This document shows, in pieces, positions 1 through 43,525 of a stretch of 43,525 bases of DNA. A program made the position numbers and the translations under genes. Position 1 is the first letter of the stretch; each line of letters begins with the position of its first letter. Below the pieces are notes generated by a model. The model did not search any database. It was given only the letters and a program-made list of their open reading frames with translations, and had not been told where the DNA came from. Source of the DNA: an uncultured Thiodictyon sp. (lineage in GTDB: Bacteria; Pseudomonadota; Gammaproteobacteria; Chromatiales; Chromatiaceae); assembly GCA_903837595.1 (NCBI GenBank), contig CAILVI010000471.1, forward strand, positions 1 through 43,525, written 5' to 3'.

Positions 1-60
1 CGGCCCCCCGGCCGCGACGGTTTTGATAGCAGCCCCCCCGGCCGCGTCCTGTTCTGCTAT

Positions 61-89
61 TTGACGGCCAGCGAGTCCGCCGCTACTAT
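61..89 (+). promoter_or_regulatory. sigma-70 promoter of tRNA-Val
   Basis: A TTGACG -35 box (61-66) and a TACTAT -10 box (84-89) are separated by exactly 17 bp. The segment after the -10 box is C-rich (TCGCTCCTGCCC), like the discriminators of stable-RNA promoters. Transcription would start near 96, about 11 bases before the mature tRNA 5' end at 107. The promoter function is inferred from sequence match alone. Confidence 0.75.
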
Positions 90-106
90 CTCGCTCCTGC
101 CCTTCA

Positions 107-181
107 GGGCGCGTAGCTCACCGGTAGAGCATCGCCTTCACACGGCGAGGGTAGGAGGTTCGATCCCTCCCGCGCCCACCA
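107..181 (+). tRNA. tRNA-Val (CAC anticodon)
   Basis: A complete cloverleaf can be folded by hand. The acceptor stem GGGCGCG pairs with CGCGCCC, the D stem is GCTC/GAGC, the anticodon stem is TCGCC/GGCGA and the T stem is GGAGG/CCTCC around TTCGATC. The seven-base anticodon loop TTCACAC gives anticodon CAC, which reads the valine codon GUG. The 3' CCA (179-181) is encoded in the DNA. The gene is followed 20 bases later by a strong hairpin terminator, so it appears to be a single-gene transcript. Confidence 0.96.
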
Positions 182-200
182 AATTATCAATCAGTTAGAG

Positions 201-226
201 AAAGCCGGCGCAGTGCCGGCTTTTTT
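201..226 (+). terminator. Rho-independent terminator after tRNA-Val
   Basis: AAAGCCGGC (201-209) pairs with GCCGGCTTT (215-223) around a five-base loop, and a run of six T residues starts at 221. This is a textbook intrinsic terminator just downstream of the tRNA. Confidence 0.9.
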
Positions 227-307
227 GTGCGCACGCGTTCTTGAAGCTGAATTTTGAGCCTGCCGAGGGCAGGCAGTCGATGGGCTCTCGCCAAGAGGCA
301 CACAGTA

Positions 308-811
308 ATGAACCGACTTGAGCCCCCGTTCCCACCGCCTGCCCAGGTCAATGCCTTTCTTGCGGACCATATCGGCCTGCTGCGGCGCAGTTACCGCCAC
401 CTCACCGGGCGCGACCTGATCGATTCCGGGCTCACCGACCAAGCCGCTGCACTGGCCTTGTTCGAGGCGCCCTTCGCGTTGCTCTCGCACGGCACTCAGG
501 CCGATCCGATCCTAGCCTATGGTAATCGCACGGTGCTGCGGCTGTTCGAGCTCACCTGGGAGCAACTCACCGCCATGCCCTCGCGCTACACGGCGCAGGC
601 GCCCAATCGGCAGGAGCGGGCGCGATTGCTCCAGCAGGTGACGGCGCGCGGCTATATCGATGACTATTGCGGGGTGAGGGTAGCGGCGAGCGGCCGGCGT
701 TTCATGATCGAGAACGCCTGTGTCTGGAATCTGGTCGATGCGGGGGGCGCCTGTCACGGGCAGGCGGCGACCTTTTCGCACTGGCGCTATCTGGAGTCGA
801 GTGCCGACTGA
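308..811 (+). CDS. MEKHLA domain-containing protein
   Basis: The 167-residue product looks like the MEKHLA family (Pfam PF08670), a PAS-like sensory fold known from bacteria and from plant HD-ZIP III proteins. Supporting sequence includes the SYRHLTGRDLI stretch, then LFEAPFALLSHGTQADPILAYGN and the LFELTWEQLTAMPSRYTA segment, which fit the family pattern. No catalytic residues are evident, so it is probably a ligand- or redox-sensing stand-alone domain; its target is unknown. An in-frame ATG also exists at 254, but the family usually begins close to the ATG at 308, which is used here. No strong ribosome binding site is seen at either start. It sits alone between the tRNA and a 322-base spacer. 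Confidence 0.78.
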   Translation: MNRLEPPFPPPAQVNAFLADHIGLLRRSYRHLTGRDLIDSGLTDQAAALALFEAPFALLSHGTQADPILAYGNRTVLRLFELTWEQLTAMPSRYTAQAPNRQERARLLQQVTARGYIDDYCGVRVAASGRRFMIENACVWNLVDAGGACHGQAATFSHWRYLESSAD

Positions 812-1133
812 TGTAGACCGCCGGGTGCGGTCGCATTCTGATATTATTGGCATTCTAAGAACCAAATCCGGACAAGGCGCGAATCCTGGGGAATCGACCT
901 GCCGCCCAGGGTCGCCCGATCAACGTCCGCCCAGGGTCGCCCGATCAACGTCCGCCCAGCCAGACTCAGGCCATGCACGCCAACCCCTGTTCACGCATCG
1001 CCACACCTGCCCCCGGGGGCGGGGGACGCGCGTCAATTCGCATGCCATCCCGGCCGCTCGGTCGGTCGCGCGACTGCGCGCCCGTGCTCGACCCGTCCCG
1101 CGGACGGTGCACCGGACGTAGGGCCCCTGCGGC
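812..1133. other. Intergenic spacer with 25-bp tandem repeat
   Basis: No gene is supported here. A 25-bp unit beginning CGCCCAGGGTCGCCC is present twice head to tail (903-927 and 928-952), followed by a 7-base start of a third copy (953-959). The two full copies are identical by eye. The rest is GC-rich spacer leading to the GTG start at 1134; an in-frame TAG at 1119-1121 limits how far upstream that gene can begin. Confidence 0.7.
903..959. repeat. Tandem direct repeat, 25-bp unit, 2.3 copies
   Basis: Two identical 25-bp copies (903-927, 928-952) and a partial third. The short length and perfect identity suggest recent slippage or duplication. It lies about 175 bp upstream of the GGDEF-EAL gene start. 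Confidence 0.85.
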
Positions 1134-3335
1134 GTGTCGGTGAGCGCCGCCGCGACGGCCGCCGCCGTCCTGTGCGTCTTGGGACTCGCCCTTGGATGGC
1201 GCCTGATACGCCGCCGCTGGTCTGACATTTTGCTAGGTGCGGTGGTTCGCGGCGCGCCCGAGCAAGCGATCCGCCCCGCCTTAGAGGCCCAACGCGGTAG
1301 CCTGCGCGCCATCGCCGACGGCGCCGCGGAGGGGATCTTCCTGACCGATGACCGCGGGCGGATCGTCTATGCCAATCCCGCCGGGGAACAACTCCTGGGC
1401 TACCCCGCGGGCGCCCTGATCGGCTGCGATGCCCATGCCACCCTGGCGCCCCCGGAGTTACAGGGGCAGTGCCGGCACGGCCTGGAGGGCTTCGCCCGGG
1501 ATGGCCGCGGGGAGTTTCTCGGCAAGGCCATTACGTTGCCGGCCATCCGTGGCGACGGCCGTCGGGTCCAGGTCGAACTGTGGGTCATCCCGCTCTGGCT
1601 GGATGAGTGCTGGCACGCCATCGCGGTCATGCGTGACCTCTCCGAGCGCCACGCACTGGAGCGCGACCTGGATGAGACCCGGCAGAATTTTCACAGCCTG
1701 GTCCAGGACAACCTCACCGGCATCCTGATCCTGGATGCCCAGGGCACGGTCCAATTCACCAACCCGGCGGCGGAGAGCCTGCTGGACGTCGGGGCGAACG
1801 GCCTGATCGGACAGCCGTTCGGCATCCCCGTCACCGGCGACCAAAGTGAGGCCAGGCAGACGGAGATTCGTACCGTCCGCCACGACGGCAGCGCCGGGGT
1901 AGCCGCCATGGGGGTGACCGAGACCCGCTGGCAGGGCCGCCCGGCCTATCTGGTCATGCTCCACGACATCACCGAACGCAAGGCCGAGGAGACCCGCATC
2001 CAACGCCTCGCCTTCCAGGACCGACTCACCGGCCTGCCCAACCGCGATCTCTTTTTCGATCGCCTGCACCAAGCCATCGAGTTTGCCTCGCGGGAGGGCA
2101 AGGGGCTGGCGGTGGTGTTCATGGACCTGGACCGCTTCAAGGTCATCAACGATACCCTGGGCCATGCGATGGGCGACGCCCTGCTGTGCGCGGTCGCCGA
2201 GCGCCTGGGCGCCCTGCCGCGCACCTCCGACACGCTGGCGCGCTGGGGCGGGGACGAGTTCACGGCGGTCTTCTATAATGTGGCCGACCAAGCCGGGGCG
2301 GACCGGATCGGGAAACGGCTGTTGAGCGCCTTCCTCCTGCCCTTCAACCCGGAGGGGCATGAGATGTACGTGACCCCGAGTATCGGCATCAGTCTCTTTC
2401 CTGCGCTGGCCACTGACCCGGACGTACTGGTGCGCCAGGCCGACGCGGCGATGTACGAGGCCAAGCGTCAGGGCGGCAACGCCTTGCGGCTGTACGATCC
2501 CAACACCGCCCTGACTGCCGAGTCCCGACTGGAGATCGAGCGCGACCTGCAAAAGGCCTTGCACCATGGTGAGTTGCTGCTGCACTATCAACCCCAGGTG
2601 GCGCTTGCCTCCGGTGAGTGTGTTGGCTTCGAGGCCCTGCTGCGCTGGCAGCGCCCCGGCTGCGGGTTGGTCGGTCCGGCCACCTTCCTGCCCCTGTTGG
2701 AAAGCTCCGGGCTCATCGTCGAGGTGGGCAGTTGGGTGCTGGAGGCGGCCTGTTGCCAATTGGAGGAGTGGTCTGCCGCCGGGCTCGTGCACTTATCCCT
2801 GGCGATCAATGTCTCGCCCATCCAGTCCGAGCGGGGGGACCTGTTCGCCCAAGTCGCCGAGACCCTGAATCGGCACGCGATCGATCCCCGGCGGTTGGTG
2901 CTGGAGTTTGCCGAGAGCGCACTTTTCGCCCACACCAACCGCTCACCGGACCTGCTGCAGCGCCTCGCAGAGCTTGGCGTAACATTGCATGTCGACGACT
3001 TTGGGACCGGATATTCCTCCTTCTCCGGACTGCGGCGTCTGCCCGTCGCCGCCATCAAGATCGACGAGCGCTTTGTGCATGATGTGGTGTCCGACGCCGG
3101 CAATGCTGCACTGGTAAGCGCCACCCTGACCCTGGCTCACGGCAATGGCAAGCAGGTGGTTGCCGAGGGGGTGGAGACCTTAGCGCAGGCCGCCACCCTC
3201 TACCGTCTGGGCTGTGACCTGGCCCAGGGCTATTATTTCGGTCGCCCGATGGTCGCGGCGGCGCTGCCGGAGTGGCTGCGGGGTTGGGGGCAGGGGAGTG
3301 GCGCGTGGCGCCTGGTGCGGGACCAGGAATTCTGA
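1134..3335 (+). CDS. PAS-PAS-GGDEF-EAL c-di-GMP signalling protein
   Basis: The 733-residue protein has one N-terminal membrane segment (about residues 6-25), two PAS domains (about 55-170 and 180-280), a GGDEF domain and an EAL domain. The diguanylate cyclase signature GGDEF is intact at 372-376, and an RTSD inhibitory I-site lies five residues before it (363-366), so product inhibition is plausible. The phosphodiesterase half keeps EALLRW (E500), DDFGTGYSS, KIDERF and the AEGVET motif, so both activities may be retained. The GTG at 1134 is the most upstream start possible because an in-frame stop lies at 1119-1121. The kaiA-like gene starts 80 bp after its stop on the same strand, suggesting it belongs to the clock cluster as an input or output module; that link is inferred from position only. 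Confidence 0.92.
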   Translation: MSVSAAATAAAVLCVLGLALGWRLIRRRWSDILLGAVVRGAPEQAIRPALEAQRGSLRAIADGAAEGIFLTDDRGRIVYANPAGEQLLGYPAGALIGCDAHATLAPPELQGQCRHGLEGFARDGRGEFLGKAITLPAIRGDGRRVQVELWVIPLWLDECWHAIAVMRDLSERHALERDLDETRQNFHSLVQDNLTGILILDAQGTVQFTNPAAESLLDVGANGLIGQPFGIPVTGDQSEARQTEIRTVRHDGSAGVAAMGVTETRWQGRPAYLVMLHDITERKAEETRIQRLAFQDRLTGLPNRDLFFDRLHQAIEFASREGKGLAVVFMDLDRFKVINDTLGHAMGDALLCAVAERLGALPRTSDTLARWGGDEFTAVFYNVADQAGADRIGKRLLSAFLLPFNPEGHEMYVTPSIGISLFPALATDPDVLVRQADAAMYEAKRQGGNALRLYDPNTALTAESRLEIERDLQKALHHGELLLHYQPQVALASGECVGFEALLRWQRPGCGLVGPATFLPLLESSGLIVEVGSWVLEAACCQLEEWSAAGLVHLSLAINVSPIQSERGDLFAQVAETLNRHAIDPRRLVLEFAESALFAHTNRSPDLLQRLAELGVTLHVDDFGTGYSSFSGLRRLPVAAIKIDERFVHDVVSDAGNAALVSATLTLAHGNGKQVVAEGVETLAQAATLYRLGCDLAQGYYFGRPMVAAALPEWLRGWGQGSGAWRLVRDQEF

Positions 3336-3415
3336 GTGAATACAAGATTTTTCAAATGCGTTATTTTGCGGACGACGACCATTCCCACCTTCCACGACAC
3401 ACGAGCCCCCGCGCC

Positions 3416-4369
3416 ATGAGCGAGTCAGAGACCGCGTCGGCGGTGCCGCTGGACCAGGCGCGAGCGGGTGAGGCCGCGCCCGATCGGGGAATCGCCGTGC
3501 TGGCGATTGCGGATCCACCGGCCAGTTCCCCGGTACTGATGGTGGCGCAGGACGACCCCGCCGCCGCGCCGCTGCGGGTGACGCACGCCCCGCTGTCGCT
3601 GTCGGCGGTGTCTGCACTCCTCGCCGCAGGGGCATTCGACTGCCTCCTGCTGAACCTCGGGTCAGCGGACGCTCAAGCGACCCAGGCCCTGGCCGAGGTG
3701 CGGGCACTGGCACCGGACCTGCCGATCGTGGTCTATACGGACAGCGACGACGCCGCGCTCGGTCGGACCCTGATTGCCGCCGGCGCCGAGGACTGGCTGT
3801 GCGCGGCGGACCAGGACGCCCGGCACCTCGGGCGCGCCCTGCGCCACGCGGTGGAGCGCCACCGGCTGCGTCGCCAGCAGCGGCGTTGGGCGGAGGCCGC
3901 GGACTTGGTCGACCAGCGCGAGAGCGAGGAGCGCGGGGTGGGGCGCCTGCTCGGGGAGTCCGGGCGCGCCGGGGAGGCCGCGCGCATCTATGGCGCGGCC
4001 ACCCTGCGCGACAGCAATCCCGGTCTGTTCGACGAGTTGTTGGAAGCCTATCTGGTGCTGATCGAGCACGCTGCTGCCAGTCAGATGTACCGCCTGCGGC
4101 CGGCGGCGCAGGACAGCGCCCGCCCCTTGGCCGAGCGGCTCGGTTTCATGGGGGCCGGACCGCGCGACGTGATCGAACTGCACACCGAGGCCCTGCGCCG
4201 GTTGGCCCAACGGATGGTGCCCACGGACGAGCACCACGTCGCCGTGGAGGGCCGCATCGTGGTCCTGGAACTGATGGGCTATCTGGCGAGTTACTATCGC
4301 CGGTATTATTTGAGTCGACAATCGCTCGCCGTCGAACCGGCGAACGCGCCCGACCGTCAACCGGGCTGA
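3416..4369 (+). CDS. KaiA-like protein: pseudo-receiver plus KaiA/RsbU-type helical domain
   Basis: The 317-residue product has an N-terminal response-regulator-like fold (about residues 38-145) whose active site has decayed: the phospho-acceptor Asp position reads LLLNLG (N80) and the conserved Lys is replaced in WLCAAD (A130). A charged linker (about 146-190) follows, then an all-helical domain (about 200-300) with the pattern LLEAYLVLIEHAA, AQDSARPLAERLGFMGAGPRD and VIELHTEALRR, typical of RsbU N-terminal domains. SCOP and InterPro group that fold with the KaiC-binding C-terminal domain of cyanobacterial KaiA. The gene lies 25 bp upstream of kaiB. The architecture and position suggest a KaiA-type regulator of KaiC phosphorylation. 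In-frame ATGs also exist at 3272 and 3356; 3416 is chosen because the earlier ones add a low-complexity tail or overlap the upstream gene. Confidence 0.7.
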   Translation: MSESETASAVPLDQARAGEAAPDRGIAVLAIADPPASSPVLMVAQDDPAAAPLRVTHAPLSLSAVSALLAAGAFDCLLLNLGSADAQATQALAEVRALAPDLPIVVYTDSDDAALGRTLIAAGAEDWLCAADQDARHLGRALRHAVERHRLRRQQRRWAEAADLVDQRESEERGVGRLLGESGRAGEAARIYGAATLRDSNPGLFDELLEAYLVLIEHAAASQMYRLRPAAQDSARPLAERLGFMGAGPRDVIELHTEALRRLAQRMVPTDEHHVAVEGRIVVLELMGYLASYYRRYYLSRQSLAVEPANAPDRQPG

Positions 4370-4394
4370 CCCCCTCGCAATCATGGGCGCCATC

Positions 4395-4697
4395 ATGGGA
4401 AAGTATTTATTGAGGCTGTATATCACCGGCCGCACACCGCAGGGCAACCGCGCCATCGCGAACCTGCAGCGTATCTGCCAGACCGAGTTGGCGGGGCGCT
4501 ATGAGATGGAGGTCATCGACGTGATCGAGGACCCCCAGGCGGCCGAGGACGCCCGCATCATCGCCACCCCGACCCTGATCAAGGCCCTGCCGCCACCGCT
4601 GCGGCGCATCATCGGGGACCTCTCGAATAAAGATAAGGTATTGATCGGATTAGACTTGAGTGGTCCAGAAGACCCCAATGGAGACCATCATGGCTGA
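4395..4697 (+). CDS. kaiB: Circadian clock protein KaiB
   Basis: KaiB is the thioredoxin-like, fold-switching clock protein that binds the KaiC CI ring. The 100-residue product matches it along its length: KYLLRLYITGRTPQ at the start, the central stretch with YEMEVIDVIEDP, the ATPTLIK segment with the family's cis-proline region, and the LPPPLRRIIGDLS ending. An upstream ATG at 4383 would add four residues; 4395 fits the family start better. It overlaps kaiC by 8 bp, so the two are translationally coupled. Confidence 0.96.
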   Translation: MGKYLLRLYITGRTPQGNRAIANLQRICQTELAGRYEMEVIDVIEDPQAAEDARIIATPTLIKALPPPLRRIIGDLSNKDKVLIGLDLSGPEDPNGDHHG

Positions 4698-6225
4698 GCC
4701 CAAGAAGCTCCCCGCCGTCACCAAGCTGCCCACCGGCATCGACGGTTTTGACCACATCGGCCTGGGCGGCATCCCGGCGGGTCGTACCACCCTGGTGGCC
4801 GGCACTGCCGGCAGCGCCAAGACCATCTTCGCCGCCCAGTTCCTGGCCGAGGGCATCCGCCAATACGACGAGGCCGGGGTTTTCGTTACCTTCGAGGAGT
4901 CGGGTGAGGACATCCGCGCCAACGTCGGTTCGCTCGGCTGGGATGTGGCAGCCTGGGAGGCCGAGGGCAAGTGGGCCTTCGTCGACGCTGCCCCCCAGCC
5001 TGGGGACGAGGTGGTAGTAAGCGGCGCCTTCGACCTGGGCGCACTGGTGGTCCGGGTGGAGGCGGCCGTGCGGCGCATCGGCGCGACGCGGGTGGCGATC
5101 GACTCGCTGGGGGCGGTGTTCTCCCGCTTCGAGAACGAGGTGATCGTGCGTGCCGAGCTGTTCCGGCTCGCCTCTGCACTCAAGGGCCTGGGCGTCACCT
5201 CGATCATGACCGCCGAGCGCACCAACGAATACGGCGAGATCAGCCGCCACGGGGTTGAGGAGTTCGTCACCGACAATGTGCTGATCCTGCGCAATGTGCT
5301 GGAGGGCGAGAAGCGTCGGCGCACCATGGAGGTCCTGAAGTTCCGCGGGACCGTCCACCAGAAGGGTGAGTACCCATTCACCATCATGCCGGATCAGGGC
5401 ATCGTGGTGATCCCGCTCTCGGCCATCGAACTGGACCAGCGCTCGTCTTATACCCGTATTACCTCCGGCAATATTGAGTTGGACGCCATGTGCGGGGGCG
5501 GTTTTTTCCGCGACTCGGTGATCCTGGTGTCCGGCGCCACCGGCTGCGGCAAGACCTTGACCTCCACCGAGTTCATCGCCGGGGGCGTGGCCCAGGGCGA
5601 GCGCTCACTGCTGCTGGCCTTCGAGGAGAGTCGCGACCAGTTGAGCCGCAACGCCTCCGGCTGGGGCCGGGACTTCGACCGCTACGAGCGCGAGGGTCTG
5701 CTCAAGGTCGTCGCCGTCTACCCGGAGGCCGCGGGGCTGGAAGACCACCTGATCCGCATCAAGCGCGAGATCGACTCATTCAAGCCCAACCGGGTCGCGG
5801 TGGACAGCCTCTCGGCCCTGGAGCGGGTCAGCTCCATCAAGGGCTTCCGCGAATTCGTGATCAGCTTGACGAGTTTTATCAAGCACAAAGAGATTGCCGG
5901 GCTGTTCACGGCCACCACCAGTAGCTTGATGGGTGGTGAGTCGGTGACCGAGACCCATATCTCCACCATCACCGACGCGATCATCCTGTTGCGCTATGTT
6001 GAGATGTTCGGCGAGATGAAGCGGGGGCTCACGGTGCTCAAGATGCGCGGCTCGGCCCATGACAAGGACATTCGCGCCTTCACCATCGACGGACGCGGCA
6101 TGCATATCGGCGCCCCCTTCCGCAACGTCACCGGCATCCTCGCCGGCCACCCGCGCCATGTCCCCCCCGCGGAGATCGAACGTCTGGGGCAACTCTTCAG
6201 CAACGAGGGGCCGCTGGGGGATTGA
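4690..6225 (+). CDS. kaiC: Circadian clock ATPase/autokinase KaiC
   Basis: KaiC is a double-RecA-domain ATPase that forms hexamers and autophosphorylates in its second domain. The 511-residue protein has a CI Walker A GTAGSAKT (38-45) and a CII Walker A GATGCGKT (282-289), each followed by a catalytic Glu pair (FEESGED and FEESRDQ). The phosphorylation motif HISTITD is intact; S425 and T426 correspond to the Ser431/Thr432 pair of Synechococcus KaiC, so a phosphorylation cycle is possible. The R-M-G-S-A-H-D stretch after it is also conserved. The ATG at 4690 follows GGAG (4680-4683) at a good distance and overlaps the kaiB stop; ATGs at 4660 and 4678 would overlap kaiB further. Confidence 0.97.
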   Translation: MAEPKKLPAVTKLPTGIDGFDHIGLGGIPAGRTTLVAGTAGSAKTIFAAQFLAEGIRQYDEAGVFVTFEESGEDIRANVGSLGWDVAAWEAEGKWAFVDAAPQPGDEVVVSGAFDLGALVVRVEAAVRRIGATRVAIDSLGAVFSRFENEVIVRAELFRLASALKGLGVTSIMTAERTNEYGEISRHGVEEFVTDNVLILRNVLEGEKRRRTMEVLKFRGTVHQKGEYPFTIMPDQGIVVIPLSAIELDQRSSYTRITSGNIELDAMCGGGFFRDSVILVSGATGCGKTLTSTEFIAGGVAQGERSLLLAFEESRDQLSRNASGWGRDFDRYEREGLLKVVAVYPEAAGLEDHLIRIKREIDSFKPNRVAVDSLSALERVSSIKGFREFVISLTSFIKHKEIAGLFTATTSSLMGGESVTETHISTITDAIILLRYVEMFGEMKRGLTVLKMRGSAHDKDIRAFTIDGRGMHIGAPFRNVTGILAGHPRHVPPAEIERLGQLFSNEGPLGD

Positions 6226-6280
6226 GTGGGAGCGCCGCGCTCCCCGCCCTCGTGACACCGCGGCGGCTGTGAAAGTATTC

Positions 6281-6372
6281 CCGTAGGATGGGTTGAGCAC
6301 AGCGAAACCCATCGTAAGCGCCTCGATAAGGCATTGATTGCTGCTTTTCGCTGCGCTCTGCCCGGCCTACGG
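6281..6372. repeat. Dispersed ~90-bp palindromic repeat, copy 1
   Basis: This element opens with CCGTAGGATGGGTTGAGC and closes with an approximately inverted counterpart ending CGGCCTACGG. Two further copies lie at 25452-25541 and 43200-43285. All share the inner AGCGAAACCCATCG and CGCTGCGCTCT segments, which are complementary and would form a long hairpin. It is non-coding and resembles REP or MITE-like intergenic elements. It lies between kaiC and the lipoprotein gene. Confidence 0.85.
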
Positions 6373-6416
6373 AGGGTGCGTGGATTGGTGCGGCGGCGAA
6401 TACCTTCATCGTCTCT

Positions 6417-6489
6417 GCGGCGATGTCGCCCATGGGTCAGGCGCTCCGCGCCGCGAGCGCCGGTGGCCACAGTTATGATCAAGACCGGA
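6417..6489 (+). repeat. Dispersed ~75-bp repeat family, copy 1
   Basis: The sequence from about GCGGCGATGTCGCCC to ATGATCAAGACCGGA is clearly related to 6888-6971 on the same strand and to 13271-13352 and 25367-25440 in the opposite orientation. Shared blocks are GTCAGGCG, GCGCCG, GAGCGCCGGTGG and ATGATCAA. The copy ends inside the Shine-Dalgarno sequence of the following lipoprotein gene. Confidence 0.7.
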
Positions 6490-6498
6490 GCAAACTTC

Positions 6499-6858
6499 AT
6501 GAGCCAAGCCCCTTTGTATCCGTCATCCGTCGCGTTGCCCGGCACCCTCACCCTGGCGCCGATCCTTACCGCCCTGGCACTCGCGGGTTGCGCCGCCTCA
6601 CCGAACCAGCCGACCGGCGTCATCGACATCACCGTCAAACCCGGCGACACCGGGACCTGTGAGTCCACCCCCTGCCAGGTCAAGTTGGTGATGCCGCCGG
6701 GTAAGGGGACTTACGAAGTGACGGGCAACGAGGTGCGGGTCGGCACCTTCCCGGCAGGTCAGACGGTGGCGCTCGGCGGTTACTGGCAGTCCCAGAAATT
6801 CGCCATCGTCGGTGCCGGGGTGCCGCCGGTCTATGTCTATATCCCGGCGGACCGGTGA
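6499..6858 (+). CDS. Small predicted lipoprotein
   Basis: The 119-residue product has a signal peptide ending in a lipobox, LALAGC, followed by AASPNQP, so it is expected to be lipidated on that Cys after export. The mature part contains PGDTGTCESTPCQVKLVMPPGKG and a C-terminal beta-rich region ending VPPVYVYIPADR. No enzyme motif is visible and I do not recognise a named family. The ATG at 6499 is chosen because GGAG (6487-6490) precedes it by eight bases and it places the signal peptide properly; the open frame extends upstream only through repeat sequence. Confidence 0.75.
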   Translation: MSQAPLYPSSVALPGTLTLAPILTALALAGCAASPNQPTGVIDITVKPGDTGTCESTPCQVKLVMPPGKGTYEVTGNEVRVGTFPAGQTVALGGYWQSQKFAIVGAGVPPVYVYIPADR

Positions 6859-6887
6859 GCGGGCCTTGAACGTTAGGTCGCGCGCGC

Positions 6888-6971
6888 GTGAGACCGCTGC
6901 GGCGGTGTCACGCCTGCGTCAGGCGTTCTGCGCCGGGAGCGCCGGTGGGCCGTCATGATGATCAAAGCCGG
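6888..6971 (+). repeat. Dispersed ~75-bp repeat family, copy 2
   Basis: This copy starts with an inverted repeat (GTGAGACCGC, then GCGGTGTCAC) and continues with CGCCTGCGTCAGGCGTTCTG, GAGCGCCGGTGGGCC and ATGATGATCAAAGCCGG. It ends just before the ribosome-binding region of the methyltransferase gene, as copy 1 does for the lipoprotein gene. Confidence 0.75.
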
Positions 6972-6983
6972 TGAGCGACATCA

Positions 6984-8414
6984 TTGATAACCGCCATTGA
7001 ACAAGCCCGGCGGCAGGTGGCGAGTGGCACCACGGCGAAGAAAAAGGCACTGCTCGGCCAATTTTTCACGCCCGCCAGCACGGCTGAGTTTATGGCCGGC
7101 CTCTTTCCTGATGCCCGCGGTGGGACCTGTCACTTGCTCGATGCGGGTGCCGGAATCGGCTCGCTGTCCTGCGCCTTCCTAGAGCGCTGCCTGTCCGGCC
7201 GGCTCGATTTCAATCATGTGCAACTGACGGCCTTTGAGTGTGACGAGGCGATCCGGCCCGAGCTGGACCGCTCGCTTTCCAGGTATCGGGACAAACTCGG
7301 CTTTTCCTATGAGGTCGTGGGCGGCGATTTCATCGAGTCCGCGGTCAATCGCATGCAGTTCGGGCAGCATGGCTTCACTCACGCCATCCTCAATCCGCCC
7401 TACAAGAAGATCAGCAGCAACTCCCGTCATCGCCTGCTGCTGCGCCAGGCAGGCATCGAGACCGTCAACCTCTATTCTGCCTTTGTCGCCCTGGCCCTGC
7501 TGCTGATGGCGCCCGGCGGTCAACTCGTGGCGATCATCCCGCGCAGTTTCTGCAATGGGCCATATTACCGACCCTTTCGCAACCTCTTGCTGGAGCGCGC
7601 GGCCATCCGGCACTTGCACCTGTTCGAATCACGTACCCAGGCATTCAAAGACGATGACGTGTTGCAGGAAAACATCATCATCCGTCTGGAGCTTGGTGCC
7701 CCGCAAGGCCAGGTGACTATCTCCACATCCACCGATGACCGCTTTGCCGACCTGTGCCGCCACGACTACGCGTTTGACCGGATCGTGCGCGCGGACGATC
7801 CGCAGCGGTTTATTCATATTCCGACGGCTCCGGGCACCGGGACCAGCGAATGGGCGCCGGCCATTGGCTGTTCGCTGGCCGATCTTGGGATCAGCGTTTC
7901 CACCGGTCCAGTCGTCGATTTCCGGTTGAAGGAGCATCTGCGCGACAGCCCGGGGCCGGGCACCGTTCCCCTGCTCTACCCCGGCCATTTCAGCCGTGGG
8001 GGCGTCGTCTGGCCCAAGGTCGACCTCAAGAAGCCGAACGCGATCCGGCGCAATGGTGACACCGAGAAATGGCTTTACCCGAACGGATTCTATTGCGTGG
8101 TGCGCCGCTTTTCATCGAAGGAAGAGAACCGCCGAATCGTGGCGAGCGTCGTCGATCCAGCCGCGTTCAGCGATGCCCCGATGTTGGGCTTTGAGAACCA
8201 CCTTAATCTGTTTCATGAACACAAACAAAGCCTGACCGCCGCGCTGGCGCACGGTCTGGCGGTTTTTCTCAATACGACCGCGGTTGATGAATGCTTCCGT
8301 CGCTTCAGCGGCCATACTCAGGTCAATGCCACCGATCTGAAACAGATGAAATACCCGAGCCGTGCGGAATTGATCGAGATGGGCGACGAACAGCTGCGGG
8401 TGTTGAGGACTTGA
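6984..8414 (+). CDS. DNA adenine methyltransferase, Eco57I/PstI-type (orphan)
   Basis: The 476-residue protein transfers a methyl group from S-adenosylmethionine to adenine N6 in a specific DNA site. The N-terminal motif is GQFFTP (25-30), the SAM-binding motif I is DAGAGIGS (53-60) and the catalytic motif IV is NPPY (137-140). The C-terminal target-recognition part ends with SGHTQVNATDLKQMKYPSR, a hallmark of the M.PstI/M.BsuBI/Eco57I group. The length is close to those enzymes (about 500). The start codon is TTG after GGTGAG. No cognate endonuclease is adjacent; the next gene encodes a PSD-like protein, so this is an orphan modification gene or half of a lost restriction system. Confidence 0.85.
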   Translation: MITAIEQARRQVASGTTAKKKALLGQFFTPASTAEFMAGLFPDARGGTCHLLDAGAGIGSLSCAFLERCLSGRLDFNHVQLTAFECDEAIRPELDRSLSRYRDKLGFSYEVVGGDFIESAVNRMQFGQHGFTHAILNPPYKKISSNSRHRLLLRQAGIETVNLYSAFVALALLLMAPGGQLVAIIPRSFCNGPYYRPFRNLLLERAAIRHLHLFESRTQAFKDDDVLQENIIIRLELGAPQGQVTISTSTDDRFADLCRHDYAFDRIVRADDPQRFIHIPTAPGTGTSEWAPAIGCSLADLGISVSTGPVVDFRLKEHLRDSPGPGTVPLLYPGHFSRGGVVWPKVDLKKPNAIRRNGDTEKWLYPNGFYCVVRRFSSKEENRRIVASVVDPAAFSDAPMLGFENHLNLFHEHKQSLTAALAHGLAVFLNTTAVDECFRRFSGHTQVNATDLKQMKYPSRAELIEMGDEQLRVLRT

Positions 8415-8568
8415 TCGAGCAAGGCGGTGTCCGCACCGCGCCGGCCCCCGGTTTCCGGACTATGCTTAGAGTCGCCCGCCAGCTCGGGTAGGAGGCGGCG
8501 CTGATCGAGGCCCGGCCGGGCCTTGGCACCAAGCCAAGCCGTTCCACGACCCAACGAGGAGTCATGCC

Positions 8569-9861
8569 ATGTCCACCGTATCCCGCCATCGCTCTACGTG
8601 GCTTACCGCTGTACTGATGTTGCTTGCCCTCATGGCCCTGCCGGTGCTTGCGCGGGAGCACGCACCGATCACCAAGCAGTTGCAGGCCCTGATCGAGGCC
8701 CAGCCGCAGGTCGGCGACCTGCTGACGCAATCCATCGCCGCCGCGGCCAAGGTCAACCCGGACCGGGTGACCAACCCGGTGCAGACCCTGCCTGAGTACT
8801 ACGCCTTCATCGACGAGGAGACCAAGCTGATCCCGCAGCAGATCGTTGCCAATCCGCCGAGCATGATCCGCGACCAGATCCTGCAAAACATCTGCTACTT
8901 CTACTTCCTGGTGGATCAGCCACTGGATGCCTTGAAGGACAAGGGCCTGTTCGACAACACCATCCAGTACGCCGAGCCGTTCTCGGCCTGGCTGCGGGAC
9001 TTCACCAATAGTTGGGGCCGGTTCCTCGACACCGAGCCGTCCTGGACCCAGGCGACCTATCAGCAGTTCCTGGCGGACCCCAGCTTCGGCCTGATGAACA
9101 ACTGGTACGAGTCGCCGGCCCGCTGGACCACCTTCAATCAGTTCTTCGCCCGCTATCTGCGCGCCCCGTCGGTGCGGCCCATCGCCGCGCCCGACGACCC
9201 GGCAGTGGTCACCGCGCCGGCCGACTCGGTGCCCCAGGGCGTCTGGCCCATTGATGCGCAGTCCCGCATCCAGGTCGAGGGCGGCCTTCAGGTCAAGCTC
9301 TCGCGCTTCTTCAGCATCCCCACGCTGCTCGGTCCGGACAGCGCCTACGCCGACGCCTTCGCCGGCGGCGTGCTGACGCACACCTTCCTGAACGTCAACG
9401 ACTATCACCGCTATCACTTCGCCGTCGGCGGCACCGTCAAGGAGCTGAACCAGGTCCGGCAGAACGTCGCCCTGGAGGTCACCTGGAATCCCGCGACCCG
9501 GCGCTACGACCCCGTCGATTCCACCGGTTGGCAGTTCAGCCAGAGCCGCGGCGTGGTCATCGTCGACACCGGGGACCACGGCCTGGTCGCGCTGATCCCG
9601 ATGGGCATGGCCGTGGTCTCATCGGTCAAATTCGAGCCCGGGGTCACGGTCGGCAGCACGCACCAGAAGGGCGAGATGCTCGGCAACTTCCTGTTCGGCG
9701 GCTCCGACTTCGTCATGGTCTTCCAGCCCCAGGCGGGCTTTGTGCTGACCGCACAGAAGGACCCGGCCGATCCGAACGCCTATGCCCACCTGTTGATGGG
9801 TGATGCCTACGGGAAGTTGGCTGGCGCCAAGACCGAGCACAAACGGCGGTCTACACGCTAG
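8569..9861 (+). CDS. Exported phosphatidylserine decarboxylase-like protein
   Basis: The 430-residue product carries an N-terminal signal peptide (hydrophobic residues about 10-28, cleavage after VLA) followed by a PSD-family domain (PF02666). Family signs are FARYLRAPSVRPI, the THTFLNVNDYHRYH motif with H280 and H283, and the KGEMLGNFLFGGSDFVMVF segment. G378-S379 corresponds to the site where PSD enzymes self-cleave to form the pyruvoyl group. Housekeeping PSD is a cytoplasmic-membrane enzyme without a cleaved signal peptide, so this divergent, apparently periplasmic member may act on another phospholipid or amino-acid substrate. A GAGGAG sequence precedes the ATG. It is monocistronic by spacing. 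Confidence 0.82.
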   Translation: MSTVSRHRSTWLTAVLMLLALMALPVLAREHAPITKQLQALIEAQPQVGDLLTQSIAAAAKVNPDRVTNPVQTLPEYYAFIDEETKLIPQQIVANPPSMIRDQILQNICYFYFLVDQPLDALKDKGLFDNTIQYAEPFSAWLRDFTNSWGRFLDTEPSWTQATYQQFLADPSFGLMNNWYESPARWTTFNQFFARYLRAPSVRPIAAPDDPAVVTAPADSVPQGVWPIDAQSRIQVEGGLQVKLSRFFSIPTLLGPDSAYADAFAGGVLTHTFLNVNDYHRYHFAVGGTVKELNQVRQNVALEVTWNPATRRYDPVDSTGWQFSQSRGVVIVDTGDHGLVALIPMGMAVVSSVKFEPGVTVGSTHQKGEMLGNFLFGGSDFVMVFQPQAGFVLTAQKDPADPNAYAHLLMGDAYGKLAGAKTEHKRRSTR

Positions 9862-10054
9862 CTCGGCCGATCGGGCTGAGTCACGTCCCTCGATCAAGGC
9901 GGGGACCGTGTCTCCGCCGTGGGGCTCACCCCCGGCCAGGTCTACTGGGTGCGCCGGTGCGCCATCGGCAGCAGTCCGGGCCTTGGACCGATCCGTTGAG
10001 TACAATGGCGGTGTTTTGGGTTATCGGCAGCCCAGCCGGGTTCCCCCCTCGACT

Positions 10055-10085
10055 CCGGATGCCCAAGCTCCGCTTGGGCATCCGG
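10055..10085. repeat. Perfect 14-bp stem hairpin (REP-like)
   Basis: CCGGATGCCCAAGC (10055-10068) is exactly complementary to GCTTGGGCATCCGG (10072-10085) with a three-base loop. The following TCTTGGAAGCTCTGC recurs at 25171-25185, and a partial match occurs near 43371, so the hairpin belongs to a dispersed intergenic family. It lies in the 292-bp spacer between the PSD-like gene and the low-GC nuclease gene. Confidence 0.85.
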
Positions 10086-10153
10086 TCTTGGAAGCTCTGC
10101 CTCCTATGCTTGCGGGAACAATTTAACCATGCCCCTTAACTTTTTATAAGGTT

Positions 10154-10942
10154 ATGGACCTTTACATCATGATACATGCTGATATCCAGGGAAAGACGGG
10201 GGTACCAGAGGACGTTTTGACCTCCTGTTGTCTCGGTTTGTTACGATTGCTGCCAGATGAAAATCTGATCGAACTATTGGCTCTGGCCTGTCATCATGAT
10301 GGACGCAAGCTTGATTTGACAGGCATTGACACCGTGCGAGAATTAGAGTTTTGGCCTTGGCTGCGTGATGGAGGTGCCCCTGACGCTGTCGCAACTTTGG
10401 GCTCAAATTCGACACCACGTCGAGTTAAAATAGTGATTGAGGTAAAGCATGGGTCTGGAAAATCCGGCGGGGATGAGGATCAGTTGGCTAAGTATTATAA
10501 CGCCGCAGCGCGACAGTACAAGAACCACGACGTTTTTCTAGTATACCTGACCCATCATCGGGATATGCCAATCGGCGACCTTGAATCAAGTCTATCGTGT
10601 TTAGCTGGCGGTGCTGTTATTTACTGGTTGAATTGGTTTGCTGTCGCAAAATGGTCTGGCGAAAAACTTCATAGAAGCCAGGCATCAACAATTGAATCGC
10701 GCATTCTCTCTACGATAAATACCTATCTGATATTGAAAGGCTACCAACGATTCGATCAACTGAATGCCGCGCCATGGGAGTCGACGGGCGAAACCATTTA
10801 TGCAAGGAAATATATTGAAAAAGGCGCGCCCTTAAGGCTCTGCTGTGACCCAGCATACAGACGGACATATGTGAAGCAACTAAATCTTCATGCTATTCCC
10901 TGTCTTTATACGCGCGGAGGTATATCTAATGAGCTATGTTGA
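10154..10942 (+). CDS. PD-(D/E)XK nuclease-like protein
   Basis: The 262-residue product contains a plausible PD-(D/E)XK nuclease core: E63/E65, then APDAVATL (D77), a beta strand with VKIVIEVKHG (E96, K98) and a following DEDQLAKYY (Q110). This order is characteristic of the superfamily, which includes many restriction and phage-defence endonucleases. The rest is not recognised. It is visibly AT-richer than the flanking genes, suggesting horizontal acquisition. The stop overlaps the next gene by 14 bp, so the two form an operon and probably act together. An in-frame ATG at 10172 is an alternative start; neither has an ideal ribosome binding site. Confidence 0.6.
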   Translation: MDLYIMIHADIQGKTGVPEDVLTSCCLGLLRLLPDENLIELLALACHHDGRKLDLTGIDTVRELEFWPWLRDGGAPDAVATLGSNSTPRRVKIVIEVKHGSGKSGGDEDQLAKYYNAAARQYKNHDVFLVYLTHHRDMPIGDLESSLSCLAGGAVIYWLNWFAVAKWSGEKLHRSQASTIESRILSTINTYLILKGYQRFDQLNAAPWESTGETIYARKYIEKGAPLRLCCDPAYRRTYVKQLNLHAIPCLYTRGGISNELC

Positions 10943-11546
10943 ATTGGTTTCGGCGCTAAAGAGTGCTGATGTATTTCATAAGAATCTATTGCTCATGTTT
11001 GATGATTTGGTATCCCTGGTTAGAGAGAAAGCTTACAATTCTATATTGAAAGATCTAACTGGGCCAACTGGGCCTGAAGGTGGCTACTGGATCTGGAATG
11101 CAAACGCCTCTGAACACAGGCGACTGTGGATCTTCAGTCACGACGATCGCATTCGCTTTGTGGTTATGCTTATAAAAACTCATGAGGATCACTTGAAAGG
11201 AAATAGCGCTATTTTCAAAGCGATGTGCGCTCAGCTAAAACGCGACCCCAGGTTTCCTCTGCTGCTCATCTATGGCGTCTTCGAGCCTCGTGACTCCAAT
11301 CGTTTTAACAAGGATCAAAATCTTCGGCGTCATTGGGCGCGGAACGCCACATTGATCGAGATAAGAGGCGAACAGGAGCATTCTGACATTGCACGGCTAC
11401 ACCTTGGCGATGAATTCACGTTGGAGAGCCAAGTAGACACAGATTCCTGGTGGTGCGAAAAGGGCAAGTTCGTCATTCGTGACCTGACCACAATTACCGA
11501 CGCAACAGAGCTCTGCTGTGTTGCCGACCATTTGCTGAATTTTTAA
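10929..11546 (+). CDS. Unknown protein, partner of the nuclease-like gene
   Basis: I do not recognise this 205-residue protein. It starts MSYVELVSALKSADVFHKN and contains a probable alpha/beta core (RRLWIFSHDDRIRFVVMLIK and FPLLLIYGVFEPRD) and a Trp/Cys-rich C-terminal part (DSWWCEKGKFVIRDL). There is no signal peptide or membrane segment. The ATG at 10929 is preceded by GGAGG (10916-10920) at eight bases, and the gene begins inside the last codons of the nuclease-like gene. The tight coupling and shared low GC indicate co-acquisition. It may be an accessory, sensor or immunity partner, but nothing in the sequence fixes that role. Confidence 0.7.
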   Translation: MSYVELVSALKSADVFHKNLLLMFDDLVSLVREKAYNSILKDLTGPTGPEGGYWIWNANASEHRRLWIFSHDDRIRFVVMLIKTHEDHLKGNSAIFKAMCAQLKRDPRFPLLLIYGVFEPRDSNRFNKDQNLRRHWARNATLIEIRGEQEHSDIARLHLGDEFTLESQVDTDSWWCEKGKFVIRDLTTITDATELCCVADHLLNF

Positions 11547-11921
11547 GCTTCTGGCCCCAAAAGAGTTTTAGAGGACGGACGCGCAACCACGCCGGAGCCA
11601 AGGGGCTAGGGAGCGAAATGGGCCATGCTCGAATTCTTTTCCGGGAAGCAAGAGTATGGGGCTAGGTTATTTAATCAAGCATGGCCCGCTAATGGAAGAT
11701 CGCATGAAGCAACTTTGAAACCAATAGTCTATATCGAAATTTTAATTGTTAGCTATCTAACGTCGCGGCCAAGCAATGATATCCGTGTAGCCGCAAACCA
11801 GAATACAATGATTGAGTGGTGGGGAAATTGCCGTCCCATATTCGATTTGTTTATCTCTGAGAATTCGGCTATGAACCGCCAATAACTTGTACACCCCAAG
11901 AACTGATGGAGGGCGGATGTC
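11547..11921. other. Low-GC spacer without supported gene
   Basis: After the two-gene module there is AT-rich sequence with an 86-codon open frame (11625-11885) that lacks a convincing ribosome binding site and resembles no family I know. It may be eroded accessory DNA. No other structure was seen in this stretch. Confidence 0.4.
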
Positions 11922-12099
11922 ATGTGGCAAGACCCAATAGTGTAAAGAAACCCGCGAGCGTCGGGAAGGCTATGCTGGGCGGTTCAATCATGACCCCGAT
12001 GCCATCCTTGAGGATATTCTTAAACGCCAGGGTCAAACGGGGAGAGAGCTGGTGACTATGCCCCCACGCGAGCCCCGATCCAAACACAAAGCGGCCTGA
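11922..12099 (+). pseudogene. Small hypothetical gene of MWQDPIV type, frameshifted
   Basis: A good ribosome binding site (GGAGGG, 11908-11913) precedes ATG 11922, which encodes MWQDPIV and then meets an in-frame TAA. Another frame then reads ETRERREGYAGRFNHDPDAI, continuing to LEDILKRQGQTGREL and a basic tail ending SKHKAA with a TGA at 12097-12099. Joining the two frames gives a small charged protein of about 60 residues, of the short family starting MWxDPIV with a YAARFNYDxDAI-like core that is common in accessory regions. A frameshift near 11940-11950 has broken it, or the assembly has an indel. The family name and function are not known to me. Confidence 0.55.
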
Positions 12100-12193
12100 C
12101 ATAAATCACCGCATGCCCTTGGCTGGAGCGACGATCAAGACCCGGTTTGGCCTTGGCCATAACCCCGGTCACCGGACTAACCGCAAGGTCGTT

Positions 12194-12258
12194 GGTCCGC
12201 ACAGCGGACCCTACAAGCTACGAGGACGGCGCAAGCCGTTGGCTCTGCTGTGCGGACC
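12194..12258. repeat. Inverted repeat with 12-bp perfect arms
   Basis: GGTCCGCACAGC (12194-12205) is exactly complementary to GCTGTGCGGACC (12247-12258), enclosing 41 bases. It lies in non-coding sequence between the frameshifted small gene and the minus-strand fragment at 12316. Confidence 0.75.
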
Positions 12259-12315
12259 GATCGCCCTTGCCCGGAATGATGATCAAGGCGCTACCGCGTT
12301 TGCAACGTTAGAAAA

Positions 12316-12519
12316 TCACTGCAAAACGGGGGCGTCGGCGTTACCTTTGGCGGCGATCCGCGCAACGTCTTCGGCACTGAATCCCAGTAACTCGGCGACT
12401 TCCCCAGCGTCAAGCCCGGTCAGCAAGCGGCGCACAATCAGTGCCTCGCGCGTCGCATCGCCATCTTCGTACCCGATCGAGTAAGAGGGCAATTGCTTGA
12501 TATCGACCTGCGTGAGCAT
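12316..12519 (-). CDS. Short protein resembling the C-terminal tail of Rpn/PD-(D/E)XK transposase-family proteins
   Basis: The 67-residue frame reads MLTQVDIKQLPSYSIGYEDG, then an acidic/basic helix and LTGLDAGEVAELLGFSAEDV. The order 'ExGxxDGxxxx - R-LL-GL-xxEVAELLGLSxExV' is typical of the extreme C-terminus of recombination-promoting-nuclease or putative-transposase proteins. The catalytic N-terminal domain is absent upstream on this strand, so this is probably a remnant or a small stand-alone tail. The ATG is present, but expression is uncertain. Confidence 0.4.
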   Translation of the reverse strand: MLTQVDIKQLPSYSIGYEDGDATREALIVRRLLTGLDAGEVAELLGFSAEDVARIAAKGNADAPVLQ

Positions 12520-12659
12520 TCGTTGAGCCTTTGGCGGTCATAGAGAAAGGTTACCACGATAAAGGCTTGGCGGGTGTGCCACAAGCGGGTTCAGCACCAT
12601 CACTGCAAGGGTGTCCAAGCGGACGAAGTCGCTGGCGGAAATGGTTTGTGATTTCGGAA

Positions 12660-13121
12660 TCACAACGCCAACGCCAACACCACCGCATCCTCCCGCCCAT
12701 AGCGCGCCGGATAATACCCCCGGCGGGTGCCGATCTCGCAGAAGCCCTCGGCGGCATAGAGTGCGCGGGCCGGCTGATTGGAGACCCGCACCTCGAGAAA
12801 GGCGGTGTCCGCGCCGCGCTGCTTGGCGAGTTTGAGCAGGCGCCGCAGCAGCCGCCGGCCGAACCCCATGCGCTGCCAGTCGCAGTGGACGCAGATGTTG
12901 AGTACGTGGCACTCGTCGGCCCCGATGGACATGACGGCATGGGCGACGACCACCTCGCTCATCTCCGCGACCCAGCAGTTGTAGCCGACCCGCAGACACT
13001 CGCGAAACACCTCGGCCTCCCAGGGAAAGTCGTAGGTCGCCCGCTCGGACGCCATCACCGCGTCGATATCGCCCTCCTGCATGGGGCGCAGGTTCAGGCC
13101 GATTTGCAATCCGGTAGTCAC
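12660..13121 (-). CDS. rimI: Ribosomal-protein-alanine N-acetyltransferase RimI
   Basis: RimI acetylates the N-terminal alanine of ribosomal protein S18. The product is a single GNAT domain with NLRPMQEGDIDAV at the start, the acetyl-CoA loop region QRMGFGRRLLRRLL (Q/RxxGxG/A type), then AFLEVRVSNQPARALYAAEG and GTRRGYYPARYGREDA, all characteristic of RimI. The open frame extends to 13250, but only a GTG at 13121 gives the normal length (153 residues) and start; the extra sequence looks non-coding. The usual neighbour tsaB is not present in the window. Confidence 0.88.
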   Translation of the reverse strand: MTTGLQIGLNLRPMQEGDIDAVMASERATYDFPWEAEVFRECLRVGYNCWVAEMSEVVVAHAVMSIGADECHVLNICVHCDWQRMGFGRRLLRRLLKLAKQRGADTAFLEVRVSNQPARALYAAEGFCEIGTRRGYYPARYGREDAVVLALAL

Positions 13122-13749
13122 GGGTGCGGCCAGCTGCCTGGATTGGCGGTCAGTCCTCGAAAAGCGACAATGAACGCGAAGGGGGATAATGTGTTGTAAG
13201 CGCTTCCGGCAAAGGATAGGCCGCCTGGCGCGTACCGGCGAGATAGCCACCTAACGGCCATGGCGGCGGGGGCCTTGGTCAGCGTGTCGGCCGCCGGCCC
13301 TCGCGGCGCGCAGCGCCTGACACCGGCGTGACACCGCTGGAGCGGTGTGACGAGACAAGCTTTTCCACCCACAAGGGGAAAGGGGGCAAGAAGATCGGCG
13401 GTTTGCACTAGGACAGGCGCCAATGCCGCGGCAGGGGGCGGGATGATGATCTTGATACTATTCCTTTTCTCAATAGCGTTCATTGTTTTTCGTCGCGCCT
13501 TTGCGAGCTAACTGCCGAGTCCAGGTTCACCAGGCGTCCCCGTTATCATGTGGTGCGGTGCATCGGCCGCGGTCGCACACCTTAGCCACTGCACAAGGAT
13601 CGCGCCAGTGGGCAATTTTCCGCCGAACAGGCACTAGACAGCGTCCCCCGGGCGGGGCTTTGGGTTTATAGTTCTCCGCTGAATTCTTGAGGGGCACGGT
13701 CCCTGGCCCGCGCCCCCGCCCCGGTCCTCCCAACTTACGAGAGCAAGCG
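13122..13749. other. Intergenic region upstream of nifJ with repeat copy
   Basis: No gene is supported in this 628-bp stretch. Positions 13271-13352 hold a minus-oriented copy of the 75-bp dispersed repeat. Within it, GTGACACCGC TGGA GCGGTGTGAC forms a short hairpin (about 13328-13351). The remaining 13360-13749 must contain the nifJ promoter, but no unambiguous -35/-10 pair stands out. Confidence 0.6.
13271..13352 (-). repeat. Dispersed ~75-bp repeat family, copy 3
   Basis: Read on the minus strand this gives CACACCGCTCCAGCGGTGTC, ACGCCGGTGTCAGGCGCTGC and then GCCGGCGGCCGACACGCTGA, aligning with the copies at 6417 and 6888. It differs mainly at its 3' end. Confidence 0.6.
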
Positions 13750-16700
13750 ATGTCGCAATCCGAAATGGTTACCCTCGACGGCAATGAGGCGGTCGCCTAT
13801 GTCGCCCACATGACCAACGAGGTCATCGCGATCTACCCTATCACCCCGTCTTCGAACATGGGTGAATGGGCGGACGAGTGGTCCGCCCAAGGGGTCAAGA
13901 ACCTGTGGGGCACGGTCCCCTCGGTGGTCGAGATGCAGAGCGAGGCGGGTGCCGCCGGGGCGCTCCACGGTGCATTGCAAGGCGGGTCGCTCGCGACTAC
14001 CTTCACCGCCTCCCAGGGCCTGCTGCTGATGATCCCCAACATGTACAAGATGGCCGGGGAACTGTCCCCGGTGGTCATACACGTTGCCGCCCGCGCCCTG
14101 GCCGCGCAGGGCCTGTCGATCTTCGGTGACCATTCGGACGTGATGTCGACCCGCTCCACCGGCTTTGCCATGCTGTCCTCGGCCTCGGTCCAGGAGGCCA
14201 TGGACTTCGCCCTCATCGCCCAGGCGGCGACCCTGGAGAGCCGCGTCCCCTTCATCCACTTCTTCGACGGTTTCCGCACATCCCACGAGGTCGTGAAGGT
14301 CGAGCGCATTCCGGTGGAGACCATCCGGGCCATGATCGACGAGGACCTGGTGCGGGCCTGTCGGAACCGCGCGCTCAATCCCAACCACCCGATCCTGCGC
14401 GGCACGGCCCAGAACCCGGACGTTTATTTCCAGGGTCGGGAGACGGTGAACGGCTTCTATGACGCCTTGCCCGGCATCGTCCAACGCATCATGGACAAGT
14501 TCGCCGGCCTCACCGGCCGTCAGTACAGCCTGTTCGAGTATGTCGGGGCACCGGATGCGGAGCGGGTGATCGCGATCATGGGTTCGGGGATCGGCGCCGC
14601 CGAGGAGACCGTGAACGACCTGGTCGCCAAGGGCGAGAAGGTCGGACTGATCAAGGTGCGTCTCTACCGCCCCTTCGATCCGGCCCATTTGCTGGCGGCC
14701 CTGCCGGTCACCGCGCGGCGCCTGGCCGTGCTCGACCGCTGCAAGGAGCCCGGCGCGGACGGCGAGCCGCTCTATAAGGACGTGGTCACCGGCCTGGCCC
14801 AGGCCCTGTCGGATGGCCGTCTGGCCACTATGCCGCGCGTGATCGGCGGGCGCTACGGCCTGTCGTCCAAGGAGTTCACCCCGGGCATGGTCAAGGGGGT
14901 CTTTGATGAGTTGAGCAAGGACACGCCGAAGAATAATTTCTCGATCGGCATCTTCGACGACCTGACCCATCTGAGTCTGGACTGGGACCCGAGCTATCGC
15001 CCCGACGCCCCCGGCGTCACCGCCTGCGTCTTCTTTGGCCTGGGCTCGGACGGCACCGTCTCGGCCAACAAGAACTCGATCAAGATCATCGCCGAGGAAA
15101 CACCCAATTTCGGTCAGGGCTATTTCCAGTACGACTCCAAGAAGGCCGGTGCCATCACCATCAGCCACCTGCGCTTCGGACCGCAGCAGATCCACAGCAC
15201 CTATCTGGTCGGCGATGACGAGGCGAGCTTCGTGGCCTGTCACCAGCCCACCTTCCTCGACCGCCATGCCATGCTCAACCATGCCCGCCGCGGCGCGACC
15301 TTCCTGCTCAACTCCGCCACCCCGGCGGATCAGGTCTGGAACGACCTGCCGCGCAGCATGCAGCAGACCATCATCGACAAGCAGTTGGCCTTCTATGTGA
15401 TCGACGGCTATGGCATCGCCGAGGCGACCGGCATGGGACGGCGCACCAACACCATCATGCAGACCTGCTTCTTCGCCATCTCCGGCATCCTGCCGCGGGA
15501 CGAGGCGATCGAGCACATCAAGTATGCGGTCAAGAAGACCTACGGTAAGAAGGGTCAGCGGTTGCTTGACCGCAACTACGAGGCCATCGACGCGACCCTG
15601 GCCGGGTTGCATCAGGTGAAGGTGCCGGGTCAGGTCACCAGCACCTTCGACCGCCCGGCGACCGTCCCGGGCGACGCCCCGGAGTTCGTGCGCAACGTCA
15701 CCGCCTGTCTGATGGATGGACATGGCGACCGCCTGCCCGTCAGCCTGATGCCCGCGGACGGCACTTGGCCGACCGGCACCACGCGGTTTGAGAAGCGCAA
15801 CCTGGCGCTCAAGCTCCCGGTGTGGGACAAGGACCTGTGTACCCAGTGCGGCAAGTGTCCGCTGGTCTGCCCGCATGCGGCGATCCGCGCCAAGGTCTAT
15901 CCGGAGTCATTGACGGCCGCCGGCCCGGACAGCTTCCAGCATGTACAGATCAAGGGCAAGGACTTCCCCGTCGGCCACCACGTCAGCTACCAAATCGCCC
16001 CGGACGACTGCACCGGCTGCGGGCTGTGCGTGGAAGTCTGCCCGATCCGCGACCGTAAGGACCCCACCCACAAGGCGCTCAACATGGTCGATGCCCATGA
16101 GCGTCATGGGATCGAGCTGCCCAACTGGGACTTCTTCCTGACCCTGCCGGAGTACGACCGCCGCGAGTTGGACCCGAGCAAGATCAAGCACGCGATGATG
16201 CTCGAACCGCTGTTCGAGTTCTCCGGCGCCTGCGTGGGCTGCGGTGAGACCCCTTACATCAAGCTCGCCACGCAGCTCTTCGGCGACCGGATGATGGTCG
16301 CCAACGCCACCGGCTGCTCCTCCATCTATGGCGGCAACCTGCCGACCACCCCCTACACCAAGAACCCGGACGGGCGCGGTCCGGCGTGGAGCAACTCGCT
16401 CTTCGAGGACAACGCCGAGTTCGGCCTGGGGATGCGCCTCGCGGTGGATAAGCAGGTGGAGCAGGCGCGCGAGCTGCTCCACGTGCTGGCGGAGCCGCTA
16501 GGGGGCGAGCTGGTCGAGGCCCTGCTCAACGCCGATCAGAGTAGCGAGGCTGGAATCTTCGAACAGCGCGAGCGGGTCGCGGCACTCAAGACCCGCCTGG
16601 CCGGGATCGACCGGCTGGAGGCGCGTGTGCTGGAAGGGATCTGCGAACAGCTGGTGAAGCGCAGCGTCTGGATCATCGGCGGCGACGGCTGGGCCTATGA

Positions 16701-17346
16701 CATCGGCTACGGCGGTCTGGACCATGTGCTGGCCTCCGGGCGCAACGTCAACATCCTGGTCCTGGACACCGAGGTCTATTCCAATACCGGCGGGCAGAAC
16801 TCCAAGTCCACGCCCATGGGCGCGGTGGCGAAGTTTGCGGCCGGCGGCAAGGCGTCATTCAAGAAGGACATGGCGATGATGGCCATGGCCTATCAGAACG
16901 TCTATGTGGCCTCGGTGGCCTTCGGTGCCAAGGACATGCAGACCGTGCGAGCCTTCCTGGAGGCGGAGAGCTATGACGGTCCCTCGATCATCATCGCCTA
17001 TGCCCCCTGTATCGCCCACGGGGTGGATCTCTCCAACAACCTGCGGCAACAGGACCTGGCGGTGAACTCCGGCCACTGGGGGCTGTTCCGTTATGACCCG
17101 CGCCGCGCCGCCGCCGGCGAGAACCCGCTGCTGATCGACAGCAAGGCGCCGAGCGTCCCCTATCGGGACTTCACCAGCAGCGAGACCCGTTTCTCGATGC
17201 TCACCCGCAGCCACCCGGAGGTCGCCGAAGGGTTCTTGCAGCAGGCGCAGAAGCATGTGCAAACCCGCTTCCAGCTCTATGAACAGCTCGCGCACCTGGC
17301 CGCTCAGACGGCCGATGTGCCGGTAGGGGCCAAGCCCAAGGAATAA
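13750..17346 (+). CDS. nifJ: Pyruvate:ferredoxin (flavodoxin) oxidoreductase NifJ
   Basis: This single-chain enzyme interconverts pyruvate plus CoA and acetyl-CoA plus CO2 using thiamine pyrophosphate and Fe-S clusters, passing electrons to ferredoxin or flavodoxin. The 1198-residue length matches the fused NifJ type. The N-terminal domain has GNEAVAYVAHMTNEV and ITPSSNMGEWADEW. Two 4Fe-4S motifs are at C697-C700-C703-C707 and C754-C757-C760-C764, and a third cluster begins at C828/C831 (CVGCGET). The TPP site GDGWAYDIGYGG starts at 978 and continues to TEVYSNTGGQ. The ATG at 13750 gives the family N-terminus MSQSEMVTLDGNEA. It likely supplies reduced ferredoxin for nitrogen fixation or serves fermentative pyruvate metabolism. 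Confidence 0.97.
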   Translation: MSQSEMVTLDGNEAVAYVAHMTNEVIAIYPITPSSNMGEWADEWSAQGVKNLWGTVPSVVEMQSEAGAAGALHGALQGGSLATTFTASQGLLLMIPNMYKMAGELSPVVIHVAARALAAQGLSIFGDHSDVMSTRSTGFAMLSSASVQEAMDFALIAQAATLESRVPFIHFFDGFRTSHEVVKVERIPVETIRAMIDEDLVRACRNRALNPNHPILRGTAQNPDVYFQGRETVNGFYDALPGIVQRIMDKFAGLTGRQYSLFEYVGAPDAERVIAIMGSGIGAAEETVNDLVAKGEKVGLIKVRLYRPFDPAHLLAALPVTARRLAVLDRCKEPGADGEPLYKDVVTGLAQALSDGRLATMPRVIGGRYGLSSKEFTPGMVKGVFDELSKDTPKNNFSIGIFDDLTHLSLDWDPSYRPDAPGVTACVFFGLGSDGTVSANKNSIKIIAEETPNFGQGYFQYDSKKAGAITISHLRFGPQQIHSTYLVGDDEASFVACHQPTFLDRHAMLNHARRGATFLLNSATPADQVWNDLPRSMQQTIIDKQLAFYVIDGYGIAEATGMGRRTNTIMQTCFFAISGILPRDEAIEHIKYAVKKTYGKKGQRLLDRNYEAIDATLAGLHQVKVPGQVTSTFDRPATVPGDAPEFVRNVTACLMDGHGDRLPVSLMPADGTWPTGTTRFEKRNLALKLPVWDKDLCTQCGKCPLVCPHAAIRAKVYPESLTAAGPDSFQHVQIKGKDFPVGHHVSYQIAPDDCTGCGLCVEVCPIRDRKDPTHKALNMVDAHERHGIELPNWDFFLTLPEYDRRELDPSKIKHAMMLEPLFEFSGACVGCGETPYIKLATQLFGDRMMVANATGCSSIYGGNLPTTPYTKNPDGRGPAWSNSLFEDNAEFGLGMRLAVDKQVEQARELLHVLAEPLGGELVEALLNADQSSEAGIFEQRERVAALKTRLAGIDRLEARVLEGICEQLVKRSVWIIGGDGWAYDIGYGGLDHVLASGRNVNILVLDTEVYSNTGGQNSKSTPMGAVAKFAAGGKASFKKDMAMMAMAYQNVYVASVAFGAKDMQTVRAFLEAESYDGPSIIIAYAPCIAHGVDLSNNLRQQDLAVNSGHWGLFRYDPRRAAAGENPLLIDSKAPSVPYRDFTSSETRFSMLTRSHPEVAEGFLQQAQKHVQTRFQLYEQLAHLAAQTADVPVGAKPKE

Positions 17347-17462
17347 GCAAGCGCACCGCTTGGACGCACCGCCACTGCCGAGCGCGGCGGTGTCGGTGCG
17401 TGCCGTGCGGTCACTGATCCTATTCGCTCAACCCCCATTCAACCCATTTCGGAGCAATTGCC

Positions 17463-18479
17463 GTGGACCTGAGCACCAACTATCTGGGCCTTGCCCTCAA
17501 GAATCCCCTGGTTCCCTCTGCCTCGCCGCTCTCCAAGAGCGTCGCGACGGCGCGGGCACTGGAAGACAACGGCGCGGCGGCCATCATCATGTGGTCGTTG
17601 TTCGAAGAGGCCGTCACCGCCGATGCCGAATCGATGGTGCGCTTTCTGCACCAACAGGAGACCGGCTTCGGCGAGGCCGAGGGCGGCTTCCTGCCCGCCT
17701 TTGAGGACTTTGACAACATCCTGGATCTCTATCTGGACAATGTCCGCCGCCTCAAGGAGTCCTTGAGTATCCCGGTGATCGCCAGCCTCAACGGGGTCAC
17801 CCCGAGCGGCTGGATTCGTACCGCCAAGGACCTGGAGCAGGCCGGGGCCGACGCGCTGGAGCTCAATGTCTATTACATCGCCGGCGACCTCGACCAGAGC
17901 GGCGCCCAGGTGGAGGAGCGCTATCTGAGTGTGCTGCGGGAGCTGCGCGGGCAGGTGAAGCTTCCCATCAACATGAAGCTCTCCCCGGCGTTTAGTTCAT
18001 TAGGGTATACGGTCAAGCAGATGGCCGCGGCCGGGGCTAACGGGGTGGCGCTCTTCAATCGCTTCTATCAGCCGGATATTGACATCGACGCCCTGCGGCT
18101 GCACCCCATCCTGAAGCCGTCCACCTCCGCCGACGCACTGCTGGCGATGCGCTGGATTGCCATTCTCTACGGACGGATCGACGGGCTGTCACTGGGCGCC
18201 ACCGGCGGTGTCCATACGCCGGCCGACTCCATCAAGCTGCTGCTCGCCGGGGCGGACGTGGTCCACCTGTGCAGTTCACTGCTGGCCCGGGGGCCCAAGC
18301 ACTTGGCGACCATCCTGACCGGCATCACCGATTGGATGGGCGAGCAGGGCTTTGAGTCGGTCACCGACTTCCGTGGCCGGGTCAGCGCGCTCACCGTCCC
18401 CAACCCCGCCGCATTCGAACGGGCCAACTATATGAACACCCTGGACAGCTATAGCGCCGCGGCGGGGGTGATGGTCTAG
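17463..18479 (+). CDS. Dihydroorotate dehydrogenase-like flavoprotein
   Basis: The 338-residue protein is a TIM-barrel FMN oxidoreductase of the class I DHOD fold. It begins MDLSTNYLGLALKNPLVPSA, contains IPVIASLNGVTPSGW and ADALELNVYY, the NMKLSPAFSSLG strand and the phosphate-binding GATGGVHTPADSIKLLLAGA. It is a member of the DHOD-like set that commonly lies directly after nifJ rather than the pyrimidine enzyme PyrD, so an electron-transfer role linked to NifJ is plausible but unproven. The start is GTG with CGGAG about eight bases upstream. The 116-bp gap to nifJ is compatible with one operon. Confidence 0.88.
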   Translation: MDLSTNYLGLALKNPLVPSASPLSKSVATARALEDNGAAAIIMWSLFEEAVTADAESMVRFLHQQETGFGEAEGGFLPAFEDFDNILDLYLDNVRRLKESLSIPVIASLNGVTPSGWIRTAKDLEQAGADALELNVYYIAGDLDQSGAQVEERYLSVLRELRGQVKLPINMKLSPAFSSLGYTVKQMAAAGANGVALFNRFYQPDIDIDALRLHPILKPSTSADALLAMRWIAILYGRIDGLSLGATGGVHTPADSIKLLLAGADVVHLCSSLLARGPKHLATILTGITDWMGEQGFESVTDFRGRVSALTVPNPAAFERANYMNTLDSYSAAAGVMV

Positions 18480-18482
18480 GTC

Positions 18483-18559
18483 CGGCGGCGGCATGCAGGC
18501 GACGCGCGAGCATTAAGCGGACGCGTCGCCGCCGCCCGCGGGACCGTGCATGCGCCGCC
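18483..18559. repeat. Nested palindrome after the DHOD-like gene
   Basis: Outer arms GGCGGCGGCATGCA (18483-18496) and TGCATGCGCCGCC (18547-18559) are complementary with one bulged base. Inside, GGCGACGCG (18498-18506) is exactly complementary to CGCGTCGCC (18522-18530). The fold would be a long two-part hairpin. No T-run follows, so it is not a simple terminator. Confidence 0.7.
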
Positions 18560-18563
18560 CTTA

Positions 18564-18585
18564 TTAGGTAGTTCGTCCCGCGAAA
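18564..18585 (+). repeat. 22-nt motif upstream of small gene, copy 1
   Basis: The stretch TTAGGTAGTTCGTCCCGCG plus AAA is repeated with about four differences at 19383-19404. Each copy lies 24-46 bp upstream of the ATG of a small accessory gene (18610 and 19451). It may be a shared recombination or regulatory site. Confidence 0.6.
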
Positions 18586-18609
18586 TCTAGTTGGGCCAGG
18601 AGAAAGAGA

Positions 18610-18882
18610 ATGGCCACATACATTGAGAAAGAAGAAAAATACGGGAAGGAATTCGATTGCATCATTGTTGACAAATCGGATCCAAACCACACAAATCGGG
18701 TTTTCTCGATCTGCGAAGATTTATATCCGTTGGAGAACTCGAAGTTTTATCGCTTTCGAGTGCAAGGAGTGGAATATCATCCAGATATAACTCTAGATGA
18801 GTCGGAATTTCTTGAGTTTGTGGAAGCGGTAAACAAGATCGCAGAAAAGATCACAAAGTCCAGCCCGAACCACGGCCACTGA
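18610..18882 (+). CDS. Small acidic hypothetical protein
   Basis: I do not recognise this 90-residue protein. It starts MATYIEKEEKYGKEFDCIIV and ends in a helix with ESEFLEFVEAVNKIAEKITK. It has no signal peptide or membrane segment. AGGAGA (about 18598-18603) precedes the ATG at a good distance. The sequence is clearly AT-richer than the neighbouring DHOD-like gene, suggesting recent acquisition. It is followed 88 bp later by the protease-like gene. Confidence 0.6.
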   Translation: MATYIEKEEKYGKEFDCIIVDKSDPNHTNRVFSICEDLYPLENSKFYRFRVQGVEYHPDITLDESEFLEFVEAVNKIAEKITKSSPNHGH

Positions 18883-18969
18883 GCCGCCCCCGGCGGAGGA
18901 CCGGTGGATTCGCCAAGCCGGCGCAGTCCTGCCAATTTGGGATATTGCATAGGAGAGGAGATCGGACTC

Positions 18970-19350
18970 ATGGGCCTAACCTACGCCGATATCGTGCTCG
19001 AAAGTACGTTCAGGCAGCGACGCCTGCCGGTGCGGGCGCTGGTGGACTCCGGGGCTGTTTTCATGATCATCCCCGCGCACGTCGCGTTACAGCTCGGCTT
19101 CGATGTCGAGGAGGTCAGCACGCGGGAGGTCATCCTGGCGGATGGCTCCCGGAAGGCCGTGCCGATGGTCGGACCGCTGCGTGTCCATTTCGGGGATCGC
19201 TATTGTGACCTGTCCGCCTTGGTCTTTGGCGATGAACCACTGCTGGGCGCGGTGCCGATGGAAATGATGGACCTGGTCCTGAACCCCGCGACCCAAACGC
19301 TGTCTGTCAATCCCGCCAGCCCCTACCTGCCGGTGGCGTTGGCGAAGTAG
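18970..19350 (+). CDS. Retropepsin-like (clan AA) aspartic protease
   Basis: The 126-residue protein has the single aspartic-protease half typical of retropepsin-like proteins, which act as dimers. The catalytic motif is VDSGA (D26-S27-G28), followed by a flap-side strand (REVILADGSRKAVPMVGPL) and the second hydrophobic motif region LLGAVPMEMMDLVL. The ATG at 18970 has GGAGAGGAG upstream; an open frame from 18904 adds a non-conserved tail. Bacterial versions of this size are common but their targets are unknown. The last 14 codons occur again, with changes, at 20260-20301. Confidence 0.82.
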   Translation: MGLTYADIVLESTFRQRRLPVRALVDSGAVFMIIPAHVALQLGFDVEEVSTREVILADGSRKAVPMVGPLRVHFGDRYCDLSALVFGDEPLLGAVPMEMMDLVLNPATQTLSVNPASPYLPVALAK

Positions 19351-19382
19351 CGCCGGCCCCCCGTGCGACCCCCCGCGGTCTG

Positions 19383-19404
19383 TTAGGTAGTTTGTCCGGC
19401 AAAA
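19383..19404 (+). repeat. 22-nt motif upstream of small gene, copy 2
   Basis: TTAGGTAGTTTGTCCGGC plus AAAA matches 18564-18585 at about 18 of 22 positions. It lies between the protease-like gene and the acidic gene at 19451. Confidence 0.6.
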
Positions 19405-19450
19405 CGAATGAGGCACGCATCGCGTCGCCCTTTGTGAGGAGTCCGTTCGC

Positions 19451-19894
19451 ATGGGTATGACCTATTGGCTGCAAACCCTGCAGGGTCGCCTGATGTCGAG
19501 AGACGATGATGACCACTCTCTCATGCACGGGCTTTCCGATGAGCTCGACGCCGTCTGCGACGAGCTGAAGATCCCCAAGCTATCCTCCTTCGCTGACTTC
19601 ACCGATCTCGAATTGAACATGTCTGATGAGGATATGGACGACGAAGCTGACGAGGAAGATACGGTCGATCCTGAAACGGGCTCTGGGTACGGGATCGACG
19701 AGATGCAGTGGTTTGATCTTTCCTCTGGGTTGAGGTGCCTCGAGACCTTGCGTAGCCATGTGGCCGCGGGCTGGAACCCCAAGCTTGAAGCGGAAACGAA
19801 GGCCGAACTCCTTGAAGAACTGGATGACTGTATTGCTAAGCTCCGGGCTGCACCGGCAGGCACCGACAGGTTCCACCTGGCCGTTATCATGTGA
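19451..19894 (+). CDS. Acidic hypothetical protein
   Basis: The 147-residue product begins MGMTYWLQTLQGRLMSRDDD and has a very acidic central stretch (MSDEDMDDEADEEDTVDPET, about residues 57-76). An ending rich in Leu, Glu and Lys helices (ETKAELLEELDDCIAKLRAA) follows. It resembles a type of short protein I have seen in accessory and cassette-like regions, but I cannot name a family. AGGAG (19436-19440) precedes the ATG; the alternative ATG at 19457 would remove two residues. Function unknown. Confidence 0.65.
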   Translation: MGMTYWLQTLQGRLMSRDDDDHSLMHGLSDELDAVCDELKIPKLSSFADFTDLELNMSDEDMDDEADEEDTVDPETGSGYGIDEMQWFDLSSGLRCLETLRSHVAAGWNPKLEAETKAELLEELDDCIAKLRAAPAGTDRFHLAVIM

Positions 19895-19967
19895 CGCCTG
19901 GCCGCTTGCCCAAGCGCCCGTCTTCACTCGAACGTAGCCGTTTTTCCAAATGCGAGAGGAACTTCAA

Positions 19968-20219
19968 GTGCCTTCTGTTCGCATTGAATTCGACTTGACT
20001 GACGTCGCGGTAAGGCAGGCGGCCCGCGAAGAGTGTGATAGCGTGTTTCGAGAACATCTGCGGCTCCGAGACGCGCTGATTGTTCTGGGAGGCACGATCT
20101 TCCTGCAATCATTCTGGCTGGTGTGCCTCCGGTCTGGTTCCCGGATTCCGCTGCCGGTCGACGCACTCCCACCAGAGGCAGTCAGTATCTTCGAAGCAAG
20201 GTCTGTCGCGGCAAAGTAG
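19968..20219 (+). CDS. Small hypothetical protein, weak
   Basis: The frame from a GTG at 19968 encodes 83 residues starting MPSVRIEFDLTDVAVRQAAR and containing a hydrophobic stretch (ALIVLGGTIFLQSFWLVCL). A GAGAGGA sequence (19954-19960) is well placed for the GTG; an ATG at 19951 in the same frame would destroy that spacing. No family is recognised and a minus-strand frame overlaps it, so the call is tentative. Confidence 0.4.
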   Translation: MPSVRIEFDLTDVAVRQAAREECDSVFREHLRLRDALIVLGGTIFLQSFWLVCLRSGSRIPLPVDALPPEAVSIFEARSVAAK

Positions 20220-20259
20220 CGTGGATGGGCCGACGGCCGGTGCCTAACGGCGGTCATTC

Positions 20260-20301
20260 AACCCTGCCAGTCCCTACCGGTCGGTCGCGCTGGCGAAGTA
20301 A
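20260..20301 (+). pseudogene. Duplicated 3' tail of the retropepsin-like gene
   Basis: Translating 20260-20301 gives NPASPYRSVALAK and a stop, against NPASPYLPVALAK and a stop at the end of the protease gene. The following bases also match the downstream flank of that gene (about 20300-20350 versus 19350-19400). The upstream part of the gene is missing. This is the end of a second, mostly deleted copy, so the segment between the two tails may be a duplication or insertion unit. Confidence 0.75.
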
Positions 20302-20597
20302 CGACCGGAGCCCCCGGCGCGACCCCCGCCCGCCGCTCCGGCCTGTCCGGAAGGCAACAAACCCATCCAGAGCGGGTGGGTCTCACGTTAAGTCGCCAAA
20401 ACGCAAAGGTTATTCAGTGCTTTGTCAGCCTTCTGCGACTTAACCGGCAAGTGATCTCAGTGCGTGGAGTCCGTTGTTGTTCTTGGCGTCTTGGCGCCTT
20501 GGCCTGAGAATTCTTAGGTCTTGGGTCGCGCACCAGCTTCCACCTGGCACTAGTTTTGCTTCGGTCTTGGACCAACGACCGCAACGAGCCACTGACC
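20302..20597. other. Spacer upstream of SIR2-like gene
   Basis: No gene is supported. The first part is homologous to the 3' flank of the protease gene. TTGGCGTCTTGGCGCCTTGG (about 20483-20502) resembles a common intergenic motif also present near 30861-30875. Confidence 0.5.
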
Positions 20598-21467
20598 ATG
20601 CCAACCGACCTCTCACTGACCACGCTGGCCCACGGCATCGTAACCGGCGAGATCGTCCCTTATCTCGGCCCCGGAGCCCTGACCGGGGTCATCGATCCCG
20701 CCAGCGGTGAGCCCATCCCGGCCGACAGCGACAGCCTGATCATCGCGCTCAACGACGGCAAGCCCATGTCGCCCCGACTGATGTGGGAGTTCCCCCGGGC
20801 GGCGATGAACGTGGAGCTCAAGCGCGGGCGAGCGGCCGTCCACCGCTTCCTCGACACCACCTACGGCGTGCGCACCTGGACCCGCGCCCCGGTCCATGAC
20901 TGGCTCCAGGCCTGCCGGCCACCGTATGTGATCGACATCAACCGCGACACCCAACTTCAGGACTCCTATGCCGGGGTCCCCCACACGCTGGTGCGCGGGA
21001 TCTCCCGGGTCGGCGGCACCGACTATCGCTTCCGCATCCATCACTACGACGGCGCGGCCTACCGTGAAGTGGATCAGGACGCCGTGGACCCGGCGTTGCC
21101 GGTGCTCTTCAAGCCCATGGGGAGCCCGCGGCCGGATGCCACTTACATCGCCTCCGACGCGGATTATGTCGATTACATCACGGAGCTGATGGGCGGCTTC
21201 GCCATTCCCTCCTTCCTCAAGACCTACCGCCAGGGCCGCCGCTACGCCTTTCTCGGTCTGCGGTTCTTAAGAGATACCGAACGCATGGTCATGTCGGATA
21301 TGATCTACAGCGCCGGGGCACCCCCCGGCTGGGCCCTCATTTCGGAGCCGACGCCCAAGGAGCGGCGGTTTTGCGAGCGCTTGGGCATAGAGATCATCGC
21401 GGCGGGCATACCGGACCTGCTTGCGGCAGCGGACCTGCCCCCCACCCATCATGAGGCCGGTGGCTGA
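20598..21467 (+). CDS. SIR2-like domain protein
   Basis: The 289-residue product resembles the SIR2_2 branch of NAD-binding sirtuin-like domains, which in bacteria often hydrolyse NAD or bind nucleotides rather than deacetylate. The N-terminus has GEIVPYLGPGALTGV, a variant of the GAG-A nucleotide-binding loop. Later come WLQACRPPYVIDINRDTQLQ, which fits the SIR2 segment with the conserved Asn-Arg-Asp, and LPVLFKPMGS, corresponding to the later core strand with KxxG. The last part contains a helical bundle (SDMIYSAGAPPGWALI). The start 20598 is preferred over 20556. The stop is nine bases from the hemerythrin gene, so the two are one operon, suggesting a redox- or oxygen-linked role. Confidence 0.75.
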   Translation: MPTDLSLTTLAHGIVTGEIVPYLGPGALTGVIDPASGEPIPADSDSLIIALNDGKPMSPRLMWEFPRAAMNVELKRGRAAVHRFLDTTYGVRTWTRAPVHDWLQACRPPYVIDINRDTQLQDSYAGVPHTLVRGISRVGGTDYRFRIHHYDGAAYREVDQDAVDPALPVLFKPMGSPRPDATYIASDADYVDYITELMGGFAIPSFLKTYRQGRRYAFLGLRFLRDTERMVMSDMIYSAGAPPGWALISEPTPKERRFCERLGIEIIAAGIPDLLAAADLPPTHHEAGG

Positions 21468-21476
21468 AGGAGACCC

Positions 21477-21887
21477 ATGCTTCTGATCGACGACTTCAAG
21501 ACCCGTTTTCTGCTCGGTGTGCCGGCGATGGACCGCACCCACCGGGAGTTCGTCGATCTGGTCAACAACTTGGGTGAGGCGGGCGCGGCCGTCTTCGCCT
21601 ATCTCTATCCTGACCTGGTCAATCACACCCACGCCCATTTCGCTAACGAAGACATGTTGATGCGCGAGACCGGCTTCCCGGCCATCAAAGAACACCGCGA
21701 CGAGCATGCCCGGGTCCTGGGCGAGATGGACGGCTTCCGGTTACGCGTCAACAGCGGACGCATCGCGCTCGCCAGGGCCTATGTGACAGAACAACTCCCC
21801 GCCTGGTTCGCCCAGCACGCGCTCACCATGGACAGCGCACTGGCGGCCCATGTGAAGGCGCAAATGAAGAAAAAGGGGCAGGGCTAG
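21477..21887 (+). CDS. Bacteriohemerythrin-like protein
   Basis: The 136-residue single-domain protein keeps the di-iron ligand set: H22 (MDRTHREF), H54 and E58 (HAHFANEDMLM), H73 and H77 (KEHRDEH), and H114 with D119 (FAQHALTMD). Hemerythrins bind O2 or sense oxygen, NO or iron in the cytoplasm. AGGAG precedes the ATG. It directly follows the SIR2-like gene. Confidence 0.92.
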   Translation: MLLIDDFKTRFLLGVPAMDRTHREFVDLVNNLGEAGAAVFAYLYPDLVNHTHAHFANEDMLMRETGFPAIKEHRDEHARVLGEMDGFRLRVNSGRIALARAYVTEQLPAWFAQHALTMDSALAAHVKAQMKKKGQG

Positions 21888-21921
21888 CGCGGCCTGGGAG
21901 CGCCGACCTCCGGTCGGCCCC

Positions 21922-22992
21922 CTAGGGGCCAAACCCCACCGGCAGGCGCTGCGCGCCCCAGTCGCCGGGCGGGCCGTCGAAGACCCCGGCGCAGGGCGTG
22001 CCGCAGGTGGTGCAGCGGCCCGTGGCGTCCAACCCCCAGTGACCGAGTTGGTACCAGTCCCGTTCGATCAGCAGCGCCTCGCATTGGTGACACCAGGTGC
22101 TGCCGCCGCGCGTATCATGGACATTGCCGGTATAGACATAGCGCAGGCCGTTACGGCGGGCCAGCTCACGGGCGCGGCTCAAGGTCGCGGGCGGGGTCGC
22201 CGGGGCGTCGCGCAGCTTCCAGTCCGGGTGGTAGGCGGTGAAGTGCAGCGGAACCTCCAAGCCCAGGTTGTCCACGATCCAGGCCGTCATCGCGTCCAAC
22301 TCCGCGTCGCTGTCGTTGTAGTCGGGGATCAACAAGGTCGTGAGTTCGAACCAGACCCGGGTTTCGTGGCGCAGATAGCGCAAGGTCTCCAGCACCGGCT
22401 CCAGGTGGCCGCCGCAGACCCGGCGATAGAAGTCCTCGGTGAAGCCCTTCAGATCCACGTTGGCCGCGTCCATGGGGGCGAAGAAGGTCTCGCGGGCACC
22501 GGGACTCACATAGCCTGCGGTGACGGCCACGTTGCGCAGGCCGAGCGCCCGGCATGCCAGCGCGGTGTCTACCGCGTATTCGAGGAAGATCACCGGGTCA
22601 TTGTAGGTGTAGGCCACACTGCGGCAGCCAAGGTCGGCCGCGCGCCGGGCGATCAGTTGCGGGCTGGCGGCGGCGGCCAGGGTATCCTGGTCGCGGGACT
22701 TGCTCATGTCCCAGTTCTGGCAGAAGCGGCAGGCGAGGTTGCAGCCGGCGGTGCCGAAGGACAGGACCGGGGTGCCGGGCAGAAAGTGGTTGAGCGGCTT
22801 TTTCTCGATGGGGTCCACGCAAAAGCCGCTGGAACGCCCATAGGCGTCCAGGACGATGGCCCCGTTGCGCGCGCTGCGCCCGAAGCAGAAGCCTTGCTGG
22901 CCGTCGCGCAACTGACAGGCGCGCGGGCAGACATCGCATTGCACCCGGCCGTCCGGGAGCAGCTGCCAAAACTCGGTGGGATGGCTTTTCAT
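21922..22992 (-). CDS. amrS: AmmeMemoRadiSam system radical SAM enzyme AmrS
   Basis: The 356-residue protein has the radical-SAM cluster motif CNLACRFC (C84, C88, C91) in the context of LSFGTAGCNLACRFCQNW, and family features such as CDVCPRACQLRDGQQGFC at the N-terminus and VDLKGFTEDFYRRVCGG. The C-terminal part has two CxxC-type pairs (CHQC and CTTC). It belongs to the AmmeMemoRadiSam trio, whose chemistry is not established. The frame is open to 23136, but the ATG at 22992 gives MKSHPTEFWQLLPDG, the normal start. It is divergent from amrA. Confidence 0.9.
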   Translation of the reverse strand: MKSHPTEFWQLLPDGRVQCDVCPRACQLRDGQQGFCFGRSARNGAIVLDAYGRSSGFCVDPIEKKPLNHFLPGTPVLSFGTAGCNLACRFCQNWDMSKSRDQDTLAAAASPQLIARRAADLGCRSVAYTYNDPVIFLEYAVDTALACRALGLRNVAVTAGYVSPGARETFFAPMDAANVDLKGFTEDFYRRVCGGHLEPVLETLRYLRHETRVWFELTTLLIPDYNDSDAELDAMTAWIVDNLGLEVPLHFTAYHPDWKLRDAPATPPATLSRARELARRNGLRYVYTGNVHDTRGGSTWCHQCEALLIERDWYQLGHWGLDATGRCTTCGTPCAGVFDGPPGDWGAQRLPVGFGP

Positions 22993-23116
22993 GGCGTGTA
23001 CTCGCTTGTTTGGCCCGGTCACCAGTGCCGGTCCGATTCGCCCCCGGGGGGAGCACCTACTAGAATGGTGACAGAACGCCCGCCTTGCCGGGCCTGACTG
23101 TGAAGTTCTGGTGCCT

Positions 23117-23695
23117 ATGTCGTTTTCTGAACCCACAATGTTAGACGATGAGTCGCGCCGGCAGCTGCTCGGGGCGGCCTGGGAATCGATCCGTCATGGC
23201 CTGGCCCAGAGGGTGTCGACCCAGCCGAACCCGGCCGACTATCCGGAGCCGTTGCGTGCGCACCGTGCCGCCTTCGTGACCCTGCACCACTTCAACACGC
23301 TGCGCGGCTGCATCGGCCACCTGGAGGCCTACCAGCCACTGGTCCTGGACGTGGCGGACAATGCGTACGGCGCGGCCTTCCGCGACCCGCGGTGTGAGCC
23401 GCTCCAGGCCTGGGAGTTGGACGACCTGACGCTCTATATCTCGGTCCTCTCCGCCCCCGAGCCGATGCACTTCAGCGACGAGGAAGACCTGTTGCGGCAG
23501 TTGCGGCCCGGGGTCGATGGCTTGATCCTTTCCGATGGCGGGGCGCGCGGGACCTTCCTGCCCGCGGTTTGGGAGTCGCTCCCGCAGCCGCGGCAGTTCC
23601 TGACCGAGCTCAAGCGCAAGGCCGGGCTTTCCGGCAGCCATTGGAGCGGGACCCTGCGGGTCTCGCGCTATTACACTGAGGCCTTCGGCGGGTGA
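23117..23695 (+). CDS. amrA: AmmeMemoRadiSam system protein A (AMMECR1 family)
   Basis: The 192-residue protein contains the AMMECR1 hallmark LRGCIGHLEA, preceded by HRAAFVTLHHFNT, and the ending pattern RQFLTELKRKAGL. It is the partner of the radical SAM enzyme, whose start lies 124 bp away on the other strand. The third component, AmrB (Memo-like), is not in the window. Start codons GTG 23111 and ATG 23117 are both possible. Confidence 0.92.
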   Translation: MSFSEPTMLDDESRRQLLGAAWESIRHGLAQRVSTQPNPADYPEPLRAHRAAFVTLHHFNTLRGCIGHLEAYQPLVLDVADNAYGAAFRDPRCEPLQAWELDDLTLYISVLSAPEPMHFSDEEDLLRQLRPGVDGLILSDGGARGTFLPAVWESLPQPRQFLTELKRKAGLSGSHWSGTLRVSRYYTEAFGG

Positions 23696-23738
23696 ACTGC
23701 CGATCGCCTCGCCATTCACTCAGGGGTACCGGCCGACC

Positions 23739-25028
23739 GTGAACGACATCCCGCTGACCGGACTCTTGATCGCCCTGGTGATCCTGATCGGGCTCTCGGC
23801 CTTCTTCTCGGGGACCGAGACGGCCCTGTTTACGCTCAACCGCTACCGGCTGCGCCATCATGCGGATAAGGGAAACCGGGGGGCGCGGCTTGCCCGTGTC
23901 CTCCTGGAGCGGCCGGACCGCCTGATCGGGCTGATCCTGCTCGGCAACACCTTCGCCAATATCCTGGCCTCCTCCATCGCCACCGTAATCGCCATGCACT
24001 GGGGCGGGGAGGCGAGCATCGGCATTGCGGCCGGGCTGCTGACCTTCATGGTTCTGATCTTCGGCGAGGTGGCACCCAAGACCCTGGCGACCCTCAAGCC
24101 GGAGCGCATGGCCTACCCGGCAGCCTATGTCTACACCCCGCTGCTGAAAATCCTCTATCCCGTCGTGTGGCTGATCAATTTCCTGGCCAACGGGGTGCTG
24201 CGCCTGATTGGTGTGCGGCGCGGAGCGGGATCGGGCACGGCCTTAAGCCGCGAGGAGTTGCGCACCGTGGTGAGCGAGGCCGGTGCACTGATCCCCGAGC
24301 GCAGCCGCTCCATGCTGCTCGCCATCCTGGATCTCGAAAGTGCCACGGTGGAGGACATCATGATCCCCCGCAATGAGGTCGAGGGCATCGACATCCAGGA
24401 CGACGCGGATGAGATTATCCAGTCCATCCGCCATGCTGGCTACACCCGCCTGCCACTGTTCGACGGCGGGATCGACAACCTGATCGGCGTCTTTCATTCG
24501 CGCAACGCCCTGCACGCACTGCTGGATGAGGGGCTTGGCAAGGACCACCTGCGAGCCATCGCGCAGGAGCCCTATTTCGTCCCCGCTGGTACACCGCTCT
24601 ACCAGCAACTTCAGAACTTTCAGCGGGAGAAGGAGCGTATCGCGCTGGTGGTGGACGAATACGGCGATTTCCTGGGTCTGATCACCCTGGTGGACCTGCT
24701 GGAGGAGATCGTCGGTGAGTTCACCACCGACCCCTCCGACAGCATCACTGAGATCCACCGGGTGGATGACGGCAGCCTGCTGGTGGATTGCGGCATCGGC
24801 GTGCGCGACCTCAACCGGGCGCTGCGTTGGGAGCTGCCGACCGATGGCCCCAAGACCCTCAACGGGTTGATCCTCGAATACATGGAGACCATCCCCGAGC
24901 CCGGCACCAGCCTGGTGCTGCATGGCCATCCCATGGAGATCATCCAGACGACCGAGAATACGGTGAAGACCGTCAAGCTGCCGCCGCGGGCGGGGCGCAA
25001 GGGGCGGCGGACGGAGCGAAAGGGGTAG
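23739..25028 (+). CDS. CorB/HlyC-CorC family membrane protein (CNNM + CBS)
   Basis: The 429-residue product has a DUF21/CNNM membrane domain (about residues 1-170) with FFSGTETALFTLNRYRL and FGEVAPKTLA, then a CBS pair (about 195-320) around MIPRNEVEGID and VVDEYGDFLGLITL, and a CorC_HlyC domain (about 335-415). Such proteins are linked to Mg2+/Co2+ efflux or resistance. It starts with GTG at 23739, 43 bp after amrA. Confidence 0.93.
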   Translation: MNDIPLTGLLIALVILIGLSAFFSGTETALFTLNRYRLRHHADKGNRGARLARVLLERPDRLIGLILLGNTFANILASSIATVIAMHWGGEASIGIAAGLLTFMVLIFGEVAPKTLATLKPERMAYPAAYVYTPLLKILYPVVWLINFLANGVLRLIGVRRGAGSGTALSREELRTVVSEAGALIPERSRSMLLAILDLESATVEDIMIPRNEVEGIDIQDDADEIIQSIRHAGYTRLPLFDGGIDNLIGVFHSRNALHALLDEGLGKDHLRAIAQEPYFVPAGTPLYQQLQNFQREKERIALVVDEYGDFLGLITLVDLLEEIVGEFTTDPSDSITEIHRVDDGSLLVDCGIGVRDLNRALRWELPTDGPKTLNGLILEYMETIPEPGTSLVLHGHPMEIIQTTENTVKTVKLPPRAGRKGRRTERKG

Positions 25029-25125
25029 GGGAGGGACGCCATTCCCGCCGGGACGCCGGAATCCAGGCCAGGGCGGGCCAGCTCTGGGTCGGCACGAACC
25101 CGAGGGCCCAAGCCGAACACATCTG

Positions 25126-25187
25126 CTGTTCTCGTTCGTTCTCGTTCCCAAGGTCCCCTTGGTAATGCGGTCTTGGAAGCTCTGCTT
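25126..25187 (+). repeat. REP-like element ending TCTTGGAAGCTCTGC
   Basis: It contains CTCGTTCCCAAGG and the complementary CCTTGG pair (25148-25162), then GCGGTCTTGGAAGCTCTGC. Related sequence occurs at 43330-43382 and its tail at 10082-10099. Confidence 0.6.
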
Positions 25188-25254
25188 ATCGTCTCCCCGG
25201 GCCTTGGTCATCGTTTCGGCCATTTGCCCCAGGGATAAGCCAGAATTTCCCATT

Positions 25255-25318
25255 CTCTGCGTCTCCGCGCCTCTGCGTGAGACATTATTGACTTACGCAG
25301 AGACGCGGAGGCGCAGAG
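25255..25318. repeat. Inverted repeat with 24-bp arms
   Basis: CTCTGCGTCTCCGCGCCTCT (start of arm 25255-25278) is complementary to the arm at 25295-25318 with two mismatches, with a 16-base loop. Long hairpins of this TCTGCGTCTCTGCG type are dispersed intergenic elements. Confidence 0.85.
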
Positions 25319-25366
25319 GAAGATCAGAATAGCCCGTCGGCATCGCGTTTGGTGGATCCGGCGCGC

Positions 25367-25440
25367 CTGGATCATCGCTCCGGTCGCGGGCCTCAGGGCG
25401 CAGAGCGCCCAACACCTGCGTGACACCGCCGGAGAGACTG
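25367..25440 (-). repeat. Dispersed ~75-bp repeat family, copy 4
   Basis: On the minus strand it reads CGGCGGTGTCACGCAGGTGT, TGGGCGCTCTGCGCCC, and near its end GAGCGATGATCCAGGC, in the same order as the copy at 6888-6971. It directly abuts a 90-bp palindromic repeat. Confidence 0.65.
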
Positions 25441-25451
25441 GGCCAGTATCC

Positions 25452-25541
25452 CCGTAGGATGGGTAGAGCGCAGCGAAACCCATCGTTTGCGCTTAGGTCA
25501 AGCGTTGATTGCTGGGTTTCGCTGCGCTCTACCCAGCCTAC
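25452..25541. repeat. Dispersed ~90-bp palindromic repeat, copy 2
   Basis: This is the best-formed copy: CCGTAGGATGGGTAGAGCGC and AGCGAAACCCATCG on one side, GGGTTTCGCTGCGCTCTACC and CAGCCTAC on the other, giving a near-perfect inverted repeat. Confidence 0.88.
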
Positions 25542-25580
25542 AACGAGCGCGGCGCTGCTCCGACCTGCGTCGCCGTCAAA

Positions 25581-26978
25581 TCAGAAGGGCTCGAACAGGG
25601 CCGCCTCGAAGGTGGTGCGGGCGGATTGGCGCAGCTTGGCGGCTTCGCTGCGTTTTTGCTCGGCCGACAAATGACTCGCATCAAGCAGCAATAGCAGCGA
25701 CTTTTGCTCAGCGATGGGTAGCAGCGGCACAGATAGTGCGGCGACCTCACGGCTATTGATCGAAGCCAAATTGGTTGTCTGCTTGGCCTTTGAGCGGAAA
25801 TAGCTCTGCCCGTGCCGGCTATTGATGACCGCCAAGACAAACTCGGGAAGCATCACATCTTGATCAAGGCGGACGCGCAGTATGTGATTCTGATGTACGC
25901 AATCGCGAATTTCGCCGCGCCATATTGCCGCGCGCCCGACCAACTCAGCGCTGTTTCCCTCGCAGAGCAGAAGATCGCCGACCTTAAGCAGTACCTTGGG
26001 TAAATCGGCGTCTGATACTTCGATAAATTTGATTTCCCGCAGGTCCAGTGTCCCACGCTGAACATTCGCGACGCGCAGATAGGGGCGGGCGAAGGTGCCC
26101 GGCCTGTTACCCGACCATTTCTGGATACCGTAAGCAATGGTTCCAACCGAACCTAATGCAACCATGGGCCAAACAGTGCCGCCGATGGTCGGCGGAAGGG
26201 ATGCTCGGAGGATTCCCTCATGGCTCCATTGGTCTAGGTCCTTGAAGCGTGCGATGAACAACGGCCGATCAGGCAAAGGCGGCGGGGGCAACATTCCCAG
26301 AGCCTCTTCAAAGCCATGCAAGCCCGCGCTTTCGATCTTCTCTGCCTCCTTTTCGAGCGTGGCAGCCCGCTCAATGGCATCCATATAGGCAGCGACCAAT
26401 GCATCTTGGTCTGCCAGGCTCGGTAGCGGAATCGTCAAAGCCTCAAAGTCGCTCGGCTTGATACGCGCCTTCGATGTATTGCCCGAGCGTAAGGCCGAGA
26501 CCCGCGACTTAAATGGCGCGGAACTGACCATCAGTCGCAGGAACTCCGATACTATTTGGGTGTCGTCGAGCCCATAAACCGGATATTCGGGACTCACCGC
26601 CAGATGCTCGAGATCGCTTGGCACAATACACAGCGAACCCTGGGCAACACGAATCTTGGAGATGATTAGATCGCCGGGACGAGCAAGAAGCAGTGGCCCT
26701 TTATAATTTCGCTTGTCTTCAGCCGTCCGTAAATGCAATGCCCCGCCAAAGCTGATCTTGGCAATGACATTGAGTTGTTCGAGCGATACTTCGTCTCTTG
26801 ATATTGGCTCGATCCTACGGGCCAATAGTCCTCTTAGGGCATGTTCGGCATATCGGCTGATGTATGCGCTTATTCCATCCTCGATCCAGCGCTCGATGTC
26901 CCTCCATCTGCGGATCAGGCAGTGGAGGGCCGCTGAAAATTTGGCGCATTCTCCGCTTTGGCCCCATTCTCCATCCAA
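25581..26978 (-). CDS. hsdS: Restriction-modification specificity subunit (HsdS)
   Basis: The 465-residue frame has the two target-recognition-domain layout of specificity subunits. The first half ends with the conserved helix region KPSDFEALTIPLPSLADQDA and LVAAYMDAIERAATLEKEAE, the second with NSREVAALSVPLLPIAEQKS. Each TRD shows the LLARPGDLIISK / LLKVGDLLLCEGN pattern. It recognises the DNA site for the upstream nuclease-methylase. As annotated (ATG 26978) it overlaps that gene by 64 bp; the N-terminal 20 residues look unlike HsdS, so the true start may lie about 60 bp inside. Confidence 0.88.
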   Translation of the reverse strand: MDGEWGQSGECAKFSAALHCLIRRWRDIERWIEDGISAYISRYAEHALRGLLARRIEPISRDEVSLEQLNVIAKISFGGALHLRTAEDKRNYKGPLLLARPGDLIISKIRVAQGSLCIVPSDLEHLAVSPEYPVYGLDDTQIVSEFLRLMVSSAPFKSRVSALRSGNTSKARIKPSDFEALTIPLPSLADQDALVAAYMDAIERAATLEKEAEKIESAGLHGFEEALGMLPPPPLPDRPLFIARFKDLDQWSHEGILRASLPPTIGGTVWPMVALGSVGTIAYGIQKWSGNRPGTFARPYLRVANVQRGTLDLREIKFIEVSDADLPKVLLKVGDLLLCEGNSAELVGRAAIWRGEIRDCVHQNHILRVRLDQDVMLPEFVLAVINSRHGQSYFRSKAKQTTNLASINSREVAALSVPLLPIAEQKSLLLLLDASHLSAEQKRSEAAKLRQSARTTFEAALFEPF

Positions 26979-29398
26979 GATAAAAAGGCTCGCCAGGCGG
27001 CCAAGGTGGTCTCGAAATCATTGGCCACCCCTTCCCCCGTCTCGCCGGTCGACGTGATCCCCACCGTCTTGGGGGCGGCAACGAAGACGGGATAATCGAA
27101 TAACTCGCGGACCCGTGCCCAGAGTGCCGCATTATGCGCCTCATCAATCGGGCGGTAAGCGGCCTTGAGTGCAGCCAGGGCCACGGCACTCGCCCCCTGC
27201 GCTTGAGTCAGGGCCACTTGCGCCTGACGTTTGAGTTCCGCTGCCTTTGCACCTTGGCCATGCTGGGCCTTGCCGGTCCAAGCCGGGGCGGCCTGGGTAG
27301 TCCGGCCAATCGCGCGCGGATAGGGCGGTGGTTCTCCGAGCTTCCAAGGCGGCAATTCCCGCCGTACCCCTAAGGTCGCAAGCTCAGACAGCAGGCGCGC
27401 GGCTTCGGTGTCACCGCCGGTCAGGATAGCCGGTGCGCTGGCGGCGTGCAGGGCATTGCGCTGTGCATCGAATCCGTTATCCAACTCAGCCTGAGCTTGT
27501 GCCCAGGCGGCATCCCAGGCAGTACTATCTGTCTCGGTGAAGCGTCGCAGAAAGACCAGCGATGCCTTTACAGTTGCATCGCTGGAGCGAAAGGTTTCGG
27601 GCGGCAGGCTGACCACGGCCATGAGCCTGGCACGGCCCTCGGCCCAGCGGCGTAGCCAGGCGAGCGATGGATTATTGAGATTGCCATCGGGCAGGACGAT
27701 GCCCATCCGGCCGCCAGGCTTGAGCAGGTTCAGGCAGCGTTCGACGAAAATCAGCTCGGTGGGTCTGTTGTTCTTACCCTTGCCGATCTCAAACAAATCG
27801 AGAATGGGTGTCTTGGCGATTTCCGCTTGCCGATGGAGTCGGTGACTCAACTGCCAGGGTCGCCCATAGCGTATCTCGCACCGGTCCAGATAGGCGAGAT
27901 CGAGGGAGACCTTGGATTCCGCGCTGGCCCCGACCTTTTGATCCGAGCCGACATTCGAGCCGAACGGCGGATTGGTCAATACCACATCGAAGCGCCCGCC
28001 GAAGATGCCGTTGATGTCGAGCAGGCCATCATGGTGATGGATGCCGCCATGCCCGTCGCCGTGCATGATCATGTTCATCTTGGCGGTGCGGGCGGCGCGC
28101 GGTTCGGCATCGGTGCCATAGATGCATTGCCAGGCCAGACGCCCGACGCGGCTATCGATCGGCTGATTGTTATCACCGCTCGGGAGCAATTGTTCATTGA
28201 ATCGCGCAAACGCGGCCTCGATTTCCCGATCTTCTTCCTCCTCGGGCAGGGCTTCCGCCTCGATCAGTGCGCGTGCCTCGTCCTTCTGCGCCTGGATATC
28301 GGCGACGATATGGTCGCGAACATACTCGAATGCGCGGATCAGAAAACCGCCCGATCCGGCGGCGGGGTCACAAATCAGCTCCCGCTCCCGCGGATCGATG
28401 AGTTGGACCATGAAATCGACGATCGGGCGCGGCGTAAAAAACTGGCCCAGTTCGCCGCGAAAGGTGGTTCCCAGGAACCGCTCAAAGGCCAAGCCTTTGA
28501 TATCGTCGCCGGTCTTTGAGAGGTCGAAGCGCTCCAGTTCCTTGACGATGCGGCGAAAGGTTTCCTTGGAAATGTCGAGCAGGTCGGTCTCTGAGAACAG
28601 GTCGTCCGCCCGATAATGCTGTTTGGTCAGCTCGAACAGACCGTCATGCACCAGCGGATCGTTGGGCATGCGCGAGGCATCGCGCCGGTCGAGATAGTCC
28701 GTCGTAAAAGTCCCATGCAGGCCGGTACGCTCGACATACATCTTGATGAACAGCACCTTGGAGATGGTGTCGAAGGCCCGTCCCGGGTCCATCTTATGCA
28801 CATCCCGCAGGATACTGTGGCACTTGAATAGCAGGTCCTGAAATTCCTTGCGGTTGAAAGCGCGCAATGAGTCGCGGATTTCTTGCAGCCGCTTGGCATT
28901 GCCCCAGTCCGCCGCCTTTGGGATCTCGTTGATGGCGACGAATTCGCCGGGCAGGCCAGGCACCAGCCGGAAGGTCGCCGTGTGCCGGCTATTGGTCGCG
29001 ATAAAGAACTCGCATCCCACGGCCCGGGTGTAGGACTCGCCTTGATAATAATCACCTACCAGGATCTCGATGCCGTCCGCTTTGCATTCGATGACCAGTA
29101 TGGGGGTACGGCTCGCCGTCTTTTCGTCGAGAGATTCCCATACCACGATATCGGCCCGCGGACTGCGATGCCCATGCAGGGTCCGCCGTTCCTGATCCAT
29201 TTGCTCCAGTGAGTAACCATATTCCTCTATCAAGATGCGAATGAAGCGCTGCCGCACGACCTCCTCTGGCTTGTTGCTGACGTCGCGCCATTCGTTGCGC
29301 AGCGGTACCCACAGGCGGTCGCCGTCCCGATGCAACTCATTGGCTGACGCCGGAAATGCCGTATTGGGGTCGGCGATGCGGGATATTTTCTTGGCCAT
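26915..29398 (-). CDS. Nuclease-methyltransferase fusion subunit of a BcgI-like restriction-modification system
   Basis: The 827-residue protein fuses an N-terminal HsdR_N-type nuclease domain with an N6-adenine methylase. The nuclease core PRADIVVWE (D83) and ILVIECKAD (E104-C105-K106) fits PD-(D/E)XK. The methylase has motif I DPAAGSGG (from D344) and motif IV NPPFG (from N476), plus LAWQCIYGTDAEPRAARTAK, typical of HsdM. No helicase/translocase domain is present here or nearby, so with HsdS this resembles the type IIB/IIG BcgI organisation rather than classical type I. The frame is open to 29464; ATG 29398 (MAKKISRIADPN) is preferred. A minus-strand terminator lies just upstream, so transcription starts in the gap. 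Confidence 0.9.
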   Translation of the reverse strand: MAKKISRIADPNTAFPASANELHRDGDRLWVPLRNEWRDVSNKPEEVVRQRFIRILIEEYGYSLEQMDQERRTLHGHRSPRADIVVWESLDEKTASRTPILVIECKADGIEILVGDYYQGESYTRAVGCEFFIATNSRHTATFRLVPGLPGEFVAINEIPKAADWGNAKRLQEIRDSLRAFNRKEFQDLLFKCHSILRDVHKMDPGRAFDTISKVLFIKMYVERTGLHGTFTTDYLDRRDASRMPNDPLVHDGLFELTKQHYRADDLFSETDLLDISKETFRRIVKELERFDLSKTGDDIKGLAFERFLGTTFRGELGQFFTPRPIVDFMVQLIDPRERELICDPAAGSGGFLIRAFEYVRDHIVADIQAQKDEARALIEAEALPEEEEDREIEAAFARFNEQLLPSGDNNQPIDSRVGRLAWQCIYGTDAEPRAARTAKMNMIMHGDGHGGIHHHDGLLDINGIFGGRFDVVLTNPPFGSNVGSDQKVGASAESKVSLDLAYLDRCEIRYGRPWQLSHRLHRQAEIAKTPILDLFEIGKGKNNRPTELIFVERCLNLLKPGGRMGIVLPDGNLNNPSLAWLRRWAEGRARLMAVVSLPPETFRSSDATVKASLVFLRRFTETDSTAWDAAWAQAQAELDNGFDAQRNALHAASAPAILTGGDTEAARLLSELATLGVRRELPPWKLGEPPPYPRAIGRTTQAAPAWTGKAQHGQGAKAAELKRQAQVALTQAQGASAVALAALKAAYRPIDEAHNAALWARVRELFDYPVFVAAPKTVGITSTGETGEGVANDFETTLAAWRAFLSWMENGAKAENAPNFQRPSTA

Positions 29399-29423
29399 CA
29401 GCTGGTTGTCTCTGGTCAAATAA

Positions 29424-29447
29424 AGAAAAAGCCGCCAGGAGGCGGCT
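29424..29447 (-). terminator. Rho-independent terminator of the 29590-30207 gene
   Basis: On the minus strand, AGCCGCC TCCT GGCGGCT is followed by TTTTTC. It lies 140 bp after the stop of the minus-strand gene ending at 29590 and 26 bp before the methylase gene start, insulating the two. Confidence 0.75.
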
Positions 29448-29589
29448 CTTTCTTGCTGAATCACACGCTAAACCGCGAGTGACTCAGGACGCTTCCTGAA
29501 AAAGTATGCTGTGCCGGCGGCCTAGTTGCAATCAGCCTGCTGCCAAGTGGCGAATTACTCGTTTCAAGCAGCGTTTGGCACGGCGCTCA

Positions 29590-30207
29590 TCAGGGCGCGC
29601 AGTTTACCACGATTTCATCGCTGAACTGCCCGAATTCCTTGTAATTCTTGACATAAACGGCCGTATACCGCCGCAGTTCGGGCTTGCCGGGCACCAGCAG
29701 GGGGCGCCGGTCGATAAAAGGCGAGACATTGGCCAAGCCCAGCAGCACCCAGCCGGTGTCACCTTCGCGCTGGCAGTAGAGGTGGATGGCGTCGCTCATC
29801 GGCCCCTTGGTGAAGTCGATCTGGATCTCGCCATCCGACAGATCCAGGCCACTCAGGCTCGGCTTGGCCGTGGCGGGCTTCGGGGTGTAGTCCGCGCCTT
29901 CCAGTCCCATCAGGGCACCCAGGGCTGGGGTATATTTGGCATGGGCCTTGATGCGGCGGCCAACGGCACGGAAGTTGCGCTCAACGCGGTCGCGGATGTC
30001 TTTCTTGCGCGCGACCGCATTTTTGTGCGCGGTGGCCGACTGGTCGGCCTCGGCCACCCCGGCATGGAGTTCCGCCGCCCCGGTCTGCAATTGCGCCAGG
30101 TCCTCGGGCAACAGACAGTCTCCGGCCTCCTTGGCACGGGCGAGAAATTTATCCAGCAAACGGAGAAAGTCGGCATCTGAAGGGGGAACATAGTCTGATT
30201 TTGACAT
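29590..30207 (-). CDS. Conserved-looking hypothetical protein, coiled-coil plus Fn3-like end
   Basis: The 205-residue product has a helical N-terminal half (DADFLRLLDKFLARAKEAGD, then ATAHKNAVARKKDIRDRVER) and a beta-rich C-terminal half. A Pro/Thr linker (ADYTPKPATAKPSLSG) and a strand pattern ending RRYTAVYVKNYKEFGQFSDE follow. This matches a recurrent family of uncharacterised proteins (DADFLxW... start, PVSxTVSATI-type end) whose function is unknown to me. There is no signal peptide. AGGAGAGG precedes the ATG at 30207; the frame is open to 30345. The 21-bp repeat arrays begin 209 bp upstream of its start. Confidence 0.72.
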   Translation of the reverse strand: MSKSDYVPPSDADFLRLLDKFLARAKEAGDCLLPEDLAQLQTGAAELHAGVAEADQSATAHKNAVARKKDIRDRVERNFRAVGRRIKAHAKYTPALGALMGLEGADYTPKPATAKPSLSGLDLSDGEIQIDFTKGPMSDAIHLYCQREGDTGWVLLGLANVSPFIDRRPLLVPGKPELRRYTAVYVKNYKEFGQFSDEIVVNCAP

Positions 30208-30415
30208 CGTGCCTCTCCTGATTGGATCGATCTTGAGGATTGCGTGGGTGTTAGGCTTCCGGCGCGATCTTGGGATACGCCAGACGCTTTCTACCGCGTC
30301 CGATGCGACGGCCTCCTTGCGGTTGCGCCTTCGGCTAGGCGCCAAATAAGTATAGCTGGTTCGCCAGAATCTGTTCGCGGGTGTGTTTGGATGCAGCGCC
30401 TGGCCCCGAAGGTCA

Positions 30416-30562
30416 TCTGCCGCGCAGCAGAAATAATCTGCCGTCCGGCAGAAATCGTGTGGGACCCGGTAGGCAGAGTCCGCAAGCTGGCGGAGATCAT
30501 CTGCCGCCCGGTAGAAGCAGTCTACCGCCAGGCAGTTTACATCTGCCTTCTAGAATCGAAAA
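30416..30562 (+). repeat. 21-bp tandem hairpin array A (7 units)
   Basis: Seven consecutive units start at 30416, 30437, 30458, 30479, 30500, 30521 and 30542, an exact 21-bp spacing. Most read TCTGCC, four variable bases, then GGCAGA or GGTAGA, then four to five spacer bases. Each full unit can form a six-pair hairpin. Units 3, 4 and 7 are more divergent. Confidence 0.85.
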
Positions 30563-30606
30563 AAACGGTTATTTTTCATTAACGTAGTCATGCGCGACAG
30601 AGGGCT

Positions 30607-30795
30607 TCTGCCGGCTGGTAGGAAGCCTCTGCCATCTGGCAGAAAGTCGCTACCAGCCGGCAGGAAGTGTCTTCCGCCGGGTAGAAGAGGTCTGCCCCAC
30701 GGTAGAAAGTATCTGCCAGCCGGCAGAAAGGGTCTGCCACCTGGTAGACGGTTTCTGCCGGCTGGCAGATGCCTTCTACCAGGCCCAAGAAGGGC
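30607..30795 (+). repeat. 21-bp tandem hairpin array B (9 units)
   Basis: Nine units start at 30607, 30628, 30649, 30670, 30691, 30712, 30733, 30754 and 30775, again every 21 bp. The consensus is TCTGCC-NNCY-GGYAGAAAGNN. Array B is separated from array A by 44 bases and is two bases out of phase with it. Open frames through it (LPAGRK-type heptapeptides) exist only because 21 is a multiple of three and the unit lacks stops. Confidence 0.88.
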
Positions 30796-30912
30796 TCCGC
30801 ATTACGATAGCAAGGGAGTCGCTATCGCCCAGGACCGATATCGCAAGTTTCCTATCACAGCTTGGCGCCTTGGCGTGACAAACTGCTTTTTCTAGGTTCA
30901 AGGTAACCCCCT

Positions 30913-31211
30913 GTGAGATATCCAATCGCAATCGAGCCGGGCGATGACTGCAACGCCTTTGGCGTGGTGGTTCCGGACCTGCCCGGCTGTTTTTCGGCAG
31001 ACGACACGCTGGATGCGGCCCTGGCCAACGCCGGCGAGGCCATCGCCCTGTGGGTTGAAACGGTCTTAGACGCTGGGGGGCTGTACCGCCCCCGGGACGG
31101 CTGGAGACCCATCGCGCCAATCCGGACTTTGTCGGCTGGGTCTGGGCTTTCGCAGAAATCGATCCGGCCCCGGTCTCGGATCACGCTAAGCGGATCGATA
31201 TTCCCTGTTAG
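30913..31211 (+). pseudogene. hicB: Frameshifted HicB-family antitoxin
   Basis: The first frame (GTG start) reads MRYPIAIEPGDDCNAFGVVV, PDLPGCFSADDTLDAALANA and EAIALWVETVLDAGG, a typical HicB N-terminus. After a run of six G residues (31075-31080) it leaves the family. The frame one base away then gives LETHRANPDFVGWVWAFAEI, DPAPVSDHAKRIDIPC and a stop (31209-31211), the expected HicB C-terminus. One missing G restores a continuous protein of about 99 residues. The partner toxin HicA is not present upstream, so the locus looks like a decayed remnant unless the G run is an assembly error. Confidence 0.8.
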
Positions 31212-31214
31212 GTC

Positions 31215-31304
31215 CTACAGGTTCGTTCCGGTACATAAGGTAACGAAGTCCCTGGCATCTCTCCGCAACGCGGCGGGCGCTTCTGCCAGATCGGGCAGGC
31301 TCAC
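31215..31304 (-). pseudogene. Truncated HEPN-domain gene fragment
   Basis: A GTG at 31304 overlaps the stop of the nucleotidyltransferase remnant (GTGA), the usual arrangement of MNT-HEPN pairs. The frame encodes MSLPDLAEAPAALRRDARDF and nine more residues, then a stop. The start matches HEPN proteins, but the Rx4-6H catalytic part is missing. The fragment ends next to the hicB remnant, so a deletion junction lies near 31215-31240. Confidence 0.5.
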
Positions 31305-31617
31305 ACGCTAATCCCGTCCCGCTCTATCTCGCCCATGAGCAGTCGCGGCACATCGTGGCCATTTTCCGCCAGGGCGATGGGGTGGATCGCCTGACCGCTC
31401 TCCAGGATCAGGTCGTAGGCCGCGTCCGCCAGTGTGTCCGTGTCTGCACAGGTGGCACCGTGGCGCAGGAACACGGCCAGGTCCCAGCGGAGGCCAAACC
31501 GGCTTGCCGACGCGCCCTGGACCCGAACAGGACGACGCGCGCGACTCGGCCAGGCAAGGCCGCCTCCGCGCGCTCCTTGAAGCGGCGCATCAGGTCCAGA
31601 TCGGGTGTGGGGTTCAT
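31301..31617 (-). pseudogene. Frameshifted MNT-type nucleotidyltransferase
   Basis: From ATG 31617 the frame reads MNPTPDLDLMRRFKERAEAA and RVARVVLFGSRARR, the GSxARG motif start of minimal nucleotidyltransferases. The frame breaks between about 31490 and 31510. Another frame continues RWDLAVFLRHGATCADTDTL, the expected DxD strand region, and ends GEIERDGISV at a stop overlapping the HEPN fragment start. MNT proteins act as antitoxins of HEPN toxins. The frameshift and the lost HEPN body indicate an inactive pair. Confidence 0.7.
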
Positions 31618-31800
31618 GTTCGGAGAGGGCCAAGCGGCTAGAGATGACAGTAGACGATAGCACTCTCCTGGGGTGTTTGCCGCTTTCTGGCCTACCCCGC
31701 GAGCGGTAGAGGGGTCTGACCGGTTACGATGCACACCATCGTTCAGTCACGCACAGCCCTGGGCTCCCCGGTGTCGCTGTGCCACACGAGGGTTGCGGTC

Positions 31801-32637
31801 ATGGGGTGGTGGGGTAAGGCGGTCGGCGGGACCCTGGGTTTCCTGGTGGGTGGCCCACTGGGGGCTGTGGTCGGCGCGACGATGGGTCACGGGGCGGACC
31901 GCGGGGCGGCGCACTTCGCGGACCTCTTCACGCCGGCGCGGATCGCCGAACGGGCGCGCAACCAGGAGACCTTTCTGGAGACCACCTTCGCGGTCATGGG
32001 CTACCTGGCCAAGTCCGACGGGCGGGTGAGCGAACTGGAGATCGCCTATGCGGAATCGGTCATGACGCGCATGGCGCTCAACCGCTCGGTGCGGCGCAAG
32101 GCCATCGCGTTCTTCAACCAGGGGAAGGCGGACGGCTTCAATCTCGGCGCGGCCCTGGTTGCCTTCCGGCAGGCGAGCGCCGGGCAGACTCAGTTGCACC
32201 ACCTGTTCATGGAGATTCAACTGGCAGCGGCCTACATGGATGGGCCGCCGACGGCGATCAAGCGTATGATTTTGGAGCAGTGCCGCCAGGGGCTCCAGGT
32301 CTCCCCGACCAGTTTCCGACGCCTGGAGCAGTTGATCCAGCTCCAGTACAGTCTCTTGGGCGGTGCCGCCGGTTGGCGCACGGCCGGCGGGCGCACCAAT
32401 GCCCCGGGCCGGCAACCGGGCCAGACCTCGCTGGCTGGGGCCTATACCACGCTCGGCATCACGCCCCAGGCGAGCGACGATGAGGTCAAGCGCGCCTACC
32501 GCAAGCTGATGAACCGTCACCACCCGGACAAGCTGATGTCCCGCGGCGTGTCCGAGGAGGTGGTTAAGCTGGCCTCCCAGAAGACCCATGAGATCCGCCG
32601 TGCCTACGAGACCGTGACCCAGGCGCGCGGGACGTGA
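31801..32637 (+). CDS. djlA: DnaJ-like co-chaperone DjlA
   Basis: The 278-residue protein starts with a Gly-rich hydrophobic membrane segment ([20 protein letters not shown]), followed by a TerB-like domain (about 55-175) and a C-terminal J domain (about 210-276). The J domain keeps HPD in NRHHPDKL. It stimulates DnaK ATPase at the inner membrane. GAGGG precedes the ATG at 31801; the frame is open to 31729. Confidence 0.92.
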
Positions 32638-32746
32638 GGCGCGAGTGAAAATCTCCGGCGCTTCGGTTAGAGTTCTGGGCCTTCTAACAACACACCTGGC
32701 CGATACCGCATCACACGGCCGGGGAAACCCCGGGGGACCGACTGCC

Positions 32747-33439
32747 ATGGCGCTTGACCTGATCGCACCTTCTATCCTTTCCGCGAACTTCGCCCGGCTG
32801 GGGGAGGAGGTCGACAACGTGCTGGCCGCCGGGGCCGACATCGTCCACTTCGACGTGATGGACAACCACTATGTCCCCAACCTGACCATCGGCCCGCTGG
32901 TCTGCGAGGCCCTGCGCAAGCACGGCGTCACCGCCCCGATCGATGTCCACCTGATGGTCAAGCCGGTGGACCGCATCATCCCTGACTTCGCCGCCGCCGG
33001 GGCGACCTACATCACCTTCCACCCGGAGGCGAGCGAGCACGTCGACCGCACCCTGCAGCTCATCCGCAACGAGGGGTGTAAGGCCGGCCTGGTCTTCAAC
33101 CCTGCCACGCCCTTGAGTTATCTGGACTATGTGCTGGACAAGGTCGACATGATCCTGCTGATGTCGGTCAACCCGGGCTTCGGCGGTCAGGGCTTCATCC
33201 CCTCGGCACTGGACAAGCTGCGGCAGGTGCGCGAGATCATCGACGACTCCGGGCGCGATATTCGCCTGGAGATCGACGGCGGCGTGAAGGCCGACAACAT
33301 CGCCGAGATCAAGGCCGCGGGGGCGGACACCTTCGTCTCCGGCTCCGGTATCTTCAGCCAGGCGTGCGACACCGATCCCCACCGCTATGACAGCATCATC
33401 CGTAAGCTGCGTGAGGCCATGGCGGCGGTGAGCCGCTAG
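32747..33439 (+). CDS. rpe: Ribulose-phosphate 3-epimerase
   Basis: Rpe interconverts ribulose 5-phosphate and xylulose 5-phosphate in the pentose phosphate and Calvin cycles. The 230-residue TIM-barrel protein has [25 protein letters not shown] with its metal-binding residues, [12 protein letters not shown] and [10 protein letters not shown]. The ATG at 32747 gives [11 protein letters not shown]; the longer frame from 32645 is not conserved. It is followed by gph and trpE, a standard order. Confidence 0.96.
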
Positions 33440-33466
33440 TCGCGACCAGGACCCAGGAGCCGCCGC

Positions 33467-34156
33467 ATGCTGACGCCTAAGATGATCCTGATCGACCTGG
33501 ACGGGACCCTGATCGACAGCGTCCCGGACCTGGCCTACAGCCTGAACGCCATGCTGGCGCGACTCGGACGCGCGCCGCAGGGCGAGGCGGCGGTGCGCAA
33601 CTGGGTCGGCAATGGGGTGGAGCGGCTGGTGCAGCGCACCCTGGTCGGGGCGCTCGACGGCGAGCCCCCGGCAGCCGATTTGGCGCTGGCCTTGCCCATC
33701 TTTATGGAGGTCTATGCGCAGAACACCTCCGGGCGTTCAGCGGTCTATCCCGGGGTGCGCGAGGGGCTTGACTATCTGCGCGAGGCCGGCTATCCGCTCG
33801 GTTGTGTCACCAACAAGGCGGCCCAGTTCACCTTGCCGCTGCTGCGCGACCTGGAACTCTTCGACTATTTCGGCATCGTCGTGAGTGGGGATACCCTGGC
33901 CGAGAAGAAGCCGCACCCGGCGCCGCTGTTGCACGCGGCGGCACACTTCGGGGTCGCGCCCGGGGATGCGCTGATGATCGGTGATTCGGTGAGCGACGTG
34001 ACGGCGGCGCGGGCGGCGGGCTTCCACATCATCTGCACCAGTTACGGCTACAACCACGGTCAGGACATCCGGAAGGCCGGTCCGGACGCGGTGATCGACA
34101 GTTTCATGGACCTGCGCGCCCTGGTCGCCTCCTCGATCGAGCGCCGCGAAGCATGA
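33467..34156 (+). CDS. gph: Phosphoglycolate phosphatase
   Basis: A HAD-superfamily phosphatase of 229 residues, with the nucleophile motif DLDGTLIDS near the N-terminus, the CVTNKAA motif II region and GDSVSDVTAARAAG as the acidic motif IV. It removes phosphate from 2-phosphoglycolate, formed by RuBisCO oxygenation or DNA repair. It follows rpe by 27 bp. Confidence 0.94.
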   Translation: MLTPKMILIDLDGTLIDSVPDLAYSLNAMLARLGRAPQGEAAVRNWVGNGVERLVQRTLVGALDGEPPAADLALALPIFMEVYAQNTSGRSAVYPGVREGLDYLREAGYPLGCVTNKAAQFTLPLLRDLELFDYFGIVVSGDTLAEKKPHPAPLLHAAAHFGVAPGDALMIGDSVSDVTAARAAGFHIICTSYGYNHGQDIRKAGPDAVIDSFMDLRALVASSIERREA

Positions 34157-34200
34157 CGCGTGATGCCAAACTGGCTATTGAACAACAGTCAGGAAATTGG

Positions 34201-34299
34201 ACAGGATTAACAGGATTAGGCAAGATTAACAGGATTCTTGGTTGCGAAACGCAACAGCGATACATCCTGTGAATCCTGAGAAATCCTGTTAATCCTGTC
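34201..34299. repeat. Inverted repeat built on ACAGGATTAACAGGATT
   Basis: The left arm (34201-34236) contains two ACAGGATT-type units and GATTAACAGGATT; the right arm (34264-34299) has ATCCTGTGAATCCTGAG and AAATCCTGTTAATCCTGT. The arms pair over most of their length around a 27-base loop. This ATCCTGTTAATCCTGT element is a widely dispersed intergenic hairpin in proteobacteria. Confidence 0.85.
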
Positions 34300-34449
34300 T
34301 ATTTCTTAAATGATTTTTTGGGATAACGGAATGGAGCGGTGGTTTGTGGTTTTCGGTTTTGAATTGAGGGCGACGATGGTCGGACGGCGATGGCGACGCT
34401 TGTATTGAATCAACCGTCGTCCGTTTGAATCCTCTTGCCGGAGCCTCCA

Positions 34450-35940
34450 ATGACCCCTGAAGTTTTTGCTGACCTGACCGCCGCGGGCCACAACCGTATC
34501 CCACTCGTCTGCGAGGTCCTCGCGGACCTGGACACCCCGTTAAGTGTCTACCTCAAGCTGGCCGAAGGGCGCTATTCCTATCTGTTCGAATCGGTCCAGG
34601 GCGGCGAGAAATGGGGCCGTTATTCCATCATCGGGCTGCCCTGCCGCACCGTACTGAAGGTCACCGGCCATCAGGTCCAGGTGGAGCGCGACGGTGCGGT
34701 GATCGAGACCGCCGAGACGACCGATCCGCTCGCCTGGATCGGTGAGTTCCAGGCGCGCTTCCGGGTTGCCACTCACCCCGGCCTGCCGCGCTTCACCGGC
34801 GGGCTGGTGGGCTATTTCGGCTATGACACCATCCGCTATATCGAGCCGCGCCTCGCCCACTGCCCCAACCCGGATCAGCAGAATACCCCGGACATCCTGC
34901 TCCTGGTCTCGGACGAGGTCGTCGTCTTCGACAATCTCAGTGGCCGCATGTACATCATCCTGCACCTGGACCCCCACGCCGGGGATACCCTGGAGTCCGG
35001 TCGGGCGCGCATGCAGGACCTGATCGGGCGTATGCAGCGCGGCGCCCCACGACGGCCCCCGCAGGGCGAGCGCCGGGTCCATGAGGACGACTTTGTCTCC
35101 GGCTTCACCCAGCAGGGATTCGAGTCGGCGGTCGAGCGGATCAAGGACTATATCCTGGCCGGCGACTGTATGCAGGTGGTGCTCTCCCAGCGACTCTCCA
35201 TCCCCTTCCAGGCCCGGCCGCTCGACCTGTATCGGGCGCTGCGCGGACTCAACCCCTCGCCCTACATGTACTTTTTGGACCTGGGTGACTTCCAGATCGT
35301 CGGCTCTTCGCCCGAGATCCTGGTCCGTCTGGAAGATGGGCTGGTGACGGTCCGCCCCATTGCCGGTACGCGGCGCCGCGGCGCCACCGAGGCCGAGGAT
35401 CAGGCGCTGGAGGTCGAGCTGTTGGCCGACCCCAAGGAATTGGCTGAGCACCTGATGTTGATCGATCTCGGGCGCAACGACGCGGGGCGCATTGCCCGGA
35501 CCGGCAGCGTGAGGCTCACCGACCGCATGATCGTGGAGCGCTATTCACACGTCATGCACATCGTCTCCAACGTGGTCGGTGAGCTGCAGGAAGGGCTCAG
35601 CGCCATCGATGTGCTGCGCGCCACCTTCCCCGCCGGCACCGTCTCCGGTGCACCCAAGATCCGCGCCATGGAGATCATCGACGAACTGGAGCCGGTGAAG
35701 CGGGGGGTCTATTCCGGGGCCGTGGGCTATCTCTCCTGGAACGGCAATATGGACACGGCGATTGCCATCCGTACCGCCGTCATCAAGGATGGCACCCTGC
35801 ATATCCAGGCCGGCGCCGGGATCGTGGCCGATTCGGTCCCGCGTCTGGAGTGGGAGGAGACCATGAACAAGGGGCGCGCCATCTTCCGCGCCGTGGCCCT
35901 GGCCGAGGCCGGCATTGACCGCGGTGGGGTCGATTGCTGA
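34450..35940 (+). CDS. trpE: Anthranilate synthase component I
   Basis: TrpE converts chorismate to anthranilate with glutamine-derived ammonia from TrpG. The 496-residue protein has the N-terminal tryptophan-regulatory LFESVQGG motif, RYSIIG, and the C-terminal chorismate-binding signatures [22 protein letters not shown] and [18 protein letters not shown]. The ATG at 34450 follows GGAG. The trpG gene is not next to it in the window; a convergent transglutaminase-like gene ends seven bases after its stop. Confidence 0.97.
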
Positions 35941-35946
35941 GCGGCG

Positions 35947-36753
35947 TCAGCCTACCTCATCCGTCCAGACCCTGAACCCGGTCAGCGTATTGGGGCCGAA
36001 GGTGCTGCTGAGCGCCACGTCGGCGGCATCCCGGCCGCGGGCGATCAGCACCCGGCCGATGCGCGGTACGTTGTTGCGGGCGTCGAAGGTATACCATTGA
36101 CCGCCCAGGTAGACATCGAACCAGGCCGAGAAATCCATCGGACTGTCGGCCGGCGGGACCCCGATATCGCCCAAATAGCCGGTGCAGTAACGGGCCGGGA
36201 TATTCATACAACGGCAGAAAGTGACGGCAAGGTGTGCGTAATCGCGGCACACCCCGCGCCCTTCATTGAATGCCTCCCAGGCGGTGCGGGTGGCGCGTGC
36301 GTGCTCGTAGCCGAAGGTGATATGGCGATGCACGAAGTCGCAGATCGCCTGCACCCGCCCCCAGCCGGTCGGTCCCTTGCCGAACAGGTCCCAGGCCGTC
36401 TGGGAGAGCCGATCGGTCTCGCAATAGCGGCTGCCCAGCAGAAACACCAGGGCCTCCTCGGGCAGGTCCTGCACCGCGTGCTGTATGGCCGTAGGGACTA
36501 TGACGTCCGGCGCCCCCGAATCATTCACCACCGCATCAGTCGACAGGCGGAACTGACCCTTGGGTGCCACGATCCGGCTGCACCAATTGCCGAAGCCGTC
36601 GCGATAGGCGGTGATGGGGACCGACGGCTGGGTGACTAGGTGGTCGGGGACCATGAGGTCGGACACGCGCGTAAAATGCACATGCAACGTCAGGATCATC
36701 GGCGTCGGCTGGGGACAGTCATAGACCAATTCGTAGCCAACTCGGATCTTCAT
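35947..36753 (-). CDS. Transglutaminase-like family protein
   Basis: The 268-residue product has an N-terminal beta domain and a transglutaminase-like core. The nucleophile is C169 in GRGVCRDYAH and the Asp of the triad is D224 in YTFDARN. At the position of the usual His (motif HxW) the sequence is FSAW (S209). This may be normal for the subfamily or indicate loss of activity. The ATG at 36753 (MKIRVGYELVYDC) is chosen; the frame is open to 37188 only in sequence antisense to pdxA coding. It starts 22 bp after pdxA and is probably co-transcribed. Confidence 0.85.
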   Translation of the reverse strand: MKIRVGYELVYDCPQPTPMILTLHVHFTRVSDLMVPDHLVTQPSVPITAYRDGFGNWCSRIVAPKGQFRLSTDAVVNDSGAPDVIVPTAIQHAVQDLPEEALVFLLGSRYCETDRLSQTAWDLFGKGPTGWGRVQAICDFVHRHITFGYEHARATRTAWEAFNEGRGVCRDYAHLAVTFCRCMNIPARYCTGYLGDIGVPPADSPMDFSAWFDVYLGGQWYTFDARNNVPRIGRVLIARGRDAADVALSSTFGPNTLTGFRVWTDEVG

Positions 36754-36775
36754 ACTAAGCCTCGTGTTGGTGGGT

Positions 36776-37792
36776 TCACCGCAGTTGCATTGCCATGTCG
36801 ATGGCGGCCCGCAAACTCCCCAGGTCGGCCCGATCGGTGCCGGCCAGGTCGAGCGCGGTACCATGATCCACGGAGGTGCGGATGATCGGCAGCCCGAGCG
36901 TGATGTTGACGGCCTGGCCAAACCCCAGGTGCTTGAGTACCGGCAGACCTTGATCGTGATACATGGCGAGCACCGCATCCGCACCGGCCAGACGCTCGGG
37001 CACAAAGACCGTATCGGCCGGCAGCGGGCCCCGCAGGTCCCAGCCGCGCCCGCGTAGCCGCTCCAGTACCGGCTCGATGATCTCGATCTCCTCGCGCCCC
37101 AGGTGCCCGCCTTCCCCGGCATGGGGGTTGAGTCCGCAGACCAGGATGCGCGGGTCCGCGATACCGAACCGTCGCACCAGGTCCCCATGCAGGATCGTGA
37201 GTACTTCAGCGAGCAGGGGCGCCGTGATCGCCGCCGCGACCTCCTTCAAGGGCAGGTGGGTGGTGACCAGGGCCACCCGCAAGCCCGGTGTGGCGAGCAG
37301 CATCACCGGGTGCGCCGCGCAGCGCGCGGCCAGGAACTCGGTGTGGCCGGTGAAGGGCAGGCCCGCGTCGTTGATGATACCCTTATGCACCGGCCCCGTG
37401 ACCAGGGCCGCGAAGGCGCCCGCGCGCGCGCCGTCGCAGGCGACCCGGAGCGTTTCCAGCACATAGGCCGCATTGGTGCAGTCGAGTCGGCCCGGGTAGA
37501 CTGGGGCGCCCAAGGCTACCGGGACCACCATCACCGACCCCGGCGGGTTGGGGGCCCGCGCCCCCTCGGATTCATACTTAAGGCATTGCAGGGGCAGTCC
37601 GAGGGCGCGTGCGCGCGCGGTGAGCAATCCCGGGTCCGCCACCGCCACCAACTGGGCGTTGAGCGGCTCCTGGACCAGCCGTACCAGGAGGTCGGGGCCG
37701 ATCCCGGCCGGCTCCCCGGGGGTGACCGCGAGCCGCGGCGTGGCCTGGCCGGGTCTGGCCGTGGGCCACTCAGCGCTTGGGGGCAGGGTCAT
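36776..37792 (-). CDS. pdxA: 4-hydroxythreonine-4-phosphate dehydrogenase
   Basis: PdxA oxidises 4-phosphohydroxythreonine in pyridoxal phosphate synthesis. The 338-residue protein has the N-terminal [17 protein letters not shown] and [11 protein letters not shown] with metal-binding His residues, and DTVF...[10 protein letters not shown]. The ATG at 37792 overlaps the surA stop, so the two are coupled. Confidence 0.96.
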
Positions 37793-39131
37793 CGGAGCGC
37801 AGCTGGACATAGGCCTCGTCACGCAGCCGTTTCAGCCAGGCCTGCATGGCCTCCTCGGCCTTGCGCCGCTGGATGGCTTCGCGTGCCCGCAGGCGCAGTA
37901 GCTCGTCCGCGGTGTCCTGGGTCCGGCGCTCCTGGACTTGCAGTAGGTGCCAGCCGAATGACGAGTGGAACGGCTCGCTCAACTCGTTCGGGTTGATCTT
38001 AAGCATGACGGACTCGAACTCAGGTACCGTATCACCCGGGCTGACCCAGCCCAGATCGCCGCCCTTCAGCGCCGAGCCGGTGTCGTCGGAGTGGGCGCGC
38101 GCGAGGGTGGCGAAGTCATCGCCGCCGGTGATGCGCATCCGCAATTGATTGAGCCGGGTCTTGGCGTCGCTATCGGAGACCAGCTCGTTGGTGCGGACGA
38201 GGATGTGACGCGTCTTGTACTGGGTGACGTTGCTCGGCAGGCCGCCCTGGATGTCTGTCAGGCGGATGATGTTGAAGCCGCTGGGGGTGCGGATCGGGTC
38301 CGTGATCTCGCCCTTGGCCATGGTCTGGGCCTTGTCCGCGACCAGGCTCGGGACCGCGGCCATCTCGAACCATCCCAGATCCCCGCCCTGCAAGGCGGTG
38401 CGCCCCTCTGAGTTGGCCGCCGCGACCGCCGCAAAGTCCGCCCCGCCGCGCAGTCGCCCGACCAGTTGCTTGGCCTTGGCCTCGGCCTGGGTGACCTGGG
38501 CGGGGGTCGGCTGATCCGGCAGGGCGATCAGGATGTGCTGCAGGCGCACCTGTTCACGCGGTATCAGTTTGCCCTTCTCGCGCTGCAGAAAGCGCTCTAC
38601 CTCCTGATCCGAGACCTGGATGCCGGGCATGACCTCTTGGCTCTGCAATCGGCCCAAGAGGATCTGCATGCGCGTATCCTCGCGAAAATCCTGGAAGCGG
38701 ACGTGCCCGCTCTCCAGCGACGTCTTCAGTTCCTCGACTGACAGGCCATTGCGCCCCGCGATGGTCTGGATGGCGGCGGTCAGGGTGGCCTCGTCGACGG
38801 TGATGCCGAGTTGCTTGGCGCGCTGTTGCTGGAGCCGCTTCATGATGAGCCGATCCAGCACCTGCTTGCGCAACTGCTCCGACGGCGGCACCGGGCTACC
38901 TCGCTGTTTGAGTTGGGGCACCGTCAGGTTGATCTCGTTGAGCAAATCGCTCTGGACGATGACATCTTCGTTGACCACCGCGACGATTGAGTCCAGGGCC
39001 TCGGCCGCCGCGGCGCAGTCCAGCCAGCAGACGCCTAACCACAACCACAGCAATAAGGCAACGCCCAGCGGCAGAATCCCGGCGGCGCCGGCCCCGGGTC
39101 CGCGGCGGTCGCGGCGTTCAGTTTGAGTCAT
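37770..39131 (-). CDS. surA: Periplasmic chaperone/peptidyl-prolyl isomerase SurA
   Basis: SurA escorts unfolded outer-membrane proteins, including LptD, across the periplasm. The 453-residue protein has a signal peptide (hydrophobic [18 protein letters not shown]), an N-terminal chaperone domain starting [18 protein letters not shown], and two parvulin domains (about 190-290 and 300-400) each with QHILI/RHILV and GGDLGW motifs. The start at ATG 39131 lies within the lptD end; ATGs at 39137, 39143 and 39182 are also in frame. Confidence 0.95.
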
Positions 39132-42030
39132 CACCATAGCCATAAATTCGTTGTTCCAAGAGGTTGTCGATCTTGTCGCCAATGGAGCCTAAGCCTGCAA
39201 GTTCCAGTTCCAACATGATGCTGGTGGTGCCGGAGCTGGTGGCACTGGTCTTGAGTTGACGCCCGAGGATGCGCAGCCGCCAGCAACAGCGACCGCCGTA
39301 TTCGATGCCGCCAAAGGCCTCGACGGTATTGTTCTGCAGGAGCGAATACAGCCAGCGCCCGACTACGCTGATATTCGAGCCAATCGGCATGCGAAAGGAG
39401 ACGTCGGTATTCTTGTAGGTCTCGGGTGTGGTCGCACCCAAGCTGTAGCGATAGGCCAGGTTGAACAGGCGATCACCGCTCGGGGCATAGCTTAACTGGA
39501 ACACTTGCTGTTCCCACTCATTGCGGGTTGTGCGGTTGGGCCCCCATTGAAAGCTGGCGCGGGCGGTCAGACCCGCGATCGGATTCGTCGCCAATTCGCC
39601 GGCCAAGGCCGAGCGCGGGGTCGTGTCCGGCGCCGTCCCCGTGGCCTGGACCCGGCGTGAGTCGAAATAGAAGATTTCACCCAGGCTGGCGCGCAGCCAC
39701 TCGCGACCGTCGCGCCCGCCCAAGGTGCGGGAGGTCAGACCGACGGTGAGCCGGTTTTCATCGCTGATGCGGTCATAACCGGTGAAGCGATTGGGTCGAA
39801 ACAGGCTGGAGTAGCTGAACGTCAGTGGGCTGGTGTCGAACAGCGGGGTGGTGGACTGGTTTGCGTAGGGTGTGTACACATAGTAGAGCCGGGGTTCCAG
39901 GGTCTGCAGGACCGCCTTACCGAACCAGTTGGTGTTGCGATCGAAGACCAGGCCGCCATCCACGTCCAGGTTCGGGATCAGGAAGGATTGTTGTTTCGAC
40001 ACGTTCGGCCCCGTGTTCGCCAACTCGTAGGCGGTGGCGTAGAGACGCACCCGCGGGATCAAATGACCGAAGCTGCGGCGCAGGGGCAGGCGTGCCGAGG
40101 GCAGGAGGACGCCCCGGCTCCCATAGGTCTTGGCCGTGTTCTCGAAATAATCGTACTGGCCGTCAAAGGTATATTCCACGGGCCCCCACTTGCGCGGCGG
40201 CACGACCAGCTGGAGGTGAGGGCGTTGGGCATAGGGTCTGCCGGCGCCCGTGATTCTCGGGTCGACGGTCTGGAACTGCTGTACCCAGGCGAGTGCGTAA
40301 TACCCGGTGCCATAGTAAGCGAGACTGGCCGTCTGCGTCAGGTTGACCAGGCTGGTGATGTCGAGATTGTTGCCGAAATCAGTGATGAACGTGCTGTCGG
40401 ATACCGCGTTGTAGTTGATGCCGGTAGCCCAGCGCCCCATAGCGCCGCTCTGCGTCAGATGGATGTCCCAGCGGGTCCCAAGCTGCGGGGCCTTGTCATC
40501 ATGTGGCAGCACCGCACCGTCCAACTCGAACTTCTGGTTCTTGGTGAGGCCGCGGACCTGGGCACCGAGCATCGGCCCCCGCATGCTCATGATGCGTGGG
40601 AAGAAGGTTGCATCCAGGTTGGGGGCAATATTCCAGTAGTAGGGGACGGTGATGTCCACACCGTTGTTAGTGGAGTAGCCGACGCTCGGCATGAGTACGC
40701 CGCTGCGCCGCCGGCTATCGATGGGAAATTGCAGGTAAGGGGTATAGAACACCGGTACCGGCCCGAACCGCAGCCGGGCGTGACGGGCGGTGCCCAGACC
40801 CTCCTGCTGGTCGAGTTCCAGCTCGCTGGCGCGTAGCGACCAGTCGGAGCGTCCCGGTGGGCAGCTGGTGTAGATGACGTCCTTGTAGTGGGAGATATTC
40901 CCGGCCAGGAGTTGCGCCGTGGTGGCGGTGCCGCGCAGATTCGTCGCGCCCGAGAGGCGGTAATGGACGTCGTCCAGTTTGCCCTGCTTCGTCACCAGGT
41001 TGATGTCGGCCGTCTTGGCCAGCAGCCGTGTCCCCGGATACTCGAAATAGACGTTGCCCACGGCCTTGGTGGCGCCGCTCTTTTGATCGTAGCTGGAACG
41101 GTCTGCCTCCAGGTGCTGGTTGCCCTGGGTCATCTTGACGCCGCCGCTCAACCGAACGATCTGGGTCACTTGGTCGTAGTCGGCACAGTTGGCATCGGCC
41201 GCGACCGGGAGCGTGGAGTCAAGCGTTGGTGGGGCGAGCTGATTGAGGCCGGCGGTCGGCTGGGCGCGTCTGCCAGGTCGGGTTTGCGCTCCGCAGTGAT
41301 TCCACGGCAGCCCGACATAGAGGCGCGACTCGTCGACGTTCTGCAAGGGCGCCGCCGTGCGCGGGCCCGGCGCTGCCGCCGGGCGAGTCTCACCCGGCGG
41401 CGGGACGCCGCAGGACCCGCTGCCAGTTCCGTCGGGCCGCGTCGGCGCCGCCACCGCTGGGCGGTCGGGCACGGGCCGGCCCTGTGCTTGCGCACCGGCG
41501 GGCAACGCCGACGACAGGGGAAGATCCACCGGGGTCGACACTGTGGGCTCGCGCGGTGGGATGGGGTCGGGCACGGCCGGGGCGCCAACCGTGGCGCCCT
41601 GCGGCGTGGGCTCGGGTATGACGGGGAGCGCCAGCGGGGTGTCGCCCGTTGTCACCACGGGCAAGGTGTTTGGTTCGGTCTTGCGCTCCTTGGGCGGGGT
41701 CCCCGCCGGGGCGGGGGCTTCGCCTACGCCGCTGGCGGCGGGGGGCGCCGCCGGGGCGGCGGGAACCTCAGGGGCCGCCGGGGTTGCCGGGGGCACCGGG
41801 ACGGTCGGTGGTGCCGGCACGGCGGCCGTCTCGGGGACCGTGGGAGCGGCAGGAGTCACAGCGGACGTCGGCACGGGTGCCGGCCCGGGGCGAGCCGGTG
41901 CGGCGGCGTCGGCGGCGGCCCGCTCGGCGAGGGTCGCGGTCGGCGCGGCGAGTGACAAGATGAGGGCGACGGCGAATGGACGCACGATGGTTAAGTTGGT
42001 GATGTAGAGCGGTGCCGGTGGGTAGGCCAT
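39118..42030 (-). CDS. lptD: LPS-assembly protein LptD
   Basis: LptD is the outer-membrane barrel that inserts lipopolysaccharide. The 970-residue product has a signal peptide, an OstA-like domain (about 285-420, with CADYDQVTQIV and YSLSGA-type strands) and a C-terminal barrel (about 430-960) ending in the aromatic-rich strands. The paired Cys (RCCWRL) near the end and upstream Cys residues (SCPPG, NCADYD) match the disulfide positions of LptD. The region from about 40 to 270 is a Pro/Ala-rich segment absent from typical LptD (about 780 residues). It is followed by surA and pdxA, the standard order. Confidence 0.95.
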   Translation of the reverse strand: MAYPPAPLYITNLTIVRPFAVALILSLAAPTATLAERAAADAAAPARPGPAPVPTSAVTPAAPTVPETAAVPAPPTVPVPPATPAAPEVPAAPAAPPAASGVGEAPAPAGTPPKERKTEPNTLPVVTTGDTPLALPVIPEPTPQGATVGAPAVPDPIPPREPTVSTPVDLPLSSALPAGAQAQGRPVPDRPAVAAPTRPDGTGSGSCGVPPPGETRPAAAPGPRTAAPLQNVDESRLYVGLPWNHCGAQTRPGRRAQPTAGLNQLAPPTLDSTLPVAADANCADYDQVTQIVRLSGGVKMTQGNQHLEADRSSYDQKSGATKAVGNVYFEYPGTRLLAKTADINLVTKQGKLDDVHYRLSGATNLRGTATTAQLLAGNISHYKDVIYTSCPPGRSDWSLRASELELDQQEGLGTARHARLRFGPVPVFYTPYLQFPIDSRRRSGVLMPSVGYSTNNGVDITVPYYWNIAPNLDATFFPRIMSMRGPMLGAQVRGLTKNQKFELDGAVLPHDDKAPQLGTRWDIHLTQSGAMGRWATGINYNAVSDSTFITDFGNNLDITSLVNLTQTASLAYYGTGYYALAWVQQFQTVDPRITGAGRPYAQRPHLQLVVPPRKWGPVEYTFDGQYDYFENTAKTYGSRGVLLPSARLPLRRSFGHLIPRVRLYATAYELANTGPNVSKQQSFLIPNLDVDGGLVFDRNTNWFGKAVLQTLEPRLYYVYTPYANQSTTPLFDTSPLTFSYSSLFRPNRFTGYDRISDENRLTVGLTSRTLGGRDGREWLRASLGEIFYFDSRRVQATGTAPDTTPRSALAGELATNPIAGLTARASFQWGPNRTTRNEWEQQVFQLSYAPSGDRLFNLAYRYSLGATTPETYKNTDVSFRMPIGSNISVVGRWLYSLLQNNTVEAFGGIEYGGRCCWRLRILGRQLKTSATSSGTTSIMLELELAGLGSIGDKIDNLLEQRIYGYGDDSN

Positions 42031-42176
42031 GGTACCTGGTTCCGGGGGGTAATCGGCACTGGCCGGCGCCTTAAAGGTTGGGATTTTGGCGTAACCATGT
42101 CACATTCCGCGGGGTCCGGCAATGCGGGTCATTGTCGCCCGGGCCGCCCGACGGCTACCACTACCAGGGGATTTGC

Positions 42177-43172
42177 GTGACGACACGGCATGATTTGTTG
42201 AGGCGATGGGTCGCCTCGGTCCTTGGCAGGAACGATTTTACCCTCGAACCGGCCTCTTCCGACGCCAGCTTTCGTCGCTACTGGCGTGTTCGCCACAGTG
42301 ACAATACGCTGATTATTATGGATGCCCCGCCCGCGCAGGAGGATTGCGGCCGCTTTGTCGACCTGGCGCGGCGCCTGCGTGCCATCGGCCTGCACACCCC
42401 TGAGATCCACGCGCAGGACCGGGCCAACGGCTTCCTGGCACTCTCCGACCTGGGCGACCGGCTCTATCTGGCGGAACTCGACACCGCGAGCGCGGACCGG
42501 CTCTATGCCGATGCGCTCGCCGCCCTGGCCGTCATCCAGGCGCGCGGACCCCAGGACGGCCTGCCGTGCTACGACGCCCCTTTCCTGCGGTGCGAATTGG
42601 AGATCTTCCGCGAATGGTTCCTCGGCCACCACCTGGGGCTCACGCTGACCCTGGCCGAGTCGGCCGGCTGGGACCGCGCCTGCGACGCCCTGGTCGCGAG
42701 CGCACTGGAACAGCCCCAGGTCTGCGTCCACCGCGACTATCACTCGCGCAATCTGATGATCATCGAGCCGGCGGGCCCGGGCATCCTGGACTTCCAGGAC
42801 GCGGTGGTCGGACCCGTCACCTACGACCTGGTCTCACTGCTCAAGGACTGCTATATCCAATGGCCGGCCGAGCGGGTCACCGATTGGGCATTGGGTTACC
42901 GGCAATTGGCGATGGCGTCCGGCGTGCTGCCGGCCGTGGACCCGGTGCGTTTCATGCGCTGGTTCGACCTCATGGGCACCCAGCGGCACCTGAAGGCATG
43001 CGGTATCTTCGCCCGCCTCAACCATCGCGACGGCAAGCCCAATTACCTGAACGACATCCCGCGCACCCTGGGCTACGTCCGGGAGGTGGCGGCACGCTAT
43101 CCGGAGCTTGGGGATCTCCAGCGGCTGCTGGCCGAGAGGATTGACCCAGCGATGGCGGGCGAGGGGGGCTGA
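42177..43172 (+). CDS. amgK: Aminoglycoside phosphotransferase-like kinase AmgK
   Basis: The 331-residue protein is an APH-fold kinase. AmgK phosphorylates MurNAc at the anomeric carbon during cell-wall recycling. It has a catalytic loop CVHRDYHSRNLMI and the metal site ILDFQDAVVGP, followed by YDLVSLLKDCYI, a pattern typical of AmgK. The GTG start at 42177 follows AGGGG; the open frame extends upstream to 42078. It is divergent from lptD, as in many gammaproteobacteria. The usual partner murU is not seen downstream. Confidence 0.88.
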   Translation: MTTRHDLLRRWVASVLGRNDFTLEPASSDASFRRYWRVRHSDNTLIIMDAPPAQEDCGRFVDLARRLRAIGLHTPEIHAQDRANGFLALSDLGDRLYLAELDTASADRLYADALAALAVIQARGPQDGLPCYDAPFLRCELEIFREWFLGHHLGLTLTLAESAGWDRACDALVASALEQPQVCVHRDYHSRNLMIIEPAGPGILDFQDAVVGPVTYDLVSLLKDCYIQWPAERVTDWALGYRQLAMASGVLPAVDPVRFMRWFDLMGTQRHLKACGIFARLNHRDGKPNYLNDIPRTLGYVREVAARYPELGDLQRLLAERIDPAMAGEGG

Positions 43173-43199
43173 AGTCCCCTTCGTTACCAAGCGTATTCC

Positions 43200-43285
43200 C
43201 CGTAGGATGGGTTGAGCGCAGCGAAACCCATCGTCAGCGCTTCGTAAGGGCTTGATTGCTTGGTTTCGCTGCGCTCTACCCAGCC
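43200..43285. repeat. Dispersed ~90-bp palindromic repeat, copy 3
   Basis: CCGTAGGATGGGTTGAGCGC, AGCGAAACCCATCG and later GGTTTCGCTGCGCTCTACCC are present, but the expected closing CTAC is replaced by CCCCC. This copy has lost its right end. Confidence 0.8.
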
Positions 43286-43415
43286 CCCCGGCCGGACGGG
43301 GCATGCGCCCCGTCCGGAACGTTTTCGACCTCGTTGCCCTCGTTTGCCCTCGTTTGGTAACGCTGGCCCGGGAAGCTCTGCTACCCATGGCCCCGCGCCG
43401 CCCCTCGCAATAGTC

Positions 43416-43443
43416 GCCCCGCCCCCGCCCCCGCCCCCGCCCC
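43416..43443. repeat. GCCCCC hexanucleotide repeat
   Basis: About four and a half tandem copies of a GCCCCC unit lie 20 bp upstream of the ATG at 43462. Such tracts can change length by slippage. Confidence 0.85.
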
Positions 43444-43461
43444 ATCCCTTATGATCCAGCA

Positions 43462-43525
43462 ATGGCAACCACCCTCATCAGTTGGCTCGGACGCACAGAC
43501 CTTCGCGCTGTTACTGAGGCCGACC
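43462..43525 (+). CDS. 5' end of a gene running off the window
   Basis: From ATG 43462 the frame is open to the end and begins MATTLISWLGRTDLRAVTEA. This opening resembles the beginnings of sensor domains (CARF-like) in some sigma-54-dependent regulators, but 21 residues are too few to decide. A second open frame from ATG 43451 is less protein-like. Confidence 0.45.
   Translation, partial: MATTLISWLGRTDLRAVTEAD

Follow-up and report, generated by a model that had tools for sequence, protein, structure and literature searches.

A putative KaiA3-KaiB-KaiC type system with a degenerate receiver in a Thiodictyon-like purple sulfur bacterium

Introduction

KaiA3, a chimera of a receiver domain and KaiA, has been described from cyanobacteria and five other genera, with Roseiflexus and Chloroflexus among its members (PMC11372060). 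According to that work, KaiA3B3C3 homologues of Synechocystis show circadian oscillation in vitro, the phospho-accepting Asp of KaiA3 is conserved except in Pleurocapsa and Microcystis, and the Synechocystis work left the kinase feeding KaiA3 unidentified; a KaiA-free hourglass timer is also reported there for Rhodobacter (PMC11372060). According to Dvornyk and Mei, homologues of kaiA, and the complete operon, are found in other prokaryotes as well, and cyanobacterial KaiA proteins differ in their N-terminal domains (PMC8113500). None of the literature searched, mostly at the level of listings, reported KaiA3 from purple sulfur bacteria.

Here we describe a gene cluster of a Thiodictyon-like purple sulfur bacterium, located in a stretch of DNA (the window, 43,525 nucleotides at its full length). 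With a probability of roughly 0.7, we read it as a KaiA3-KaiB-KaiC type system. The best reading of its KaiA-like protein is a divergent KaiA3 and not an independent invention.

Results

The KaiA3-type gene lies directly 5' of kaiB, which is followed by kaiC, and the kaiC start (ATG 4690) overlaps the kaiB stop. The features of the cluster are as follows:

1134..3335, + strand: gene for a PAS-PAS-GGDEF-EAL protein (Pfam EAL 4.2e-71, GGDEF 1.4e-45, PAS)
3416..4369, + strand: gene for the KaiA3-type protein, 317 aa, with degenerate receiver, long helix and KaiA-like C-terminal domain
3485..3865, + strand: pseudo-receiver domain (residues 24-150; N80 codon at 3653-3655)
3977..4324, + strand: KaiA-like C-terminal domain (residues 188-303)
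4383..4697, + strand: kaiB (MGKY at 4395 is the start common to relatives)
4690..6225, + strand: kaiC, 511 aa from ATG 4690 (reading frame open from GTG 4660)
5962..5967, + strand: KaiC phosphorylation-site Ser-Thr, S425/T426
6118..6222, + strand: C-terminal segment and tail of KaiC, containing EIERLGQLF, the predicted KaiA docking site

The sequence-only reading had recognized in this cluster a KaiB and a KaiC with intact S425/T426, and both genes were confirmed as genuine. KaiB matches PF07689 (E 2.2e-27, 95 bits against a cut-off of 27) and NCBIfam NF006798 (111.7 bits, above the cut-off of 110), and scores 106.4 bits with TIGR02654, under the cut-off of 145.3. KaiC scores 717.9 with NF006799 (cut-off 408) and 632 with TIGR02655 (cut-off 546), and contains two RecA-like domains, catalytic Glu pairs (FEES in both domains) and the HISTITD phosphosite, where THISTITDA aligns with SHISTITD of solved KaiC (S425/T426 in 511-aa numbering). 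Compared with locus L051, dN/dS was 0.04 for kaiB and 0.04 for kaiC, indicating strong purifying selection.

The same reading had described the 317-aa protein as an inactive receiver (N80, A130) joined to a helical KaiA-type domain, and this description held up. The window protein itself gave no match to the KaiA (PF07688) or RsbU_N models at E up to 1; the two-domain assignment was made because relatives, profiles and predicted structure point to it, with profiles and predicted structure placing a KaiA-like four-helix domain at the C-terminus. When the structure was compared with known folds, KaiA chains formed the top seven rows among the 50 matches listed, at 12-19% identity, and a fold unlike KaiA/RsbU was not found. 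RsbU chains were absent from the 50 matches listed, a list that does not exclude them, and plain Foldseek gave a weak KaiA-like match of the C-domain. In Pfam, weak matches were obtained to RsbU_N in five of 62 family members and to KaiA in five of 62, the best KaiA match among these relatives having an E of 0.003. G288, Y294 and R295 of the C-terminal domain are invariant across the 62.

To place this domain among other kai loci, KaiC loci were picked by similarity to the window KaiC, 80 being kept, and BLAST hits of the window protein served as seed for a C-domain profile. The C-domain sits 5' of kaiB in 67 of the 80 loci, across ten bacterial phyla, and the N-terminal halves joined to it vary: receiver, receiver-PAS, PAS or protoglobin. 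The Pfam scans of these proteins took in 66 of 71 with the C-domain, leaving aside L056, L058, L059, L123 and the second copy of L114. A plasmid search with the Roseiflexus C-domain gave no match. A motif in the KaiC tail, scored by a loose test ([LMY]F at any place within tail positions 21-40), is present in 72/72 rows with the family C-domain versus 3/13 without it; co-variation of motif and C-domain was not retained, as the tree-aware test could draw on two contrasts, both starred, and had no power. In a quick KaiC tree, with SH-aLRT supports only, Chromatiaceae and Competibacter-type rows fall together (97, starred) and Roseiflexus lies in another, weakly supported part, leaving direct transfer from Roseiflexus unsupported.

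A response-regulator receiver fold is present at the N-terminus of the window protein, which alone matches the receiver model weakly (Response_reg E 0.0039, 17.8 bits; cut-off 30.2). It has N80 at the Asp position and A130 at the Lys position, and its acidic pair is not intact. The catalytic set is missing in all six Thiodictyon-clade receivers (Asp kept in two, Lys in none), while the receiver is intact in 26 of 28 receiver-bearing relatives outside the genus. Receiver dN/dS is 0.41-0.59 in five Thiodictyon-clade pairs (0.54-0.57 for the window receiver against two congeners) versus 0.09-0.15 in intact-receiver clades; in the same five pairs the C-domain is constrained, at 0.00-0.24. The receiver seems to have lost its activity within this genus, and because nearer relatives have intact receivers, its decay is best explained as independent of that in cyanobacterial KaiA. 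A phosphorylatable Asp is no absolute criterion for KaiA3, since exceptions are on record (PMC11372060). An independent origin of the KaiA-like protein was set aside because the C-domain family is broad and syntenic. The earlier suggestion of a KaiA-type timer that arose separately was not supported, given a widespread family, mostly intact receivers in the receiver-bearing relatives and an architecture that is that of KaiA3 (PMC11372060).

Of 33 intact-receiver clusters, 30 have a same-strand histidine kinase within 1 kb, versus 11 of 38 others, as counted with a kinase model whose seven source kinases come from the loci themselves and with distance bins as the base rate. All six Thiodictyon clusters lack such a kinase within 1 kb. 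The association between intact receiver and kinase is one of raw counts and was not significant in a tree-aware test (p 1; three starred pairs, kinase following receiver in 1.3 and the reverse in 1.0).

Linkage to kaiBC in relatives, on which the sequence-only reading had turned, is borne out both by the wider survey above and within the genus, where the order KaiA-like gene, kaiB, kaiC was found in six of eight genomes examined, its own included and G006 counted with its first gene truncated by the contig start. The KaiA-like gene is broken in G005, and G003 gave no KaiB match. Overall, the C-domain gene is present in 8 of 93 genomes searched and 2 of 86 genera; its own genome has one C-domain match only, in the window. 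That genome also carries a second kai locus, in which a KaiC on contig C506 matches 8dba over 551 residues and is followed by two kaiB genes. The solved KaiC with a C-terminal extension in 8dba is presumably that of Rhodobacter sphaeroides. The second locus is KaiA-free, having no KaiA-like C-domain, and none of the genome's four KaiB matches (open frames of 118-162 aa) is a KaiB-bearing SasA-like kinase.

The PAS-PAS-GGDEF-EAL protein, whose GGDEF motif is intact (codons at 2247-2260), is a candidate output or co-regulated gene of the kai cluster, acting in c-di-GMP turnover. In G001, G007 and G005 a homologue lies 5' of the kai genes, while G002 gave no match; the G004 and G006 contigs stop ~1.7 and 0.1 kb before the kai genes. 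Sigma-70-like promoters were not found within 900-6600.

Discussion

The order of the genes, their domain make-up, the decay of the receiver, the purifying selection seen for KaiB and KaiC, the motif in the KaiC tail and raw counts of kinase linkage were observed, and from them we infer how the system may work. Most likely, the KaiA3-type protein dimerises through its C-domain, which binds KaiC at the C-terminal tail and would thereby promote KaiC autophosphorylation at S425/T426; KaiB would then bind KaiC and capture the KaiA3-type protein, which would let KaiC dephosphorylate, and the system could oscillate. In most receiver-bearing relatives, the receiver may serve as input through phosphotransfer from a histidine kinase whose gene adjoins the cluster. 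In this genus, where receiver chemistry is lost and the kinase neighbor missing, the receiver is therefore probably a structural pseudo-receiver. The window protein is likely to activate KaiC phosphorylation in the manner of KaiA, with no coupling to phosphorelay input.

The same proteins could instead form an hourglass or state switch, for instance in light, redox or stress adaptation, with a KaiA3-type regulator and no self-sustained rhythm. The patchy presence across genomes and genera, together with breakage or absence within the genus, fits such an accessory function, as do the second, KaiA-free locus in the same genome and the reported Rhodobacter hourglass (PMC11372060). The Synechocystis homologues nevertheless oscillate in vitro (PMC11372060), and purifying selection acts strongly on kaiB and kaiC, as it would with any function; we regard a system without a clock as plausible, if somewhat below an even chance. 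Up to oscillation, it shares its molecular steps with the KaiA3-type clock.

That the protein is simply decaying, its receiver eroding and the gene heading to loss in this genus, is suggested by the elevated receiver dN/dS, the broken copy in G005 and the missing KaiB match in G003, but the constrained C-domain in the same pairs and an open frame kept in kaiABC order in six genomes make this improbable. We consider it very unlikely that the C-terminal domain serves in RsbU-like partner switching and has nothing to do functionally with KaiA: KaiA chains head the structure matches listed, and the domain precedes kaiB in most loci kept. Scans of the five genes between 254 and 6225 and of two downstream genes revealed no phosphatase or anti-sigma partner.

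A KaiA3-KaiB-KaiC type system would provide an anoxygenic phototroph with a defined candidate clock, which can be compared with the KaiA-free KaiBC system that the same cell carries. The loci collected here also supply candidate KaiA3 kinases, namely those next to intact-receiver clusters, and the Thiodictyon clade, with receiver chemistry and kinase both gone, offers a natural contrast in which phosphorelay and other input can be compared between family members, as between Rhabdochromatium, with both, and Thiodictyon. More broadly, and at slightly short of even odds, the KaiA C-domain may be a general clock-resetting effector that occurs far beyond cyanobacteria, fused to exchangeable sensors such as PAS arrays, protoglobin or a receiver supplied by an adjacent histidine kinase, with Thiodictyon having independently lost the kinase, made a pseudo-receiver and kept KaiABC. 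If so, this lineage would have re-enacted the step of cyanobacterial KaiA, from kinase loss to a receiver turned pseudo-receiver.

Among known systems, the second locus of the genome resembles KaiBC of the 8dba type and, unlike the window cluster, lacks the KaiA-like domain. Like canonical cyanobacterial KaiA, the window protein combines a pseudo-receiver-like N-domain with a helical C-domain and keeps the dimer-interface residues R262, L272, Y276 and R277; unlike it, the protein is remote in sequence and does not keep five sites reported as fixed in cyanobacteria. For kaiABC operons outside cyanobacteria, the available text of Dvornyk and Mei favors lateral transfer from cyanobacteria and names no purple sulfur bacterium (PMC8113500), nor do purple sulfur bacteria appear among the KaiA3 genera named in the accessible part of PMC11372060. 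Unlike most KaiA3 proteins described there, in which the Asp is conserved, the window protein is without the Asp, the Lys and an intact acidic pair. Loci titled Roseiflexus and Chloroflexus, two of the published KaiA3 genera, were recovered here with the family C-domain, the link to Sll0485 being only indirect through them. Like KaiA3 of Synechocystis PCC 6803 (Sll0485), the window protein joins a receiver to a KaiA-like C-domain and is encoded 5' of kaiB.

A conserved KaiA3-type cluster in the window

The window, contig C471 of a 7.79 Mb source genome (G000), carries a real, conserved kaiABC cluster of the KaiA3 type, in which the KaiA-like protein is a receiver-KaiA chimera:

1134-3335, + strand: PAS-PAS-GGDEF-EAL protein
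3416-4369, + strand: 317-aa KaiA3-type protein
4383/4395-4697, + strand: kaiB
4690-6225, + strand: kaiC, its start overlapping the kaiB stop

The sequence-only reading had named N80 and A130 at the receiver Asp and Lys positions and S425/T426 as the KaiC phosphorylation-site pair, and alignment placed all four correctly. The KaiC, which shares 97% identity with the KaiC from an uncultured Thiodictyon MAG, has its catalytic Glu pairs and Ser-Thr site. Its CI Walker A (4801-4824) reads GTAGSAKT, with Ala at the usual Gly position; across 89 aligned KaiC rows (four duplicates) this position is Ala in 71, Gly in 16 and Ser in 2. A MEKHLA-domain ORF (254-811; PF08670, E 3.8e-54) lies upstream of the GGDEF-EAL gene, and an Eco57I-type restriction-modification methylase domain protein (6984-8414; PF07669, E 6.9e-11) is encoded downstream of kaiC.

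The KaiA-like C-terminal helical domain (C-domain; residues 188-303 here) was found in seven of the eight genus genomes, this one included. The complete kaiA-like/kaiB/kaiC order is present in six of the eight, among them G006, where the contig start cuts the first gene. The G005 locus (L050; C156, 2900-4300) is broken: its kaiA-like gene has lost an internal stretch and its kaiC stops after ~62 residues, for which an assembly error may instead be the cause. G003 gave neither a C-domain nor a KaiB match. The source genome holds further Kai loci. L042 (C506:8000-22000) is a second system, with a KaiC frame at 3688-5619, KaiB at 5679-5933 and 6131-6385, and a GGDEF-EAL-like gene; its KaiC with C-terminal extension matches 8dba (E 2.6e-208), and a KaiA-like C-domain was not found at this locus. 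The fourth KaiB match of the genome (L043; C327, 6571-6323, minus strand) has no KaiC match within the surrounding 12 kb.

Distribution of the C-domain and of the KaiC tail motif

Across 93 genomes searched (own included), the C-domain occurs in eight, from two of 86 genera. A scan of named genomes with the window KaiC yielded 150 relatives; of the best 80, which were kept, 67 loci carry it, a figure for loci picked by KaiC similarity and not a frequency among all KaiC. A same-strand kaiB follows in every case, within 300 bp in 65/67 (exceptions L093, 436 bp, and L107, 748 bp). By label, the carriers span ten bacterial phyla, one archaeal MAG and three loci without phylum assignment. The archaeal case is a 604-kb Helarchaeota-labelled contig (L109:4658-11001) with a KaiA-like gene, kaiB-kaiC twice and then a histidine kinase, reflecting either archaeal carriage or mis-binning.

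The 13 non-carriers (L080, L082, L090, L096, L097, L102, L115, L119, L120, L125, L126, L129 and L130, with L102 and L115 truncated upstream by contig ends) are labelled Gemmatimonadota (8), Chloroflexota (2), Armatimonadota (1), Planctomycetota (1) and unassigned (1). Eight Gemmatimonadota-type loci (L082, L090, L097, L119, L120, L125, L126, L130) have a different KaiC tail, no KaiA-like gene and an opposite-strand histidine kinase upstream of kaiB, possibly pointing to another regulator.

The window KaiC tail contains EIERLGQLF. At this place an [LMY]F pair is found in 72/72 KaiC rows from C-domain loci versus 3/13 rows without a C-domain, two of those three being cut at contig ends. Because the ten rows without the pair fall in one Gemmatimonadota-type group (nine rows) plus L080, its loss or gain amounts to one or two events. 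The pattern agrees with the tail being a KaiA docking site, and the KaiA dimer has been solved with a KaiC C-terminal peptide (structure 5c5e).

The receiver has decayed in the Thiodictyon clade

Among the 34 receiver rows of A2, a set of C-domain proteins, 28 lie outside the Thiodictyon clade, of which 26 keep both Asp and Lys (exceptions L110 and L112). Inside the clade, Asp is kept in 2/6, Lys in 0/6 and an intact acidic pair in 0/5, the sixth being without that stretch. Receiver dN/dS was 0.41-0.59 in five Thiodictyon-clade pairs, and nine pairs drawn from clades with an intact receiver gave 0.09-0.15; for the C-domain, the same pairs gave 0.00-0.24 versus 0.04-0.42, the pairs being non-independent, one C-domain value not computable and some dS saturated. 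Window KaiB and KaiC gave 0.04 against kai locus L051.

Sensor domains and kinase neighbors vary

Response_reg matches occur in 34/38 A2 members, and longer members of a second set, A5, have PAS (17/18) and Response_reg (3/18) matches. Ten further C-domain proteins include one with three PAS domains (L064) and two with receiver and PAS (L065, L105). We infer a constant KaiC-facing end joined to a variable sensing end; N-terminal variation is already known for cyanobacterial KaiA (PMC8113500). Another of the ten, from a Methylobacter MAG (L127:4621-5715), joins a protoglobin domain to the C-domain, and its gene sits immediately before kaiB and kaiC; such a protein would be well suited to feed an oxygen or gas signal into the clock.

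In 30/33 intact-receiver rows, a histidine kinase is encoded on the same strand no more than 1 kb from the kaiA-kaiC span, two of the three exceptions being truncated by contig ends; in the other rows the count is 11/38 (8/26 without receiver, 3/12 with a degenerate one). Around intact-receiver loci, successive kilobases hold 33, 8, 9, 3 and 2 same-strand kinases (59, 56, 54, 51 and 27 flanks available) and 0, 0, 1, 1 and 0 opposite-strand ones. Around the six Thiodictyon loci, the available sequence out to 5 kb contains no kinase on the same strand (upstream contig ends at 0.1 kb in G006 and 1.7 kb in G004); G007 has an opposite-strand kinase 1.5 kb away. A tree-aware test of the association was not significant (three pairs). 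Non-receiver members with kinase neighbors do not fit a strict receiver-kinase rule, nor do L065 and L105 (Accumulibacter and Ignavibacteria members), whose receiver Lys is replaced yet a kinase adjoins. Kinases adjoining intact-receiver clusters are candidates for the cognate KaiA3 kinase, which PMC11372060 describes as not yet identified. The wider pattern, in which KaiA-like domains are combined with varied sensors and neighboring kinases, is of more interest than the window cluster itself.

Proposed mechanism and comparison with published systems

The best explanation, to which we give a probability of about 0.7, lowered slightly for the KaiA sites that the protein does not keep, is a KaiA3-KaiB-KaiC type system of a Thiodictyon-like purple sulfur bacterium. 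The 317-aa protein most likely works as KaiA does: its C-domain would dock on the KaiC tail and activate KaiC phosphorylation, KaiB would later capture it, and the pseudo-receiver may still contribute structurally. Output may run through c-di-GMP by way of the neighboring GGDEF-EAL protein, which has homologues in G001, G007 and G005 and a related protein near the second kai locus.

A 2021 study described kaiABC operons beyond the cyanobacteria and explained them by lateral transfer (PMC8113500), and Rhodospirillum rubrum has a kaiA3 orthologue, Rru_A3293, upstream of kaiB2 and kaiC2 (PMC10931921). For Chromatium okenii, its authors report that they found no complete kaiABC. The accessible part of the Thiodictyon syntrophicum Cad16 genome paper mentions kaiCBB alone; this is probably a different locus from the window type, because in G007 the tandem kaiB pair (4.75 Mb) and the present kaiB (3.37 Mb) lie apart. 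KaiA3 is the known kind to which the window protein belongs, and the pseudo-receiver is what sets the Thiodictyon variant apart as new.
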